Source of the DNA: Prauserella salsuginis
GTDB lineage: Bacteria > Actinomycetota > Actinomycetes > Mycobacteriales > Pseudonocardiaceae
Reading direction: 5' to 3'
DNA: 64,000 nt
Assembly (NCBI RefSeq): GCF_024648885.1
Contig: NZ_JANBBF010000009.1
Location: 248,001-312,000, forward strand
Position numbers and translations under genes: made by a program. Shown piece by piece: positions 1-64,000 of this stretch (positions are counted from its first letter, which is position 1; each line of letters begins with the position of its first letter). Under the pieces are notes generated by a model that was given only the letters and a program-made list of their open reading frames with translations, did not search any database and had not been told where the DNA came from.

Positions 1-26
1 GGGAGGTGTCGTCGGGAGGTGCTGTC

Positions 27-1217
27 GTGGCCGGTGAGATGGCGTTGCCGGGGTTGCCGACCGATCTGTCCGAGCACGCACGTGTGATGCAGCGGGTGCA
101 CGAGGCCGTGCTCGCCGGGTCGCGCCCTCCGGTCCGCCCGCGCGGGGTGGTGGAGCGGTCGTGGTCGCGGATGCTGGATCTCGGCCTGAACGTGTCAGGG
201 TCGCCGCGTGCCGTGGTGCCGTTGGCCGAACTGGAGCTGCGGCGGCGCCGGTCGGGTCTGGAACCGGTGATCGGCGAGCTGCGGCAGCTGCTGGGCCGGG
301 CCGCGGAGACGTCGCCGTTCCTGGTGGTGGTGACCGATGCCGACGGGGTGATCCTGTGGCGCGACGGCTCCGCTCGGGTGCGGGCCTACGCCGACGCCCT
401 GGGGTTCGCCGAGGGGGCGCGGTGGACCGAGGCGACGGTGGGCACGAACGCGGTCGGCACGGCACTCGTTGAGGCGGCGCCGGTGCAGCTGCTGGCCGCG
501 GAACACTTCGAGTCCGCGCAACACCCGTGGTACTGCTGCGCGGCGCCGGTGCATTCGCCGGTGACGGGGGAGCTGGCCGGAGTAGTGGACATCAGCGGCC
601 CGGCGCTCACGTTGCATCCGGCGATCGGTGCACTCGTGGAGACGTCGGTGAGGTTGGCCGAGTCGGGACTGTGGCGGTTGCACGAACAGCGCCTCGAACG
701 GCTGCGCCGCACGGCAGAACCCGTGCTCGGTGGGGTGGGAGAGCCGCTGCTGGTCGTCGACGACGAGGGCTGGGTGGCGGTGCGTTCCGGGATCGCGGCC
801 GGTGCGCGGGTGGCCGTGCCGCGGGAGGGACTGCCGATGGCGGTCGCGGGTCTCGGGCTGTGTACCCCGGAACGGCTCGGTGAGGGCTGGCTGCTGCGGC
901 CGCGCCGGGACCGGGCGCCGATGGTCGCCGAGCTGGACCTGGCGGGTGATCCGGTGGTGCGCGTGCACGGTGACGACGGGTCGTGGTCGGCGGGCCTGAC
1001 GAGGCGGCAGGCGCAGGTGCTGGCGTTGATCGCGCGCGCCGGTCCGGAGGGCGTGGATGCGGCCGCGCTCGGGCGTGGCCTGTTCGGCGACGACGGGCAC
1101 ACGGTGACGGCGCGCGCCGAGGTGTCACGGCTGCGACGGGTGATCGGCGACCTCGTGGCGCCCGCGCCGTACCGCCTGGCCGACGGGGTGAAGCTGACGG
1201 TCACGGGCGAGTACTGA
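27..1217 (+). CDS. GAF-domain transcriptional regulator
   Basis: Encodes a 396-residue cytosolic regulator. The middle (about residues 85-210) reads as a GAF sensor domain (LVVVTDADGVILWRDG, then EATVGTNAVGTAL), the arrangement found at the N-terminus of AcoR-type activators. There is no AAA+ domain. The last 70 residues look like a winged-helix DNA-binding region (TRRQAQVLALIARAG through VSRLRRVIGDL). Actinobacterial relatives usually sit beside aldehyde dehydrogenase genes; the neighbour would lie left of the window. The start is the GTG at 27, because GGGAGG at 14-19 gives a 7-nt spacer; an in-frame GTG at 6 is possible. The ligand is unknown. Confidence 0.8.
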   Translation: MAGEMALPGLPTDLSEHARVMQRVHEAVLAGSRPPVRPRGVVERSWSRMLDLGLNVSGSPRAVVPLAELELRRRRSGLEPVIGELRQLLGRAAETSPFLVVVTDADGVILWRDGSARVRAYADALGFAEGARWTEATVGTNAVGTALVEAAPVQLLAAEHFESAQHPWYCCAAPVHSPVTGELAGVVDISGPALTLHPAIGALVETSVRLAESGLWRLHEQRLERLRRTAEPVLGGVGEPLLVVDDEGWVAVRSGIAAGARVAVPREGLPMAVAGLGLCTPERLGEGWLLRPRRDRAPMVAELDLAGDPVVRVHGDDGSWSAGLTRRQAQVLALIARAGPEGVDAAALGRGLFGDDGHTVTARAEVSRLRRVIGDLVAPAPYRLADGVKLTVTGEY

Positions 1218-1263
1218 GTGGCGCCCGAGTGCCCCCCGGAGCGCCCCGGAGTGGCGCCGGAGT

Positions 1264-1370
1264 GCCCCCAAGAGCACCTTCGGGGCGTTCAACGCAGCCA
1301 CGTGTCAGCGTGTCCTTGAGGGATGGTGACCGGGCCGGCGGGCGGGGAGCACCGAATCCTCCCTTGATCA
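1264..1370. repeat. Dispersed ~107-bp element, copy 1
   Basis: The left end is a GC-rich imperfect hairpin (GCCCCCAAGAGCACCTTC then GGGGCGTT). The right end is GGGCGGGGAGCACCGAATC followed by TCCCTTGATCA. Both ends and the overall length match a second copy at 27614-27719, while the middle differs. It sits between convergent genes (GAF regulator and TIGR03086-type gene), where the hairpin could terminate transcription. The remaining bases from 1371 to 1491 show nothing recognisable. Confidence 0.7.
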
Positions 1371-1491
1371 TGGGGCAGCCGTGATGTGCCGGTTCTTCGC
1401 CAGAATCCGCCGCGGTGCGGTATCGGTCGTCGTCCGGACCGACCGTTGCGGACCCGGCGTGCCTGCTGACTAGCGAGCGGTTCGCGCGGGC

Positions 1492-2070
1492 TCAGCCGAG
1501 TGGGCGGCGGCCCAGGAGTGCGACGAGGCGGTCGATCGGTGGCGCGTCGTCGGGATGTGGCTGCGGCGGGGCGAACGGCCCGTCCTCACTGGCTTCCATG
1601 CTCGCAAGCTGGTCGCGGGTGAAGGCGAGGGCACGTTCGACGATGTCGTCGGGGTAGTCGACGCGCTGACTCGTCGCGGTGGCGAGATCCCAGCCGTGCA
1701 CGAGGTCCTCGACGGTCCGGAGCTGTACCGCGGCGATGCCGGGAATGGCGCCGACGGGGGCCTCGATGACCTGTTCCAGCGCGCCCGGCCTGCGGAAGGC
1801 GGTGACGATGTCGGTGGCGTGCCGGCGGTACGAGCCCGCGGGGTCGTCGCCGAGTGCGTCGGCGTAGTCGGGGTCGAGCGGGTAGCCGGGTTTGCCGGCC
1901 AGCAGCCCGGCGAACAGCTTGTTGCCGAGGGCGAGGTGGTTCGTCACGTCGCGTACCGACCACAAGCTGCACGGTGTCGCGGCCTGCCACTGGTCGTCGC
2001 GGATGCCGGCAACGATGTCACCGACCGCCCGCAGGGTCGTGTCCAGGTCGTCCACGGGTGCGTTCGTCAT
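1492..2070 (-). CDS. TIGR03086-type metal-binding (DinB-like) protein
   Basis: Encodes 192 residues matching the TIGR03086 / mycothiol-dependent maleylpyruvate isomerase N-terminal family, a four-helix DinB-like fold. Visible hallmarks are the segment CSLWSVRDVTNHL near residue 35, whose His is a usual metal ligand, and VEDLVHGWDLATAT around residue 125. The ATG at 2070 is preceded by GGGGG about 6 nt upstream; a GTG at 2091 is less likely. Family members often bind divalent metal and many act with mycothiol, but the substrate here is unknown. It lies downstream of the MFS gene on the same strand. Confidence 0.8.
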   Translation of the reverse strand: MTNAPVDDLDTTLRAVGDIVAGIRDDQWQAATPCSLWSVRDVTNHLALGNKLFAGLLAGKPGYPLDPDYADALGDDPAGSYRRHATDIVTAFRRPGALEQVIEAPVGAIPGIAAVQLRTVEDLVHGWDLATATSQRVDYPDDIVERALAFTRDQLASMEASEDGPFAPPQPHPDDAPPIDRLVALLGRRPLG

Positions 2071-2122
2071 TGAAACCCCCAGTTGGTTCACGACGGGCGA
2101 AGTCTTCGATCACGGACCCCGA

Positions 2123-2147
2123 TGACACGAGTGGACCGTTCGTGTCA
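2123..2147 (-). terminator. Hairpin downstream of MFS gene
   Basis: TGACACGA (2123-2130) and TCGTGTCA (2140-2147) are exact inverted repeats around a 9-nt loop, flanked by CCCCG and CGGGG that can extend the stem. It lies about 125 bp past the MFS stop and before the next minus-strand start. It could be a terminator or a leader structure. Confidence 0.4.
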
Positions 2148-2209
2148 CTCCGGGGACCCCCATTCTTCACGCTACCGTCCGGGCACGACAGTTTTCGCCC
2201 TTCAGGACC

Positions 2210-2244
2210 CCGACGACGACGTCCCCATGCCTGCGTGATGACGG
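2210..2244. repeat. 35-bp direct repeat, copy A
   Basis: The sequence begins CCGACGACGACGTCCCC and ends GATGACGG. It is identical to 3546-3580 except for one base (T versus G). The copies bracket the MFS gene, each lying just past the stop codon of a minus-strand gene. Either a dispersed 3' element or a duplication left by insertion of the MFS segment would explain it. Confidence 0.85.
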
Positions 2245-2272
2245 CTCGAGCCTGGTCACCGTGGCGGAATCA

Positions 2273-3499
2273 CTAGGCCGTTGCCGGCGACCAGGCAGGG
2301 TCCTTCGGTCGTCCGAGCAGCGTGGCGGCGACGAGCATCGGCAGCACGCCGATCAGGATCGGCGCCTGGATGCTGATCGCTGCCGCGAGCGCGCCGCCTG
2401 CCAGGGCACCCGTCGCATCCGCGCTGCGTGCGACCGTCAGGTACGCGCTGTTGACGCGGCCGAGCATGCCGGCGGGCGACCGGCGTTGCCGCATCGTCAT
2501 CGCCGTGATGTTGAACGAGGCGAACGCCGCGCTGCTGCACGTGAGCGCGACGATCGTGCACGCGATGTTGCTCGTCAGCCCGAGCAGTAGCTGGCAGCCG
2601 GCCATTACGACGATCGACCCGGTGAGCATTCTCTGGGTTCCCGCCCACACTGTCAGGCGTGCGCACAACGCACCGGCGATCACACCGCCGATCGCGCCTG
2701 CGCCGAGCAGAAACCCGTACGTCGCTTCGGGTAGTTCGAGTACCCGCGTCACGTACAGGACGAGGATCGCCAGGTAGGCACCGTCCGCGACCGCCACCAG
2801 CGCTACCGCGACGGTCAGGTTGCGGACGTCCCGGTCACCCCGCAACCAGCGGAGACCTTCGCGCATCTCGCGGCCCGTCGCAGCGATCACCCCGCCGACC
2901 GTCGTCGGCCGGTCCGGACGGGAATGCGGCGCGAAGACGCTCGGCAGCGTCAGCAGCAACAGGATCGAAATGCCGAACCCGCTCGCATTGAAGGCCAGCG
3001 GCAGCACCGTCGCGACCCCGAACAGCCAGCCGCCCAGCGCCGGTCCTGCGAGCTCGTCGCCGAGGATCCGGGTCGCCACGATCCGCCCGTTCGCCTTTTG
3101 CAACTCCGCGGGTTCGACGAGCCGAGGTACGGCGGTCGCTGCTGCCGTGTCGTGAATCATCGCGCCGAGCCCGGTGACGAAGGCGGCGGCGAAGATCAAT
3201 GGCAGGGTCAGCGTGCCCGTCAGCACCGAGCCCGCCAACCCCGCGACAACGAGAGCGCGCAGGACGTCGACCGTGACCATGGTGCGCCGCAGGTCCCACC
3301 GATCGACCAGGGCACCCACGCCGAGACCGAGCACGATCCACGGCAGTCCTTGCACGGCCGGTACTGCGGCAATGGCGGCTGGTGAGTCCGTGACGGTCAG
3401 CGCGAGCAGCGGAAACGCCGCGAACCGCACCCCGTCACCGAGATCGGCCAGAAACGACGAGAGCCAGTACCGGCGGAACGGCGTGAACGTCAGGGCCAC
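2273..3499 (-). CDS. MFS transporter (MFS_3 / DHA3-like efflux)
   Basis: Encodes a 408-residue integral membrane protein with about 12 hydrophobic segments. Opening residues FRRYWLSSFLADLGDGVRF and the loop VDRWDLRRTM between TM2 and TM3 match drug-efflux type MFS_3 proteins related to macrolide and enterobactin exporters. The likely role is proton-driven export of an unknown small molecule. The start is the GTG at 3499. No regulator is adjacent. The gene is enclosed by the two copies of a 35-bp direct repeat, which may mark how it arrived. Confidence 0.85.
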   Translation of the reverse strand: MALTFTPFRRYWLSSFLADLGDGVRFAAFPLLALTVTDSPAAIAAVPAVQGLPWIVLGLGVGALVDRWDLRRTMVTVDVLRALVVAGLAGSVLTGTLTLPLIFAAAFVTGLGAMIHDTAAATAVPRLVEPAELQKANGRIVATRILGDELAGPALGGWLFGVATVLPLAFNASGFGISILLLLTLPSVFAPHSRPDRPTTVGGVIAATGREMREGLRWLRGDRDVRNLTVAVALVAVADGAYLAILVLYVTRVLELPEATYGFLLGAGAIGGVIAGALCARLTVWAGTQRMLTGSIVVMAGCQLLLGLTSNIACTIVALTCSSAAFASFNITAMTMRQRRSPAGMLGRVNSAYLTVARSADATGALAGGALAAAISIQAPILIGVLPMLVAATLLGRPKDPAWSPATA

Positions 3500-3545
3500 G
3501 GACGCGGAGTATGCGCGGCCGGCAGCGATCGGTCACCCGGATTTG

Positions 3546-3580
3546 CCGACGACGACGTCCCCATGCCTGCGGGATGACGG
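3546..3580. repeat. 35-bp direct repeat, copy B
   Basis: Same 35-bp sequence as 2210-2244 with one mismatch, beginning one base beyond the stop of the csaA-like pseudogene. Confidence 0.85.
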
Positions 3581-3581
3581 G

Positions 3582-3918
3582 CTACATCAGGCGGGTGCCG
3601 TTTGGGACCGGATGGTCGAAGCCGGCGAGGACGACGCGGCGTTCCTCGTCGTGCGCTCCCGTCACCAGCACTTCGGACTTGACGCGGGCGATGCGTTTCG
3701 GCTCGAAGTTGCAGACGCACAGCACGCGCTTGCCCTCGAGATCCGCAGCGGCGTAGTGGTCGGTGACCTGCGCGCTCGACGTTCTCACCCCGAGTTCGCC
3801 CAGATCGACCTTCAGCACGTACGCCGGGTTGCGCGCCTTATCGTTCGGCGCGGCCTCGACGATCGCTGGCGACGCGCAGTTCGACCTTCTCGAAATCCGC
3901 CCACTCGATGACGTCCAT
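3582..3918 (-). pseudogene. csaA: Frameshifted CsaA-like tRNA-binding-domain protein
   Basis: From the ATG at 3918 the frame reads MDVIEWADFEKVELRVA, the normal start of CsaA (export-related tRNA-binding OB-fold protein, about 110 residues). It then runs out of frame. The remainder, IVEAAPNDKARNPAYVLKVD to GFDHPVPNGTRLM, is intact one frame over. Removing a single base near 3865 (GATCGCTGGC to GATCCTGGC on the plus strand) restores VELRVARIVEAAPND, so the lesion is one extra base. It is either a true inactivating mutation or a sequencing error. The downstream part has no good start codon of its own. Confidence 0.8.
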
Positions 3919-3930
3919 TCGTCAATTCTG

Positions 3931-3975
3931 CCGACCGTCGCCGACCGCGCCGACCGCGCCGACCGTCGCCGACAC
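3931..3975. repeat. Short tandem repeat of about 9 bp
   Basis: About four to five copies of GCCGACCG(C/TC) lie between the AadA-like stop and the csaA-like start. No coding role is visible. Confidence 0.5.
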
Positions 3976-4073
3976 CGCTCGACCCGCCGGCAGGCACCTC
4001 CGTTCGGCCAGCACCGGCCCGTCGACGGCCGCACCGCCCGCGCACGGTCGTCGACCCGCGCTGACCGTGGCTG

Positions 4074-5039
4074 TCAGGTGTCCTGTGTAGTACCGGAGCC
4101 GGCACGCGCCGCGGCGGCCATGCGTTCCACGCAGCCGTGAACCCGGGCCAGCACCTGGGCGGGCCACACCTCGTCGGCGTACTCGCTGCCGAGGTACAGC
4201 TCCCGCGCATGCTCGGTGACGGCCCGGTACTCCTCGGGCAACCGCTGCGCCGCCCACGCCGCGGCTTCGTCCTTCGGCACGATCTCGCCCGTTTCGACCG
4301 TCGCCCACACGCGCGCCACGGTCAGCACCACGTTCCGCGTATCGGTGTCGACGCCGGACAACGCCTCGTCGAGGCCCGCCAGGCTCGCGCGGATCACGTC
4401 GGCATGCGGCACGGGCGCCAGCACCTCGGCCGGCGGCGGCCCGACCAACGTCCGGTCGCCGGCCAGCGCCGACGCCACCGCCAACACCAGATCCGGCATC
4501 GGCTCCGGCCCCGGCACGTAACCCGCCTCGTACCGCTCCCGGAGCCACTCGCCGTAGAGGTAGTCGACCACCGGCGGAAACTGCCGCGACGCGGTATCCC
4601 GACGATCCGAACCACCCCGCGTCACGCCGCCGTCATCCGCGCCGGACTGCGCGGCCTCCTTCTCTTCGGCCTCGTCCTCCGCGGCCTCGTGCTCTGTCGT
4701 GCCGTGCTCTGCAGTGCCGTGCTCTGCAGCGTCGTGCTGCGCAGGGGAATCGCGTGCGACGTCGCGGCGGACGGCCACCATCAGCTCCACGGGGCGCAAC
4801 CCACCGCCGATGCCGGACATCCCCAGCAGCCCGCGCGTCAGCTCCCGCCGCCGCTCGTCGTCGAGACTGCGCCGCGTCACCGCGAGCACGTCGAGATCGC
4901 TCGCGGGCCGCATACCACCCAGTACCGCCGACCCGTGCAGGTAACAGCCGATCACGTCGTCGCCGACCACGCCGTCGAGCAGCTCGGCCACGCGCAGTGC
5001 GAGTCCCTCGTCCGCCGTTGCCCTGCCCTTGCCAGTCAT
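4074..5039 (-). CDS. AadA-like aminoglycoside nucleotidyltransferase
   Basis: Encodes 321 residues. The Pol-beta-type nucleotidyltransferase motif is present: HGSAVLGGMRPASDLDVLAV at about residues 35-54, with Asp48 and Asp50 as metal ligands and Glu85 in PVELMV as the probable general base. The C-terminal half is the helical ANT(3'')-type domain. AadA enzymes are about 260 residues; this one carries an insert at about 98-150 made of EHGTA-type repeats and acidic residues, encoded by 15-bp units at 4688-4747. The start is well set by AGGAGG 8 nt before the ATG at 5039. Adenylation of an aminoglycoside is inferred from family only. Confidence 0.82.
   Translation of the reverse strand: MTGKGRATADEGLALRVAELLDGVVGDDVIGCYLHGSAVLGGMRPASDLDVLAVTRRSLDDERRRELTRGLLGMSGIGGGLRPVELMVAVRRDVARDSPAQHDAAEHGTAEHGTTEHEAAEDEAEEKEAAQSGADDGGVTRGGSDRRDTASRQFPPVVDYLYGEWLRERYEAGYVPGPEPMPDLVLAVASALAGDRTLVGPPPAEVLAPVPHADVIRASLAGLDEALSGVDTDTRNVVLTVARVWATVETGEIVPKDEAAAWAAQRLPEEYRAVTEHARELYLGSEYADEVWPAQVLARVHGCVERMAAAARAGSGTTQDT
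4688..4747 (-). repeat. 15-bp coding tandem repeat (EHGTA units)
   Basis: Four degenerate 15-bp units (CGTGCTCTGCAGTGC on the plus strand) lie inside the AadA-like gene and encode EHGTA-like pentapeptides. The unit matches 12 of 15 bases of the unit in the array at 42674-42838. Confidence 0.75.
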
Positions 5040-5255
5040 GTCGCCTACCTCCTGGTGTGCGCCCGCCTCGCGCGGAAATCGAGCGCGCAGGGCGGGCGCG
5101 TGCCGACCCCGCCCATGGTCCCTTCCGGTGCCGTGGTGCCGCCCGGCGCCAGCGTGCCCGGCCCACCCGGCCCCGGTCATCCGGGCCGGCCGACACGTTC
5201 GGGTGCACTGGCCTCCGCGACCTGCGCGTCCGGCCTTCTGGTTGACTCGGTGGCC

Positions 5256-5834
5256 ATGCGACGACCTTTCGCGTTCGGTACCCGCGCTGGCTTGGCGGGC
5301 CTCGCAGCCGCGACGGCCGCACTCGCCGGCTGCGACATCCCGGAACCCGGCGGCGACGGCGGCGACGGTACCGCCACGGGACAGCCGACCCGCACCGTCA
5401 CCCGCACCGAGCCCGCACCGCAACTGCCGCCCGAACCGCAGCCCGCCGGGGTCGTCGACGCATGCCCCTATCTGCCGACCGCCGACGCGGAACGCGCCAA
5501 CGGGCAGGGCGTGAGCGAAGTCCGAACCTCCGCGGAGAAGCCGCATCCGACGTGCTTCTTCTACCGGCCGGACGGCGAGGTCCAGCTGACCACGCAGGTG
5601 TTCACCGGCGAGCCCGACGTCGCCACGGGCATCGTGAACCGCGCCGCCCCCATCGACACGTCGAACCCGACCGAGCAGCCCGCCGGTTGGAGCGGTGGCT
5701 ACCTGTCCGGCGACGACGGCGCCGTCTACGCCGTGTCGAAGCAGGGCACGGCCGTTGTCGTCACGACCAACCAGTCGCAGAGCGTCAAGGCCAGGACCGT
5801 CGCCACCGACGTCATCGCCACTCTCGGCCTGTGA
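5256..5834 (+). CDS. DUF2020-type lipoprotein
   Basis: Encodes 192 residues beginning with a twin-basic, hydrophobic signal peptide ending in the lipobox LAGC (Cys26), so it is probably a membrane-anchored exported lipoprotein. A Pro/Thr/Gly-rich linker (about 30-65) precedes a domain matching actinobacterial DUF2020: VVDACPYLPTADAERANGQG, KPHPTCFFYRPDGEVQL, then AAPIDTSNPTEQPAGWSGG and GTAVVVTTNQSQSVKARTVA. The family has no known biochemical function. The gene is divergent from the AadA-like gene across 216 bp. The ATG at 5256 is chosen because it opens the signal peptide. Confidence 0.8.
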   Translation: MRRPFAFGTRAGLAGLAAATAALAGCDIPEPGGDGGDGTATGQPTRTVTRTEPAPQLPPEPQPAGVVDACPYLPTADAERANGQGVSEVRTSAEKPHPTCFFYRPDGEVQLTTQVFTGEPDVATGIVNRAAPIDTSNPTEQPAGWSGGYLSGDDGAVYAVSKQGTAVVVTTNQSQSVKARTVATDVIATLGL

Positions 5835-6064
5835 CGACCTCCCGTGACCGGCGAAGACGCCGCCTCCTCGCGCAGAGTGACCGGTTGACGACGCAGAACG
5901 GGCCACGACGTGAGTACGGAAACAGTGGTGTACTAGGGTTGCGCCACACGTGCAGACCACTCAGCGTTGATCAAGAATCGCCGCTTCGCCTTTTCAGGTG
6001 ACGATCGACCGTTCGGTTCTGCACGGGTCCCCCTCCGAATTTCGAAGTGACAAAGGAAGATCTC

Positions 6065-6511
6065 GTGGCTGACACCCTCAAGGAAGCTCTGCTCGACTCG
6101 ACCCGTCGTCCGGACGTCGTCACCGACCTGACCACGCTCATCGACCAGGAGGTCGACGACAAGAGCGGCGTGTCCGGCACGGTCATCAAGACCGGCTACG
6201 GCGCAGTCAAGAAGATCAAGCCGGGCATCATCGGTTCCGCTGTGGACAGCCTGCTCGACGACTTCGTCGCGGCCCTCGAGCCGATCTTCGCGGACTTCAA
6301 GGCGAACGGCGGCGGCGACTTCGGCGCCTACCTGCCCACGCGCAGCGACGAGGCCGCCGACGCGCTGCTGTCGGTCACCGACGCCCGCGCCGAGAAGTCC
6401 TCGCGCGACTCCATCAAGAAGGTCTACGAGAAGCTGCGCCCGAAGGGCAAGGACAACGTGGTGGAGGCGCTGCCGCGGCTCGGCGCGCTCATCCAGAAGC
6501 ACGCGGGCTGA
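6065..6511 (+). CDS. Conserved actinobacterial protein of unknown function
   Basis: Encodes a soluble, mostly helical protein of 148 residues with no signal peptide, starting MADTLKEALLDSTRRPDVV. It resembles a family of about 150 residues widespread in Actinobacteria (pattern DKSGVSGTVIKTGYGAVKKIKPGII). AAGGAAGA lies 5 nt before the GTG at 6065, a better start than the in-frame GTG at 6047. The gene stands alone and ends at a strong terminator. No function is assigned. Confidence 0.75.
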   Translation: MADTLKEALLDSTRRPDVVTDLTTLIDQEVDDKSGVSGTVIKTGYGAVKKIKPGIIGSAVDSLLDDFVAALEPIFADFKANGGGDFGAYLPTRSDEAADALLSVTDARAEKSSRDSIKKVYEKLRPKGKDNVVEALPRLGALIQKHAG

Positions 6512-6530
6512 CCACCGCGGGATTTCACAC

Positions 6531-6568
6531 GAAAGGGCTACCTTCCCGAGCGGGAAGGTAGCCCTTTC
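6531..6568. terminator. Strong intrinsic terminator hairpin
   Basis: An exact 18-bp inverted repeat (GAAAGGGCTACCTTCCCG and its complement at 6551-6568) with only AG between the arms. It lies 20 bp past the stop at 6511 and 122 bp from the convergent cwsA stop, so it may act in both directions. Confidence 0.85.
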
Positions 6569-6690
6569 GCTGTGCTTGTCGGCGAGCTGTGCCTGTCGTC
6601 GACACCGTGCCGGCGTGGCCCGAGCCGCATCCGACCGCTGGGTCGAGTCGTGCTCGCGGAGCCGGCAGCTCGGCGCCCGCGGCGGGTGCC

Positions 6691-7230
6691 TCAGGCCTGC
6701 TTCGGCTGCGGCGTCGCGCTCGTCTGGCCGTTGTTGCCTGTCACGCCGCCCGTCTCCGGGTTGTCCGTGCTCTGCGGCGGGGCCGGCGCCACCGGGGTCT
6801 CCGGCTTCGGCCGCAGCGCGTACGCCACGCCGGCGATCACGGCGATGCCCAGCAGAATCGGAAGCTTCTTGCGCTTCTTCTTCTCACCGGTCTCGGCGCC
6901 GGCGGCGGCCCCCTTGGCCTCCTTCATCGCCACCTTGAAGTCCTTCTTGGCGGCCTTGAAGTCCTTCTTGGCGCGACGCTTCGACTCGCCCGCAGCCTTC
7001 GCGGCCTTCACGGCGGCCTTCTTGGCCTTGCGGGTCGGCTCGGTCAGCCCGTCACGGCGCTCATCGGCGACCTGCTTGGCCTTCTTTGCGCTCTTGGAGA
7101 CCTCTTTGCGGGCCTTCTTGGCCTGCGCGGCCAGCTTCTTCTGGGCGCGGCGCGAGGACTTCACGACCTCGTCGGTGCCCTCGGTCAGCCGGTCCTTCAC
7201 GGACTCACCCGCCTCCGCGGTTCGAGTCAT
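6691..7230 (-). CDS. cwsA: CwsA-like cell wall synthesis / polarity protein
   Basis: Encodes 179 residues: a long Lys/Ala-rich helical region (about 5-115, repeated AKKA and KKDFK motifs), one transmembrane segment near the C-terminus (LPILLGIAVIAGVAYAL), and a Pro/Thr-rich tail. In mycobacteria CwsA (Rv0008c) acts with CrgA and Wag31 in septal and polar wall growth, and it occupies this same position beside ppiA. Identification relies on synteny and topology more than on residue identity. The start is the ATG at 7230, with GAGGTGGAGG just upstream; a longer frame to 7281 has no added support. Confidence 0.75.
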   Translation of the reverse strand: MTRTAEAGESVKDRLTEGTDEVVKSSRRAQKKLAAQAKKARKEVSKSAKKAKQVADERRDGLTEPTRKAKKAAVKAAKAAGESKRRAKKDFKAAKKDFKVAMKEAKGAAAGAETGEKKKRKKLPILLGIAVIAGVAYALRPKPETPVAPAPPQSTDNPETGGVTGNNGQTSATPQPKQA

Positions 7231-7319
7231 CGCCTCCACCTCGTTATTCGTTGGTTGTCTGCGTGTCACACTACCCGCCATCCTGCCCCTTACCGCCGGA
7301 TTATGCCCGGGATGGCACG

Positions 7320-7877
<558 letters not shown>

Positions 7878-7896
7878 TCTCGCCCCGGCACGTGCA

Positions 7897-8850
7897 GTGA
7901 CTCAGCCTCCGTACCCGCCCGACCAGGAACCGGCCAGGGCCGACGGCGGTGCCCAGCCCGGGTGCTGGTGGCACCCTGGCAAGCCGACGGGTCTGAGCTG
8001 CGTGCGCTGCGGCCGTCCGGCCTGCCCGGACTGCCTGCGTGAAGCGTCCGTCGGCTACCAGTGCATCGACTGCGTCGAAGCCGCACGTGCCCAGCAGCGC
8101 CGACCACAGCCGCTCCGCCCCGGCGACCGAACGGTCGCCGGGGCGCGCGTGTCGTCGAAGAACGTCGTCACGCCGCTGCTGATCGCGGTCAACGTGCTGG
8201 TCTACGTCGTCACCGCCGCCCAGGCGGGCGACCCGATGAACAACCAGGATTCGGCGCTGCTCAACGGTGGTTCGCTGTGGCCGCTGGGCATTCACGTCCA
8301 CGGCGAGTGGTTGCGGCTGGTCGCCTCGGGATTCCTGCACTACGGCCTGCTCCACCTCGCGATGAACATGCTCGCGCTGTGGATCCTCGGCAAGGACCTC
8401 GAGCTGCTGCTCGGCAAGGTCCGGTTCCTCGCGCTGTACCTGGTGTCGCTGCTCGGCGGGTCGACGGCCGTGTTCCTACTCGGCGATGTGAACGTCGGAA
8501 CCGCCGGCGCGTCCGGTGCCGTGTACGGCCTCATGGGTGCCCTGCTCGTCGCGGTCCTGCGGCTGAAACTCAACCCCGGCGGCGCGATCGGCATCATCGC
8601 GATCAACCTCGTGCTGACCGTGACCATCCCCGGTATCTCCCTGCTCGGCCACCTCGGCGGCCTGGTGGCGGGCGCGCTCGTGATGGTGGCGATGCTGTAC
8701 GGCCCGAAGAAGGACCGCACCGCCTACCAGGCCACGGTCGTCGCGCTCCTCGTCGCCGCGTTCGTCGGCCTGATCATCTACCGCGATTCCACGATCGCGT
8801 CCGACATCTGCCGCACCTATCCGGCGCTCTGCGCGGGCACGACCGTCTGA
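7897..8850 (+). CDS. Rhomboid family intramembrane serine protease
   Basis: Encodes 317 residues. The N-terminus (residues 23-59) carries a B-box-like zinc site with Cys23, Cys35, Cys38, Cys43, Cys46, Cys56 and Cys59. About six membrane segments follow. The catalytic dyad is visible as Ser206 in GTAGASGAVYG and His252 in SLLGHLGG, with His153 and Asn157 in LLHLAMNM completing the oxyanion site. It would cleave transmembrane substrates within the cytoplasmic membrane; the substrate is unknown. The GTG at 7897 lies 19 bp past ppiA, so the two are probably cotranscribed. Confidence 0.93.
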   Translation: MTQPPYPPDQEPARADGGAQPGCWWHPGKPTGLSCVRCGRPACPDCLREASVGYQCIDCVEAARAQQRRPQPLRPGDRTVAGARVSSKNVVTPLLIAVNVLVYVVTAAQAGDPMNNQDSALLNGGSLWPLGIHVHGEWLRLVASGFLHYGLLHLAMNMLALWILGKDLELLLGKVRFLALYLVSLLGGSTAVFLLGDVNVGTAGASGAVYGLMGALLVAVLRLKLNPGGAIGIIAINLVLTVTIPGISLLGHLGGLVAGALVMVAMLYGPKKDRTAYQATVVALLVAAFVGLIIYRDSTIASDICRTYPALCAGTTV

Positions 8851-8934
8851 CGCGGCCGCCACCCGCAGCGGTCGACCGGGCCGGCGGCTACATCGGCCTC
8901 CTCCGTGCGGGATCGGCCCGCTCGCGGCGTGCGG

Positions 8935-9468
8935 TCAGTCGCCGGCAGGCTGGTCGGAGCCAGGACCTGCGTGACGGGCCTGCAGGGCGGTGAGGTCGTC
9001 GTGCACGTCGCGCGGATCGACGCCCAGTTCCAGCCAGCCCAGCACCATCAGTCCCGTGTCACCTGTCGGCTCGGCGTCGCCGTCGGCCTCGGAGGAAAGC
9101 GGGTCGGCGGCGGGAAGTGCAGGGGAGACGGGTTCGATCTCGAGCGCCATCGCATCGCGCCCCAGCCTGCGTACCGTCGTCAGCCGGATCCGGACCTCAC
9201 GCCAGGCCAGTCGTCTGGTTCCGCCGAGGCTGCGGATCCGCAGGCCGGCGGCGTCGGCGGCCAACCGGGGGCGGACGACCGTGCCGTACGCGGCCGCCAA
9301 TGCCATCGCCACCGCACCGAGTCCGAACAGCAGCATGCCCGGCCGGTCGGCGGATCCCGACGCGGCGAACGCGCCGACGGCCGCGCCCGCGGCGAGCACC
9401 CAGCCGATCGCCACCAGCCCAGGATGAGTCGACCAACTGAGAGTGGAGTTATCCACAGGGGAATCCAC
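8935..9468 (-). CDS. PH-domain-like membrane protein (Rv0010c counterpart)
   Basis: Encodes about 177 residues: two adjacent hydrophobic segments (LVAIGWVLAAGAAVGAF and GMLLFGLGAVAMALAAAYG) followed by a domain resembling bacterial PH-like domains (VVRPRLAADAAGLRIRSLGGTRRLAWREV). A Pro/Ala-rich tail ends the protein. Position between ppiA and crgA equals Rv0010c. Its role is unknown; the context suggests envelope or division. The start is uncertain: the GTG at 9468 is chosen, a TTG at 9480 is possible, and neither has a good RBS. Confidence 0.75.
   Translation of the reverse strand: MDSPVDNSTLSWSTHPGLVAIGWVLAAGAAVGAFAASGSADRPGMLLFGLGAVAMALAAAYGTVVRPRLAADAAGLRIRSLGGTRRLAWREVRIRLTTVRRLGRDAMALEIEPVSPALPAADPLSSEADGDAEPTGDTGLMVLGWLELGVDPRDVHDDLTALQARHAGPGSDQPAGD
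9449..9457 (+). promoter_or_regulatory. Single DnaA-box-like 9-mer
   Basis: TTATCCACA matches the DnaA box consensus exactly and is followed by AATCCACAG at 9462-9470. It lies within the 5' end of the PH-like gene. With only one good box it is not an origin. Confidence 0.3.
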
Positions 9469-9536
9469 AGTGGGGATCAATCACACCGGTGTAATCCGAT
9501 GTCCTGCGGCGGCACCGAGCCGATCCGCCGATCGGC

Positions 9537-9803
9537 TCAACGCCATTTCATCGTCATGAGCAGGCCACTGATCATCAGGGCGAACCCGATCGCGAAGTTC
9601 CAGTTGCCCAGCTCCAGCATGAAGGGGATCTTGTCGCCCGCGAGATAGTTGACGACCAGCCAGGCCAACCCCAGCAGCATCAACCCGAACATGACGATCT
9701 TGTAGGGAAGCGGCGACGGACCGGCCGCTGCAACCTTGACCGGAGTTTTCCGGTCGGCCGGCGGGGTGTACGCCGTCTTCTTGCGGACCTTGGACTTGGG
9801 CAT
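9537..9803 (-). CDS. crgA: Cell division protein CrgA
   Basis: Encodes 88 residues with the CrgA layout: a basic N-terminus (MPKSKVRKK), two transmembrane segments (YKIVMFGLMLLGLAWLVVNYLAG and NWNFAIGFALMISGLLMTM) and a very short C-terminus ending MKWR. CrgA is a septal membrane protein that recruits FtsI and CwsA and influences FtsZ in actinobacteria. Length and motifs are typical. GAGGGA lies 7 nt before the ATG at 9803. The gene is divergent from the sortase gene. Confidence 0.95.
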   Translation of the reverse strand: MPKSKVRKKTAYTPPADRKTPVKVAAAGPSPLPYKIVMFGLMLLGLAWLVVNYLAGDKIPFMLELGNWNFAIGFALMISGLLMTMKWR

Positions 9804-9835
9804 TGATGTCCCTCGTGCTCTGCGAATCGAAACGC

Positions 9836-9875
9836 GTGGCGGACTTGGGCCACCGCCACTAAGACACGTTAACGT
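9836..9875. promoter_or_regulatory. Inverted repeats in crgA-sortase divergent region
   Basis: GTGGCGG (9836-9842) pairs with CCGCCAC (9853-9859), and 9866-9875 is the perfect palindrome ACGTTAACGT. Both lie between divergent genes where promoters must be, so one may be an operator. Confidence 0.35.
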
Positions 9876-10004
9876 AAGCGCCCACGCGTCCGAAGCAGTA
9901 CTGAGAAGCCCGTGAGCAGCGCGCCACACCGCGGCGTGCGACGCGGCGCGTCAAGTCCCGGCGCGCGCGACCACGGGCGAAAGTCATGGGCGAGAGGAGC
10001 CCCC

Positions 10005-10919
10005 TTGTCGACGTCCGACGAGGAACCCCCGGCCGCGAGGGTTCCGGCAACCGGTGCGGAATCGTCCGCGGTCAGCGCTGCGGACCGGCCGCCCGCGCCG
10101 CCGCCGCGGCCCCGTGGCGGGAAGGTGCGCACCGCCGTCCGAGGATTCGGCGAGGTGCTCATCACGCTCGGTCTCGTCCTGCTGCTGTTCGTGGTGTACG
10201 AGCTGTACGTCACGAACTGGAAGTCCGGCAGGCTCCAGAACGAGGCCAGCGCCCAGCTGGAGCAGGAATGGCGCAGTGCGCCGCAGGGGGATCGGGAACT
10301 CCACGTCGACCCGGCCGACGGCCAGGCGTTCGCCCGCATGTACATCCCCACCTTCGGTGTCGACTGGAGCTTCACCGTGCAGGAAGGGGTCGGTCCCGAT
10401 GCGCTGGAGATCGGCCCAGGGCACTACAAGAACACCGAGATGCCGGGCCAGCCCGGCAACGTCGGCATCGCGGGTCACCGCGTCGGCAAGGGCGCCCCGT
10501 TCAACGACCTCGACCTGCTGAACTCGTGCGACCCCGTCGTCATCGAAACCGGCGACAGCTTCTACGTCTACCGGGTGCTGCCCATGCGCGACGAGGTCGA
10601 CGGCTGGGCCGACGGCAAGGGTAGGCAGCAGCGCTGCGCGAACGTCGCCCCGCTGCAGGACAAGCAGCATGCCTACGACGAGACGTTCGGCAGGCGGATC
10701 GTGCTGCCGGACCGCGGCGACGCCGTCGCACCCGTGCCGTACAAGGCCCGCAACCCGCTGCCGAAGGCGTCGCAGGCCTCCCTGCTCACGCTCACCACCT
10801 GCCATCCGCAGTTCTCCGACGCCGAACGCATGATCATCCACGGGGTGCTGACGAACCAGTACAAGAAGTCCGAAGGCACCGGCTACGACGACCTGCTGGC
10901 CGAGATCGGGGAGGCGTGA
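10005..10919 (+). CDS. Class E sortase
   Basis: Encodes 304 residues: a disordered Pro/Ala-rich cytoplasmic N-terminus (1-40), one signal-anchor helix (about 49-68) and an extracytoplasmic sortase barrel. The catalytic triad is visible as His158 in GIAGHR, Cys266 in LTLTTCHP and Arg275 in AERMIIHG. Sortases join cell-wall sorting-signal proteins to peptidoglycan; class E is the housekeeping type in high-GC actinobacteria and usually recognises LAXTG. No sortase substrate is seen in the window. The start is the TTG at 10005 because GAGAGGAG lies just upstream; a GTG at 9912 would lengthen it. Confidence 0.92.
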   Translation: MSTSDEEPPAARVPATGAESSAVSAADRPPAPPPRPRGGKVRTAVRGFGEVLITLGLVLLLFVVYELYVTNWKSGRLQNEASAQLEQEWRSAPQGDRELHVDPADGQAFARMYIPTFGVDWSFTVQEGVGPDALEIGPGHYKNTEMPGQPGNVGIAGHRVGKGAPFNDLDLLNSCDPVVIETGDSFYVYRVLPMRDEVDGWADGKGRQQRCANVAPLQDKQHAYDETFGRRIVLPDRGDAVAPVPYKARNPLPKASQASLLTLTTCHPQFSDAERMIIHGVLTNQYKKSEGTGYDDLLAEIGEA

Positions 10920-10920
10920 C

Positions 10921-11076
10921 ATGTACGGCTGGATCTGGCGCCACCTGCCAGGGCCCGTGGCTCTGCGCGTCGTCGAGGCGATCGTGCTCGTGGCGGCCGT
11001 CGTGGCACTGCTGATGCTCGTCGTGTTCCCGTGGGTCGAACCGCTGCTCCCGTTCAACGACGTCTCGGTGCAGTAG
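10921..11076 (+). CDS. Small single-pass membrane protein paired with sortase
   Basis: Encodes 51 residues, MYGWIWRHLPGP then a hydrophobic helix (about 13-40) and PLLPFNDVSVQ. The ATG starts 1 bp after the sortase stop, so translation is almost certainly coupled. Small proteins of this type commonly follow class E sortase genes in Pseudonocardiaceae. No function is known; assistance to the sortase is inferred from position only. The last codons and the stop lie at the first unit of a degenerate tandem repeat. Confidence 0.75.
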   Translation: MYGWIWRHLPGPVALRVVEAIVLVAAVVALLMLVVFPWVEPLLPFNDVSVQ

Positions 11077-11139
11077 TCGTCTCGGCGCAGTAGATCTCGG
11101 TGCAGTAAGTCGCCGTGCAGTAAGTCGCCGTGCAGTGAT
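11061..11139. repeat. Degenerate 15-17 bp tandem repeat over a gene 3' end
   Basis: Five units related to CGTCTCGGTGCAGTAGT run through the end of the small membrane gene and beyond, so the stop-codon context is repeated. Later units shorten to CGCCGTGCAGTAAGT. Confidence 0.65.
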
Positions 11140-11222
11140 TCGCGAGCGGCTGGCTTCGGCCCGGATTTGCCTGCCGGGATAACTCGTTCCAGCAGCGCGC
11201 GGTTACCCCTCATCGTTCAGGT

Positions 11223-11250
11223 TCAGCACATCCCGGCCGGGATGTGCTGA
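11223..11250. terminator. 28-bp perfect palindrome
   Basis: TCAGCACATCCCGG is followed directly by its exact reverse complement. As RNA it would form a strong stem with almost no loop; as DNA it could bind a dimeric protein. It lies 147 bp past the small sortase partner and 19 bp before a possible small ORF. Confidence 0.5.
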
Positions 11251-11268
11251 CAACGAAAGGGGTAGGAG

Positions 11269-11361
11269 ATGCGCACGATTCGGACACTGGCGCGGGTCTG
11301 TGATCGACGCGATCGGCCCCAGCCAGTGGCTGACCATCTGACCGACGCCGAGTCGGGGTGA
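11269..11361 (+). CDS. Possible 30-residue ORF before trpG
   Basis: ATG at 11269 follows AAAGGGGTAGGAG, an excellent RBS, and reads MRTIRTLARVCDRRDRP to a TGA at 11359. The product resembles nothing recognised. The RBS is the only positive evidence. It could be a leader peptide for trpG, but it has no run of Trp codons. Confidence 0.25.
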   Translation: MRTIRTLARVCDRRDRPQPVADHLTDAESG

Positions 11362-11434
11362 CCGGCGGGCGCCGGGCGAACCAGTTCGCCCGGCGCCCGC
11401 CCGAAATCCCACACGGAGCCGGTATCCTGCGGTT

Positions 11435-12073
11435 ATGCGTGTACTGGTCGTCGACAACTACGACAGCTTCGTCTACAACCTCGTGCAGTACCTGGCGCAG
11501 CTCGGCGCCGAGCCCGAGGTGTGGCGCAACGACGTCGTCGACCCCGACACGGTGCCGCAGTTCGACGGCGTGCTCGTCTCGCCAGGCCCCGGAACGCCCG
11601 AGCGTGCGGGTCGCAGCATCGACGTGATCAACCGGTGCGCCGCCGACGGCGTGCCGATGCTCGGCGTGTGCCTCGGGCACCAGGCCCTGGGCGTCGCCTG
11701 GGGAGCCACCGTCGACCGCGCGCCCGAGCTGCTGCACGGCAAGACCAGCCAGGTGCAGCACGGCGGCGTGGGCGTGCTCGCCGGCCTGCCCGAACCGTTC
11801 ACCGCCACGCGTTACCACTCGCTGACCGTGCTGCCCGAGACGATTCCCGACGTCTTCGAGGTCACCGGCCGCACCGAGTCCGGCGTCGTCATGGGCATGC
11901 GCCACCGGGAGCTGCCGCTCGAAGGCGTGCAGTTCCATCCCGAGTCCGTGCTCACCCAGGGCGGCCACCGCATGCTCGCCAACTGGATGGCCGCCGCGGG
12001 CCACCGGGTCGCCCCCGCGACCGTCGACAGCCTCGAACAGGCCACCCGCGCCCTGCAGCAGGCGGCCGCCTGA
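11435..12073 (+). CDS. trpG: Anthranilate / aminodeoxychorismate synthase glutamine amidotransferase
   Basis: Encodes a 212-residue class I glutamine amidotransferase that supplies ammonia to a TrpE- or PabB-type partner. Motifs: VDNYDSFVYNL at the N-terminus, oxyanion loop SPGPGTPERAG, nucleophile Cys79 in LGVCLGHQALG, and the His-Glu pair in VQFHPESVLTQGG. The position before pknB equals Rv0013, annotated trpG or pabA; in actinobacteria this single subunit may serve both tryptophan and folate pathways. No synthase large subunit is in the window. Confidence 0.93.
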   Translation: MRVLVVDNYDSFVYNLVQYLAQLGAEPEVWRNDVVDPDTVPQFDGVLVSPGPGTPERAGRSIDVINRCAADGVPMLGVCLGHQALGVAWGATVDRAPELLHGKTSQVQHGGVGVLAGLPEPFTATRYHSLTVLPETIPDVFEVTGRTESGVVMGMRHRELPLEGVQFHPESVLTQGGHRMLANWMAAAGHRVAPATVDSLEQATRALQQAAA

Positions 12074-12253
12074 CACTCGTCGCGTCCGGCCCGAGCCGGG
12101 GTGGCCACGTAGCTCGCCGCGGTGTGCACGGGGCCGCGCTCCGCCTACCGTGTTCGCGGCCGGTCGCTCGCCGGGTCGGCTGCTGCAGTGAGCTCCGCCG
12201 TGTTCGCCGCTGAGCGCGAGCCGTCCCAGCCACAAGCAGTCCAGTGGACGTGA

Positions 12254-12273
12254 GCCGGCCTCACGAGGCCGGC
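12254..12273. terminator. Hairpin between trpG and pknB
   Basis: GCCGGCCT and AGGCCGGC pair across the loop CACG. No T-tract follows, which is usual for high-GC actinobacterial terminators. Confidence 0.6.
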
Positions 12274-12312
12274 CACCCGAGAAACCCCGCCGAGGAGCCC
12301 GCACACACGAGA

Positions 12313-12347
12313 ACGGCCGCGCCACCCGTCAGGGGCGGCGCGGCCGT
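12313..12347. terminator. Terminator for pknB operon / trpG
   Basis: ACGGCCGCGCC (12313-12323) pairs exactly with GGCGCGGCCGT (12337-12347) around a 13-nt loop. It lies 33 bp past the pknB stop, at the end of the seven-gene minus-strand operon. Confidence 0.75.
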
Positions 12348-12379
12348 CACGGCTCATCGCGGGCGGATCAGAGTTGCCG

Positions 12380-14386
12380 TTACCGAGGCGGGTCGAAGAT
12401 CCCGCCGCCGTCGTCTTCCTCCTCACTGGATGGCGACGACGATCCGTCCTCCTCGGCGCCGATGTACAGCGTCACCGGCTGGCCCTTCGTGATCGCCTCA
12501 CCGGGCGCGGGGCTGCTGTTGGTGACCTTGCCTACGTTCTCCTCGTCGGCGCCGGGATCGGCGACCCGGCTCGGCTGGTCGCCCTGCCAGCCCGCCTCCT
12601 TGAGCTTCTGCACGGCCTCCTCGTACGTCATGCCGGTCAGGTCCGGCATGTCCATCTGCTGGTTGGCGCCGTTGGACACCGTCAACTGGATGGTGTGGCC
12701 GCGTTCGAACTCGCCGGCGTTCGGCGTCTGGCTGATCACCGTGCCCTTCGGCTGTTCGCTGTCGGTGGTGGTGCGCGACACCGTGAAGCCGAGTTCCTCG
12801 AGCCGCGACTTCGCCTCGGGGAACTTCTTGCCCTGCATGTTCTCCACGGTGATCTTCTCAGGGGCCTTGCCCAGCGTGATCTTCACGCTCGTGCCCGATT
12901 CGATCTCGTGGTGGGCTGCCGGGTTCTGCTTGATGACCGTGTCAACGGCCGACGAGTCGTCGACCTCCTCGTAGTTCACGTCCTGGTCGAGCGACAGCCC
13001 GGCGTCCTTCAACGCCTGCTCGGCCTCGCCCTGGTCGAGGCCCTGCAGGTCCGGCACCCGCACCTGCGACGGCTTGACGCCCACCTGCAGAGTCAGCTGC
13101 TCGCTCACGTCCACGCGCGTGCCCGAGGACGGCGACACCGCCAGCACCGTGCCCCGCTGATCCGGGCTGCATGCGTTCGGGTCGTTCGGATCGGCCTGGG
13201 CCCGGCAGATGACCTCTTCCTGCTGAACGTTCGTGAAGCCCTCGGACTTCAGCTGTTCGACCGCCACCGCGGTCTGCTGCCCGACGACGTCCGGCACGGC
13301 CCGTTCGGTCGTCGAGTTGCTGTCGAACACACCGGCCAGCCAGGCGACGAACGCGACGAGACCGATGCCGAGCAGCACGAGCAGCGCGATGAGCCAGCCC
13401 TTCTTGCGGCGGCGCCTGCGCTCGTCCTCGTCGTCGTAGGCGGGGGCGTACTCGGCGTCGTCGTAGTCGCCGGCTGGGTCGCCCGCCGGCGCCCCCATCA
13501 CCTGGGTGCGTTCCTCGTCGGACATCACCATCGGCGCGGACGGGCGCTGCCCGGTGAGCGTGCGCACCAGGTCGGAGCGCATCTCCGCGGCCGACTGGTA
13601 ACGGTTGTCGGCACCCTTGGCGAGCGCCTTCAGCACCACCGCGTCGAGTTCGGGCGAGACCTCGGGGTTCATCGCCGACGGCGGTTTCGGGTCCTCCCGC
13701 ACGTGCTGGTAGGCCACCGCAACCGGCGAATCGCCCGTGAACGGCGGATCGCCCGTCACCAGTTCGTACAGCACGCAGCCAGCGGCGTAGACGTCGCTGC
13801 GGGCGTCGACCCGCTCACCCCGCGCCTGCTCCGGCGACAGGTACTGAGCCGTGCCGATGACCGCGGCCGTCTGCGTCATCGCGGCCTGGCCGTCGTGAAC
13901 GGCGCGGGCGATGCCGAAGTCCATCACCTTGACCGCACCGTTGCGCGTGATCATCACGTTCGCCGGCTTGACGTCGCGATGCACGATGCCGTGACGGTGC
14001 GAGAAGTCCAGCGCCGCCGACACGTCCGCCATGACCTCCATGGCCCGCTGCTCCGGCATCGGACCCTCGGTCTTGACGATGTCACGCAGCGTCCTGCCCT
14101 CGACGTACTCCATGACGATGTAGGGCAGCGGGCCGTACTCGGTGTCGGCCTCACCCGTGTCGTACACGGCGACGATGGCGGGGTGGTTCAGCGCGGCGGC
14201 GTTCTGCGCCTCGCGGCGGAACCGCTCCTGGAACTGGGGGTCGCGGGCGAGGTCGGCACGCAGGATCTTGACGGCCACCTCGCGGCCGAGCCGCACGTCG
14301 TGGGCGTGGTGGACCTCGGACATGCCGCCGTATCCGAGCGTGTCGCCAAGCTCGTAGCGGTTGGAGAGCATTCTCGGTGCGCTCAT
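12380..14386 (-). CDS. pknB: Ser/Thr protein kinase PknB with four PASTA domains
   Basis: Encodes 668 residues. The cytoplasmic kinase domain (about 11-275) has the Gly loop GYGGMSEV, Lys40, HRDVKPAN with Asp138 and DFG Asp156; activation-loop Thr171 and Thr173 match the M. tuberculosis autophosphorylation sites in number and context. A linker, a transmembrane helix (331-353) and four PASTA repeats follow; PASTA domains sense muropeptides or lipid II outside the cell. PknB phosphorylates cell-wall and division proteins and is essential in mycobacteria. The ATG at 14386 overlaps the pknA stop (ATGA), so translation is coupled. Confidence 0.97.
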
Positions 14387-15789
14387 TGCTCGGTGCCGTC
14401 CCACTTCGTCCACGGTGTGCCCGTCATGCCTTCTGCGTTCTCGTCCAGGGCCCCGACGGTGCCGTCGGGGCCGGTTGTCGGTTGGCCGGCGGTACCCACG
14501 CCGGTTGCGTCGATGACCGCTTCGCCACCGATGTCGCCCGACGCCTGCGACCAGTTACTGCCGGTCGGCGGCGGCTGGTCCCCGACCCTGCCGGGAGGCG
14601 GGTCGGAGTCCTGTCCGAGCAGCACGATCAGCAGGGCGGCGACGACGGCCACGACCAGGACGGCGGCCAACGTGAGAAGTATCCACATCCCCGCGGGCCG
14701 CTGTCGCTGGTGAGCCCCCGGCGCGCCCACGCCCGGCGGCGTCATGCCGTGGGACGTGCCCCCGTGCCCCCCCATGACGCCGTTCTGAGCCGGTGAGACC
14801 GGTGACACCGGCTGCATCGACGGGTGAGATCCCTGCCCCACCGTATTCGGCTGTGGCTGATTTCCGGCCTGTCCCGCCTGTGTGACCTGGCCCGCGGGCG
14901 CGCCCGTGACCTGGCCACCTGCCGTGCCGTAGCCCGCGATCCCGGACGGCACCGGCAGTGGATGGCCCGCCTTCACGGCGGCGACGGCCGCGGCGAACTC
15001 GCCTCCGCTGGCGTAGCGCTGACGCGGATCCTTCACCAATGTGGCTTCGATCACGGCGCGGGCCGCGGGCGGCACGTCCGGCGGCAACGGCGGCGGCACG
15101 TCGCGGATGTGCATCATCGCCACGGTCACCGCGTTCTCCGACAGGAACGGCCTGCGCCCGGCGAGGCACTCGTACCCGCACACCGCGAGCGAATAGACGT
15201 CGCTTCCCGGCTCGGCGTCCTGCCCGAGTGCCTGCTCAGGGGCGATGTAGTGGGCGGTGCCCATCACCATGCCGTTGCGCGTCACGGGCGCCGAGTCCGC
15301 GGCCTTGGCGATGCCGAAGTCCGTCAGCTTCACCGCCCCCGTGGGCGTGACCATGATGTTGCCGGGCTTGACGTCGCGGTGCACCAGGCCGCGTTCGTGC
15401 GCGGCCTGCAGCGCGTGGCCCGCCTGCTCCAGCACGTCGAGGGTGCGTTCGGCCGAGATCCGGCCCTCCCGCTGCAGGATCCCCGCCAGCGGTTCGCCCT
15501 CGACCATCTCCATGACCAGGAACGCGATCGCCGACTCGCCGGCTTCGGTCTCGCCGTAGTCGTGTACCGCGGCGATGTTCTGGTGGTTCAGCGACGCGGT
15601 CGTCTTCGCCTCCGCGCGGAACCGGTGGAGGAACTCGGCGTTGCCGGACAACTCGGCCTTGAGGATCTTCACCGCCACCGGCCGGTCCAGCCGGGTGTCA
15701 CTGGCTTCCCACACCTCGCCCATGCCGCCGACGGCGATTTGGCTGGTCAGCCGGTAGCGCTCCGCGATCAGTTGCCCGGTCGACAGCAT
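14383..15789 (-). CDS. pknA: Ser/Thr protein kinase PknA
   Basis: Encodes 468 residues. The kinase domain (about 12-270) carries Lys41, HRDVKPGN with Asp139 and DFG Asp157. A Gln/Gly/Pro-rich linker leads to one transmembrane segment ([24 protein letters not shown]) and a short extracytoplasmic tail without PASTA domains. PknA controls cell shape and division together with PknB, with Wag31 and FtsZ among known targets in mycobacteria. Its ATG follows the pbpA stop with no gap and its own stop overlaps pknB. Confidence 0.96.
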
Positions 15790-17259
15790 CTAGCCACCCC
15801 CGAGACCGGCGGAGATGGTGGCCCTTGCGATTTCGGCGGCGACCGTGCCACCCGTCGCCGCCAGCCCGCGGTTGCCGCCCGATTCGACGATCACCGCGAC
15901 GGCGATCTTCGGGTCGTCGTGCGGCGCGAACGCCGTGTACCAGGCATGCGGCGGGATGTTCTTCGGGTCGGAGCCGTGCTCGGCCGTGCCCGTCTTCGAG
16001 GCGATCTTCAGGTCCGAGTCCTTGCCACCGCCGCCGGTGTTCTCCTCGGACTGGATCATCATCTGCGTCAGCGCCTCGGCGGACTCGTCCGACATCGCCG
16101 GTTCGCCGGTCAGCTCCTCCTCGCCGATGTCCTCGATGGTCGACAGGTCCGGGGCCAACCGCGACTTGACGAGCTTCGGCTTCATCGCCATGCCGTCGTT
16201 GGCGACCGTCGCCGCCAACAGCGCGTCCTGCAACGGCGTCAGCCGCACGTCGCGCTGGCCGATGCCGCTCTGATACAGCGCCGCCTCGCTCTCCAGCTCG
16301 CCCAGGCTCGACGGCACGACACTCAGCGGGACCTGCAGGTCGTCCTGGCCGATGCCGAAGTTCTCCGCCGTCGCGCGGAGCTTGGCGGCCCCGAGGTCGC
16401 CCGCGATCTCCGCGAACGCCGTGTTGCACGAGTACTTCAGCGCGTCCTTGAGCGTGCTGCCGGGGCAGGTGGCGCCGCCGTAGTTCTCGAGCTGGGTGTT
16501 CGTGTGCGGCAGCGTGACCTCGGAGTCGGGGGTGACGCTCGCGTCGGGCTCCATGCCGTCCTCGAGCGCGGCGGCCGTCGTGACGATCTTGAACGTCGAC
16601 CCGGGCGGGTACGTTTCCCGCACGGCCCGGTTCATCATCGGATTGCCCTCGGCCTCGGAGTACTCCTTCCACGCCTGCTGCTGCTCGTCGCCGTTGTGAG
16701 AGGCCAGCCGGTTCGGGTCGTACGACGGCGTCGACACCATGCCGAGGATGTCGCCGTTCTTCGGGTTCATCGCCACGACCGAGCCCGTGTAGCCGTTCTC
16801 GGTCATCGCCCGGTACGCCGCTTCTTGCACCGCGGGCTGGATCGTCAACCGCACGTTGCCGCCGCGCGGGTCACGTCCGGTGACCATGTCCGACAGCCTG
16901 CGCACGAACAGCCGCGGATCGGAACCGTTGAGGAACGCGTCCTCGGCGTTCTCGAGGCCGCCCGCGCCGTACATGATCGAGTAGTAGCCGGTCACGGGCG
17001 CATACATCGGGCCGTTGCGGTAGGTGCGCAGAAAGTTGAAGTTGTCGTTCGACGGTTCGACGCCCGCGAGCACCTGGCCCGCCTCGTTGGAGACGATCTT
17101 GCCGCGTTCACGGGAGTACTCCTCGTACAGCACCCGTGAGTTCCGGGAATCGGACGCGTAGTCGTCGCCCCGGACCACCTGGACGTACGTCGTGTTGGCC
17201 AGTAGCAGAGTCAGCATCGCCAGCATGACCATGCCGACCTTGCGCAGGGGAGTGTTCAC
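15790..17259 (-). CDS. pbpA: Penicillin-binding protein A (transpeptidase)
   Basis: Encodes a 489-residue class B PBP: short cytoplasmic start, membrane anchor (about 8-25), dimerisation-type N-domain and a transpeptidase domain. Active-site motifs are Ser221-Thr-Phe-Lys224 (PPGSTFK), Ser277-Cys-Asn279 and Lys422-Thr-Gly. It crosslinks peptidoglycan at the septum or poles and pairs with the RodA/FtsW-type glycosyltransferase encoded just upstream. In mycobacteria PbpA is a PknB substrate. The start overlaps the rodA stop by 4 nt. Confidence 0.96.
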   Translation of the reverse strand: MNTPLRKVGMVMLAMLTLLLANTTYVQVVRGDDYASDSRNSRVLYEEYSRERGKIVSNEAGQVLAGVEPSNDNFNFLRTYRNGPMYAPVTGYYSIMYGAGGLENAEDAFLNGSDPRLFVRRLSDMVTGRDPRGGNVRLTIQPAVQEAAYRAMTENGYTGSVVAMNPKNGDILGMVSTPSYDPNRLASHNGDEQQQAWKEYSEAEGNPMMNRAVRETYPPGSTFKIVTTAAALEDGMEPDASVTPDSEVTLPHTNTQLENYGGATCPGSTLKDALKYSCNTAFAEIAGDLGAAKLRATAENFGIGQDDLQVPLSVVPSSLGELESEAALYQSGIGQRDVRLTPLQDALLAATVANDGMAMKPKLVKSRLAPDLSTIEDIGEEELTGEPAMSDESAEALTQMMIQSEENTGGGGKDSDLKIASKTGTAEHGSDPKNIPPHAWYTAFAPHDDPKIAVAVIVESGGNRGLAATGGTVAAEIARATISAGLGGG

Positions 17260-19193
17260 GTCGCGTCATCCCCTTTCGGCCGGTTCGGTTCGTCGGTGCT
17301 CTCTTCGGTCGGCCAGGCGGGTTCGTCGGTCGGTGTCGATCGCTCCGCCTGCTGTGGGCCGGGTTGTGCGGGCCCGGCTTCCTTCGGTTGTTCCGGCGCG
17401 GACCCGGCGGCCTGCTCTTGCGGCTTTCCCTGGCCGGGCTCGGAGTGGGTGGCCCGGTTCGGCGCCTGCTGCGGCACCGGGGCTTGGCCCTGGGGCGGGG
17501 TCACCGGGTGTTGTGCCTTCCCGGGTGAGGCCTGCGCCGGCGACTGTTGCCCCGGGGAAGGCTGTTGCCCCGGGGAAGGCTGTGCGGGCGACTGCGATCC
17601 CGGTGGCTGTGACCCCGGCGATTGGGGCCCCTGCGAGTGGCGCTCCGGAGCTTGGGGTCCTGGAGCCTGCTGGCCCGCCGCAGCCGAAGCCGGCGCCGCG
17701 GGGCCGGCTCCTGCCTGCGGCTGCGGCGGGCGCTGCACCATCACGGTGTGCGCCTCGGCGATCGGCGCCAGCTGTTTCGGCGGCGCCTCCCCGCTCGGCT
17801 TCTGCTGCTGCGGCCTGCGCGCGGTGTCGGAGATGCGCAGCAACAGTGCCACGAGGATGTAGTTCGCCAGCAGCGACGACCCGCCCGCGGACAGGAACGG
17901 CGTCGTCACACCCGTCATCGGGATGAGCTTCGTGACACCGCCGACGATGACGAACACCTGCATGATGATCGCGAACGAAAGGCCGCCGCCGAGCAACTTG
18001 CCGAACGTGTCGCGCACCGCCAGCGCACTGCGCATTCCGCGCATCGCCAGCAGCAGGTACACCAGCAGCACCGCGGCGAGACCGACGAAGCCGATCTCCT
18101 CGCCGAGGGCGGCGCTGATGAAGTCGGTGTGTGCCTCCGGAACCATCTCCGGCCTGCCCGCACCCAGCCCGGTGCCGAACACTCCGCCGGTGCCGAGCCC
18201 GAACAGGCCCTGCGCGATCTGATAGCCGCCGCCGGGGTCGTCGTAGGTCGCCAGCGGGTCGATCCAGTTGGTGACACGTTGCTGCACGTGGGTGAACAAC
18301 TGGTAGGCGATGAACGCGCCCAGGAGGAACATGCTCAGGCCGACGACGACCCAGATCGCACGCTCGGTGGCGACGTACAGCATCATCAGCGTGATACCGA
18401 AGAACAGCAGCGCCGTGCCGAGATCACGTTCGAACACGAGAATGCCGAGGCACACGACCGCGGCGATGATGATCGGCCCGAGATCCCGCGCACGCGGCAG
18501 TTCGACGCCGAGTATCCGTTTGCCCGCCGTCATGAACAGATCCCGCTTCGCGACGAGGAACGACGCGAAGAAGATCATCAACAGGATCTTGGCGAACTCG
18601 CCGGGCTGGATCGAGAAGCCCGGCAGCCGCAGCCACACCTTCGCGCCGTTGACCTCCGACAGCGACGCGGGAAGCACCGCAGGCAGCGCCAGCAGGATCA
18701 GACCGCTGAGACCGGCCGTGTAGGCGTAACTGGTGAGTGTGCGGTGGTCCTTGACGATGCGCAGCACCGCGAGGAACAGCGCCAACGCCACGACCGTGAA
18801 CAACACCTGCCGGGGCGCGCTGCCCGCGAAATCCTGTCCCAGTGAGCGCGCACGCTCGGCCTCCGCCAGGTCCAGGCGGTAGATCGTCACCAGGCCGAGG
18901 CCGTTGAGCAGCGCCACGCACGGCAGGATCAGCGGATCCGCGTACGGTGCCCAGAACCGCACCGCCACGTGGGCTGCACTGAAGATCGCCAGGTAGGCGC
19001 CGCCGTACCAGAGGATCGACCACGACAGCGACTGTTCCTGGTTGATCTGCACCAGGACGAACGCCGTCGTGACGACGACCGCGGCTAACGCCAGCAGCAT
19101 CAGCTCCGTGCCGCGGCGTTTCGGCAGCTCACGTGGTGGGTTCGTGGTGTACTGCCGCCCGACCGCACTCTGGTTGCCTGCGGCTGCGGTCAT
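17256..19193 (-). CDS. rodA: FtsW/RodA/SpoVE family peptidoglycan polymerase
   Basis: Encodes 645 residues. About residues 25-475 form the SEDS fold (11-12 membrane segments) with the conserved FERDLGTALLFFGITLMMLYV, GGYQIAQGLFGLGTGGVFGTGLG and HTDFISAALGEEIGF stretches. SEDS proteins polymerise lipid II into glycan strands with a class B PBP; PbpA is next in the operon. Family members are usually 400-480 residues, while this one has an extra cytoplasmic tail of about 170 residues very rich in Pro, Gln, Ser and Gly. The ATG shares a base with the pstP stop (TGATG). Confidence 0.96.
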   Translation of the reverse strand: MTAAAGNQSAVGRQYTTNPPRELPKRRGTELMLLALAAVVVTTAFVLVQINQEQSLSWSILWYGGAYLAIFSAAHVAVRFWAPYADPLILPCVALLNGLGLVTIYRLDLAEAERARSLGQDFAGSAPRQVLFTVVALALFLAVLRIVKDHRTLTSYAYTAGLSGLILLALPAVLPASLSEVNGAKVWLRLPGFSIQPGEFAKILLMIFFASFLVAKRDLFMTAGKRILGVELPRARDLGPIIIAAVVCLGILVFERDLGTALLFFGITLMMLYVATERAIWVVVGLSMFLLGAFIAYQLFTHVQQRVTNWIDPLATYDDPGGGYQIAQGLFGLGTGGVFGTGLGAGRPEMVPEAHTDFISAALGEEIGFVGLAAVLLVYLLLAMRGMRSALAVRDTFGKLLGGGLSFAIIMQVFVIVGGVTKLIPMTGVTTPFLSAGGSSLLANYILVALLLRISDTARRPQQQKPSGEAPPKQLAPIAEAHTVMVQRPPQPQAGAGPAAPASAAAGQQAPGPQAPERHSQGPQSPGSQPPGSQSPAQPSPGQQPSPGQQSPAQASPGKAQHPVTPPQGQAPVPQQAPNRATHSEPGQGKPQEQAAGSAPEQPKEAGPAQPGPQQAERSTPTDEPAWPTEESTDEPNRPKGDDAT

Positions 19194-20680
19194 CAGTTAC
19201 CGCCCGAGCCGGGCGCCGGACGGCAGTCCACCCCCGGCTGCTGGTCCTGTCCCGCCTGAGTGTTGGCTTCGCCCGACGTCGAATCGTCGGAGTTCCGCTG
19301 GTTCTGCCCGGCGCCGTCCGAGCCGCTGCCCGAGTCGCCGCCGGAGCCGCCGCTGTCGCCGCCGTCGTTCTGCTGACGCTCGCCCTCGCCGATGCCGCCG
19401 ATGATGCCGCCGCCCTGCGGCTGGTCCTGCTCGTCGTCGCAGATCTCCAACATGTTGTTGCGGCGCAGCGTGTCGATGTACTCGCGTGCCGAGGCCAGGT
19501 CATCGCGCTTGACCGAGTTCGACACCGCCGAGCGGGCGTCCTGCTGCAGATCCTGCAGCCGCAGCGGCTCGCACAGCGTCGAGGACGGAGGACAGGACCC
19601 TTCGGCCTCCTCCTGCAGGTCCAGACCGAGCACACTGCCCGGAACGCCCTGGTAGATGACGACCTCGTCGTTCGAGCCGACACCCACGTAGTACTGGCTC
19701 ATCACGAAATACCGGGTCGTGATCGCCGCCGCCGCGAGCAGCACGATCGCGAGCCCGATGCCGACGAGCAGGCGAATGCGCTTGCGCCGCTTCGCCTTCG
19801 GATCCTCCGGCTGCGGGCTCGCTTCGGCCTGCTGCGCCTGCGAGGACTGCTGCTGCTGTGACGCCGTGAGCGCCCGTGCGCGCGCCGCGGGGGAGTCACC
19901 CTGCGGACCCTCGTCGGTGCCGTCACCGGCGGCGCCGCCCACGATCGGGGCGTTCTCGCCGTAGTCGACGTCCACCACGTCCGCGATGATCACCGTGACG
20001 TTGTCCGTACCGCCGCCCTTGAGCGCCAGCTCGATCATCCGGTCCGCGCACTCCTGCGGGTCCGGGATCTGCATCGCCTCGGCCAGCGTCTCGTTGCTGA
20101 CCATGCCGGACAGCCCGTCCGAACAGAACAGGTAGCGGTCGCCCGCCCGAGCCTCCCGCACCGTCAGGCTCGGCTCGACCTCGCTGCCCGTCAGCGCCTT
20201 GAGCAGGAGCGAACGCTGCGGATGTGTCGCCGCCTCCTCCTCGGTGATCCGCCCCTGCTCGATCAGCTCGTTGACGAAACTGTCGTCGCGCGTGATCTGG
20301 GAGAACTGCCCACCACGCAGCAGGTACGCCCGCGAATCGCCGACGTGGACCATGCCGAGCTTCGACCCCGAGAACAGTGCGGCGGTGAGCGTCGTGCCCA
20401 TGCCGTCCAGCTCGGGGTCGTTCGACACCAGTTCCGCGATGGCCTGATTGCCCTGGACGGTGGCATCCCGGAGCTGACTGACCAGATCGTCGCCGGGTTC
20501 GTCGTCGTCGAGCGGCGCCAACGACGCGATGACGACCTTGCTGGCCACCTCACCGGCGGCGTGGCCGCCCATACCGTCGGCCAGCGCCAACAGGCGGGGG
20601 CCGGCATATACCGAGTCCTGGTTGTTGGATCGCACCAGGCCGCGGTCACTGCGTGCCGCGTAGCGAAGGACGAGAGTCAT
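19193..20680 (-). CDS. pstP: PP2C-family Ser/Thr phosphatase PstP
   Basis: Encodes 495 residues. The cytoplasmic PPM domain (1-240) shows the standard motifs RSNNQDS, LADGMGGHAAGE (metal ligands Asp35 and Gly36), GDSRAYLLRGG, FCSDGLSGMV and GGTDNVTVIIADV. A linker, a transmembrane helix (about 303-325) and an extracytoplasmic domain follow, ending in a Gly/Ser/Asn/Gln-rich tail. It is the only phosphatase in the cluster and reverses PknA/PknB phosphorylation. It overlaps fhaB upstream (ATGA) and rodA downstream. Confidence 0.96.
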   Translation of the reverse strand: MTLVLRYAARSDRGLVRSNNQDSVYAGPRLLALADGMGGHAAGEVASKVVIASLAPLDDDEPGDDLVSQLRDATVQGNQAIAELVSNDPELDGMGTTLTAALFSGSKLGMVHVGDSRAYLLRGGQFSQITRDDSFVNELIEQGRITEEEAATHPQRSLLLKALTGSEVEPSLTVREARAGDRYLFCSDGLSGMVSNETLAEAMQIPDPQECADRMIELALKGGGTDNVTVIIADVVDVDYGENAPIVGGAAGDGTDEGPQGDSPAARARALTASQQQQSSQAQQAEASPQPEDPKAKRRKRIRLLVGIGLAIVLLAAAAITTRYFVMSQYYVGVGSNDEVVIYQGVPGSVLGLDLQEEAEGSCPPSSTLCEPLRLQDLQQDARSAVSNSVKRDDLASAREYIDTLRRNNMLEICDDEQDQPQGGGIIGGIGEGERQQNDGGDSGGSGGDSGSGSDGAGQNQRNSDDSTSGEANTQAGQDQQPGVDCRPAPGSGGN

Positions 20681-21156
20681 GGGCGAAGCTCGATCACCGT
20701 CTTGCCGATCCGGATGGGGACGCCGAGCGGGACTCGGAGGGGTGCAGTGACCTTAGCCCGGTCGAGGTAGGTGCCGTTCGTCGAGCCCAGGTCTTCCACG
20801 TACCACTCGTCTCCGCGCAGGGAGATACGAGCGTGGCGCGTCGACGCGTAGTCGTCGTCGAGCACCAGCGTGGAGTCGTCGGCACGGCCGATCATGATCG
20901 GCTTGCCGTCGAGTGCGATGCGCGTGCCGGACAGGGCGCCCTGCGTGACCACGAGCTGGCGCGGCATCTTCCCGCCGCCGCGTCCGCCCGCGCGTGGGCG
21001 CTTCTTGTCCTTGCCGCGGCGCAGGTTGGGGAGGTTCACCCGCAGACCGGACGCCGCGTAGAGGTCCGAACGCACCACGCGCAGCGCGGCGAACACGAAC
21101 AGCCACAGCAGGAGCAGAAACCCTGCTCTGGTGAGTTGTACGACCAGCTCCGGCAC
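20677..21156 (-). CDS. fhaB: FHA-domain protein FhaB (FipA)
   Basis: Encodes 159 residues: one N-terminal membrane helix (about 10-28), a basic linker, and a C-terminal FHA domain (about 68-158) with GRADDST, STRHARI and DLGSTNGTYL. FHA domains bind phosphothreonine; in mycobacteria FhaB/FipA links FtsZ and FtsQ and is recognised by the cluster kinases. The start is a GTG at 21156; a GGGAG lies about 13 nt upstream, longer spacing than usual. Confidence 0.95.
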   Translation of the reverse strand: MPELVVQLTRAGFLLLLWLFVFAALRVVRSDLYAASGLRVNLPNLRRGKDKKRPRAGGRGGGKMPRQLVVTQGALSGTRIALDGKPIMIGRADDSTLVLDDDYASTRHARISLRGDEWYVEDLGSTNGTYLDRAKVTAPLRVPLGVPIRIGKTVIELRP

Positions 21157-21316
21157 CTGTTGTGTCAGCTCCCGCCTTTTCGCGCTCGCCCCACGGCGAA
21201 CACGCCGCAGGCCCCCACATGGCCGCCATTATGCGTGACCAGCACGCGGCGCCCATGCGGGATTGCCGAAAAACCCGGGTTCCGCTGCCTCAGGCCCGGC
21301 CGAAACCCGGATTCGC
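21157..21316. other. fhaA-fhaB intergenic region with possible promoter
   Basis: This 160-bp gap is the only real break in the operon. On the minus strand CATAAT at 21233-21228 could be a -10 element giving fhaB-pstP-rodA-pbpA-pknA-pknB a promoter separate from fhaA. No clear -35 is seen. Confidence 0.35.
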
Positions 21317-22621
21317 TCAGCCCTGGGTCCGGAACACCAGCGACGAGTGACCGACGCGGATGACGTCACCGTCGGCCAGCTGCCAGGTCTGGACCGGGGT
21401 TCCGTTCACCGTCGAGCCGTTCGTCGAACCTATGTCGGCGAGCGTGGCGCTCTGGCCGTCCCACGTGATCTCCAGGTGGCGACGCGAGACACCAGTGTCG
21501 GGAAGGCGGAAGTCGGCGTCCTGGCCACGGCCCACGACGTTGCTGCCCTGCTTGAGGGAGTAGTTCCGGTTGGAACCGTCGTCGAGCTGCAGTGACGCCG
21601 TCAGCGGCCGCGGCGGGGCGCCGGCGGGGGCACCCGGGGCACCGGGCGCGCCGAAGCCGGGCTGGCCGTACGGGTCCTGCGCCGGCTGGCCGTAGGGGTC
21701 CGACTGCGGGGGCGGAGCCTGTGCCGGGTAGCCGCCGGGAGGGCTCGGCGGGGCCGCGTAGCCCTGGTCGTAGCCGGGCTGGCCGTACGGGTCCTGCGGG
21801 GGCTGACCGTAACCGCCGGGCTGGCCGTAGCCCGGGTCGTAGCCGCCGGGCTGGCCGTAACCCTGGCCGTACGGGTCCTGCTGCGGAGGCTGGCCGTAGC
21901 CCTGGTCGTAGCCCGGCTGGCCGTAACCCTGGGCGTACGGGTCCTGGCCATAGCCCTGGGCATAGGGGTCCTGCCCGTACTGGTCGTATCCGGGCTGGCC
22001 GTAGCCCTGGTCGTAGCCCGGCTGCCCGTACTGGTCGTATCCGGGCTGACCGTAACCCTGGTCGTAGCCCGGCTGGCCATATCCCTGGTCGTAGCCGGGC
22101 TGTCCCTGTCCGTATCCGTACTGGCCCTGGCCGTACGGGTCACCCTGGTCGTACTGGCCGTAGCCGCCGGGCTGGCTCATTGCTCGGTCTCCTGCGTCGC
22201 TGGTTCGTGCCGGCCGTGCTTGACCGTCGCCATCAAATGCTGCTGTGACGTCGGGATCAACGGTCGAGCGGGTCTTGAACTGTCCAGTATGCAGCGCTTC
22301 GTTGCGCTCTAGCGAAACTACGACGTCACCATAGGTGTCCCAACCGTGTTCGGACAGATGCTGTGAGACGGCGTCCGCCAGCAATCTGGTGACCCGCTGC
22401 TCATCGCCCGCCATCCGATCGTGATCTGCAGCACCCAAGGACACGATGTAGTGGTTCGGGGCGAGCTTCCGCCCGCCCGCGAGCTCACGAACGTTGTCCT
22501 CACTCTCGCGCTCCAGACTGTGCGCCACTTCCTCCGTGACGACATTGCCCCCGAACATCCGGGCGAACGTGTTGCCCACCAGGCTCTCGAGGCGCCGGTC
22601 AAAACGCTGAACACGACCCAA
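21317..22621 (-). CDS. fhaA: FHA-domain protein FhaA
   Basis: Encodes 434 residues. The N-terminal DUF3662 domain (about 1-130, [25 protein letters not shown]) leads into a Tyr/Gly/Gln/Pro-rich region of about 190 residues built from YDQGYGQPG-like repeats. A C-terminal FHA domain follows ([34 protein letters not shown]). In mycobacteria FhaA binds phosphorylated MviN and regulates lipid II flipping. AGGGAGGAGG precedes a TTG at 22621 with a 9-nt spacer, which matches the conserved protein start. Confidence 0.95.
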
Positions 22622-22662
22622 TCCGGACAACCTCCTCCCTGGTGAACGCCCCTCTCGCATCG

Positions 22663-22691
22663 ATCGTATCTGGGTTTGGCGCCCATGACAC
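22663..22691 (-). promoter_or_regulatory. Candidate promoter for the fhaA-pknB operon
   Basis: On the minus strand GTGTCA (22691-22686) and TACGAT (22668-22663) are separated by 17 bp, giving a start site near 22656, about 35 nt before the fhaA start. Confidence 0.4.
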
Positions 22692-22699
22692 CGGGGCCG

Positions 22700-22729
22700 G
22701 TGAAAGCCCCTGAAACGGCCTGCTAGGCT
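22700..22729 (+). promoter_or_regulatory. Candidate tRNA-Leu promoter
   Basis: GTGAAA (22700-22705) and TAGGCT (22724-22729) with 18-bp spacing, about 26 bp before the mature tRNA end. Confidence 0.45.
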
Positions 22730-22755
22730 ATCGGTGCTGCCGCAGAGAGGCACTC

Positions 22756-22838
22756 GCGCGAGTGGCGGAATGGCAGACGCGCACGGTTCAGGTCCGTGTG
22801 TCCGAAAGGACGTGTGGGTTCAACTCCCACCTCGCGCA
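22756..22838 (+). tRNA. tRNA-Leu (CAG)
   Basis: Acceptor arms GCGCGAG (22756-22762) and CTCGCGC (22831-22837) pair over 7 bp with discriminator A at 22838. The anticodon stem CACGG/CCGTG encloses TTCAGGT, giving anticodon CAG. The long variable arm TGTCCGAAAGGACG is diagnostic of the class II tRNAs, and the T arm GTGGG-TTCAACT-CCCAC is standard. CCA is not encoded. The M. tuberculosis leuT gene lies at the same point of this cluster. Confidence 0.97.
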
Positions 22839-22841
22839 CAT

Positions 22842-22881
22842 AAGCGAAACGCCCCTTGCTCACGCAAGGGGCGTTTCGCTT
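22842..22881 (+). terminator. tRNA-Leu terminator
   Basis: AAGCGAAACGCCCCTTGC pairs exactly over 18 bp with its complement at 22864-22881 around the loop TCAC. It begins 4 bp past the tRNA. Confidence 0.9.
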
Positions 22882-22904
22882 TGTCAGCTCCTGCACTCGG
22901 CACC

Positions 22905-23020
22905 GCGTGTTCTGCGTTCAGGACGCCGTGTCCTGCGTTCGGTACCGCGTGTTCTGCGTTCCGGGGCGCGTGTTGCGAGTTCCGGGGCCGTGTTGCGGGT
23001 TCCGGAGGTCGTGTTGCGGC
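22905..23020. repeat. Tandem array of about 20-bp GTGTTCTGCGTTCCGGGGC-type units
   Basis: Five to six degenerate units of 19-23 bp run head to tail, for example CGTGTTGCGAGTTCCGGGGC. Related units recur at 30757-30812, 32914-33030 and 34503-34555. Confidence 0.75.
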
Positions 23021-23153
23021 CATCACCAGATCCGGCATTGCAATCGAGGTGCCCCAGGGGCGTCTCCCCAGGGGAGACGTGACTGTGGAGACGTGACATC
23101 GCGTTGATCTCGTTGACGGGACGTGGGTGAGGGGCGCGGCTACGGTTGGGCGC

Positions 23154-24203
23154 GTGAACGAATCGTGGTCCGCGCGCACCCGCGCCATCCTCGCCGGCCG
23201 CCCCGACGCCGGTGACGGCAATCCCGCCAATGCCCCGCTCGTCCCGGCCAGCGCGCTCGGCCTCGAGTACTCCCGCGAGGTCGGCACCCCCACGTGGGCG
23301 GCCTTCGAAGAGGCCGTCGGCGCCCTCGAAGGCGGCACCGCGACGGCGTACGCCTCCGGCATGGCCACCGCCACCGCCGTGCTCGACCTGCTGCCCGCCG
23401 GGGCGACGATCGCCGTGCCCGTCTACAGCTACGCCGGCACTCGCGGCGCGTTCGACCACGCCCAGGAGCGGGGAAAACTGACCGTCCGGCGGATCGAGCC
23501 CACCGACACCGACGCCTGGATCGCCGCGGCAGGCGAGGTGGACGTGCTGTGGCTCGAATCGCCGACCAACCCGACGCTCGACGTCATGGACCTCGACGCG
23601 ATCCTCAGGGCCGCCGGTTCGGGTGACCGCAAGCCGCTGACCGTCGTCGACAACACGTTCGCCACCCCGATCGGGCAACAGCCCCTGGGCATGGGTGCAG
23701 ACGTAGTGGTGCACAGCGTCACGAAGTTCATCGGCGGGCACAGCGACCTGCTCCTCGGCGTCGCCGTGACCGCCCGCGACGACTTGTCGACATCGCTGCG
23801 TGAGGCGCGCACCCGCACGGGCACCACACCCGGTGCGCTCGAGGCGTGGTTGGCGCTGCGCGGGCTCCGCACGCTCGGGGTGCGGCTGGCCGAGGCGTCG
23901 AAGACCGCGTCGCTGCTGGCCGAACGGCTCGCCGCGCATCCGGCCGTCGTGCGGGTGCGTTACCCGGGATCGGGCGCCATGGTGTCGTTCGACCTCGCCG
24001 ACGCCGACGCAGCCGAACGCCTCTGCGCGAACCTGAAGCTCATCCACAACGCGACGAGTCTCGGCGGAGTCGAGAGCACCATCGAACGCCGCGCTCACCT
24101 GCCGGGGGATTCGCACGTACCCGCCGGTCTGCTGCGGCTGAGCGTGGGCCTCGAAGACCCCGAGGACCTGTGGCGCGACGTGTCGGCCGTCCTCGACGGC
24201 TGA
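23154..24203 (+). CDS. Cystathionine gamma-synthase/lyase-type PLP enzyme
   Basis: Encodes a 349-residue fold-type I PLP enzyme of the Cys/Met metabolism family. Lys191 in HSVTKFIGGHSD should form the Schiff base and Asp166 in VVDNTFATP should hold the pyridine nitrogen; YASGMATATAVLDLL is the phosphate-binding region. At 349 residues it is shorter than the usual 380-400. Which reaction it catalyses (gamma-synthase, gamma-lyase or another) cannot be decided. The GTG at 23154 is chosen, with a possible in-frame start at 23127. Confidence 0.88.
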   Translation: MNESWSARTRAILAGRPDAGDGNPANAPLVPASALGLEYSREVGTPTWAAFEEAVGALEGGTATAYASGMATATAVLDLLPAGATIAVPVYSYAGTRGAFDHAQERGKLTVRRIEPTDTDAWIAAAGEVDVLWLESPTNPTLDVMDLDAILRAAGSGDRKPLTVVDNTFATPIGQQPLGMGADVVVHSVTKFIGGHSDLLLGVAVTARDDLSTSLREARTRTGTTPGALEAWLALRGLRTLGVRLAEASKTASLLAERLAAHPAVVRVRYPGSGAMVSFDLADADAAERLCANLKLIHNATSLGGVESTIERRAHLPGDSHVPAGLLRLSVGLEDPEDLWRDVSAVLDG

Positions 24204-24282
24204 TCCTCTTGACCGCCGATCGGCGTGGTGTCAAGGTCGCCTGCTGATCGGGTGCTCCGAGGTGGCCGGGAGGCGGTGACGG

Positions 24283-25815
24283 ATGGCGACACGGCGGTCG
24301 GCGCTCTCGGCGTTGGCGTCCGCCGCGGTGTTGGCCGCGCCGCTCGCATTGGCCGGTTGCACCGCCGGTTCGACGGCGATGGTGGGGACCGGCCCGTCGA
24401 CGCTCGCCGTGGGGCTCACCGCCGAGCCGCAGAACTTCGACTTCACCACCACCGACGGCGCCGCGATTCCGCAGGCGCTGCTCTACAACGTGTACGAGAC
24501 GCTGGTGAAGGTCGACTCGGACGGTGAGATCGTCGGCGGCCTCGCCGAGTCGTGGGACGTCAGCAACGACCGCACGGTGTACGACTTCCAGCTGCGTGAG
24601 GCGACGTTCAGCAACGGCGAACCGTTCACCGCATCGGATGTGAAGTTCTCCATCGAACGGGTGCAGCAGGACTGGACGATCTCGCTGAAATCGGGCATGG
24701 ACGTCGTCGACCGTGTCGAGGTCGTCGACGACCGTCACGCGCGTGTCGTGTTGAGCAGGCCCAGCAACTCGTGGCTGCGTGCCATGACCACCCGTATCGG
24801 TGCGATGTTCGACCCGGCAGGCGTGGCCGACCTGGCGAACGACCCCGTCGGCACCGGTCCGTACGACGTGGAGAGCAGACGCCGCGGGGATTCGATCGTG
24901 CTCACCCGCAATCCCGAGTACAGCAACCCCGAGAGCCCGCGGCCCGCGCCCGGCTACCGCACGGTCGTGCTCAAGTACTACGCCGACGCGACGGCGCTGA
25001 ACAACGCGCTGCTCTCCGGCGGCATCGACGTCATCTCCGGGGTGACCGCTCCCGACTCGCTGCCCCAGTTCGAGGCGGACAACCGGTTCCGCGTGCTGCA
25101 GGGCACGACGAACGGCGAGGTCGTGCTCGCCTTCAACAACCGCCGCGCGCCGCTGGACGACGTGCGGGTGCGCAAGGCGTTGACGTACGCCATCGACCGG
25201 AAGGCGCTGCTCGAGGCGGCATGGGGCGGGCGCGGCGAACTGATCGGCAGCATGGTGCCGCCCACCGATCCGTGGTTCGAAGACCTCTCCGGTGAGTATC
25301 CGTACGATCCGGACCGCGCCCGCAGCCTGTTGCGCGAGGCCGGGCACGAATCGCTGCGGCTGGACCTGCGCATCGCCAACCTGCCGTATGCCGTGTCGTC
25401 GGCCCAGGTCATCGCTTCGCACCTGAAGAAGGTCGGCGTGACCGTCGACATCGAACCGCTCGACTTCCCCGCGGTGTGGTTGCAGCAGGTGTTCACCGAC
25501 GCCGATTACGACATGTCGATCGTGCAGCACGTCGAACCGCAGGACATCACCACGTTCGGTGACCCCGACTTCTACTGGGGCTACGACAGCGACCGGGTGC
25601 AGCGCCTGCTCACCGAGGCCGACACCGCGCCGCCCCGGGAGTACATCGCCGACATGCGCGAGGTCGCCAGGACACTGTCCGACGACGCCGCCGCCAACTG
25701 GCTGTTCCTGTTCCCGAACATCGTCGTGGCGAAGAACGAGGTCCGTGGGCTGCAGGCCAACCAGGTGAGCGAGTCGTTCGACCTCACGGGGTTGCGGCGG
25801 CAGGGGACGTCATGA
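24283..25815 (+). CDS. ABC importer substrate-binding lipoprotein (peptide/Opp family 5)
   Basis: Encodes a 510-residue periplasmic-type binding protein. A signal peptide ends in lipobox LAGC (Cys26). The SBP family 5 signature is clear: VYETLVKVDSDGEIVGGLAESWDVSNDRTVYDFQLREATFSNGEPFTASDVKFSIERV, spread over about residues 70-125. It should bind oligopeptides or a similar ligand outside the membrane and deliver it to the two permeases encoded next. A GGAGG lies just before the ATG. It is the first gene of a six-gene operon with 4-nt overlaps that ends in an amidase. Confidence 0.93.
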   Translation: MATRRSALSALASAAVLAAPLALAGCTAGSTAMVGTGPSTLAVGLTAEPQNFDFTTTDGAAIPQALLYNVYETLVKVDSDGEIVGGLAESWDVSNDRTVYDFQLREATFSNGEPFTASDVKFSIERVQQDWTISLKSGMDVVDRVEVVDDRHARVVLSRPSNSWLRAMTTRIGAMFDPAGVADLANDPVGTGPYDVESRRRGDSIVLTRNPEYSNPESPRPAPGYRTVVLKYYADATALNNALLSGGIDVISGVTAPDSLPQFEADNRFRVLQGTTNGEVVLAFNNRRAPLDDVRVRKALTYAIDRKALLEAAWGGRGELIGSMVPPTDPWFEDLSGEYPYDPDRARSLLREAGHESLRLDLRIANLPYAVSSAQVIASHLKKVGVTVDIEPLDFPAVWLQQVFTDADYDMSIVQHVEPQDITTFGDPDFYWGYDSDRVQRLLTEADTAPPREYIADMREVARTLSDDAAANWLFLFPNIVVAKNEVRGLQANQVSESFDLTGLRRQGTS

Positions 25816-26792
25816 CCACGGCCGAACGTGTGGCGGGCGGTGCGAGTCCGGCGGCGGCGATCGCGCGCAGGTTCGTGATCTTCGTGGGGAGCGTGATCGT
25901 CGCGTCGATCGTGGTGTTCGCGTTCATGGCCGTGCTGCCGGGTGATCCGGCGCAAGTCGCACTCGGAGTGAACGCGACGCCGGAACTGGTCGAGCAGACG
26001 AGGCAGGAGTTCGGCCTCGACCGGCCACTGGCGACGCAGTATCTCGACTGGGTGGGCGGCCTGCTGACCGGGGATTTCGGCACGTCGTACGTCACGAAGG
26101 AGGCGATCGGGCCGCAGCTGCTCGACCGGCTTGGCGTCACGCTGTGGCTGGTCGGCGCGGGAATGCTGGTCGCGCTGCTGATCGCCGTGCCGACGGGGAT
26201 CGTCGCCGCGGTGCGGCACCGTAAGCCGAGCGGCGTGGTCGTGTCGGCGGCCTCGCAGGTGGGCGTGGCGGTGCCCGCGTTCCTCGCGGCGATCATCCTG
26301 GTGCAGGTGTTCGCGGTGCAGCTCGGCTGGCTGCCGTCGGGTGGGTGGACACCGCCCGCCTACGACGTCGGCGCGTGGCTGCGCGGGCTGATCCTGCCCG
26401 CGGTGTCGCTGGGCCTGGTGCAGGGCGCGGTGCTGACGCGGTACGTGCGCTCCGCGGTGCTCGACGTGCAGCGGGAGGACTTCCTGCGCACGGCGCGAGC
26501 CAAGGGATTGCGGCCGTATCCGGCACTGGTGCGGCACGGATTGCGGAATGCGGCGGTGCCGGTCGTGACGGTGCTGGGAGTGCAGCTGGCGACCCTGCTC
26601 GTCGGGGCGGTGGTGGTCGAGCGGGTGTTCGTGCTGCCGGGGCTGGGCAGCATGCTGCTCGACTCCGTCGCGGCGCGGGACCTGCTGGCGGTGCAGGGCA
26701 TCGTGCTGGTCCTCGTCGTGGGCGTGCTGCTGGTGAACTTCCTGGTCGACGTGCTCTACGCGGTCCTCGATCCCCGGTTGCGGAGGTCGTGA
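25812..26792 (+). CDS. ABC importer permease, DppB/OppB type
   Basis: Encodes 326 residues with six membrane segments and the permease EAA loop REDFLRTARAKGLRPYPALVRHGLRNA near residue 215. The N-terminal pattern FVFAFMAVLPGDPAQVALG and GLDRPLATQYLDWV is typical of DppB. The start overlaps the binding-protein stop (ATGA). Confidence 0.93.
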   Translation: MTTAERVAGGASPAAAIARRFVIFVGSVIVASIVVFAFMAVLPGDPAQVALGVNATPELVEQTRQEFGLDRPLATQYLDWVGGLLTGDFGTSYVTKEAIGPQLLDRLGVTLWLVGAGMLVALLIAVPTGIVAAVRHRKPSGVVVSAASQVGVAVPAFLAAIILVQVFAVQLGWLPSGGWTPPAYDVGAWLRGLILPAVSLGLVQGAVLTRYVRSAVLDVQREDFLRTARAKGLRPYPALVRHGLRNAAVPVVTVLGVQLATLLVGAVVVERVFVLPGLGSMLLDSVAARDLLAVQGIVLVLVVGVLLVNFLVDVLYAVLDPRLRRS

Positions 26793-27601
26793 TGCGCGGA
26801 AACCTCGTCGTCGGCGGAGCGCTCGTCGGGCTGGTCGTCGTGACGGCGCTCGTGTCGCTGCTGTGGACGCCGCTCGACCCGCAAGCCGTCGACGCGAGCG
26901 TGCGGCTGCTCGGGCCGACGTCGCAGCACCTGCTGGGAACGGACAAGTTCGGCCGCGACGTCTTCAGCCAGCTCATGGTCGGTGCGCAGACGACGCTGTA
27001 CGTCGGGATCGTCGCCGTGGGGCTGGCTGCCGTGGCCGGCGTGCCGTTGGGCGTGCTGGCGGCGATGGGCCCGCGGTGGCTCGGGGAACTGGTCATGCGA
27101 ACCAGTGACCTCGTGCTGGCGTTTCCCGCGCTGTTGCTGGCGATCATGCTCGCGGCGGTCTACGGGGCGAGCACGCTCACGGCGATGATCGCCATCGGGG
27201 TGGCGACCGTGCCCGCGTTCGCACGTGTCGCGAGGGCGGGCGCGCTGCAGGTGCTCTCGCGGGAGTACACGCTCGCCGCGCGTGCGGGTGGTCGCTCGCG
27301 GTGGTGGATCGCGTGGCGGCACGTGCTGCCGAACATCTCGGGCATGGTCGTGGTGCAGTCGTCGGTGTCGTTCGCGATGGCGGTGCTCGCCGAGGCCGCG
27401 TTGTCGTTCCTCGGGTTCGGCACGGCGCCGCCGACGCCGTCGTGGGGGCGGATGCTGCAGGAGTCGCAGGAGCTGCTGGCCGTCGACGCGCGGTTGGCGC
27501 TCGTTCCGGGGTTGGCGATCGCGGCCGTGGTGCTGGGCTTCAACCTGCTGGGCGACGGCCTCCGCGACCACTTCGACCCCCGCCTGGAGGCCCGCCGATG
27601 A
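26792..27601 (+). CDS. ABC importer permease, DppC/OppC type
   Basis: Encodes 269 residues with about five to six membrane segments. LLGTDKFGRDVFSQLMVGAQTTLYVG and EYTLAARAGGRSRWWIAWRHVLPN (EAA loop) mark the DppC family. GGAGG lies 5 nt before the ATG at 26792, which overlaps the previous TGA; a GTG at 26789 is less well spaced. Confidence 0.92.
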   Translation: MRGNLVVGGALVGLVVVTALVSLLWTPLDPQAVDASVRLLGPTSQHLLGTDKFGRDVFSQLMVGAQTTLYVGIVAVGLAAVAGVPLGVLAAMGPRWLGELVMRTSDLVLAFPALLLAIMLAAVYGASTLTAMIAIGVATVPAFARVARAGALQVLSREYTLAARAGGRSRWWIAWRHVLPNISGMVVVQSSVSFAMAVLAEAALSFLGFGTAPPTPSWGRMLQESQELLAVDARLALVPGLAIAAVVLGFNLLGDGLRDHFDPRLEARR

Positions 27602-28497
27602 CCGAACGCGACCGCCCCCAGGGGCACCTTGGGGGCGTTGATCGGGCACTGCCGCGCGGAGCGCGTCCGTCTGGGTGGCGGCGCGAGACGGGCGGGAGCC
27701 CCGAATCTTCCCTTGATCAAGCGCCGCCACCCGATCGCGACCATGACGATCTGCTCGCCGTCGACGGGCTGCGGATCACCCACGGCGACGTCGCGCTGGT
27801 CGACGACGTGTCGTTCCGTATCGCGCCGGGGGAGCGGGTCGGGCTCATCGGTGCGTCCGGCTCGGGAAAGTCGCTCACCGCGTCGGCGATCATGGGCCTG
27901 CTGCCGGACGGACTGTCGGCGGCCGGGTCGGTGACGCTGCGGGGACGCGAACTCGTCGGCGCCTCGGAACGCGAGCTGTCCCGGCTGCGCGGTAAGGACC
28001 TCGGCATGGTGTTCCAGGAGCCGATGACCGCGCTCAACCCGGCGATGCGCGTCGGCCGGCAGGTCGCCGAGGCGCTCACCGTCCACGGCACGGCCCGTCG
28101 CAGGGCGACCGCCCGCGCCCGCGAACTGCTCGACCGCGTCGGCCTGCCGGAGCGGACCGCGCGCGCTTACCCTCACGAACTCTCCGGTGGGCAGCGACAG
28201 CGCGTGCTGCTCACCATCGCGCTCGCCAACGATCCGGCCCTGCTGATCTGCGACGAACCCACGACGGCCCTCGACGTGACGGTGCAGGCCCAGGTGCTCG
28301 ACCTCGTCGCCGAAGGCGTGCGCGACCGGGGCAGCGCCCTGTTGTTCATCACCCACGACCTGGCCGTCATCGCGTCGGTGTGCGAGCGCGTGCTGGTGTG
28401 CCGTGACGGCCGCATCGTCGAGGAGGGCCCCGTCGAGACGGTGCTGTCGGCGCCCGAACACGACTACACGCGACGACTCGTGGAGGCCGCGCTGTGA
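27598..28497 (+). CDS. ABC importer ATPase, DppD/OppD type, with repeat-derived N-terminus
   Basis: Encodes 299 residues. The ATPase core begins near residue 50 and shows Walker A GASGSGKS, Q-loop FQEPMTALNPAM, signature LSGGQRQR, Walker B LLICDEP and the switch His in FITHDL. Residues about 6-41 are unlike any ATPase and are encoded by a copy of the dispersed element also seen at 1264-1370, read straight through. The ATG at 27598 overlaps the upstream stop, and no in-frame start exists between the repeat and the core, so the fusion is probably translated. It powers the importer with the next gene. Confidence 0.9.
   Translation: MTERDRPQGHLGGVDRALPRGARPSGWRRETGGSPESSLDQAPPPDRDHDDLLAVDGLRITHGDVALVDDVSFRIAPGERVGLIGASGSGKSLTASAIMGLLPDGLSAAGSVTLRGRELVGASERELSRLRGKDLGMVFQEPMTALNPAMRVGRQVAEALTVHGTARRRATARARELLDRVGLPERTARAYPHELSGGQRQRVLLTIALANDPALLICDEPTTALDVTVQAQVLDLVAEGVRDRGSALLFITHDLAVIASVCERVLVCRDGRIVEEGPVETVLSAPEHDYTRRLVEAAL
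27614..27719. repeat. Dispersed ~107-bp element, copy 2 (inside CDS)
   Basis: Begins GCCCCCAGGGGCACCTT then GGGGGCGTTGATC, and ends GGGCGGGAGCCCCGAATC then TTCCCTTGATCA. Length is 106 bp against 107 for copy 1, with conserved ends and a divergent centre. It forms codons 6-41 of the ABC ATPase gene. Confidence 0.75.
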
Positions 28498-29372
28498 CGT
28501 CCACACCCGACAGTGCCGCCCCGGATGCCGCTCCCGGAAGCGGCCCGATCGTCTCGGTACGCGACCTCGAACGCACGTATCGCGGCGGGGTGCACGCGCT
28601 GCGCGGGGTGTCGCTCGACGTGCCGCGCGGTGGCCGGTTCGGCATCGTCGGCGAGTCCGGCTCCGGAAAGTCCACTCTCGTCAGACTTCTCGCCGCGCTC
28701 GACCGGCCGACCGCCGGCACGGTCACGTTCGAAGGGCAGCGCATCGACGACCGCCGCGAGTCCGACCTCGGGTTCCTGCGACGGCGACTGCAGATCGTGT
28801 TCCAGGACCCGATGGGATCGCTCGATCCGCGCATGCGCGTGCGCGACATCATCAGCGAACCGCTCGGCCGCACGCGTGACCGCGACGAGCGCGTGGCCGA
28901 ACTGCTCGACGCCGTCGGCCTGCCCTCCGATGCGGGCGCGCAGTATCCGCACCGGTTCTCGGGCGGGCAGCGCCAGCGCATCTCGATCGCCCGTGCGCTC
29001 GCACCGCGGCCGGATGTGCTGATCGCCGACGAGGCCGTGAGCGCGCTCGACGTGCTGGTCCGCAAACAGATTCTGGACCTGCTCACCCGGCTGGTCGACG
29101 AGTACGCGCTCACGCTCGTGTTCGTCTCGCACGATCTCGGCGTGGTGCGGAAGATGTGCGACGAGGTCGCCGTGATGCGCCGGGGTGAGGTCGTCGAGCA
29201 CGGACCGGTCGACGAGGTGTACGACGCGCCGCGCCACGACTACACGCGCGAGCTGATCGCCGCGGCCCCGACGCTGCACGGTGCGCTGCGGGCACCGGCC
29301 GGATCGGCGACGTCCGAGGCCTCCGCAGCCGGGCCCGAGTCGTCCGAACCCGAGCCACCACCCGAGGGTTGA
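28494..29372 (+). CDS. ABC importer ATPase, DppF/OppF type
   Basis: Encodes 292 residues with Walker A GESGSGKST, Q-loop FQDPMGSLDPRM, signature FSGGQRQR, Walker B VLIADEAVSALD and the switch His in FVSHDL. The oligopeptide-transporter C-terminal extension is short and ends in a Pro/Glu/Ser-rich tail. The GTG start overlaps the previous stop by 4 nt. It should form the heterodimeric ATPase with the previous product. Confidence 0.92.
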   Translation: MTSTPDSAAPDAAPGSGPIVSVRDLERTYRGGVHALRGVSLDVPRGGRFGIVGESGSGKSTLVRLLAALDRPTAGTVTFEGQRIDDRRESDLGFLRRRLQIVFQDPMGSLDPRMRVRDIISEPLGRTRDRDERVAELLDAVGLPSDAGAQYPHRFSGGQRQRISIARALAPRPDVLIADEAVSALDVLVRKQILDLLTRLVDEYALTLVFVSHDLGVVRKMCDEVAVMRRGEVVEHGPVDEVYDAPRHDYTRELIAAAPTLHGALRAPAGSATSEASAAGPESSEPEPPPEG

Positions 29373-29394
29373 CCGTCCGAAAAGGAGTGAGCCG

Positions 29395-30741
29395 ATGACC
29401 GGACTTCCGGAGAAGACCGCGACGGAACTGATCAGCGCGTACCGCACGGGCGAGGTGAGCCCGGTCGAGGTCACCGAGGCGGTGCTGGCACGGATCGACG
29501 AGCGCGAACCGCAGCTGCACGCGCTGTACGCCTTCGACCCGGACACGGCGCGGGAGTCGGCCGCCGCATCGGAGCAGCGGTGGCGCGCGGGAACCCCGCT
29601 GGGTCCGATCGACGGCGTGCCGCTGACGATCAAGGAGAACATCGCGACGCGCGGAACCCCGAAGCCCCTGGGCACGGCTGCGACGAGGCTCGAACCCGCA
29701 CCGGTCGACGCGCCCGCGGCTGCGCGGATCCGAGAGTCCGGCGGCGTGCTCCTTTCGAAGACCACCATGCCCGACTTCGGGATGCTCACGTCGGGGGTGT
29801 CGAGCTTCCACGAGCCGACGCGGAATCCGTGGGATCTCACGCGCACGTCCGGCGGGTCGAGCGCCGGTGCGGGTGCGGCGGCGGCAGCCGGGTACGGGCC
29901 CCTGCACGTCGGTACCGACATCGGCGGGTCGATCCGGCTGCCCGCGGCGTGGTGCGGCATCGTCGGGTTCAAGCCGAGTTTCGGGCGGGTGCCCGTCGAT
30001 CCGCCGTTCCCCGGCAGGACCGCAGGGCCGATGACGCGGACGGTCGCGGATGCCGCGTTGTTCATGCGTGTGCTGTCGCAGCCGGATGCGCGCGACCACC
30101 TCTCGCTGCCACCGTCCGAACCGGACTGGTCGTGTCCGCCTGCCGACCCGTCGGCTCTGCGGATCGGGGTGCAGCTCGACCCGGGTGTGGGGCTACCGGT
30201 CGAACCGGCGGTGCGTGACGCGGTGGCCGCAGCGGCCCGCCGGTTCGAGGCCGCCGGCGCGACGGTCGAGCTCGTCGAACCGTGGCTCACGCGGGAGATG
30301 CTCGACGGGCTCGACCGGTTCTGGCGCACCCGCCTGCTCGCCGATCTGGCGAAGCTCGACACCGGTGCCGTGTTGCCGTACCTCGTGGAGTGGGCACGCG
30401 CGGCCGAAGACCTGTCCGCTGTGGACGTCTACCACGGGTTCGCCCAGATGGACGCGATCGCCGTCGCGACTCTGCGGGCCACCGAGCCGTACGACATCGT
30501 GCTCTCGCCGACCTGTCAGGTGTCGCCGAATCCGTTCGACACACCGTCACCCACCGGGGACCCGGCGCGCCCGTTCGAGCACATCGCCTTCACGCTCCCG
30601 TACAACATGTCCGGCCAGCCCGCGGTGTCCGTCGACTGCGGACGCGGTCCCGACGGCCTGCCCATCGGGCTGCAGCTCGCGGGCCGGCGGTTCGCCGACG
30701 TCGGCACCCTGCGCGCGGCCGCCGCCTTCGAAACCCTCTGA
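29395..30741 (+). CDS. Amidase-signature hydrolase
   Basis: Encodes a 448-residue amidase-signature enzyme. The catalytic triad is visible as Lys80 (LTIKENI), Ser155 in TSGGSSAGAG and nucleophile Ser179 in GTDIGGSIRLPA. Such enzymes hydrolyse carboxamides or act on small amide substrates. AAAGGAG lies 8 nt before the ATG. It is 22 bp past the last ABC gene, so it is probably the last gene of the import operon; import followed by amide hydrolysis is a reasonable but unproven role. Confidence 0.92.
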   Translation: MTGLPEKTATELISAYRTGEVSPVEVTEAVLARIDEREPQLHALYAFDPDTARESAAASEQRWRAGTPLGPIDGVPLTIKENIATRGTPKPLGTAATRLEPAPVDAPAAARIRESGGVLLSKTTMPDFGMLTSGVSSFHEPTRNPWDLTRTSGGSSAGAGAAAAAGYGPLHVGTDIGGSIRLPAAWCGIVGFKPSFGRVPVDPPFPGRTAGPMTRTVADAALFMRVLSQPDARDHLSLPPSEPDWSCPPADPSALRIGVQLDPGVGLPVEPAVRDAVAAAARRFEAAGATVELVEPWLTREMLDGLDRFWRTRLLADLAKLDTGAVLPYLVEWARAAEDLSAVDVYHGFAQMDAIAVATLRATEPYDIVLSPTCQVSPNPFDTPSPTGDPARPFEHIAFTLPYNMSGQPAVSVDCGRGPDGLPIGLQLAGRRFADVGTLRAAAAFETL

Positions 30742-31053
30742 CGGCGCCCGCCCCTCGCCGTGTTGCGCTTTCCGGGGCCCGTGTTGCGTTCTTCGGGGAC
30801 CGTGTTGCTCCCACCCGCCATCCGGCCACCGCTTCCCGTCGGCGCGCTGGCGCGCGACGACGGCCTGCTGGGGGCTGTGTTGCGGCCTTCTCGTCTCCGG
30901 TGTGTCCCTGCATCCGGGAGGCCTGGTCCGCCGCTCAGGTGATCGGCTGAGTTGCCGCACCTCCCAGAGCTGATTCCTGCTAATCCTTGACATGAATTGC
31001 CGATCGGGACGAAACTCGGTCGACCGTGTGACGCAGGTCTCGAGGAGGAGACG
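30742..31053. other. Amidase-SDR intergenic region with repeats
   Basis: These 312 bp contain two to three GTGTTGC-type tandem units (30757-30812), an isolated related unit near 30876, and the leader of the SDR gene. No gene is seen. Confidence 0.6.
30757..30812. repeat. GTGTTGC-type tandem repeat
   Basis: CCGTGTTGCGCTTTCCGGGG, CGTGTTGCGTTCTTCGGGG and a partial third unit, beginning 16 bp after the amidase stop. Confidence 0.7.
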
Positions 31054-31896
31054 ATGACGGGTCGGATGGCAGGCAAGGTCGCGTTCATCACCGGCGCGGC
31101 CCGCGGGCAGGGCAGGAGCCACGCGGTGCGGCTCGCGGAGGAGGGCGCGGACATCATCGCGGTCGACATCTGCGAGGACATCGAAACGGTGACCCCGTGC
31201 TACTCGCTGGCGACCGAGGAGGACCTGGCGGGCACGGCGAAACTCGTCGGCGATCTCGGCAGGAAGATCGTGACGGAGAAGGCCGACGTACGTGACTTGG
31301 GCGCGCTGCAGAAGGCGTTCGACCACGGGCTCGCGGAGCTGGGCCGGGTCGACACGGTCGTGGCGAACGCGGGAATCGCGACGGCGTTCACGAAGTCGTG
31401 GGAGCTCAGCGCGCAGCAATGGCAGGAAATGATCGACGTCAACCTGACCGGTGTGTGGCACACCGCGAAGGTCGCGGTGCCGTCGATGATCGAAGCGGGC
31501 CGCGGCGGGTCGCTCGTGTTCACGAGTTCGATCGGCGGGTTCAAGGGCATCCAGCACGTCGGCCACTACGTGTCGGCCAAGCACGGCATCGTGGGCCTGA
31601 TGCGCACGATGGCGAACGAGCTCGCGCCGCACGCCATCCGCGTCAACACCGTCCACCCGACCAATGTGGACACGACGATGATTCAGAACCCCGGCGTCTA
31701 CTCGATGTTCGCTCCCGGGGATCCGGAGCCGTCGCAGGAGAAGGCGATTCCCGGATTCACGTCGTTGAACGCGCTCGACGTGCCGTGGGTCGAATCGAAG
31801 GACATCAGCAACGCGGTGCTGTTCCTGTCCAGCGACGAGGCTCGTTACATCACCGGCGCGACACTGCCGGTCGATGCGGGCGCCAACATCGTGTGA
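31054..31896 (+). CDS. Mycofactocin-coupled SDR family oxidoreductase
   Basis: Encodes a 280-residue classical SDR. It has the TGxxxGxG cofactor site TGAARGQGRSHAVRLAEEGADI, ADVRD, NAG (VVANAGIA), catalytic Ser in FTSSIGG and YxxxK in YVSAKHG. The sequence matches the TIGR03971 subfamily, whose members keep NAD bound and are thought to pass electrons to the peptide cofactor mycofactocin. No mft genes are in the window. GAGGAGGAG immediately upstream fixes the ATG at 31054. The substrate (an alcohol) is unknown. Confidence 0.92.
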   Translation: MTGRMAGKVAFITGAARGQGRSHAVRLAEEGADIIAVDICEDIETVTPCYSLATEEDLAGTAKLVGDLGRKIVTEKADVRDLGALQKAFDHGLAELGRVDTVVANAGIATAFTKSWELSAQQWQEMIDVNLTGVWHTAKVAVPSMIEAGRGGSLVFTSSIGGFKGIQHVGHYVSAKHGIVGLMRTMANELAPHAIRVNTVHPTNVDTTMIQNPGVYSMFAPGDPEPSQEKAIPGFTSLNALDVPWVESKDISNAVLFLSSDEARYITGATLPVDAGANIV

Positions 31897-31904
31897 CGAC
31901 CGCT

Positions 31905-32876
31905 TCAGGTCAGGTTCGCCAGGCGTGAGTACGAGTCGAGCATGTCGGCGCGGTCGTGCGTGCTCATCGTGATGAGCAGTTCGTCCGCGCCGGTGTGGTC
32001 GACCAGCTCGGTGAGTCCCCTGGCGACGTCGGATTCGGTGCCGTGGATCTGCCCACGCAGGGCGTCGTCGAGGTAGCGCCGTTCACGTTCGCCGGGCGTG
32101 GGCACCCGGCCGGGCGGCAGCAGCGGTGGGAAGACGCCGTCGATGCGCGAGCGGACCATCGCCCACGCCTCCGGAAGGAGCAGTTCGCGCGCCTGTTCGC
32201 GGCTGTCGGCGACGGCGGCCGCGGTGGACACGATGACGTGCGGCGCCGGCCACTGCGCCGACGGCCGGAACGTCTCGCCATAGTGCCTGATGTGGTCGGC
32301 GAGCCGGTCGACGTCGCCGAGCGGTGCGATGACCAGCGCCGCACCCAGTTCCGCCGCGAGTCCGGCTCCGGACCCCGTGGCCAGTACGAACAACGGCGGC
32401 GGCCGCAGCCCCTCCGCGGGAAGGCCGCGCACCCGATGGTCGCCGTCGAAGTAGCCGAGCAGGTCGCGGACGTCGTCGCCGAAACGGCCGGCATCGGTCT
32501 TGTCGGCACCCAGCGCGGTCCGTACAGCACCGGTGAACCCGACGGAACGGCCGAGTCCCATGTCGACCCTCCCGGGATGCAGCGACTCGAGCGTGCCGAA
32601 CTGTTCCGCCACGACCAGTGGCCGATGGTTCGGCAGCATCACCCCACCCGTCCCGACGCGGATCGTCGACGTCGCGGCGCCGACGGCGGCAGCCAGCACC
32701 GTCGGAGCCGCACCCGCGATGCCGGGCACGCCGTGATGCTCGGCGACCCAGAACCGCCGGTACCCGAGCTGTTCCACGTCAACGGCGAATCGCACCGTGT
32801 CACGGAGCGCCGCGGCCGGATCCTGGCCGTGGCGGACGGAGGCGCGGTCGAGCACGGACAACGGTGGTAGCGGCAC
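31905..32876 (-). CDS. LLM-class flavin-dependent oxidoreductase (MsnO8-like)
   Basis: Encodes a 323-residue bacterial-luciferase-like TIM barrel using FMNH2 or F420. LSVLDRASVRHGQDPAAALRDT, YRRFWVAEHHGVPGIAG and GGVMLPNHRPLVVAEQFGTLE match the MsnO8 subfamily. The substrate is unknown. The start is the GTG at 32876. It is convergent with the SDR gene, with only 8 bp between stops. Confidence 0.88.
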   Translation of the reverse strand: MPLPPLSVLDRASVRHGQDPAAALRDTVRFAVDVEQLGYRRFWVAEHHGVPGIAGAAPTVLAAAVGAATSTIRVGTGGVMLPNHRPLVVAEQFGTLESLHPGRVDMGLGRSVGFTGAVRTALGADKTDAGRFGDDVRDLLGYFDGDHRVRGLPAEGLRPPPLFVLATGSGAGLAAELGAALVIAPLGDVDRLADHIRHYGETFRPSAQWPAPHVIVSTAAAVADSREQARELLLPEAWAMVRSRIDGVFPPLLPPGRVPTPGERERRYLDDALRGQIHGTESDVARGLTELVDHTGADELLITMSTHDRADMLDSYSRLANLT

Positions 32877-32913
32877 GTCCGGTGCAACGTCTGTACCTCT
32901 GCGCGGATTCCCC

Positions 32914-33030
32914 GCGTGTCCTGCACCCAGACGCGCGTGTCGTGCACCCAGACGCGCGTGTCGTGCACCCAGACGCGCGTTCCGCGCTCGGACGCCCGTG
33001 TTCTGCGTTCGGGGTTGCTGTGCCCGCGTG
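32914..33030. repeat. 21-bp tandem repeat plus related units
   Basis: Three near-identical 21-bp units CGCGTGTCGTGCACCCAGACG are followed by more diverged units ending in CGTGTTCTGCGTTCGGGG, which joins this array to the GTGTTCTGC family. It fills the gap between the MFS stop and the LLM start. Confidence 0.8.
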
Positions 33031-33040
33031 CGGCATCCGG

Positions 33041-34303
33041 CTAAGCGCGCTGCTCCGCGGGTGCGGGTGCGACGTCGTCGACGAGGTGCCGGCCGAACGC
33101 GCGCCAGGCGACGACCGTCAACACCGCCATCAGCGCTGCGGCCGTCCAGAAGGGCGCCGTGACACCGAACGCCTTCACGATCGGACCACCGGCGAGACTA
33201 CCGAGCGCGGCGCCGCCGACGCCGAAGAGCATGTGCACGCTGTTGGCACGTCCGCGCAGCGCATCGGGCACGATCCGCTGCCGCCAGGACACCGAAACGA
33301 CGTCCCACACGCCGTTGTGCATGCCGAAGATCACCAGCGTCATGGCGGCCACCCACGGTTCGGTCACCAGCGCCAGCACGACGTGCGTGAGCGTCTCCAG
33401 CACCAGCCCGGCGCGCAGCAGCACCGAATCGGCCAGCCGCGCACGCAGCCTGCTCACCAGGCCGGCGCCGATGATGCCGCCGACCGCCATCGTCGCCAGC
33501 AGCACGCCGTAACCGATCTCGCCGAGCCCCAGTCGCTGCTGGGCGTACACCACGAAGATCGCCAGCGTCGAGAACAGCGTGAGGTTCATGCCGCACAGTG
33601 TCACGCTGATCATCCGCAGCACCCGGTTCCGCCACATCCACTGCGCACCCTCGCGAATCTCCGTCCACAGCGGACGCCGCTGAACCGGTGCGGGTGTGCC
33701 CGCGCGCCGCGGCAACGTGCCCAGCACGACGGCGGCCAGCGTGAACGCAGCGGCGTTGAGTCCGAACGGGATCGTTGCGGCCAGCGCGAACAGTGATGCG
33801 CCCAGCGGCGGTCCGACGAACTGGTTGACCCCCATCTGGACGGCGACGAGCCGGGCGTTGGCCTTCGGCAGCGCCGCCACGCTCACGAGGGTCGGCAGCA
33901 TGGCGTTCGACGCGTTGTCCGCGAGCGTCTCCGAGGTGCCGATCAGGAAGAACGCCGCGTAGATGATCGGCACCGATACGGTTCCCGTGGCGATCGTCGC
34001 TGCCAGTCCGGTCACCACCGCGCCGCGCACCAGATTGACGACGACGAGCAGTCTGCGCCGGTCCAGCCGGTCCACGTAGGCACCACTGATCAGCGAGAAC
34101 AGCAACCACGGCAGCTGCGTTACGAACACCGCGCTGCCGATCAGCACCGGGTCGTCGGTGAGGGACGACACGAGCAGCGGGCCGGCGGCGAGGGTGACGC
34201 CGTCGGCGACGTTCGTCAGCGCCGACGCCGTCCACAGGCGCGCGAATTCGCCCCCGAGCCGAATTCGCTGCCGGCCCCCGCCGCCCGCTCCCCGTGTGAT
34301 CAC
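33041..34303 (-). CDS. MFS transporter (MFS_3 / enterobactin-exporter-like)
   Basis: Encodes a 420-residue membrane protein with about 12 membrane segments, opening RLGGEFARLWTASALTNVADGV and carrying YVDRLDRRRLLVVVNL between TM2 and TM3. It is an MFS_3-type exporter related to but distinct from the one at 2273. The start is the GTG at 34303. The exported compound is unknown. Tandem repeats lie on both sides. Confidence 0.87.
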   Translation of the reverse strand: MITRGAGGGGRQRIRLGGEFARLWTASALTNVADGVTLAAGPLLVSSLTDDPVLIGSAVFVTQLPWLLFSLISGAYVDRLDRRRLLVVVNLVRGAVVTGLAATIATGTVSVPIIYAAFFLIGTSETLADNASNAMLPTLVSVAALPKANARLVAVQMGVNQFVGPPLGASLFALAATIPFGLNAAAFTLAAVVLGTLPRRAGTPAPVQRRPLWTEIREGAQWMWRNRVLRMISVTLCGMNLTLFSTLAIFVVYAQQRLGLGEIGYGVLLATMAVGGIIGAGLVSRLRARLADSVLLRAGLVLETLTHVVLALVTEPWVAAMTLVIFGMHNGVWDVVSVSWRQRIVPDALRGRANSVHMLFGVGGAALGSLAGGPIVKAFGVTAPFWTAAALMAVLTVVAWRAFGRHLVDDVAPAPAEQRA

Positions 34304-34361
34304 GACGCGTCAACCTAGGCCGGGTGGGAGGGCGGGGCAACGGAATTTCGGCCGCGCAGCG

Positions 34362-34445
34362 CGATGCTTACGCGCAGCGCAATGCCTGTACGCAGTGCGA
34401 TGCCTGCCGCGCAGCGCGATGCTTACCCGCAGTGCGACGCCGGTA
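34362..34445. repeat. About 18-bp tandem repeat (CGCAGCGCGATGCTTAC units)
   Basis: Four to five imperfect units of 17-19 bp lie head to tail upstream of the MFS start. The unit differs from the GTGTTGC family found 60 bp away. Confidence 0.7.
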
Positions 34446-34502
34446 TGGAGTCGGCAGGGGACGGTTGCCCCGCCGCTCCTAGCGGTGGTGTACGGCGGGC
34501 GG

Positions 34503-34555
34503 GGTGCAACACGGCCCCTGGAATCCGCAACACGGCCCCGGAATCCGCAACACGG
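34503..34555. repeat. GTGTTGC-type repeat, minus orientation
   Basis: Read on the minus strand, CCGTGTTGCGGATTCCGGGG and a second near-copy follow the TAG of the CitE-like gene with no gap. Confidence 0.7.
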
Positions 34556-35413
34556 CTACTTCGCCGCGATGGCCTCCGCCAGGTCGAGGACGCGCTGCGC
34601 CTCGGCGACATGCAGGTTCTCCACCATCCGACCGTCGACCGTCACGACGGCCTCGCCGTTCGCGCGGGCGGACTCGAAGGCGTCGATCACCTTGCGGGCG
34701 TGGGCGATCGCCTCGTCGGACGGGGCGAACACGCGGTTGCACGGTTCGATCTGCCCCGGGTGGACCAGGGTCTTGCCGTCGAAGCCGAACTGCCGCGCCT
34801 GGGTGGCTTCGGCCTCGAAGCCGGCGAGGTCCTGTACGTCGTTGTAGACGCCGTCGAGGATCTGCTTGCCCGCGGCGCGTGCCGCCAGCAGCGACAGCGA
34901 CAGGCCGGCGACGAGCGGTGCGCGGCCGGCCGCGGGTTCGGCGTGCAGTTCCTTCGCCAGATCGTTGGTGCCCATGACCAGGACCGACAGCCGGTCGCTC
35001 GCGCCGGCGATCTCCTCGGCGTGCAGCATTGCGACGGGGGTTTCGAGCATCGCCCAGATCGTCGTGTGCTCGGCTGCCCCGTTGAGCTCCAGCGCCCGTT
35101 CGATCGTCATCACGTCGCGCGCCGAGTTCACCTTCGGCACGACGACGGCGGCCGGACCCGCCTGGGCGGCGGCGCGCAGGTCCGCGTCGTGCCACTCGGT
35201 GTCGATGCCGTTGATGCGGATCGCCACCTCACGGCCCCCGTACTCGCCGGATGCGGCCGCCGCGCACACGCGTTCCCGTGCGGAGTCCTTCGCGTCGGGC
35301 GAGACGGCATCCTCCAGGTCGAGGATCAGTGCGTCCGCGGGCAGGGTCTTCGCCTTCTCGAGCGCCCGCTCGTTCGCGCCGGGCATGTAGAGAACGGAAC
35401 GGCGCGGTGCCAC
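34556..35413 (-). CDS. HpcH/HpaI aldolase / CitE-like CoA-ester lyase
   Basis: Encodes a 285-residue TIM-barrel protein. Landmarks are RRSVLYMPGANERALEKA, LILDLEDAVSPDAKDSAR (metal-binding Asp and Glu), RINGIDTEWHDADL, VVPKVNS and AMLETPVAML. This is the stand-alone CitE-like group acting on beta-hydroxyacyl-CoA esters such as malyl- or citramalyl-CoA. AAGGAGG lies 7 nt before the GTG at 35413, which is preferred to the longer frame from 35515. No other citrate lyase subunits are present. Confidence 0.88.
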   Translation of the reverse strand: MAPRRSVLYMPGANERALEKAKTLPADALILDLEDAVSPDAKDSARERVCAAAASGEYGGREVAIRINGIDTEWHDADLRAAAQAGPAAVVVPKVNSARDVMTIERALELNGAAEHTTIWAMLETPVAMLHAEEIAGASDRLSVLVMGTNDLAKELHAEPAAGRAPLVAGLSLSLLAARAAGKQILDGVYNDVQDLAGFEAEATQARQFGFDGKTLVHPGQIEPCNRVFAPSDEAIAHARKVIDAFESARANGEAVVTVDGRMVENLHVAEAQRVLDLAEAIAAK

Positions 35414-36070
35414 GCGCGGACCTCCTTGTCGCTGTCGGGATGGTGGGAGTGTCGCCGGAAGGGCTGTCGGGATGGTGGCTGGTGGCGGGTCTGTGCGCTC
35501 GTCGGGCCCTCGCACGTTCGTTGCCGCCTTTGTCCTTCCTATTGAATCCGGAGGCCGAATGTGCTGATCTGGAGTCCGTCCAGTTCAGCACGGGTGCGGA
35601 CCACCCCGTTTCGGTGGTGTGGACCGCTCGGCTCCCGGCCAACGGAGACGATAACCGCCCGTCGCAGTCGATGGCTGCGGTGAACGTCACCGCACAGCGT
35701 GGAATGCCCGGTAGGTCCCCCGTTCAGCCGTACGTCACCCATACGGCAGCACCGCCGGGCCGAACTTCTTTCACCGCCCACCGACCGATCACCGACCGCT
35801 GAGCGCCGTCGATCGCAGCTACCCCGCCAGGGCGCAGACGTCGGTGGTGTTTCGGTTGCAATCTGATTTGGCAGCGCTTCGCGGCGCGGACCCGACCCGC
35901 CAGGCACGGCCGACGGGACGGAACGGCGACCGAGGAGCTGCACCGGCGCAGGGGCTGGTGAACACCACGGGCTCGCGGGGCAACCCGGCGGGCGGTGTTC
36001 GGAGTAGAGAGCCATCCAACGAGGAGCCGCTCACCCGAGCGGGCTTCGAACGAGTACGGGAGGCAGATCC
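35414..36070. other. Long intergenic region, no gene recognised
   Basis: These 657 bp lie between the divergent CitE-like gene and the next plus-strand gene. Small inverted repeats are visible: ACCACC/GGTGGT at 35600-35618 and GCCGTA/TACGGC at 35727-35747. Several open frames cross it, but none has a good RBS or a protein-like composition. A long 5' UTR or a small RNA is possible; I cannot identify one. Confidence 0.5.
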
Positions 36071-36736
36071 GTGGCGGCGACACCCGGACAGACCGCGATC
36101 ACGAACGGCGCGAACGGAACGCGTTCGGTGCCGAGTCGGGTGGTCCCGCCCGTCGAACTGCCGGAGAACGTCGACGCGCTGGCCGCCGACGCCGCGGCGA
36201 GCCTCGGCTGGCACGGCGCGGTGCTGCCGCCGCTGACGATGTTCGGCAGGCGCGTCTACGTCGTGGCGAAGCTGCGCCCGGAGGCGCACGCCGAGCGGAT
36301 CGCCCTCGGCCACGAGCCCGTCACCGACCGCGCGCAGGTGTCGACGTGGACGTGGCCGGAGCTGGCCGACACCGCTCCGCCGCCCGCGGCCGACATCGTG
36401 GGCGTGCTCGCGGTGGCGCGGCACTGGCGCACCGGACTCGCCGCGACCGTGCCGTTCTCCCGCTACGGCGAAGCGGCGATGGTGCTGCCCCAGTCGATGA
36501 CCCTCACCCACGACTACGTCGACAACTGCCTGCCGCGGGCGCGCACGTACGGCGTGGCCGTCGTGTCGGCCGACGACGAGGCTCACGTGACGCTCGACGT
36601 CGAAAGCCACAGCGACCGTGTCCTGCTCGGCCGCGACGCCGTGTGGCGTTGGGTGAACGAGGTCGTCTACGAGCAGCTAATCGCGCTGGAGGACGCCGGC
36701 GCCGCATCGTCGGAGGAGACGACCCAGCGCGCGTAG
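36071..36736 (+). CDS. Unrecognised 221-residue protein
   Basis: GGGAGG lies 7 nt before the GTG at 36071. The product has no signal peptide, membrane segment or catalytic motif that I recognise. A disordered first 25 residues lead to a globular region with LGWHGAVLPPLTMFGRRVYVVAKLRPEAHAERIALGHEP and AATVPFSRYGEAAMVLPQSM. Composition and codon use look like a real gene. Spacing of 135 bp separates it from the next gene. No function is assigned. Confidence 0.65.
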   Translation: MAATPGQTAITNGANGTRSVPSRVVPPVELPENVDALAADAAASLGWHGAVLPPLTMFGRRVYVVAKLRPEAHAERIALGHEPVTDRAQVSTWTWPELADTAPPPAADIVGVLAVARHWRTGLAATVPFSRYGEAAMVLPQSMTLTHDYVDNCLPRARTYGVAVVSADDEAHVTLDVESHSDRVLLGRDAVWRWVNEVVYEQLIALEDAGAASSEETTQRA

Positions 36737-36871
36737 GCCCACCCGTCGGCTGGCAAACCGTCCACCGCCGGAGCGCCCGCACTGTGGCGCTCCGCGCTGC
36801 TGCCCAGGGCCCGCCCGTCTCCCACGGCCGCCCATACTGTGGCGATCCGCGCCGCTGCCTACGATCGGGGC

Positions 36872-37525
36872 ATGCGCGTAGTCATCGCCGGTGGACACGG
36901 AAAGATCGCCCTTCATCTCGAGCGTCGCCTCGCCGCCAGTGGTGACGAGGCCGTCGGCGTCATCCGCAACGCGGAGCATGCCGACGACCTGCGGGACGTG
37001 AGCGCCGAACCCGCCGTGATGGACCTGGAAACCGCCGCGGTCGACGAGGTGGCAGCCGTGCTCGACGGCGCCGACGCGGCGGTGTTCGCCGCGGGTGCAG
37101 GTCCCGGCAGCGGCGCGCCGCGCAAGGAAACCGTCGACCGGGGCGCGGCCGTGCTGTTCGCGGACGCGGCAGAGCGCGCCGGTGTCCGGCGGTTCGTGCA
37201 GGTCAGCGCCATGGGTACCGATGGCCCGTTCGACGAGGACGTCCTCGGCGAGGTCTTCGCCGTGTACCTGCGGGCCAAGGCCGCCGCCGAAGCGGACCTG
37301 CGTCGCCGTGAGCTGAACTGGACCATCCTGCGCCCTGGCAGGCTCACCGACGACGCCGCGACCGGCCTGGTCCAGCTCGCAGACAGCACGCCCCGCGGTG
37401 ACGTTCCACGGGACGACGTCGCGGCGGTGCTCGCCGCCCTGCTCAGCGACGACCTCGCGTTCGGCCGCACGCTCGAACTGGCGGCGGGAAACACGCCGAT
37501 CGCGGAGGCCGTCAGCCGGTTGTGA
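36872..37525 (+). CDS. NAD(P)-binding SDR-like oxidoreductase (atypical, NmrA-like)
   Basis: Encodes 217 residues. MRVVIAGGHGKIALHLERRLAASGDEAVGVIRN is a GxxGxxG Rossmann start, and AVFAAGAGPGSG, FVQVSAMGTDGP and WTILRPGRLTDD follow as in short atypical SDRs. No YxxxK active site is obvious (YLRAK is the nearest). The likely role is NAD(P)-dependent reduction or redox sensing. Its end overlaps the convergent ALO-type gene by 14 nt. Confidence 0.8.
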   Translation: MRVVIAGGHGKIALHLERRLAASGDEAVGVIRNAEHADDLRDVSAEPAVMDLETAAVDEVAAVLDGADAAVFAAGAGPGSGAPRKETVDRGAAVLFADAAERAGVRRFVQVSAMGTDGPFDEDVLGEVFAVYLRAKAAAEADLRRRELNWTILRPGRLTDDAATGLVQLADSTPRGDVPRDDVAAVLAALLSDDLAFGRTLELAAGNTPIAEAVSRL

Positions 37526-38819
37526 CCGGCCCGAGGACCCGGTCGAGGTAGCCGTTGCGGAACACGCCTTGCGGGTCGAGGTCAGCGGCCACGTCCAGGA
37601 AGTCGTCGTACCGCGGGTAGCGCTCGCGCAGCGTCGTCGCGTCGAGGTCGTGCAGCTTGCCCCAGTGCGGTCGTCCGCCGACGGCGCCCGCGATCGCGGC
37701 GAACGCCAGGAAGTACTCGCGGTACGGCATGCCGACGTACTGGTGGATCGCCACGTAGGCGGTGTCGCGGCCGTAGGCGGTCGACAGCCACACGTCGTCG
37801 GCCGCGGCGACCCGCACCTCGGCCGGAAACGCCACCGGGGTCTCCAGCCTCGGCACGAGCGCCCGCAGTTCCCGCAGTACGTCGCCCACCGCCTCGCGCG
37901 GCACCGCCCACTCGGACTCGACGAACCGCACCGATCGCTGCGTCGCGAACACCCGGTGCGAGACGTCGCGGTAGGAGCGCGTCGACAGCACCGACGACGA
38001 CAGCCTGCCCAACGTCGGCACCAGCGCGGGCACCGCCCTGCCGAGGCGGCACAGCGTTCCGAACGCCGCGTTCTCGGTGAGCGTGTAGTCGACGAACTCC
38101 CGCAGTTTCGACAGCGGTTCGGCTGGTCCCGGCACGCGGTTGTTGCGTTTGACCAGCGCGTTGCGGCCGTAGGGGAACCAGTAGAACTCGAAGTGGTCGT
38201 TGGTGTCGGCGTGATCGTCGAACGCCTCGAGAACGGCGTCGAGCGGTTCCGGTCCTTCGTGGGCGTCGAGCACGAAGGCCGGTTCGCACTGCAACGTGAC
38301 GGTGGTGATCACGCCGAGGGCGCCGAGGCCGACGCGGGCCGCGGCGAACAGCTCGGGGCGTTCGGTCTCGGAGCAGGTGACGACCGAGCCGTCGGCCAGC
38401 ACGAGTTCCAGGGCGCGGATCTGCGTCGCCAGGCCGCCGAAGCGGGCGCCGGTTCCGTGGGTGCCGGTCGAAACGGCACCCGCAATCGTTTGCGCGTCGA
38501 TGTCGCCGAGGTTGCTCATCGCCAGGCCCACGCGTGCGAGCTCGGTGTTGAGGCGGCGCAGCGTGGTGCCGGACCGCACGGTGACCAGTCCGGTGTCGCG
38601 GTCGGCGTCGAGCACGCCCGCCCATTCGGTGAGGTCGAGCGCGACGGAATCGGTGGCCGCGACGCCCGTGAACGAATGACCACTGCCGAGCGGGCGCATC
38701 CGCATGCCCGCGTCGGCGGTCTGCCGGACGGCTGCGGTGATCTCGTCGAGATTCCGCGGACGGTGTAGCCGTTGCGGACTCGACGTGGCGGTGCCGGCCC
38801 AGTTCGTCCACGTCGTCAC
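37512..38819 (-). CDS. FAD-linked D-arabinono-1,4-lactone oxidase family protein
   Basis: Encodes 435 residues. The N-terminal PCMH FAD-binding domain has the GSGHSFTG motif, whose His is the usual covalent flavin site in this family, and GDIDAQTIAGAVSTGTHGTG. The C-terminal ALO domain carries the signature RPHWGKLHDL. These enzymes oxidise aldonolactones or sugar alcohols. The GTG at 38819 is chosen because AGGCAGG lies 7 nt upstream and homologues begin MTTWTNWAG; an ATG at 38837 is possible. Confidence 0.9.
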   Translation of the reverse strand: MTTWTNWAGTATSSPQRLHRPRNLDEITAAVRQTADAGMRMRPLGSGHSFTGVAATDSVALDLTEWAGVLDADRDTGLVTVRSGTTLRRLNTELARVGLAMSNLGDIDAQTIAGAVSTGTHGTGARFGGLATQIRALELVLADGSVVTCSETERPELFAAARVGLGALGVITTVTLQCEPAFVLDAHEGPEPLDAVLEAFDDHADTNDHFEFYWFPYGRNALVKRNNRVPGPAEPLSKLREFVDYTLTENAAFGTLCRLGRAVPALVPTLGRLSSSVLSTRSYRDVSHRVFATQRSVRFVESEWAVPREAVGDVLRELRALVPRLETPVAFPAEVRVAAADDVWLSTAYGRDTAYVAIHQYVGMPYREYFLAFAAIAGAVGGRPHWGKLHDLDATTLRERYPRYDDFLDVAADLDPQGVFRNGYLDRVLGPVTTG

Positions 38820-38887
38820 GTGATCACCTGCCTGCATGAGATCGAAAGAATATGTGAATAGGTTTCGCGTTTCAAGGTTCTCTGACG

Positions 38888-38893
38888 TACGGT
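38888..38893 (+). promoter_or_regulatory. -10 element of a probable leaderless transcript
   Basis: TACGGT lies 7 nt before the GTG at 38901 and no Shine-Dalgarno is present, the arrangement of leaderless mRNAs common in actinobacteria. Confidence 0.5.
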
Positions 38894-38900
38894 AGTCGCC

Positions 38901-40088
38901 GTGACCACCGTGAACGCCGCAGCGTACGACGCCGCGACCCAGGATCTCGACCCACCATTGGCGGTCGTTGATCTTGATGCGTTCGATGCCAACGCGCGGG
39001 ACCTCACGCGCCGCGCCCGCGGCGTGCCGATCCGCATCGCCAGCAAGTCCGTGCGCTGCAGATTCCTGCTCGACCACGCACTCGCCATGCCCGGTTACGC
39101 CGGCCTGCTGTGTTACTCGCTGCCCGAGGCGCTGTGGCTGCATCGGTGCGGCGTCAGCGACGACCTCGTCGTCGCCTACCCGACCGTTGATCACGCAGCG
39201 TTGCGCGCCCTGGCTTCTGACGACGCCGCGCGAACGGCCGTCACGATCATGGTCGACTCGACCGAGCACCTCGACGCGGTCGACGCCGCGCTCGGCGGTG
39301 CCCACCCCGAGATCCGCGTCGCGCTCGAGCTCGACGCCTCGTGGCGGCCCGCGCCACGGCTGCACATCGGCACCCGCCGGTCGCCGGTGTTCCGGCCGCG
39401 GTCGGCGCACACACTGGCGTCGCGGATCGCCGACCGCCCCGGGTTTCGCCTCGTCGGCGTGATGGCCTACGAGGGACAGATCGCGGGCGTGCCCGATGGT
39501 GGTCGCGGCCCCTCGGCGCGCCTCGTGCGGTGGATGCAGCGGCGCTCGGCCGCCGAACTCGCGCAACGCCGCGGGGAGGTGGTCGACGCGGTGCGCCGCG
39601 TCGCGGACCTGGAGTTCGTCAACGGCGGCGGCACCGGAAGTATCGAATCCACAGTCGACGACCCGTCCGTCACGGAGGTCGCCGCAGGGTCCGGTCTGCT
39701 CGGACCGGGACTGTTCGACTCCTACACGCGGTTCACCCCCGAGCCTGCCGCGGTGTTCGCCCTGCCCGTGGTGCGCAGGCCGTCACGGGACCTCGCGACC
39801 GTGTTCGCGGGCGGCTACATCGCGTCCGGGCCGGCGAAACCGTCGCGGCTGCCGACGCCCGTGGCGCCCGCCGGGCTGACCCTGCTCGGTGTCGAAGGGG
39901 CCGGCGAGGTGCAGACACCCGTGAAAGGCGCGGCCGCGCGGCGGCTGGGACTGGGCGACCGGGTGTGGTTCCGGCATGCCAAAGCGGGCGAGCTCGCCGA
40001 ACGTTTCCCGGAGTACCACCTGGTCCGGGGGGCGAGAATCGAGCGCACCGTGCCCACCTACCGCGGCGAGGGAACGTTCTTCGGCTGA
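38901..40088 (+). CDS. Alanine-racemase-like amino acid deaminase/aldolase
   Basis: Encodes a 395-residue fold-type III PLP protein (alanine racemase N-terminal barrel, D-threonine aldolase-like C-terminus). LAVVDLDAFDANARDLTRRARGVPIRIASKSVRC contains the PLP lysine in ASKSVR, and FVNGGGTGSIESTVDDPSVTEVAAGSGL supplies phosphate and metal contacts. The annotated family is amino acid deaminase/aldolase acting on beta-hydroxy or D-amino acids. It is divergent from the FAD oxidase. The GTG at 38901 seems leaderless. Confidence 0.85.
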   Translation: MTTVNAAAYDAATQDLDPPLAVVDLDAFDANARDLTRRARGVPIRIASKSVRCRFLLDHALAMPGYAGLLCYSLPEALWLHRCGVSDDLVVAYPTVDHAALRALASDDAARTAVTIMVDSTEHLDAVDAALGGAHPEIRVALELDASWRPAPRLHIGTRRSPVFRPRSAHTLASRIADRPGFRLVGVMAYEGQIAGVPDGGRGPSARLVRWMQRRSAAELAQRRGEVVDAVRRVADLEFVNGGGTGSIESTVDDPSVTEVAAGSGLLGPGLFDSYTRFTPEPAAVFALPVVRRPSRDLATVFAGGYIASGPAKPSRLPTPVAPAGLTLLGVEGAGEVQTPVKGAAARRLGLGDRVWFRHAKAGELAERFPEYHLVRGARIERTVPTYRGEGTFFG

Positions 40089-40112
40089 CGAACGTCGCGC
40101 GTCAGCAACATC

Positions 40113-40165
40113 GCCCCCAAGGGCACCTTGGTGGCGTTCAATGCGACCAAGGTGCCCTTGGGGGC
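40113..40165. terminator. Perfect 20-bp hairpin from the dispersed repeat family
   Basis: GCCCCCAAGGGCACCTTGGT (40113-40132) is followed by a 13-nt loop and its exact reverse complement (40146-40165). The arm is the left end of the element at 1264 and 27614. It lies between convergent genes and should terminate both. Confidence 0.85.
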
Positions 40166-40192
40166 ACAGCAGGCTTGCACCTGCGCAACGGG

Positions 40193-40819
40193 TCAGTCGC
40201 CGAACCGGCTCGCCAGGTACGTCTTGATGAGGGCTTTGGTTTCGGCGACGACCTGCGGGTCGCCCTCCGGATCGGTGCGGAATGCGAACTTCAACAGCGA
40301 GTCGGCAGCCTCGACCGCGATGGATATCGGCAGGCCGACCTCGTCGCGTGGGAGGTCGACGTGGTTGGCGACGAGGTCGGCGAGCGCGTCGGTGATGACG
40401 CCGTTGTTGGTGCGTTCCGAGTCCAGGAGCTGGACGTCGACGGCGTCACCAAAGTGCACCCGGGAAAAACCCGGCACTTCGCGGTGCATCTGGAGATAGA
40501 TGTCGAGCAGCGAGTCGACGATCTCCCACCAGCTCTGGTGGTCGACGCCGCGGAACCGTTCACCGACGGCGTCGAGGAACCGTTCGAGGTTCCGGTGCGT
40601 TAGTGCCTGCACGATCGCGCGTTTGTCGGGGAAGAACTGGTACAGCGATCCGACCGCCACGCCCGAGCGCTTGGCGACGAGCGTCGTCGTGAGCGCGTCG
40701 TAGCCCTCCTCGGCCAGCAGTTCGGCCGCGGCGTCGAGCATGCGCTCGACCCGTTTGGCGCTCCGTTCCTGGACGGGCTTGCGACGTAGCGGCGGCAAGT
40801 CGGTACGGCTCTCAGTCAC
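40193..40819 (-). CDS. TetR family transcriptional regulator
   Basis: Encodes 208 residues. An N-terminal HTH (RVERMLDAAAELLAEEGYDALTTTLVAKRSGVAVGSLYQFFPDKRAIVQAL) is followed by a helical ligand domain with NLERFLDAVGERF and SLLDIYLQMHREVPGFS. It represses a target that is probably nearby but not certain; no palindromic operator is evident. GGGAG lies 6 nt before the GTG at 40819. It is convergent with the racemase-like gene. Confidence 0.9.
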   Translation of the reverse strand: MTESRTDLPPLRRKPVQERSAKRVERMLDAAAELLAEEGYDALTTTLVAKRSGVAVGSLYQFFPDKRAIVQALTHRNLERFLDAVGERFRGVDHQSWWEIVDSLLDIYLQMHREVPGFSRVHFGDAVDVQLLDSERTNNGVITDALADLVANHVDLPRDEVGLPISIAVEAADSLLKFAFRTDPEGDPQVVAETKALIKTYLASRFGD

Positions 40820-41408
40820 GTGACGCTCCCTCACTCTGCGTGGGGAACTCTAACGCGCAGGTAATGCCGTCCACGGTCGAGTGATCGCTGTGTGACGGCG
40901 CCGAGATGGGCCGTGTCAGTGCCGTGATGAGTGGACCGCGGTGACAGGCCGACCGCGGGGCCCACGTCTGCAGCTGTGACGCGTCGACCGTGGTGGGAAG
41001 CCGGTTCCGGCGGCGAGGTGTCGTCGCCGGAACGGCGTGAGCGGTCTGTTGGGACCGCGGGCCGGTGCCGGTCGGGGGAGGGGAATCTTCGGCACCGGCC
41101 CGCGGGGATCGGGGCCCTTGCGTAGGCGGGGATCTACTGCGGGCTACTACCGCGGCCGGGGGATTCAGCCATCCGAATTAACCGGACACTGAGACCGCGG
41201 GGTTTCCATGTGGAGTTATTAACGCGCTGTCACGGCCTCCAACCTAACCATGGATTACCGCCTCCGCCAGCAAACGAAAGGCTGATTTTCCGATTAATCA
41301 GGTTGACTGTCGTGTTGGAAGCCGGCGGCCGACCCGTCTCGCTCGGGGGTACGAACGAACCGGCCGCCGGCCGGGACGGGCCGCAGCCCGTCGCCTGTTC
41401 GCATGCCG
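40820..41408. other. 589-bp intergenic region with AT-richer patch
   Basis: Holds the TetR promoter region, a strong hairpin at 41055-41105 and a stretch at about 41165-41320 clearly lower in GC than its surroundings, with CTGATT and AATCAG inverted repeats near 41283-41301. No convincing gene is seen. An sRNA is possible. Confidence 0.5.
41055..41105. terminator. 15-bp perfect hairpin
   Basis: CCGCGGGCCGGTGCC (41055-41069) pairs exactly with GGCACCGGCCCGCGG (41091-41105). It lies about 300 bp downstream of the minus-strand pair at 41409-42344 and may end their transcript. Confidence 0.6.
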
Positions 41409-41873
41409 CTACCGGGTCGGGGGTCCGGCGACGGCATGCCGGGCCGGCGTCGGTGTGACCAACGCGTGCCGACCCGTTTGCTCGGGGACCGCGGCGGGCT
41501 CGTCGGAGCGCCGCGGGGATGTCGCGGAGGGCGAGTGCGCCGACACGTGGGCTGGCGCGCCCTTGCGGCGCAGCTTCCGCTTGGTCGGCTGTTCGGGCGC
41601 CAGGCCGCCCGCCACGAGGTGTTCGTGCGCCACCTGCCACACGGTGCACGGGGCCTTCACCCGGCGCCAGCGTGTGGAACAGGTCGGGCAGTGGCCGCCG
41701 TCGTCCGGCTCATGGGAACGGAGCATCACGCGCCAGCCGTCGGTCAGCCGGGGCAGCTCCGAACGCGCGACCGACACCAGCGACGGTTCGTCGCCCCGGT
41801 CCGCTAGGTCGGACAACATGTCGAGGCGTTCCCATACCGCGTTGCGGAGCACCTGACCGAGGATCTTGTCCAC
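41409..41873 (-). CDS. Unrecognised protein with Cys-His cluster
   Basis: Encodes 154 residues. The first half (VLRNAVWERLDMLSDLADRGDEPSLVSVARSELPRLTDGWRVML) is helical. The next part, HEPDDGGHCPTCSTRWRRVKAPCTVWQVAHEHL, has CxxC plus Cys and His residues suited to a zinc site. The C-terminus is basic and disordered. It resembles hypothetical proteins I associate with Pseudonocardiaceae, without a known function. The GTG at 41873 follows the upstream gene by 12 bp, so the two form an operon divergent from the HTH-TPR regulator. Confidence 0.6.
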   Translation of the reverse strand: MDKILGQVLRNAVWERLDMLSDLADRGDEPSLVSVARSELPRLTDGWRVMLRSHEPDDGGHCPTCSTRWRRVKAPCTVWQVAHEHLVAGGLAPEQPTKRKLRRKGAPAHVSAHSPSATSPRRSDEPAAVPEQTGRHALVTPTPARHAVAGPPTR

Positions 41874-41885
41874 AGAAAGTCACCG

Positions 41886-42344
41886 TCACCTTTCCGCCAG
41901 TCCGGCGGCTTCGCCGAGCGCGGCCGTGAGCCGGCCGAGCTGGGTGCGGGTCAGCCGCGCCGCTTCACCGGGCGGGCCGACCAGCACTATTTCGTCGTCG
42001 TCCACGTACACCGTCATGCAGCGTTCGCGGCCAATGAGATCGCCGCACTGCACGCGCCAGACGACCTGACCGTTCTCTTCACGGTGGGCCGCCGGGGCGC
42101 GGTAGTCGGCTGTGGGGACCGGGGAGAAGTGTTGCCGGGCGGCCGGGACCGAGGCCCCGGTCGGGGAGCCGGCGGTAGTGGCCGGATCGGCGGCAGGCGG
42201 GAGCGCGGAGGTCGACAGCGCGGCACTGGACGACGCGGCACCGGACGAGCCGCTGTCGGACAGCGCGGCGTCCGGCGCACCGCTCACCGACGCATCGGGC
42301 AGTGACGACGTGCCACACGAGGTGGCAGAGGATGCGATCTCCAC
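41886..42344 (-). CDS. Unrecognised small protein, start uncertain
   Basis: The C-terminal 75 residues (WRVQCGDLIGRERCMTVYVDDDEIVLVGPPGEAARLTRTQLGRLTAAL) look like a compact conserved domain. The N-terminal half is Ser/Ala-rich. GTG at 42344 has GGAG 5-6 nt upstream and is chosen. The frame stays open to an ATG at 42830, taking in the 15-bp array, where it would encode repeated VHGSA; that longer form lacks a good RBS but cannot be excluded. Function unknown. Confidence 0.55.
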   Translation of the reverse strand: MEIASSATSCGTSSLPDASVSGAPDAALSDSGSSGAASSSAALSTSALPPAADPATTAGSPTGASVPAARQHFSPVPTADYRAPAAHREENGQVVWRVQCGDLIGRERCMTVYVDDDEIVLVGPPGEAARLTRTQLGRLTAALGEAAGLAER

Positions 42345-43233
42345 GTCGTCTCCGTTCCGTGCTCGTCGGTGGTCGATCCGCCGGTCGGCGGATGCGCCTT
42401 CCTGCTGTCCTGGGCTGCGGTTCCGGTCGGGCGTTCCTGTTGCTGCCGTCCTGGCATTGCCGTTGCCGTGCTCGCGCTTGCCGTTTCCGCGCTGCTGTCG
42501 CAGCCGGTCGGTGCGCCCGCTCACGGGCTTCGCCGACCGCTCCGCACCCGCCTGCCCGGACCATCCGTACGGGCCCCGGGTGCGGAGGGCCGGTACGGCC
42601 GGTCCGGACGCCTGCTGTGCGTCGCCGAATCCGGCCGGTGTTCGGTTGTGGGCTCTGCCGTGCTGTGTTCTTCCATGCACTGCACTGCCATGCACTGCAC
42701 TGCCATGCACTGCACTGCCATGCACTGCACTGCCATGCACTGCACTGCCATGCACTGCACTGCCATGCACTGCACTGCCATGCACTGCACTGCCATGCAC
42801 TGCACTGCCATGCATTGCACGGCCATGCATTGCACTGCCGTGTTCCCTCTGCGGCTGGGCCGCGGTGGGTCGTTCCGCAGTGCCTTGACTTGCAGTGCCT
42901 TACTCGTGGTGCCTTTTTGTGCAATCCCTACTGGGTGCAGGGCGCGGGAGTCCGGATGGAGCTGGAGTCCGGATGGAGCTGGATTCCGATGGATCTCCCG
43001 GGTGATCGCGGACCGTGTTCGGGTGGTCACGTCGATCCCGAGAACTAGATTGCGATGAATGAAACGCCGATAGAAGCCTCGGTGGGCCGGATAGCGGCGA
43101 CCGGCTACGGCTGGCCGTTAAGCGGTCGACGAAGTTCGGCAGAGCCGATCAGGGGTCACAAATCGGGTTTCGCGCGGTTCAATGTGAAGTGCCTACGCTG
43201 CTGACGACGCCCGGAAGGACTGTGGAGGGGCGC
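42345..43233. other. 889-bp divergent region with 15-bp repeat array
   Basis: Holds the 42674-42838 array, decayed repeat-like copies near 42870-42910, and the promoter side of the HTH-TPR regulator (TACGCT at 43194-43199 could be its -10). Open frames in all directions here result from the repeat and high GC. A 49-codon frame at 43055 (MNETPIEASVGRIA) has no RBS. Confidence 0.5.
42674..42838. repeat. 11 x 15-bp tandem repeat
   Basis: Nine perfect units CATGCACTGCACTGC and two variants (with CATTGC) run from 42674 to 42838. The period is a multiple of three and no frame contains a stop, so all six frames are open through it. It reads VHGSA on the minus strand in the frame of the 41886 gene. 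The unit is 12/15 identical to that at 4688-4747. Confidence 0.95.
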
Positions 43234-44652
43234 ATGGACACCACCGACAACACGGCGATCGCCCGCATCTCGCGAGGCGCGAACGAGGACTCGTCCGAGC
43301 TCGCGCCCAGCCGCCTGGACCCGGAGGTCTGGGAAGGCGACGAGATGCGCGATGCGCTCTCCGTGCGAAACGTCAGTGAGGTCTACCGCCAACTGCGCAA
43401 ACACGGTGTGTCGCAACGCCAGATCGCTGCGATGACCGGCCAGTCACAGTCCGAGGTCTCGGAGATCCTGAAAGGCCGTCAGGTCATGGCCTACGACGTG
43501 CTTGCCAGGATTGCCGCCGGCCTGGGTATTCCCCGTGGATACATGGGTCTCGCATACGACGAGGCCACCGAGATTCAGGTCGCCGGAGCCTCCGGCGAGC
43601 AGCAGGCTGAGGAGGACGAGTCCGTGAAACGGCGGAAGTTCCTCGCGCACGCGGCCCAGGTCACGATGGGCGCCGCGGTCTTCGGATCGTCGGCGGAGGC
43701 CTGGGCGGCGAGCCCCGCAAGGACACCCGCGCCGGGACGCATCGGCGTCACCGATGTCCGGCAGGTCGAAGCCGCCACCAGGGCTTTGCGTGCGCTCGAC
43801 TACCAGTACGGCGGCGGTTTCTGCCGCGACGCCGTTGTGGCACAGCTGTCGTGGGGACAGCAGATGATGCAGGCCAGCACCACCGACGGGGTCAGATCGC
43901 GGCTGTTCGTCGCACTGGCCGACCTGCACAGTCTCGCCGGCTGGACGTCGTTCGACACCGGGCTGATCGACTCGGCCCGTGGTCATTTCGCGAATGCCCT
44001 CAACCTGGCGAAACAGGGCGACAACCACCCGCTGGTCGCGAACATCCTGTACCGCATGGGCCGCGTGTACCTGCACCAGGAAGCGCCGAACGACGCGCTG
44101 AAGCTGTTCCAGCTGGGGCAGATCGCGGCGCAGGAGTCGGGCTCGGAGCTGGCGGTCGCGGTGTTGTGCGCCAACGAGGCGTGGGCGTACGCGATGATGG
44201 GCAACTCGGACCAGGCCGTGAAACTGCTGGGCAGGACGCGGGACGAGTTCGCGCGTGCCGACCTGGTCAACGCCGAGTCGTGGGTCAAGTTCTTCACCGA
44301 GACCGATGTGCACGCGATGGTCGGCACCGTGCACACGGAGCTGGCGCAGTCGGCCGACCCGATGCACACCAAGTACGCGATTCCCGCCCTGAGCAGGGCC
44401 ATCGACGCCTACAACGACGAGATGGCCCGCAGCAAGGTGTTCAACCTGGGCATGCTCGCCACGAACCACATGATCGACGGCGACATCGACGTGGGCGTGC
44501 GCACCGGCGGCAAGGCGCTCGACTCGGCGGAGGGGCTCAAGTCCGCCCGCGTCGAGCAGCGGATGCAGCCGCTGAAGAAGGAGGCCGCTCGCCGGTCCAA
44601 CAACCCGGATGCCAGGGACTTCGTCGAACGGATGAACACATTCTTCACCTAG
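43234..44652 (+). CDS. HTH (XRE-type) transcriptional regulator with TPR region
   Basis: Encodes 472 residues. An XRE-like HTH at about 40-100 (VYRQLRKHGVSQRQIAAMTGQSQSEVSEILKGRQVMAYDVLARIAAGLGIP) is followed by a linker. The C-terminal two-thirds are helical TPR-like repeats (SARGHFANALNLAKQGDNHPLVANILYRMGRVYL, then DALKLFQLGQIAAQESG). An internal stretch, KRRKFLAHAAQVTMGAAVFGSSAEAWAAS, resembles a Tat signal but lies mid-protein, as in related Streptomyces regulators. GGAGGGG before the ATG at 43234 fixes the start. The signal sensed is unknown. Confidence 0.88.
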   Translation: MDTTDNTAIARISRGANEDSSELAPSRLDPEVWEGDEMRDALSVRNVSEVYRQLRKHGVSQRQIAAMTGQSQSEVSEILKGRQVMAYDVLARIAAGLGIPRGYMGLAYDEATEIQVAGASGEQQAEEDESVKRRKFLAHAAQVTMGAAVFGSSAEAWAASPARTPAPGRIGVTDVRQVEAATRALRALDYQYGGGFCRDAVVAQLSWGQQMMQASTTDGVRSRLFVALADLHSLAGWTSFDTGLIDSARGHFANALNLAKQGDNHPLVANILYRMGRVYLHQEAPNDALKLFQLGQIAAQESGSELAVAVLCANEAWAYAMMGNSDQAVKLLGRTRDEFARADLVNAESWVKFFTETDVHAMVGTVHTELAQSADPMHTKYAIPALSRAIDAYNDEMARSKVFNLGMLATNHMIDGDIDVGVRTGGKALDSAEGLKSARVEQRMQPLKKEAARRSNNPDARDFVERMNTFFT

Positions 44653-44684
44653 TCGGCGGCCCGCTCGACAACGTCCTGCAGGCC

Positions 44685-45539
44685 GTGTGCGCACGGCTGG
44701 GAGCCGATCCCCGCGGCGCCACGCTGCTGCGGTTCACCAACAACGCGGTGTACGCGCTGGCCGACCGCCCGTTCGTCGTCCGCATCGTCGGCACGTCTGC
44801 CCTGCGGTATCGGGCTTCCAAGGTCGTCCGCATCGCCCGTCACCTGCGGCAACGCGGCGTGCCCGCGGTTCGCCTCGCGGCCGGCGTCGATCAGCCGGTG
44901 CGGGTGGGCGAACACCTGGCAACCGTGTGGGAGCGGGTTCCGGACACCGGCAGGCGTGCGACCACGGATGAGCTGGCCGATCTGCTGCGCACCCTGCACG
45001 CGGCCGGAGCGCCGGACGGCGGCGGTGCGGATGCGTGGGAGCCGCTGGCCGACGTGCGGGCGCGCGTGGAGGCGGGGTCGGCCGACCTGGCCGCCGTCGA
45101 TCGCGGGTTCCTGCTCGACCGGTGCGACGAACTCGAAACGAAGGCGGCGTCGCTCGAGTTTCCCCTGGCCAGGACGTTGATCCACGGGGATGCACACGTC
45201 GGCAACGTCATCGTCGGTCCCGACGGGCCCGTGCTGTGCGACTTCGACTCGGCGTGCGTGGGGCCTCCGGAGTGGGACCTGGTGCCGGTGGCCGTGGGAT
45301 GCGAGCGATTCGGTGACCCGCCGTCGCGGCAGGCCGCGCTCGCTGAGCGCTACGGCTTCGACGTCACCGCATGGGAAGGGTTCGAGGTGCTGCGCGGCAT
45401 GCGAGAACTCAAACTGGCGACGAGCGTGCTGCCCACGGCCGACCGCGACCCCGCTGTGCGGCGCGAGGCGCACCGTCGACTCGCGGATCTGAAGGCCGGG
45501 GACCTGCAACACCGGTGGGCGCGTTACCGCGAAGGGTGA
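44685..45539 (+). CDS. Aminoglycoside-phosphotransferase-like kinase
   Basis: Encodes about 284 residues of the APH/choline kinase fold. The catalytic loop LIHGDAHVGNVIV (His167, Asp169, Asn174) and the metal motif LCDFDSA (Asp186) are intact. The substrate could be an antibiotic, a small metabolite or a sugar. The start is uncertain: GTG at 44685 is the first start in frame after the regulator stop at 44652, has a weak RBS, and conserved residues (LDNVLQAV) appear just before it. It probably shares the regulator transcript. Confidence 0.82.
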   Translation: MCARLGADPRGATLLRFTNNAVYALADRPFVVRIVGTSALRYRASKVVRIARHLRQRGVPAVRLAAGVDQPVRVGEHLATVWERVPDTGRRATTDELADLLRTLHAAGAPDGGGADAWEPLADVRARVEAGSADLAAVDRGFLLDRCDELETKAASLEFPLARTLIHGDAHVGNVIVGPDGPVLCDFDSACVGPPEWDLVPVAVGCERFGDPPSRQAALAERYGFDVTAWEGFEVLRGMRELKLATSVLPTADRDPAVRREAHRRLADLKAGDLQHRWARYREG

Positions 45540-45572
45540 TGACCCCCGTCGTTCAACGACAGAAACCAACCG

Positions 45573-45590
45573 TTCGGCGTTTGGGCCGAA
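45573..45590. terminator. Weak hairpin between convergent genes
   Basis: TTCGGC and GCCGAA flank a 6-nt loop in the 120-bp gap between the APH-like gene and copD. Confidence 0.35.
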
Positions 45591-45659
45591 TGGCGGTGTT
45601 TGTCGTCGACATTTCGGTGGGGCCGATCGCCGACCGAACGCCGCGGGTGGAGAAACCGC

Positions 45660-46667
45660 TCAGCTGACGGGAGCGCGGCTGAGCGCGACGGCGAAGCCGA
45701 ACGCCAGGCCGAGAATCGTCAGTTCGACCGCCGCCCACGTGGCGAGCGCGGTCCGCCGGTGGCGCAGCACGCGGGGCAGCAGCCGAGTCCGCAGATACAC
45801 CCCGAGCGCGGCCGCTCCCGTCAGGCACGCGACCTTGACCAGCACGAGCACGCCGTAGGCCGTGCCGAACAGCGCCGTGGGCAGCGACAGCTCCGGGTTG
45901 CCGCCGAGCTCGACGACCGCGTTGAACACCCCCGTCACTGCGACGCAGGCGAGGCATACGGTCGCGAGCGTCGAGAACCGGGGCAGCGCCGTGGCCAGCA
46001 GCGTCCGGTTGGCGCCGACGACGGCGGCGATCGCGGCGAGCCCGCCCGTCCAGGTGACGGCGGCGAGGACGTGCAGTTCGATGGAGATCGACGCGTAGTC
46101 GTGCAGCGACCACCCCGTCGCGTGCCCGGTGACGGGAAGCGGCAGCAACGCGAACAGGCCGAGGCCGACACGCACCTCGGCGGGCACCGTGTCCGGCCGG
46201 CGCAGCGCCACGACGTTCAGCGCGGCGAGGCCGAGCGCCAGCACCGCGACCAGCACCAACGCCTTGCCTGCCGCGACGTCGCCGACGTATCCGCCGACGT
46301 CCGGTGCCGCGGGCCGGTACTCCACCGTTTGCAGCACGAGCGCCGCACCGGCCGCGACCGCCCACAGCAGCGCCGATGCCACCGCAGCGGGCTGAGCCGA
46401 CGTCAGCACGGGACGCGTCAGTTTCTCCCGTGCACCGCCGAGCAGCACGGGTAACAGCGCCAGGCCGACGGTGACGACCGCGGCCACGTTCATCACCGCC
46501 CGTGCCACCGGAATGCCGGCCGAGACCACCTCGCCGGCCGCCGCGATGCCGCGTACGGGGCCGGCGGCCGCGCTTGCGAAACCGACCAGGGCGCCCGCCA
46601 CCGCGGCGGCGAGCAGTCCGGTCAGCGTTCTCAGGCGCGGCCGCGAGGTGGTCTCGGCGCGGCTCAC
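45660..46667 (-). CDS. copD: CopD-type copper membrane protein
   Basis: Encodes a 335-residue membrane protein with about eight segments matching the CopD/YcnJ domain: a long N-terminal membrane region, then HDYASISIELHVLAAVTWTGGLAAI and a His/Trp-containing membrane core. It is thought to import or handle copper delivered by CopC. The GTG at 46667 overlaps the copC stop (GTGA). It is third in the ycnI-copC-copD cassette. Confidence 0.85.
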   Translation of the reverse strand: MSRAETTSRPRLRTLTGLLAAAVAGALVGFASAAAGPVRGIAAAGEVVSAGIPVARAVMNVAAVVTVGLALLPVLLGGAREKLTRPVLTSAQPAAVASALLWAVAAGAALVLQTVEYRPAAPDVGGYVGDVAAGKALVLVAVLALGLAALNVVALRRPDTVPAEVRVGLGLFALLPLPVTGHATGWSLHDYASISIELHVLAAVTWTGGLAAIAAVVGANRTLLATALPRFSTLATVCLACVAVTGVFNAVVELGGNPELSLPTALFGTAYGVLVLVKVACLTGAAALGVYLRTRLLPRVLRHRRTALATWAAVELTILGLAFGFAVALSRAPVS

Positions 46668-47254
46668 GACCGGTCCGACCCGGTGCGCAACGCGACCGTC
46701 ACGCCCGCGCCGAGCAACACGACCGCCGCGACGATCCACACCCACACGGGGATGCCGCCGGATTCGCCCTCGCCGCCGGAGCGCGCGTCGTCGGCGCCCG
46801 CCTGCGACGGTGCGGTGGTCTGCCCACCCGGTGGCGTGTCATCGCCCGGCCCGTGGCTGGTGAGCGTGAACCGGAGCTCCTCGCTGACCGGGTGGCCGTC
46901 GGCCGACAGGACGCGGAACCCGACGACGTACTCACCGGCAGGCCCGAGCGGGTGCAGCGGAGCGGTCACGGTCGTGCCGTCGATCTGCACATCGCCCTTC
47001 GCCCAGCTGCCGCCGTCGGGTCCGGTGACGGCGACCTGGTTGACGCCCTCACCCGCGCCGCGCTGTACCGGCTGGTCGAACGTCAACGTGACCTGCTGCG
47101 GCGCCTCGTCGAGCGAAGCGCCGTCGGCGGGGTCCGATTCGATCAGCTGGTTGTGCGCAGCCGCGGGTGCCGCCGTGACCAGCAGTGCCACGAGCGTGAC
47201 GAGTGACAGTGCGGCCGCGCGGAGCCGCCCGACCGCGGTGATGCGCAGGGTCAC
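46664..47254 (-). CDS. copC: CopC-domain copper-binding protein
   Basis: Encodes 196 residues: a signal peptide ending APAAAHNQL, so that the mature protein begins with a His as in CopC copper sites; a cupredoxin-like CopC domain (ESDPADGASLDEAPQQVTLTFDQPV to YVVGFRVLSADGHPVSEELRFTL); then a Gly/Thr/Ser-rich linker and a C-terminal membrane helix (WVWIVAAVVLLGAGVTVAL). It binds periplasmic copper. Start and stop overlap its neighbours by 4 nt. Confidence 0.9.
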   Translation of the reverse strand: MTLRITAVGRLRAAALSLVTLVALLVTAAPAAAHNQLIESDPADGASLDEAPQQVTLTFDQPVQRGAGEGVNQVAVTGPDGGSWAKGDVQIDGTTVTAPLHPLGPAGEYVVGFRVLSADGHPVSEELRFTLTSHGPGDDTPPGGQTTAPSQAGADDARSGGEGESGGIPVWVWIVAAVVLLGAGVTVALRTGSDRS

Positions 47255-48024
47255 GAGTCCACCTTTCCGTTCTTGCGGGCGCGCAGCGTGGCACCCGCGC
47301 CGACGCCGACACCGAGCGCGCCGACCAGCAGGCCCGCGCCGCCGAGCCACCGCGCCGTGTCGTCGGTGCCGCCCTCGGGGGCGTGTGCGTGGTCGCCCGA
47401 TCCGGTCTCACCCGAGGCATTCTCGCCCTCGCCGGCGGCGGAGTGCGCGCCGTGGCCGCCCGACGACTCGGCGAGCGGGACCACCGGTGCCGGACTCTCC
47501 GGTTCGGCATCGCCTTCCTGCGGCTCGTTCCAGTCGGAGACGGTGCCGTCGGAGTAGGTCTGCTTGGTCGGCAGCATGAGCTCGCCGATGTTGTCGGGCA
47601 GTGCGCCGAGCTGCACGCCGAACTCCTGGTACGAATCCAGCCCGGCCGGGATCCCTTCGCCGTCCGCCGTCCACGTCACCTTGGTGACGACGTCCGAACC
47701 GTTCGTGGTGACCTCGGAGGTCCACCCGGGGACGGGCTGGGTCCGTGCACTGGTGATCTTGTACTCGGCGGGGACGGTCATCTCGAGCTTCGTGGTGCCC
47801 GCCTGCTCCTCCTCGTTCGGCACACGCAGCGTGATCGCGCCGTAACCGCCCTTCTCGGGGGCGTCGCCATAGACGTTGGCGGTGACGTGCGCGGACGCGG
47901 CGGGAGCGCCGAGGACGGCACCGGCGGCGAGCGCGGCGCCGAGCGCGGTGGTGAGCGTGGCGCCGCGGGCACGCAGCCGGGAACCGGACGGGCTGCCGTG
48001 GCCGGTGGGACGCGATGTCGACAT
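47251..48024 (-). CDS. ycnI: YcnI (DUF1775) copper-associated protein
   Basis: Encodes 257 residues. A Tat/Sec-like signal peptide ends ASAHVTANV, giving the mature N-terminal His typical of YcnI. The DUF1775 domain follows (GYGAITLRVPNEEEQAGTTKLEM, PAGLDSYQEFGVQLGALPDN). A Ser/His/Gly-rich linker with GGHGAHSAAGEG and a C-terminal membrane helix end the protein. YcnI domains bind Cu(II). AGGAG lies about 8-9 nt before the ATG at 48024. It is the first gene of the overlapping cassette. Confidence 0.92.
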   Translation of the reverse strand: MSTSRPTGHGSPSGSRLRARGATLTTALGAALAAGAVLGAPAASAHVTANVYGDAPEKGGYGAITLRVPNEEEQAGTTKLEMTVPAEYKITSARTQPVPGWTSEVTTNGSDVVTKVTWTADGEGIPAGLDSYQEFGVQLGALPDNIGELMLPTKQTYSDGTVSDWNEPQEGDAEPESPAPVVPLAESSGGHGAHSAAGEGENASGETGSGDHAHAPEGGTDDTARWLGGAGLLVGALGVGVGAGATLRARKNGKVDS

Positions 48025-48146
48025 GCTGATCTCTCCTGATGGGGTTTCGGGTGCCGCGGTGCCCGCGAACGGGATGCGCAGGGGCACGACGCGGCGTGGT
48101 GAAGTGCCCGCGCGCCTCGCGGCGCACGGGGTGACGAACTCTTCGA

Positions 48147-48683
48147 TCAGGAGAGGACGGGCGGACCGCGGCGGCCGTGCACGCGGCGCAGCAGCACGTC
48201 CACGAGGGTCGTCGCCGCTTCGGGAAGCGGAAGGGGCCTACCGGCGGTGCCGTGCTGCGGCCTGCGGTACGGACGCCACCGCCACACGGTCACCGGGAGG
48301 ACCGCGCGGAGGGCGCGTGTCACACCGGTGAGCACGGCCTCGGCGCGGGCGAGCACGCACGCGGTCGCCACGGTGGCCAGCGCGTGCCCGGCGATCATGG
48401 CTGGTGCTTCGCCGCCGTGTCCGGACAGCGTCGTGAGCAGGATGTGCACGGCGAGCTGCCCCGTTCCGAGGAACAGCAGGATGCCGCGGACGCCGCGGGC
48501 GCGGTGTGCGGTCGCCGTGGCGACCCATCCGATGAGTGACGACACGACGATCGTCGTCGCCGGATGGGGGAGCCCGCCGCCGGCGGCACCGTGAGCGGTC
48601 ACGGACAGTGCCGCCGAGGTTGCCGCCAGTAGAACGCCGCGGACGGCCGGCATGACGCGTCCGGACGGCGTTCGTGTGCGCAC
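48147..48683 (-). CDS. Membrane protein upstream of the copper cassette
   Basis: Encodes 178 residues with about four to five membrane segments; His residues lie in or near several of them (LPHPATTIVV, GQLAVHILLTTLSGHGGEAPAMIAGHALATV), as seen in small proteins accompanying ycnI-copC genes. The C-terminus is basic. The gap to ycnI is 122 bp. A role in copper handling is inferred from position and His placement. The start is the GTG at 48683, without a strong RBS. Confidence 0.6.
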   Translation of the reverse strand: MRTRTPSGRVMPAVRGVLLAATSAALSVTAHGAAGGGLPHPATTIVVSSLIGWVATATAHRARGVRGILLFLGTGQLAVHILLTTLSGHGGEAPAMIAGHALATVATACVLARAEAVLTGVTRALRAVLPVTVWRWRPYRRPQHGTAGRPLPLPEAATTLVDVLLRRVHGRRGPPVLS

Positions 48684-48771
48684 GACGTCAGCCTATCGGC
48701 CGCCCGAATCGTGCCCTGTTTGGTCGCCTATGCCGGAACCGCCGGTCAAACCTGGGACGGGAACGCGAGAA

Positions 48772-48804
48772 ACCGTTGCCGTTCGGGGATCGATGGGCAA
48801 CGGT
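48772..48804. promoter_or_regulatory. Inverted repeat in BCCT upstream region
   Basis: ACCGTTGCC (48772-48780) pairs exactly with GGCAACGGT (48796-48804). It lies between divergent genes, so it is more likely an operator or leader hairpin than a terminator. Confidence 0.4.
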
Positions 48805-48922
48805 GTGCACCGTGCGGGCACAGCCCGTCACGGCAGGCGACACCCTAGGATTCTGCGCTGAACGGGTTAACGACATCGGGTGAGGTGTCGCCGGCCCGAC
48901 AACAGGAAAGGAGAACCCGTCC

Positions 48923-48967
48923 GTGGTGATCGGACGGGCGTGTGCATATGTCCACACATTCCGGTAA
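48923..48967 (+). CDS. Possible 14-residue leader peptide overlapping BCCT start
   Basis: AAAGGAG at 48907-48913 is a strong RBS, but the GTG it serves (48923) is out of frame with the transporter. The frame MVIGRACAYVHTFR stops at 48967, 17 nt inside the transporter gene, whose own start has only a weak RBS. This suggests translational coupling or control by a leader. Confidence 0.4.
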   Translation: MVIGRACAYVHTFR

Positions 48968-50876
48968 CGACGCCCGCGACGGGCGCGACCCCGCGATGAC
49001 CGGCGACCCGACCGCAGATTCGGCTGCGGGTCCGGCGGCAGGCGCGGGCAACGGCCACGCGGGCGGTGACGGCCACGCAGCCGGTGACGGCAACGGCCAC
49101 GCAGGCGGGCCCGACGGCGCGGCGACCGTCCCCGCGCACGCGAACCCGCCCGAAGCGGCGGGCCCGGGAAGTGTCGACCCGGTGGCATCCGCCCCGGCTG
49201 CCCCGGCTGCCCCGGCCGTGTCGGCCGCCGACCGCGAGGCCGTGACCGACCGGCCCGTGTTCGCCGTCGCGGCGATCCTCGCCCTCGCGATCATCGCCTG
49301 GGGTGTGCTGCAACCCGGCAACCTGCTCTCGGTGTCGGAAACGCTGCTGTTCGACGCCGTGATCCCCTACGGCGGGTGGGTGTTCGTGCTCACGGCCAGC
49401 GGATTCGTCGTGTTCGCCATCGCCCTCGCGATCAGCCGCTACGGACGCATCAAGCTCGGCCAGGACAAGGAACGGCCGGAGTTCCGTACCTCGTCGTGGG
49501 TCGCGATGATGTTCAGCGCGGGCATGGGCATCGGCCTGATGTTCTTCGGCGCCACCGAACCCGTGACGTTCCTCGCCTCGCCGCCACCCGGAACCGGCCT
49601 CGAACCCAACTCGGACGAAGCCCTGCACACGGCGATGGCGACGACCCTGTTCCACTGGACCCTGCACCCGTGGGCGATCTACGCGGTCGTCGGGCTCGCG
49701 ATCGCCTACAGCGCGTTCCGCCGCGGCCGCAGCCAGCTGCTCAGCTCGGTGTTCTGGCCCCTGCTCGGCGGCCGCCACACCGGCGGGCCGCTGGGCAAGG
49801 CCATCGACGTGATGGCGATCTTCGCGACGCTGTTCGGCTCGGCCGCCTCGCTCGGACTGGGCGCGCTGCAGGTCGGGGGCGGTCTCGGCGCGGTCGGCTG
49901 GATCGACAGTCCCGGCAGCGGGCTGCTCGTCGGGATCATCGCCGTGCTGACGGTGTGCTTCATCGCGTCGGCGGTGTCCGGCGTCGCGAAAGGCATCCAG
50001 TGGCTCTCGAACATCAACATGGTGCTGGCCGCCGTGCTGGCCGTGTTCATCCTGGTCGTCGGCCCCACCGTGATGATCCTCAACCTGGTTCCGAACGCCA
50101 TCGGCGACTTCGTGCGCGAGCTGCCCGAGATGGCGGGCCGCACCGGTGCGACGGGCGGTCAGGCCATGGAGAACTGGCTGTCCACCTGGACGATCTTCTA
50201 CTGGGCCTGGTGGATCTCCTGGACACCCTTCGTGGGCATGTTCATCGCACGCATCTCGCGCGGCCGGACGATCCGGCAGTTCATCATCGGCGTGATCGCG
50301 GTGCCGAGCGCCGTCAGCCTCGTCTGGTTCGCGATCTTCGGCGGCGCGGCGATGGACATCCAGCAGCGTGGCACCGACGGCAACCCCGGCAACGGCGGAG
50401 CCGACCTGTACCAGGGCGGAGAAGTCTCGTCCGAGGTCATCACGTTCACCATGCTCGAGCACCTGCCGTGGTTCCTGCCCGCGGCGATCATCGTGATGAT
50501 CCTGGTGTCGATCTTCTTCGTGTCCGGGGCCGACGCCGCGTCCGTCGTGATGGGCACGTTGTCGCAGCGGGGCTCGGTCGAACCCAAACGCAACGTCGTC
50601 ATCTTCTGGGGCGTGATCATGGGTGCGGTCGCCGCGGTGATGCTCATCGCGGGTGGCGAAACCGGGCTCGATGGGTTGCAATATCTGACCATCCTGATCG
50701 CCGTGCCGTTCGTGTTCGTGATGGTCGGGCTGTGCGTGTCGCTGTGGAAGGACCTGCGCAGCGACCCACTGATCCTCAAGGAGGACGAGATGCGCAGGTC
50801 ACTCGAGGAGATTCATGAAGAACGCACCGAAGAGCGCCGAGCGCGGCGCCGTGGACTGAGAGCGCGGCGCCGGTGA
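48948..50876 (+). CDS. BCCT family betaine/carnitine/choline transporter
   Basis: Encodes 642 residues. A 95-residue disordered N-terminus rich in Gly, Ala, His and Asn (AGAGNGHAGGDGHAAGDGNG) precedes 12 membrane segments. The BCCT signature is clear at WTIFYWAWWISWTPFVGMF followed by ISRGRTIRQF. A basic C-terminus (EEIHEERTEERRARRRG) could be an osmosensing tail as in BetP. It imports glycine betaine or a related solute with Na+ or H+. The last 4 nt overlap the ABC permease start. Confidence 0.93.
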   Translation: MSTHSGNDARDGRDPAMTGDPTADSAAGPAAGAGNGHAGGDGHAAGDGNGHAGGPDGAATVPAHANPPEAAGPGSVDPVASAPAAPAAPAVSAADREAVTDRPVFAVAAILALAIIAWGVLQPGNLLSVSETLLFDAVIPYGGWVFVLTASGFVVFAIALAISRYGRIKLGQDKERPEFRTSSWVAMMFSAGMGIGLMFFGATEPVTFLASPPPGTGLEPNSDEALHTAMATTLFHWTLHPWAIYAVVGLAIAYSAFRRGRSQLLSSVFWPLLGGRHTGGPLGKAIDVMAIFATLFGSAASLGLGALQVGGGLGAVGWIDSPGSGLLVGIIAVLTVCFIASAVSGVAKGIQWLSNINMVLAAVLAVFILVVGPTVMILNLVPNAIGDFVRELPEMAGRTGATGGQAMENWLSTWTIFYWAWWISWTPFVGMFIARISRGRTIRQFIIGVIAVPSAVSLVWFAIFGGAAMDIQQRGTDGNPGNGGADLYQGGEVSSEVITFTMLEHLPWFLPAAIIVMILVSIFFVSGADAASVVMGTLSQRGSVEPKRNVVIFWGVIMGAVAAVMLIAGGETGLDGLQYLTILIAVPFVFVMVGLCVSLWKDLRSDPLILKEDEMRRSLEEIHEERTEERRARRRGLRARRR

Positions 50877-51520
50877 CCCTGTTCGATTACATCGCCGATC
50901 GCTGGGATCGGCTGGCCCTGCAGTCGTGGCTGCACGTCAGCGAAGTGGTGCAGTCCACGCTGCTGGCCGCGGTGCTCGGCGTGCTGATCGGCGTCGCGGT
51001 GTACCGCAGCCCGGTCGGCTCGGCCGTGGCCACCGGGCTGGCCAGCACGATCCTCACGATCCCGTCGTTCGCCCTGCTGGGCCTGCTGATCCCCGTGTTC
51101 GGCCTCGGCCCGACACCCGCCGTCGTGGCGCTCGTGCTGTACGCGCTGCTGCCGATCACGCGCAACACGATCGTCGGCCTGGCCGGTGTCGATCCTGCCG
51201 TCACCGACGCAGCCAAGGGCATCGGCATGGGCAGACTCGCCGTGCTCACGCGGGTCGAGCTGCGGCTCGCATGGCCCGCGATCCTCGCCGGTATGCGGGT
51301 GGCCACCCAGATGCTGATGGGCATCGCCGTGATCGCCGCCTACGCCAAGGGACCCGGTCTCGGCGGTGAGGTGTTCTCAGGGCTGACCAGAGCGGGCAGC
51401 GCCAACGCGACGAACCAGGCGCTCGCGGGCACGCTCGGCGTCGTGGTCCTCGCGCTGCTGCTCGAGGGCGTCTACTTCTTCATCGCCCGCTTCACCGTTT
51501 CGAGAGGTATCCGTGGCTGA
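50873..51520 (+). CDS. opuCB: Glycine betaine ABC permease (OpuCB-like)
   Basis: Encodes 215 residues with five to six membrane segments and the permease loop GVDPAVTDAAKGIGMGRLAVLTRVELRLAWPAILAGMRVATQ. It forms the transmembrane pore of a ProU/OpuC-type importer with the second permease at 52886. The GTG at 50873 overlaps the BCCT stop. Confidence 0.92.
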   Translation: MTLFDYIADRWDRLALQSWLHVSEVVQSTLLAAVLGVLIGVAVYRSPVGSAVATGLASTILTIPSFALLGLLIPVFGLGPTPAVVALVLYALLPITRNTIVGLAGVDPAVTDAAKGIGMGRLAVLTRVELRLAWPAILAGMRVATQMLMGIAVIAAYAKGPGLGGEVFSGLTRAGSANATNQALAGTLGVVVLALLLEGVYFFIARFTVSRGIRG

Positions 51521-52889
51521 CAAAGGTGGAACCGCCGTGACTTCCGATTCGACCGACTCCGCCGTTTCCGGGGTCGAGATCCAGCTGGAGGGGGTCACGA
51601 AGCGCTACCCGGGGTCGGCCGAACCGGCGGTGAAGGACGTCACGATGACGATCCCAGCTGGGCAGATCGTCGTGCTGGTCGGCCCTTCGGGCTGCGGCAA
51701 GACGACCACGATGCGGATGATCAACCGGCTGATCGAGCCGACGTCGGGCCGCATCACGATCGGCGGTGAGGACGCGCTGGAACTCGACGACGTCCGGTTG
51801 CGGCGCAAGATCGGCTATGCGATCCAGCAGGCGGGACTGTTCCCGCACTTCACGGTGGCGCAGAACATCGCCGTCGTGCCCGGACTGCTCGGCTGGGACA
51901 AGAAGCGCATCGCCGAACGCGTCGACGAGCTGATGGACCTCGTCGGCCTCGACGCTTCGCAGTTCCGCGACCGGTACCCGCGGCAGCTGTCCGGCGGGCA
52001 GCAGCAGCGCGTCGGCGTGGCACGTGCCCTTGCGGCCGATCCGCCGGTGCTGCTGATGGACGAGCCGTTCGGCGCGGTCGACCCGATCACGCGCGGCAAC
52101 CTGCAGGACGAGCTGCTGCGCCTGCAGGCCGACCTCGGCAAGACGATCGTGTTCGTCACGCACGACTTCGACGAGGCCGTCAAACTCGGCGACCGGATCG
52201 CCGTGCTGGGTGAAGCGTCGACGATCCAGCAGTACGACACCCCGGAGGCGATTCTCGCCAATCCGGCCAACGACATGGTCGCCGGATTCGTCGGTGCGGG
52301 TGCGTCACTCAAACAGCTGACTCTGCTGCGCGTGCGCGACGTCGACTACCCCGATCTGGCGCTGACCGCGGACGTAGGCGAATCGCCGTCGGAACTGCGG
52401 GCGCGCCTGGCCCGAGCAGGGGATACGTACGCGCTGCTGGTGGACCGCAGGCGCAGGCCGCAGCGGTGGGTGCACGTGCGGAACCTGTCGGCGGCGACGT
52501 CGCTGGCGAACATCGGCAGACCGGTCGGCGACACGGTGAGCACGCAGTCGACGCTGCAGGACGCACTGGAGGCGATCCTGGCCGAGGGCGGCCGCGCCGT
52601 GGTGACCGGAACACGCGGCGAGTACGTCGGGATGATCGACATCGAGACGGTGACCGGCGTGCTGGCGCAGCTGCGTGAGGAGCACGAGTCGGCCGGTGAC
52701 GCTGGTGACGCCGGTGACGGAGTCGACGGTGACGGAACCGACGCCGCTGACGGAGACGGGCACGGCGGCGATGCGGGTCGTGCCGGTGTGGCTCGCGGTG
52801 ATGCCGCTCGTGATGGTGCTGGCCGTGCCGACGGTGGTGTCGACGGCGATGCCGGTGCGGCGGCCGACTCCGGGGCGGGTACGTCATGA
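51513..52889 (+). CDS. opuCA: Glycine betaine ABC ATPase (OpuCA-like) with CBS region
   Basis: Encodes 458 residues. The ATPase shows Walker A GPSGCGKTT, Q-loop QQAGLFPHFTV, signature LSGGQQQR, Walker B VLLMDEPFGAVD and the switch His in FVTHDFDEA. Residues about 280-390 are a CBS-like regulatory region (TLQDALEAILAEGGRAVVTGTRGEYVGMIDIETV), which in OpuA senses ionic strength. The last 65 residues are a Gly/Asp/Ala low-complexity tail. The GTG at 51513 follows GAGAGG and overlaps opuCB; a GTG at 51537 is a good alternative. Confidence 0.93.
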   Translation: MADKGGTAVTSDSTDSAVSGVEIQLEGVTKRYPGSAEPAVKDVTMTIPAGQIVVLVGPSGCGKTTTMRMINRLIEPTSGRITIGGEDALELDDVRLRRKIGYAIQQAGLFPHFTVAQNIAVVPGLLGWDKKRIAERVDELMDLVGLDASQFRDRYPRQLSGGQQQRVGVARALAADPPVLLMDEPFGAVDPITRGNLQDELLRLQADLGKTIVFVTHDFDEAVKLGDRIAVLGEASTIQQYDTPEAILANPANDMVAGFVGAGASLKQLTLLRVRDVDYPDLALTADVGESPSELRARLARAGDTYALLVDRRRRPQRWVHVRNLSAATSLANIGRPVGDTVSTQSTLQDALEAILAEGGRAVVTGTRGEYVGMIDIETVTGVLAQLREEHESAGDAGDAGDGVDGDGTDAADGDGHGGDAGRAGVARGDAARDGAGRADGGVDGDAGAAADSGAGTS

Positions 52890-53662
52890 GCGACGTCGAC
52901 GTCACCGGACTGTCCTCGGAACCGGGGCTGAAGCGGGCCGACCGGGTGCGGTTGTTGGCGCAGCCCCTCGCGGTGCTGGTCGTCGTGGGCGCGGTGCTGG
53001 TGTGGGCGTTCGCCAGGGAGACCGACGAGATCGAGGCGGAGTCGATCCAGGCGGGCGTGCTGCTGACGAAAACCTGGGAGCACCTGCTGATCACCGTGGT
53101 GGTGACGGCGATCGTCGTCGGTGTGGCCGTGCCGCTGGGGGCGATGCTGACGAGGCGGTGGGCGAAACCCGTGGCGCCGGTGTTCCTGGGTATCGCCAAC
53201 ATCGGGCAGGCAGCGCCCGCCCTGGGTGTGCTGGTGCTGTTCTTCCTGTGGACGGGCTGGGAGGGCCTGTGGGCGGCGGCGCTGCCCATCGCGTTCTACT
53301 CGCTGCTGCCCGTGCTGCGGAACACGATCGTGGGAATCCAGTCCGTCGACCCGTCCCTGGTGGACGCCGCGCGGGGCATCGGCATGTCGCCACGATCGGT
53401 GCTACTGCGAGTGGAGATGCCGCTCGCGTTGCCGATGGTGCTGGCGGGCATACGGACGTCGCTGGTGCTGGCCGTGGGGACGGCCACGTTGGCGTTCTTC
53501 GTCAACGGCGGCGGGCTCGGTGAGCTCGTGGACACCGGGTACAAGCTGAACCGTCCCGCGGTGCTCGTTGTCGGCGCCGTGCTGGCCGTGGGGTTGGCGC
53601 TGGTCGTCGACTGGCTCGGCGCGCTGGCCGAACAGCTGCTGGGACCGAAGGGGCTGGGATGA
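52886..53662 (+). CDS. opuCD: Glycine betaine ABC permease (OpuCD-like)
   Basis: Encodes 258 residues with about six membrane segments and the permease loop SVDPSLVDAARGIGMSPRSVLLRVEMPLALPMVLAGIRTS. It is the second pore subunit of the betaine importer. The ATG overlaps the ATPase stop and the end overlaps the binding-protein start. Confidence 0.92.
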   Translation: MSDVDVTGLSSEPGLKRADRVRLLAQPLAVLVVVGAVLVWAFARETDEIEAESIQAGVLLTKTWEHLLITVVVTAIVVGVAVPLGAMLTRRWAKPVAPVFLGIANIGQAAPALGVLVLFFLWTGWEGLWAAALPIAFYSLLPVLRNTIVGIQSVDPSLVDAARGIGMSPRSVLLRVEMPLALPMVLAGIRTSLVLAVGTATLAFFVNGGGLGELVDTGYKLNRPAVLVVGAVLAVGLALVVDWLGALAEQLLGPKGLG

Positions 53663-54639
53663 GGATCGGGAAGCGGGCCGGCCGGAGAGTGCGGTCGCTG
53701 TTGGCGGCCGGGCTGCTGGTGACGACAACGGCGGCGTGCGGGCTGAGCGTGAACGCCGCGTTGCCGTACGACGTGCAGCCGGGATCGATCCCGCGGGTGC
53801 CTGCACTCGACGGCGTCGAGGTGACGGTGGGGTCGAAAGATTTCACCGAGCAGATCGTCCTGGGGTACATCGCGCAGCTCGCTCTCGAGGCGGCGGGCGC
53901 GGACACGGTCGATCTGACGAACATCGCCGGTTCGAACAGTGCCCGCTACGCGCTCGAGGACGGGCAGATCGACGTGCAGTGGGAGTACACGGGTACGGCG
54001 TGGTTGTCGTACCTGGGCGAGGACACACCGATACCGGGGGAGCAGGAGCAGTACGAGGCGGTGCGCAAGGCTGATCTGAAGCGCAACGACCTGATGTGGC
54101 TGCCGTACTCCGACGTCAACAACACCTACGCATTCGCCACGACCGAGAAGTTCGCGCGCGAGCACGGCCTGCGGACGATGACGGACATGACGAGCTTCGT
54201 GAAGCAGAACCCGCGAGAGGCCGTGTTCTGCGTCGAGACAGAGTTCGCCAGCCGTCCGGACGGCATGCCCGGAGTGACGAAGACGTACGGCTTCCCCGTG
54301 ACGACGACGAAGACGTTCGGTACGGGGGCGATCTACACGGCAGTGGCGAACGGCACGTGCAACTTCGGCGAGGTGTTCACCACCGACGGCCGGATCGCCG
54401 GGCTGGATCTGCGGGTGCTTGCGGACGACAAACGGTTCTTTCCGCAGTACAACGCGGCCGTGACCGTGCGGAAGGAGTTCTACGACGAGCACCCGCAGGT
54501 CGCCGAAGTCATGGCGCCGGTGGCCGACGCGCTCGACAACGAGGAAATCATGGAGCTGAACAAGCAGGTCGACGTCGACGGTGCCGATCCGTCACAGGTC
54601 GCCTACGACTGGATGCGGAAGAAGGGCTTCATCAGCTGA
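53659..54639 (+). CDS. opuCC: Glycine betaine-binding lipoprotein (OpuCC-like)
   Basis: Encodes 326 residues. A signal peptide ends in the lipobox TAAC (Cys27). VTVGSKDFTEQIVLGYIAQLALEAAG, DVQWEYTGTAWLSYL and GTGAIYTAVANGTCNFGEVFTTDGRIAGLDLRVLADDKRFFPQYNAA match OpuAC/ProX-type betaine/choline binding proteins. It captures the compatible solute outside the membrane. It is the last gene of the five-gene coupled operon starting with BCCT. Confidence 0.93.
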   Translation: MRIGKRAGRRVRSLLAAGLLVTTTAACGLSVNAALPYDVQPGSIPRVPALDGVEVTVGSKDFTEQIVLGYIAQLALEAAGADTVDLTNIAGSNSARYALEDGQIDVQWEYTGTAWLSYLGEDTPIPGEQEQYEAVRKADLKRNDLMWLPYSDVNNTYAFATTEKFAREHGLRTMTDMTSFVKQNPREAVFCVETEFASRPDGMPGVTKTYGFPVTTTKTFGTGAIYTAVANGTCNFGEVFTTDGRIAGLDLRVLADDKRFFPQYNAAVTVRKEFYDEHPQVAEVMAPVADALDNEEIMELNKQVDVDGADPSQVAYDWMRKKGFIS

Positions 54640-54716
54640 GCCATCGCGGCCACGGAACCGCCGACGTTGCCGCGGCGCCGTCGACCGACCGCTGCTGACC
54701 GGTTGCGCGTCCGCGG

Positions 54717-55316
54717 TCACGCCACGCCGAGACGGCGCAGCAGCTCGGCCTCGAGGTTGTCGAGTTCGGAGGCGATGGCCTTGTGCGCGGCCTTCCGCCG
54801 GCTCGAAGGCATGTGCTCGGCGGCGCGCACCGAGGCGGTCAGCTGTTCGAGCGTGCCCTGGGCGTGCTGGGCGAACGAGACGTCGTCGTCGGTGACTTGG
54901 GGGGATCGCCGCAGCTCCGTCAAACCGTCCGCCGCGCCGGCGATGCGAGCGAGCAGGCCGCCGCCGTGGCCGCTGTACTCGGACAGCTGCTCGACCGGGA
55001 CGCCGATCCTGCGCGCCTGGTAGCGGTCGTACGCTTCGCGGACAGTGCCGGCGGCTCGGACAGCCAACGGCACGAGGGCAGGTCCTACCGCTGGGATGAC
55101 GATCTTCGCCACCTTGACCGCGTTCTTGGCCCTCTGCGGGGTCAGGCCCGACTCGTGCTCGCCGGACTTGGCGGCCTTCTTCGCGGCCTTCCGCTCCTTC
55201 TTCGCCGCCTTCTTCGACTTCGTCGATGAAGCCTCCGAGCCTTCCGACAACGCCGAGGACTCCGGGGACTCGGACAACGTGTCGTCGTGGCCTGTGTTGC
55301 GGGATGTGCTGGCCAT
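54717..55316 (-). CDS. DUF6474-like helical protein
   Basis: Encodes 199 residues: a Ser/Asp-rich start, a Lys/Ala-rich helix (STKSKKAAKKERKAAKKAAKSG), a hydrophobic stretch (VAKIVIPAVGPALVPLAVRAAGTV) that may touch the membrane, and a helical C-terminus. The pattern fits a conserved actinobacterial family (DUF6474) of unknown function. GAGGAA lies about 7 nt before the ATG at 55316. It stands alone and is convergent with opuCC. Confidence 0.75.
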   Translation of the reverse strand: MASTSRNTGHDDTLSESPESSALSEGSEASSTKSKKAAKKERKAAKKAAKSGEHESGLTPQRAKNAVKVAKIVIPAVGPALVPLAVRAAGTVREAYDRYQARRIGVPVEQLSEYSGHGGGLLARIAGAADGLTELRRSPQVTDDDVSFAQHAQGTLEQLTASVRAAEHMPSSRRKAAHKAIASELDNLEAELLRRLGVA

Positions 55317-55464
55317 CGCCGTTCCTCGCCTCCGGTTCCGGTCGGTTACGTGGGCGTCTGGGCCTCCCCGGCGCCCGCCGTGCTCGTGTTGACGGTTGAG
55401 GCAGAACTTACTGGTCATACCGGGCCGGGAGCACGTCGCCTCCGGGAGTGTCGGGGCCTTCTCA

Positions 55465-55470
55465 TAAAGT
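55465..55470 (+). promoter_or_regulatory. -10 element of a probable leaderless transcript
   Basis: TAAAGT ends 7 nt before the ATG at 55478, with no Shine-Dalgarno between. Confidence 0.55.
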
Positions 55471-55477
55471 GAACACC

Positions 55478-57175
55478 ATGGTTGACGAGGTGTTGCTCGA
55501 CGCGGGGGTGGTCACACGGTGTCGTCGGCGGGTGCATCTCGACAACGACCCCACGATGGCCGGGACGCCGCTGGCGCCGCCGGATCCCTCGGCCGAACAG
55601 CGGATCGCCGATGCGGAAGCGCACCGCGCCGACATCGCGGAGCGACTACAGGCCGCCATCGCCCCGGTGGGTGATGACGAGGATCCGGTCACCGGGCTGG
55701 GGCCCGCCGAGGACAGTTCGGCGGCCACCTGGACCGTCATTCCCGCCGAGCTTTCTCCTGCGGAACGTGCAGGGCTCACCCTCACCGCCCTCGAAGAGGG
55801 AGTCGGCTACATCTGGGGCGGACTGTTGCCGCGCGACCGCGAGGCGGGACGCCGCGGTGGTATCCAGTTGCTCGTTCGGTCGGTCGACGGCTACGTGCCG
55901 GTCCTTGTGGTGCGTCACCGCATCACGGATCCGGGGGAGGGTGCTCGGACGACCGAGCTGACGGATCTCGACCCGGCCAACGCTTCGACGGACCCGGATC
56001 GGAAGGTGCGATCGCACCCTCGCGATCAGTTGAGGCTGGCTCACACCTATCGGCTTCTGCAGGCAGCCGGGTTCGCCGAGCCGGATCGCGCGGTCGGCGG
56101 AGTGATCGGGCTCGATGCCGACGTGGTGCTCTGGCATGACCTGGAGGCCGGAACATGGCCGGGTGGGCGGACCGCGCTCCAGGAATACGACAGTCGGTTC
56201 GCCGACCGGCTCGCCGTCGCACGTGCCGCGGCCGCGGGCGAGGAGCCGTTGGCCGAACCGTCTCGGGTCCTCGAATGCAAGGGCTGCCCATGGTGGCCGA
56301 CGTGCGAGGCGGAGCTCACCAGGGTTCGGGACGTCAGCCTGGTCGTACGGGGCGAGGACGCGATGGAGCTGCGCCGCGCCGGCATCGCGACGGTGGACAA
56401 GCTCGCTGCGCTCGACATCCATGACGAGCCGCCGATCCAGTGGACGGGCGTGTCGTTCTCGGACGCCGTGTCGTTGGCCAAGGCGTGGCTCGCGGATCTG
56501 ACGATGGTGCGGCGGGTGCCCGACGTGACCGTGCCGCGTGGTGACGTCGAGGTTGATATCGACATGGAGAGCTTCGGCGACTCCGGGGCGTATCTGTGGG
56601 GTTGTCTGCTGACCGGTGCCGATGTCGGCGTGGCCCGCGGCTATCACGCGTTCGCCACGTGGGAGCCGTTGCCGACCGATGATGAGGCGCGGTCGTTCGC
56701 CGCGTTCTGGGCGTGGTTGACGGACGTACGTGAGCGCACTGCAGCAGCCGGACTGCAGTTCCGTGCGTACTGCTACAACGCGTTGGCCGAGAACCGTTGG
56801 TTGTACGCGTCGGCGGAGCGGTTCTCCGGGTTCCGCGGCGTGCCGACGACGGCTGACGTGCGGGCCTTCGTCGACTCCGACGAGTGGGTGGATCTGTTTC
56901 GAAGTGTTTCCGATCAGTTCCTGTGCTCGCATGGCAAGGGCCTCAAGGTGGTTGCGCCGGTGGCGGGCTTCGCCTGGCGAGACGCGGAAGCGGGAGGCGA
57001 AGCCTCGATGCGGTGGTACCGCGACGCCGTCGGTATGGACGATGCGGAACCCGACGTGGCACAGCGCGCTCGGTTGCTCCAGTACAACGAGGACGATGTG
57101 CTCGCCACGCATGCCCTCCGCGTCTGGATCAGTGAACGCGCCATGACCGAGGTGCCGTTCATGGAGGACTTGTGA
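55478..57175 (+). CDS. TM0106-type RecB-like putative nuclease
   Basis: Encodes 565 residues. The N-terminal half resembles the RecB/Cas4-like nuclease part of the TM0106 family, with a Cys cluster ECKGCPWWPTCEAEL (about 277-291) suited to an Fe-S site. The C-terminal half is RNase H-like: VDIDMESFGDSGAYLWG carries a DxE exonuclease motif and YNEDDVLATHALRVWI the last Asp motif. It probably processes DNA or RNA; the biological role is unknown. The ATG at 55478 is chosen over a GTG at 55448 because of the leaderless-type promoter. Its end overlaps the HNH gene by 17 nt. Confidence 0.88.
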   Translation: MVDEVLLDAGVVTRCRRRVHLDNDPTMAGTPLAPPDPSAEQRIADAEAHRADIAERLQAAIAPVGDDEDPVTGLGPAEDSSAATWTVIPAELSPAERAGLTLTALEEGVGYIWGGLLPRDREAGRRGGIQLLVRSVDGYVPVLVVRHRITDPGEGARTTELTDLDPANASTDPDRKVRSHPRDQLRLAHTYRLLQAAGFAEPDRAVGGVIGLDADVVLWHDLEAGTWPGGRTALQEYDSRFADRLAVARAAAAGEEPLAEPSRVLECKGCPWWPTCEAELTRVRDVSLVVRGEDAMELRRAGIATVDKLAALDIHDEPPIQWTGVSFSDAVSLAKAWLADLTMVRRVPDVTVPRGDVEVDIDMESFGDSGAYLWGCLLTGADVGVARGYHAFATWEPLPTDDEARSFAAFWAWLTDVRERTAAAGLQFRAYCYNALAENRWLYASAERFSGFRGVPTTADVRAFVDSDEWVDLFRSVSDQFLCSHGKGLKVVAPVAGFAWRDAEAGGEASMRWYRDAVGMDDAEPDVAQRARLLQYNEDDVLATHALRVWISERAMTEVPFMEDL

Positions 57176-58478
57176 CGTTCGACTTGCGCTGAGCGCCGTC
57201 TTGTCTTCCATTGCCGCGGTTTTCGGTTGTGTGCCGGCTGCTTCGGCTCCGATTGCGGCGGTTTCCGCGGCGCCGACGCCGTTTCCGTTCCGCAAGCTTC
57301 CGTCCATCCGCTGCGTTCTCGGCGTGGGCTGGTTCGCCGGTTCGGACGGTTCCCTCCGGTGTCGTGACGCGGAGTGAGCCGTCGGCCTCGAGTTCGAACA
57401 ACCAGTTGGGCGTGTGCTTGACGAGGTGGTGTCGTCGACATAGTCCGATCAAGTTCGACGCGCAGGTCGGTCCATCGCACCCGTGGGTGCGTACATGGTC
57501 GAGGTCGGTGAACTCGGCCGGTCGATGGCACCCAGGAAATCGGCATTCCCTGTCGCGTACTTTCACGTAGTCCGCGGTCACAGCCGGCGGCCGGTAGCGT
57601 TCCCTTCCGACGTCCAATGGGGCACCCGTCTGTGGGTCGGTGATGATTCTCCGCCAGGTGGATTTCCGATCGGTAGCTATTTGCCGCGCCACTTCAGCGG
57701 GTACGGGTCCGTGTCCGGAAAGATGTGCCGGGTTGTTGCGGATGCGGGCGAGCGTCTCGAAATCGATGTGCACGTAGACCTCCGCCTTGCCGCTTTCGGC
57801 GCTTGCCGGGAACGTGGCGGACGACCTGCCATGGTCGTTGTCCGCACGCTTTCCGCAGGAGCAGTCCGCCAGGAGGTGGTCTGCCAGCGCGTCGGCTCGC
57901 AGCTGGTCCGTCGTCCGGCTTTCGCCGTGGGTGCGCATTGCGCGAGCTCGGTGATCGATCCGTGCGTACACGGCCGATGCTTGTTCCGCCGGCAGATAGG
58001 CGGACACGGTCGCCATCGCGTCTTCGCGATGCCGCAGAGTCACTTTTCGATCAGCACGTCGTTGACGTGCGCGTGCTGCCGTGCCATCGGGGTCCACTCG
58101 GTGTACGGCTCTGTAGGCACACCGGCGGATGGAATCGGCACTGCGAACCTTGAGCTTGTCGGCGACGAGCTGGTCCACCTCTGCGGCGTTCGTGTCGGAC
58201 AGCGGACGCGTTTGATGGACCACTTTGGACGCTTTACGTAGGTCGATGTCGCCGCGTGCGAGGACGCTCAACGTTTCGGGCAGACGTGAGGTCAGCTGGC
58301 GGGCCCACTCGAGCTCCCGTCGGACGACGTGTTCCGACTCTCCTAGGCCGAGCGCCAGCTCGGCGGTCACATCGACGGTGTGTTCGTGTTGTACCGAATA
58401 CTCGGCGAGTGCTCTCAGGTACGCCGCCTGTGCCTGACCGATTCGACGCCAGGCGTGTACGACATCGGTGATTTCCAT
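57159..58478 (-). CDS. DUF222 / HNH endonuclease (13E12-repeat-type)
   Basis: Encodes 439 residues. A helical DUF222 region (about 15-290) is followed by an HNH nuclease motif CRFPGCHRPAEFTDLDHVRTHGCDGPTCASNLIGLCRRHHLVKH, with paired Cys, the catalytic His of LDH and HH. The C-terminus is strongly basic (RKRRRRRGNRRNRSR). This family is the M. tuberculosis 13E12 repeat family, multicopy and mobile-like in many actinobacteria. GAGGGGGA lies just before the ATG at 58478. The 17-nt tail overlap with the nuclease is unusual. Confidence 0.9.
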   Translation of the reverse strand: MEITDVVHAWRRIGQAQAAYLRALAEYSVQHEHTVDVTAELALGLGESEHVVRRELEWARQLTSRLPETLSVLARGDIDLRKASKVVHQTRPLSDTNAAEVDQLVADKLKVRSADSIRRCAYRAVHRVDPDGTAARARQRRADRKVTLRHREDAMATVSAYLPAEQASAVYARIDHRARAMRTHGESRTTDQLRADALADHLLADCSCGKRADNDHGRSSATFPASAESGKAEVYVHIDFETLARIRNNPAHLSGHGPVPAEVARQIATDRKSTWRRIITDPQTGAPLDVGRERYRPPAVTADYVKVRDRECRFPGCHRPAEFTDLDHVRTHGCDGPTCASNLIGLCRRHHLVKHTPNWLFELEADGSLRVTTPEGTVRTGEPAHAENAADGRKLAERKRRRRRGNRRNRSRSSRHTTENRGNGRQDGAQRKSNVTSPP

Positions 58479-58598
58479 CGATCCCCCTCGGCTCGTGGTC
58501 GGCAACTTTACACACGAATCAAGACAAGGGTCAAACCTTTGTTCGAATCACTCGATCGGGCGACAGGACGGCACGGGACCATCGTGGGACCCTTGGTC

Positions 58599-58647
58599 CT
58601 GTGCACGACGCGGCCGCGGTCGGTCATCGCGTCCGCGTCGTGCACAG
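58599..58647. repeat. 15-bp perfect inverted repeat
   Basis: CTGTGCACGACGCGG (58599-58613) and its exact complement at 58633-58647 flank a 19-nt loop, about 120 bp upstream of the HNH start. It may be a terminator, operator or structured RNA. Confidence 0.6.
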
Positions 58648-58865
58648 TCCCGCTCCGTGTCTTCTCAGTTCAGAGTCACAGGTGGAGCGCCGTCCCGAAT
58701 CCGACGAGTGCCCCGGTCAGCCGCAAGTTCGACGGATCAGTCCTGCAGCGATGCGAATCATGCGAACCGGGCGGGCTCTTATCGGCGCGATACAGGCGGG
58801 AGGTTCGGGGTGTTTTTGCGTTCATGCAGCACGCGATGCGCTTCATCGACAGAAGCACGGTGTCG

Positions 58866-58885
58866 CGGTCCGGCCAGCCGGACCG
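58866..58885. repeat. Small GC hairpin
   Basis: CGGTCCGG and CCGGACCG pair around CCAG. Confidence 0.45.
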
Positions 58886-58924
58886 ACGGGGGTCGACGGT
58901 GCCGGTTACCCGAGTCGTCGGGAA

Positions 58925-58965
58925 CGCATTTCGCCCCCGAAACGTCGTCTCGGGGGCGAAATGCG
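58925..58965. terminator. Terminator downstream of SDR gene
   Basis: CGCATTTCGCCCCCGA pairs exactly over 16 bp with 58950-58965 around a 9-nt loop, 108 bp past the SDR stop on the minus strand. Confidence 0.75.
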
Positions 58966-59073
58966 ACTGGGTGCCCGCGAAATGCGGGGATCGATGCGAG
59001 GAATACCGGCTCGGTCACCCTGTGGCCGACGCGAAGCCGGTGCAGTGGATCGCGATCGTCGGGGCGTGCGAGG

Positions 59074-59832
59074 TTAGCGAGGAGCCATCCGAAGGGAGCC
59101 GTCGAGTCGGATGACGTCACCGTTGAGGTAGTCGTGTTCGACGATGTCGACCGCCAGCTGGCCGTACTCGTCGGGCCGACCGAGTCGCTTCGGGAACGGC
59201 ACGCCCGCGGCGAGTCCGGCACGGAACTCGTCGCTCACGGTCGCCAGCATCGGCGTGTCGATGATCCCCGGTGCGATGGTCATGACGCGAATGCCCTGCG
59301 AGGCCAGGTCTCGCGCAGCCGGCACCGTCATGCCCACGACGCCGCCCTTCGACGCCGAATAGGCGATCTGGCCGATCTGCCCCTCGATCGCGGCGACCGA
59401 CGCAGTGTTGATCACTACGCCGCGCTGGCCGTCCTCGAGCGGCTCGTTGCCGGCGATGGCCTCGGCCGCGAGCGTCATGACGTTGAAGGTGCCGACCAGG
59501 TTGATGTTCACGACCTTCTGGAACAAATCGAGGTCATGCGTGCCCTTCTTCGACAGGATCCGGGCCGACGGGCCGATGCCCGCGCAGTTCACGACGATGC
59601 GCAGCGGCACACCGCTGGAGGAGGCCTGGTCGACGGCCGTCCGCAGGGCTGCGCCGTCGGTGACGTCGGCCTCGACATAGGTGACACCTTCGACCTGCTC
59701 CGCCTTCTCGATCGAGGCAGGCAGGTCGAACGCGAACACACGGGCACCCTTGGCGGCCAGTGCCTTCGCGGCAGCGCCGCCGAGTCCGGAAGCACCACCC
59801 GTCACGATGGCTGCGGTGTCCTTGATCTGCAT
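59074..59832 (-). CDS. SDR oxidoreductase, type II 3-hydroxyacyl-CoA dehydrogenase-like
   Basis: Encodes a 252-residue classical SDR: TGGASGLGGAAAKAL cofactor site, ADVTD, NCAGIG, catalytic Ser in NTASVAA and YSASKGG. The full-length pattern, including APGIIDTPML and FPKRLGRPDEYGQLAV, matches bacterial homologues of HSD17B10, which oxidise 3-hydroxyacyl-CoA in fatty acid or branched-chain degradation. AAGGGAAG before the ATG fixes the start. It stands alone, divergent from the UDP-glucose dehydrogenase gene. Confidence 0.9.
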   Translation of the reverse strand: MQIKDTAAIVTGGASGLGGAAAKALAAKGARVFAFDLPASIEKAEQVEGVTYVEADVTDGAALRTAVDQASSSGVPLRIVVNCAGIGPSARILSKKGTHDLDLFQKVVNINLVGTFNVMTLAAEAIAGNEPLEDGQRGVVINTASVAAIEGQIGQIAYSASKGGVVGMTVPAARDLASQGIRVMTIAPGIIDTPMLATVSDEFRAGLAAGVPFPKRLGRPDEYGQLAVDIVEHDYLNGDVIRLDGSLRMAPR

Positions 59833-59964
59833 GCTCTTCCCTTCTCACACGTCTTCGAGCAAGCAGAGCGTACGTGGTCACACGGTCGATTCGTTGATGA
59901 ATGTCCGCCTGCTGGTTCCCTCGGCGTTCGCCCGCAAGTCACCGGCGACTGTGACCGTGCCTTC

Positions 59965-61275
59965 ATGAACCCTGCGCGGATCGTCGTGGTCGGAACGGGA
60001 TACGTCGGACTCACCACGGGCGCCTGCCTCGCCAGCCTTGGCCATCAGGTGACGTGTGCGGATGTGGACAGAGTGAAGGTCGCCCGGCTGTCGGCCGGCC
60101 GTGTGGACATCGTCGAGCCCGGGTTGCCGGAACTGGTGCGACGCGGGCTGGCCGACGAGACGCTCGCCTTCGTCGTGAGTGCCGCGGACGCGGTGGCGAA
60201 CGCGGATGCCGTGTTCTTGTGTGTACCGACCCCTATGGGTGCGGGCGGTGCCGCCGACCTACGAGCCGTGGAGGAGGTCGTCACCGAGATCGCCGACCGA
60301 TTGCCGTCCGGATGTGCCGTGGTCACCAAATCGACCGTCCCGGTCGGGACGACTCGTCGGATCAGTGCCCTGCTCGGCAGGCCGGACGTACCGGTGGTGT
60401 CGAACCCGGAGTTCCTGCGCGAAGGAACCGCGGTCGACGACTTCCTGGGCCCTGACCGCATCGTCGTCGGGTCCGATACGCCGGAGGCAGCGCGGGCGGT
60501 CGTCGACCTGTACGCCGCTCTGGGGGCGCCGTCGGTGGTCACGGACGCAGCCAGTGCCGAACTGGTGAAGTACGCGGCGAACTGCTTTCTCGCCATGAAG
60601 CTGTCGTATGTCAATTCGGTCGCAGAGCTGTGCGACCGATTTGGCGCCGACATTGCGTCGGTCACCGAAGGTATGGGATACGACCGGCGCATCGGACGCT
60701 CGTTCTTGGCACCAGGTCCGGGATGGGGAGGTTCGTGCCTGCCGAAGGACACGAGTGCGTTGTTGCGGATGTCCGAGTCGGTCGGTTTCGGCTTCGATCT
60801 GCTCGGAGCGGCGATCGCCGAAAACCTCGCCCAGCGCGAGCGGGTCATCTCGAAGATCGCGCGTGCGGTCGGCGGGGACCTGTCCGGCGCTCGTATCGGT
60901 CTGCTGGGTCTCACGTTCAAGGCCGGTACGAACGATCTGCGGGATTCGCCGGCACTCGGCGTGGCGTCCGTGCTGTGCGCTCACGGGGCGGAGGTCACGG
61001 CCTACGACCCGGCAGTCGGCGAAGAGCAGCCCGGAATGCTCGTGGTCGACAGCGCGTACCGAGCCGCAAAGGGCGCTGACGCCGTTGTCGTGCTCACCGA
61101 ATGGCCCGAGTTCCGACGACTGGACTGGCACGTCATGGCCGAGGCGATGCACGGTGACACCGTGTTGGACACGCGGAACCTGCTCGACCCGGGCACGGTT
61201 CTCGATGCGGGACTGAGTTGGCAGGGCATCGGCAGACCGCGTGTTGTCGAGTACGCCACGTCGGCTGTCGGATGA
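59965..61275 (+). CDS. ugd: UDP-glucose 6-dehydrogenase
   Basis: Encodes a 436-residue enzyme converting UDP-glucose to UDP-glucuronate with two NAD+. GTGYVGLTTGACLASLGH is the Rossmann start, Cys258 in GWGGSCLPKD is the catalytic thiol, and KSTVPVGTT, NPEFLREGTAV and LGLTFKAGTNDLRDSPAL are family motifs. It supplies nucleotide sugars for surface glycans. The ATG at 59965 opens the protein; a much longer open frame upstream is not coding. Confidence 0.94.
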   Translation: MNPARIVVVGTGYVGLTTGACLASLGHQVTCADVDRVKVARLSAGRVDIVEPGLPELVRRGLADETLAFVVSAADAVANADAVFLCVPTPMGAGGAADLRAVEEVVTEIADRLPSGCAVVTKSTVPVGTTRRISALLGRPDVPVVSNPEFLREGTAVDDFLGPDRIVVGSDTPEAARAVVDLYAALGAPSVVTDAASAELVKYAANCFLAMKLSYVNSVAELCDRFGADIASVTEGMGYDRRIGRSFLAPGPGWGGSCLPKDTSALLRMSESVGFGFDLLGAAIAENLAQRERVISKIARAVGGDLSGARIGLLGLTFKAGTNDLRDSPALGVASVLCAHGAEVTAYDPAVGEEQPGMLVVDSAYRAAKGADAVVVLTEWPEFRRLDWHVMAEAMHGDTVLDTRNLLDPGTVLDAGLSWQGIGRPRVVEYATSAVG

Positions 61276-61311
61276 CCACACCGTTAGTTGAGGTAACTAC
61301 CTGACTGGCCG

Positions 61312-61317
61312 TAGGGT
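61312..61317 (+). promoter_or_regulatory. -10 element of a probable leaderless transcript
   Basis: TAGGGT ends 6 nt before the GTG at 61324, with no Shine-Dalgarno. Confidence 0.5.
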
Positions 61318-61323
61318 CGTGGC

Positions 61324-63111
61324 GTGTCTGCTGCGAATCCTTCCGCGTTCACCACCAGGCCCGAACTCGCCGGAACTCACGGCATGGTCGCGTCGACGCA
61401 CTGGCTGGCGTCAGCGTCGGGCATGGCCGTGCTCGAGGACGGCGGAAATGCGTTCGACGCCGCAGTTGCCGCCGGGTTCGTCCTCCAGGTGGCCGAGCCG
61501 CACCTGAACGGACCCGGTGGGCAGGTGCCCGCAATCTTTGCGCCTGCCGGCGGGGGTCCGCGCGTGCTGTGCGGCCAGGGAGGGGCGCCCGCAGCGGCCA
61601 CGATCGGTCATTTCGACGACCTCGGTCTGAAGTTGATCCCTGGCAGTGGTCTGCTGCCGGCCACCGTGTCGGGCGCGTGGGATGCCTGGCTGCTGCTCCT
61701 TCGTGACTACGGCACGAAGCCGCTTCGGGACGTGCTCGGGTACGCCATCTCATACGCCTGGAACGGGATCCCTGTCCTGGGCCGGATCGCTTCCACGATC
61801 GATACGGTGTCCGACCTGTTCGCCACCCATTGGCCGACATCCGCACAGCTGTGGTTGCCGGATGGTGATACGCCGACGGTGGGTTCGCTCCACTCGAATC
61901 GCGTCCTGGCCCGAACCTGGCAGCGGTTGCTCGGCGAGGCCGAAACAGTGTCGGGTCGGGAGGAACAGATCGATGCCGCCCGGCGGGCCTGGGCACAGGG
62001 CTTCGTCGCCGAGGCCGTCGACGCCTTCAGTCGTACGGCGTTCCGGGACGATTCCGGACGTGATCACGCCGGCCTGCTCACCGGAGACGATCTGGCGTCC
62101 TGGGAAGCGTCCTATGAGGACGCGATCGTCGCAGATTTCGGCGAATGGAGCCTGGTCAAATGCGGTGCGTGGACGCAGGGACCGACCCTCGTGCAGCAGC
62201 TGCGCATCCTCGAGGAACTCGATCTGTCGTATGTGGATGGTAAGCCGACGGCGCGCACGATCCACCTCGCCACCGAGGCGGCGAAGCTGGCCTTCGCCGA
62301 CCGCGAAGCCTGGTACGGCGACACCGGTGACGTTCCGATCGAGCGCCTGCTTTCGCGCGAGTATGCCGCGCAGCGCCGGGCGCTGATCGGTGATGAGGCG
62401 AGCGATCGGCTGCGCCCCGGGGGTGACGACGCCCGTATGCCGAAAATGATCGAGCGTACGCGTAATACGGCTGCGGGTTCGGGAGCGATCGGCGAACCCA
62501 CCGTCGAACCACAGGGACGAACCCGTGGCGACACGGTGCACATCGACGTTGTCGACGCCGCGGGCAACATCGTGTCCGCCACGCCGTCCGGCGGCTGGCT
62601 GCAGTCCTCGCCCACGATTCCCGAGTTGGGCTTCTGTCTGGACTCGCGGGCCCAGATGTTCTGGCTCGAAGACGGTTTGCCCAACTCGCTGGCGCCGGGG
62701 AAACGGCCGCGGATCACGCTTTCACCGTCCATGGCGTTGCGCGACGGCGAACCGACGCTCGCGTTCGGCACACCCGGCGGGGATCAGCAGGACCAGTGGC
62801 AGCTCTGCTTCTGGCTTGCACACGTCGGTGCCGGGCTGAACCTGCAGGAGTCGATCGATGCACCGGCATGGCACACGACGGCGTTCCCGAGTTCGTTCTA
62901 CCCGAGGGCGTGGACGCCGAAGGAGCTCGTCGTCGAATCGCGCGTGGGAGAAGGAGTGCTCGCCGAGCTGTCCGATCGTGGGCACGACGTGGTTGATGCC
63001 GGACCGTGGGCATTGGGACGTCTTTCGGCGGTGTCGCGTGATCCGAACGGCGGAATCCTTCGTGCGGCGGCGAATGCGCGCGGTATGCAGGGTTACGCCG
63101 TCGGCCGCTGA
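61324..63111 (+). CDS. Gamma-glutamyltransferase family protein
   Basis: Encodes a 595-residue N-terminal-nucleophile hydrolase of the GGT family. HGMVASTHWLASASGMAVLEDGGNAFDAAVAAGFVLQVAEPHLNGPGG is the typical N-terminal block, and Thr404 in TRGDTVHIDVVDAAGN is the expected self-cleavage nucleophile. FGTPGGDQQDQWQLCFWLAHVGAGLNLQESIDAPAWHT is the C-terminal block. No export signal is evident, so it may act in the cytoplasm, more like GGT-like acylases than classical periplasmic GGT. The substrate is unknown. Confidence 0.88.
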   Translation: MSAANPSAFTTRPELAGTHGMVASTHWLASASGMAVLEDGGNAFDAAVAAGFVLQVAEPHLNGPGGQVPAIFAPAGGGPRVLCGQGGAPAAATIGHFDDLGLKLIPGSGLLPATVSGAWDAWLLLLRDYGTKPLRDVLGYAISYAWNGIPVLGRIASTIDTVSDLFATHWPTSAQLWLPDGDTPTVGSLHSNRVLARTWQRLLGEAETVSGREEQIDAARRAWAQGFVAEAVDAFSRTAFRDDSGRDHAGLLTGDDLASWEASYEDAIVADFGEWSLVKCGAWTQGPTLVQQLRILEELDLSYVDGKPTARTIHLATEAAKLAFADREAWYGDTGDVPIERLLSREYAAQRRALIGDEASDRLRPGGDDARMPKMIERTRNTAAGSGAIGEPTVEPQGRTRGDTVHIDVVDAAGNIVSATPSGGWLQSSPTIPELGFCLDSRAQMFWLEDGLPNSLAPGKRPRITLSPSMALRDGEPTLAFGTPGGDQQDQWQLCFWLAHVGAGLNLQESIDAPAWHTTAFPSSFYPRAWTPKELVVESRVGEGVLAELSDRGHDVVDAGPWALGRLSAVSRDPNGGILRAAANARGMQGYAVGR

Positions 63112-63158
63112 CCGGTGCAAGTTGCAGATTCTTGTTCTGTCACAAGGGTTTGCATTGA

Positions 63159-63164
63159 TAACAT
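63159..63164 (+). promoter_or_regulatory. Extended -10 of a probable leaderless transcript
   Basis: TGATAACAT forms an extended -10 (TAACAT at 63159-63164) that ends 6 nt before the ATG at 63171. Confidence 0.5.
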
Positions 63165-63170
63165 GAGATG

Positions 63171-64000
63171 ATGCTCTCGTGGGGGTCGGAGCTCGTCGAT
63201 TCCGGTGTAGCGGTGGTATCGCACTTTGCCGGTATCGCCGATCTGCTCGGTGCGATCGTCGGTGTGCTCAGCGGTGCCGCGTCCGCTGTGCTGTACATGC
63301 TGGCGCGGCGGAACAAGGCGCGGGTCATGGCGATTCACGTCGGCTGGCAGATCGCGCACGACGCAGGCGAGACCGGCGCGGTTGTCTACAATGGATCGAA
63401 CGTGCCGTTGCAGCAACTGGTCGTCACGGTGGTCTGCGGAGCTCGCCGCCGAACGGCTCGCCGCGAGATCGCGGTACTGAGGCCGCAGGACACCCATCTG
63501 TGGCCCAGCGGTGATGTACACGACGCGCTCGTCTCCGATGAACACGAAACCGACCAGCACAAAGTCCAGGTGGTGTTCCGCAGCGGCCGCGAGTGCTGGC
63601 TCCGCGACGAACGCAGCGCCGAACGGATCCGTTCCCTCGTGCTGTGGACGGAACGGACGATGGCGGAACCACTGAAGCGGTACTTTCGCCGTGACGGCCA
63701 CTTCCGCAAGAACTACTCCGTCCGAATCGAGGTTGAATCCTTCGACCGAACCGAGACCTTGGAGACAGCGTTCGGCCAGGTCGCGTCGACCGGACACCCA
63801 CCGGCCGGCTACCGCATACCGGACGTCGTCGCCGGCCCGCACGACTGGCTCGGCCGCGCCGTCGCCGAGGACTGGGTCGAACAGCCACCGCCGACCGTCG
63901 AGGACCGTGCGGGTATGTCATCCGTCGCGGTGGACGCGCTCAGTCACGGCGACCCGATGTATGCGGTGCCGTACGCCATGGACAGCGTCGCGTTGATCCG
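63171..64000 (+). CDS. Membrane-anchored protein fused to a solute-binding-protein-like domain (3' end missing)
   Basis: The frame from ATG 63171 (or 63168) is open to the window end, 276 full codons. One hydrophobic helix (about residues 20-44) is followed by ARRNKAR, so the positive-inside rule places what follows in the cytoplasm. Residues about 60-148 look like a beta-sandwich (VVYNGSNVPLQQLVVTV, LRPQDTHLWPSGD, VVFRSGRECWLRD). From about 154 the sequence follows family 1 solute-binding proteins: SLVLWTERTMAEPLKRYF, VRIEVESFD, then IPDVVAGPHDWLGRAVAEDW and MYAVPYAMDSVALI, which parallel maltose-binding protein. No signal peptide or lipobox is seen. Such a fusion is unusual; a sensor or effector role is only a guess. 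Confidence 0.7.
   Translation, partial: MLSWGSELVDSGVAVVSHFAGIADLLGAIVGVLSGAASAVLYMLARRNKARVMAIHVGWQIAHDAGETGAVVYNGSNVPLQQLVVTVVCGARRRTARREIAVLRPQDTHLWPSGDVHDALVSDEHETDQHKVQVVFRSGRECWLRDERSAERIRSLVLWTERTMAEPLKRYFRRDGHFRKNYSVRIEVESFDRTETLETAFGQVASTGHPPAGYRIPDVVAGPHDWLGRAVAEDWVEQPPPTVEDRAGMSSVAVDALSHGDPMYAVPYAMDSVALI

Follow-up and report, generated by a model that had tools for sequence, protein, structure and literature searches.

The last gene of the window (the whole stretch of 64,000 nucleotides analysed here) encodes a single-pass membrane protein. In it a complete MalE-type solute-binding domain follows a transmembrane helix and an Ig-like beta domain, and the binding domain is predicted to be cytoplasmic. 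The architecture of the window protein is confirmed by sequence comparison; it is not a product of chance, since 11 intact relatives share it and dN/dS is between 0.16 and 0.30. The best explanation, held at about even confidence, is that the protein goes back to a captured mal operon and is now a membrane-tethered, cytosol-facing MalE-like receptor or trap for a sugar or sugar derivative.

The fused gene and its product

The gene starts at an ATG at window position 63168 on the forward strand, and its reading frame is open at the window end (63168..64000, encoding residues 1-277). In the same assembly it stops 811 bases beyond that end (L007:3168-4811), giving a product of 547 residues. Extension of the contig past 64000, proposed in the initial annotation, thus recovered the full gene with its stop at L007:4811. 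The same annotation had placed the start at 63171, which is the second ATG; the open reading frame itself stands. The frame is open for just two codons ahead of the first ATG, neither of them a start codon, so a signal peptide hidden upstream is excluded; the absence of a signal peptide, as first claimed, holds because the window gene has no room for one upstream. A promoter scan of L007:3050-5000 found none.

The proposed order of helix, beta domain and MBP-like domain is borne out by sequence comparison. A short N-terminal tail (63168..63242), which has no Lys or Arg and is predicted to lie outside, precedes the single transmembrane helix LLGAIVGVLSGAASAVLYMLA (residues 26-46; 63243..63305; mean hydropathy 2.04). 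This is the sole strong membrane segment; the best other 19-residue stretch has a hydropathy of 1.31. The basic flank RRNKAR (residues 47-52; 63306..63323), predicted to be cytoplasmic, leads to the putative Ig-like beta domain (residues about 58-148; 63339..63611), recognised by conserved N...S, F and W.R positions and by profile comparisons, with a low-confidence model. The MalE-type domain occupies 63630..64000 (residues about 155-277) and runs to about residue 545 beyond the window. All of these features are on the forward strand. AlphaFold, given a four-row alignment, returned a mean pLDDT of 34 for the whole protein and 44 for the beta domain alone; since these models are low-confidence, the fold is read from sequence alone.

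A complete MalE-type domain

The window protein matches the Pfam family SBP_bac_8 (1.8e-8; 35 bits against a cut-off of 27) and falls just under the cut-off for SBP_bac_1 (24.8 bits against 26). Thermotoga MalE2 is matched at 3.1e-19 over residues 165-528, and E. coli MBP (1mpb) at about 6e-38 over residues 155-537 when the profile of 11 relatives is used. Profile and sequence comparison together delimit a complete MalE-type domain at residues about 155-545, and the protein belongs to the MalE (family 1) solute-binding domain family over the full domain length. It scores 70 bits against the NCBIfam equivalog for maltodextrin binders, NF007011, well short of the cut-off of 291. Every Pfam and NCBIfam match of the Prauserella protein is to an extracellular or ABC-transporter solute-binding model. 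By prediction, the fused proteins lack the signal peptide or lipobox and the extracytoplasmic location of exported solute-binding proteins. On these comparisons, the fused protein is a member of the solute-binding domain family, and is classed apart from the exported, importer-type MalE.

Orientation in the membrane

The charge pattern around the helix is the same in all intact proteins. In 11 of 11, the 15 residues before the helix hold 0-1 Lys or Arg and carry a net negative charge, and the 15 residues after it hold 3-8 Lys or Arg. Under the positive-inside rule, a basic flank marks the cytoplasmic side; the tail is therefore predicted to lie outside, and the Ig-like and solute-binding domains inside. 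A cytoplasmic solute-binding domain is thus the predicted arrangement, and the inward orientation first proposed for the window protein extends to its 11 intact homologues. In 8 of the 11 the start used has no ATG, GTG or TTG in open frame ahead of it; G750, G004 and G870 have alternatives, and their start codons were chosen by homology.

Composition differs as well. Arg makes up 6.5-10.3% of the solute-binding part in the fused proteins, against 0.8-4.4% in 39 ordinary relatives. The gap is narrower in a same-genome control, where Arg makes up 10.1% of this part of the window protein, against 4.3-6.4% in six exported solute-binding proteins. Several rows of the same-genome lipobox listing were chance matches to proteins that are not solute-binding proteins, and these were left uncounted. 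A lipobox was seen by eye in 37 of the 39 ordinary relatives; for the other two (L090, L092) the stretch examined stops short of it. Cys content was rejected as proof of a cytoplasmic location, as exported solute-binding proteins of the same genome also carry 2 further Cys.

The TM plus Ig-like module

The beta domain of the window protein has no Pfam or PHROGs match. Its homologue is an Ig-like module that occurs in other actinobacterial proteins. Between the two fused subgroups the N-terminal halves are homologous, and they share with the TM plus Ig-like family (2.4e-6; hhalign 90%, 1.7e-6) the helix, the basic C-terminal flank and a beta domain with the N...S, F and W.R positions. Other actinobacteria encode the N-terminal module in free-standing TM plus Ig-like proteins, of which some match phrog_22307. 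The examples read stop shortly beyond the Ig domain and have no solute-binding domain, whereas the fused proteins have one.

Free-standing TM plus Ig-like membrane proteins are found at L077, L078, L080, L081 and L098:5869-6513. One, on a Micromonospora plasmid, comes after an integrase gene and has a roadblock/DUF742/ATP-binding cluster beside it. By eye, the L080 gene follows an open reading frame resembling a tape-measure protein, and the L081 gene adjoins one resembling an integrase. Phages were considered as a source of the module and rejected: matches were absent or weak, and none was in viral contigs.

Distribution

A full-length profile matched 13 of 390 Pseudonocardiaceae genomes at E values up to 1e-10. 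Eleven of these matches have the intact architecture and are spread over five genera; the other two are broken. The initial annotation had suggested looking for the same architecture in other actinobacteria, and these 11 copies are the outcome. None of the 13 looks like an ordinary MalE (the G840 piece is without its N-terminal half).

Four intact copies are in Prauserella, from seven genomes of that genus. Full-length identity to the window protein is 89% in Prauserella alba, 75% in P. halophila and 54% in P. aidingensis. G750 and G759 (genus g16) and G798 and G808 (g40) are 47-49% identical to it, and the divergent intact cousins G748 (g16), G870 (g8) and G981 (g226) are 26-29% identical. 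The P. aidingensis gene (L020) is only 54% identical and does not share the neighbourhood of the other three Prauserella copies; both points suggest either transfer or an old paralogue.

Of the broken copies, that of G983 is frameshifted. In G840 the C-terminal part of the solute-binding domain is joined in frame to a TPR-CHAT open reading frame. The joined frame (L074:6519-9659) is 1046 amino acids long and has a TPR-like N-terminal part (by eye), a CHAT domain and then the solute-binding C-terminal part. It resembles the outcome of a deletion between two genes; with 6% contamination in this assembly, it may also be an artefact.

Searches were also made beyond the family. Among 394 sampled genomes of the class, 86 had solute-binding matches; 29 further loci, taken from part of these, all have a lipoprotein signal by eye. 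In a phylum sample of 276 genomes, no fused protein was found outside Pseudonocardiaceae among the matches listed. There, 26 of 27 listed full-profile matches start at position 134 or later, and the remaining one is G870; judged by where they start, the late matches are ordinary solute-binding proteins or pieces of them. The family, class and phylum searches scored 3-5 candidates per genome, and misses are possible. A single-sequence search with the N-terminal part matched only Prauserella (3 of 298 genomes). Two extra hits near E 0.008 of a narrow N-terminal profile were spurious on reading, its only other match being the window's own genome. Restriction of the fused architecture to one family holds as sampled.

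The binding pocket

The 11 fused proteins were aligned with 39 ordinary MalE proteins. Left out of the pocket counts, the tree and the composition figures were L013 and L085, which are copies of L025, and L083, a Klebsiella solute-binding protein of another subfamily. By MBP numbering applied to the alignments with Thermotoga MalE2 and E. coli MBP, the pocket columns are taken to correspond to Glu111, Trp230 and Trp340 of E. coli MBP.

Part of the cleft is kept. In the HDW motif (GPHDW in the window protein, residues 223-227; 63834..63848, forward strand, as aligned with ordinary MalE) the Asp is present in 10 of 11 fused proteins and the Trp in all 11; the Asp is present in 39/39 ordinary proteins. 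Asp324, Trp512 and a Tyr or Phe at 326 are kept in 11/11. Other positions have changed in a uniform manner. The pocket Glu, found in 38/39 ordinary proteins, is Asp in every fused protein (Asp272 in the window protein; 63981..63983, forward strand). Trp329 is present in all 11, where 26 of 39 ordinary proteins have Tyr. The Gly-Pro-Trp of all 39 ordinary proteins occurs in none of the fused ones, and the site of the lost Trp holds Arg (5), Leu (2), Asp (2), Val (1) or Gly (1). In P. halophila (L019 / L011) the otherwise constant pocket Asp226 is Gly.

A cleft that is kept but altered in the same way throughout points to a different ligand more than to mere decay. Against this stand the variable Trp site and the missing Asp226 of P. 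halophila; sugar binding may be gone. Selection has acted on the gene throughout: dN/dS over the gene in five pairs is 0.16, 0.30, 0.25, 0.16 and 0.24, with similar values for the Ig and solute-binding parts, and the fused gene is under purifying selection in both domains.

A new class of ligand would fit the Arg at the sugar-stacking Trp site in 5/11 and the uniform change of pocket Glu to Asp. MalE may have been turned into a receptor that is anchored in the membrane and recognises a sugar inside the cell, possibly one that is phosphorylated or nucleotide-activated, with the TM plus Ig-like part for signalling; this is put forward tentatively. That the domain no longer binds small molecules, and acts instead as a scaffold, structural or protein-binding, on the cytoplasmic side of the membrane, is rather unlikely. 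The loss of the Gly-Pro-Trp loop throughout, the freely varying Trp230 site and the change of Asp226 to Gly in one species are what such a scaffold would permit, but D272, D324, W329 and W512 are constant in 11/11 and position 326 is always Tyr or Phe, which exceeds the needs of a bare scaffold.

Origin from a mal operon

When 11 fused and 39 ordinary domains are placed in a maximum-likelihood tree, a branch supported at 100/99 separates the fused domains from the rest, and thus one fusion event suffices. G748 forms a long branch in this tree.

One intact locus retains an operon-like neighbourhood. In G870 a GH13 gene starts 10 bases after the stop of the fused gene, with the ribosome-site-like sequence GAGAAAGG. 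The GH13 gene directly behind the broken G840 gene encodes a product 80% identical to that of G870. The catalytic domain begins at residue 15 in the G870 enzyme (13-15 across the G870 and G840 enzymes). Relatives of these enzymes, 43-53% identical, are encoded within 1.5 kb of a malE match in 13 of the 29 ordinary loci, and one also adjoins malE-malF in Nonomuraea. The arrangement of solute-binding and GH13 genes is what a mal operon without its permeases would look like.

No such permeases were found. A MalF query at an E value of 0.01 gave no MalF-like gene in the 13 loci and recovered both positive controls, L082 (the query's own locus) and L014, in keeping with the initial remark that no ABC permease genes precede the window gene. 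With MalF as the query, the permease gene expected of a MalEFGK importer was thus not found in these loci. In eight carrier genomes, one of them with a broken copy, the matches listed for the same query are generic permeases, and none of those listed begins before position 184 of 522.

The GH13 genes raise the alternative that the protein is a substrate-holding partner of an intracellular glucosidase, keeping imported alpha-glucosides at the membrane and handing them to the enzyme. The two loci with GH13 directly behind, and the little space for a signal peptide ahead of the catalytic domain, are consistent with it. GH13 matches are absent from the remaining 11 loci, which are each 10 to 20 kb long and include those of Prauserella, and the pocket is altered in the G870 protein too; this alternative is distinctly unlikely as an account of the fused proteins.

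Gene neighbourhoods

Upstream of the window gene is a gamma-glutamyltransferase gene (61324..63111, forward strand), which is outside the system; P. alba and P. halophila have this neighbour too. These three Prauserella loci have GGT and SnoaL-like/glyoxalase genes nearby (the families being named for the window's genome). The P. aidingensis locus has SDR, TetR and HAD genes; G750 has S41 peptidase and cytochrome bd genes; G808 has EamA and a PucR-type gene, and G798 has SDR and an ABC exporter-type gene. Conserved neighbours, which the initial annotation had hoped to list, did not emerge: among the neighbours compared (for G981, two), none recurs across lineages. As neighbours differ between lineages, the fused protein probably either works by itself or has partners encoded elsewhere.

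Two other genes of the region may be mentioned. By eye, window 57159-58505 (reverse strand) encodes an HNH-endonuclease protein of the DUF222/13E12 type. L007:9552-13328 (reverse strand) encodes 1259 amino acids, including a glycosyltransferase group 1 domain and an FkbM methyltransferase domain, and also matches Pfam GT4-conflict.

A conflict or defence sensor, responding to an intracellular molecule that is foreign or damage-related, has also been proposed. The distribution is patchy (13/390 family genomes), TPR-CHAT, NB-ARC-TPR or TPR genes lie near 3 of 5 divergent loci, and free-standing TM-Ig genes lie beside an annotated integrase and, in L081, the integrase-like frame seen by eye. PADLOC gave no match for three fused proteins, however, and the neighbours scanned in Prauserella, G750, G808 and G798 are metabolic, transport or regulatory, with no partner common across lineages. 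NB-ARC and TPR genes are common in these actinobacterial genomes, and their closeness may be due to chance. The defence setting first suggested is thus unsupported, and a sensor of this kind is very improbable. In G748 an NB-ARC plus TPR protein (L071:11001-13337), matched by a PADLOC TPR model, lies about 1.3 kb from the divergent fused gene.

Least probable is a wrong topology prediction, with the binding domain outside and serving an orphan or unlinked importer: outside is the usual working place of MalE proteins, and generic permeases match the C-terminal part of MalF in all eight genomes searched, but 11/11 charge patterns and the Arg-rich composition point inside, and the first third of MalF is uncovered by any permease among the matches listed.

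Comparison with known systems

The MalE lipoproteins of actinobacterial mal operons (PF13416/PF01547; NF007011) belong to the same domain family over its full length and share HDW, D324, the aromatic residue at 326 and W512 with the fused proteins. The fused proteins differ in having no signal peptide or lipobox and no nearby permease; they have instead the TM plus Ig-like module and a predicted cytoplasmic location, and in their pockets Glu is replaced by Asp and GPW is lost.

In a search of the open-access literature, CisA of Streptomyces coelicolor was the nearest described architecture found, compared by description. It is presented as a single-pass membrane protein with a C-terminal solute-binding-like domain (residues 310-468), proposed as a sensor and linked to a contractile injection system, with its N-terminus inside and its C-terminus outside (PMC12237407). 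The likeness, an actinobacterial single-pass protein with a C-terminal domain of this type, is one of description, and the orientation is opposite to that predicted for the fused proteins. Contractile injection genes were absent from the 20 neighbours scanned, and the fused proteins are not placed with CisA. GlnH/GlnX, together with an aspartate-specific solute-binding protein, is described as controlling PknG (PMC6069109, PMC9769921). This system resembles the present one in that a solute-binding protein is used in signalling, beyond import alone. GlnH is described as periplasmic (PMC9769921), whereas the binding domain here is fused and predicted to be cytosolic. PMC9602780 places solute-binding proteins in the extracytosolic space, and among the open-access papers found by text search no title or abstract opening described a cytosol-facing fused MalE.

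Proposed role

Under the favoured explanation of a receptor or trap, the malE gene of a maltose operon would have lost its export signal and permeases, most simply once, as the sequences, the tree and the one operon-like neighbourhood suggest. Its product would have been joined behind a TM plus Ig-like module that is elsewhere a free-standing actinobacterial membrane protein, giving a single-pass protein with the MBP-like domain on the predicted cytoplasmic side. The remodelled, partly kept cleft would most likely shut around a sugar or sugar derivative from inside the cell, and closure of the lobes would be transmitted or localised by the Ig domain and helix. The nucleotide-like ligand suggested in the initial annotation is unsupported. 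Output may instead go to a soluble enzyme; the GH13 glucosidase whose gene directly follows that of the G870 protein would be one, although this is the weaker suggestion. Counted against the favoured explanation is that a GH13 neighbour occurs in only 2 of 13 loci, one of them with a broken solute-binding gene. The role of the fused protein would be that of a receptor or trap, and not of an import component.

It should be noted for annotation that database models label the Prauserella protein as an extracellular or ABC-transporter solute-binding protein. If the favoured explanation is true, a component of sugar import can become an internal receptor, and the fused protein would be a ready-made scaffold for an intracellular sugar sensor.
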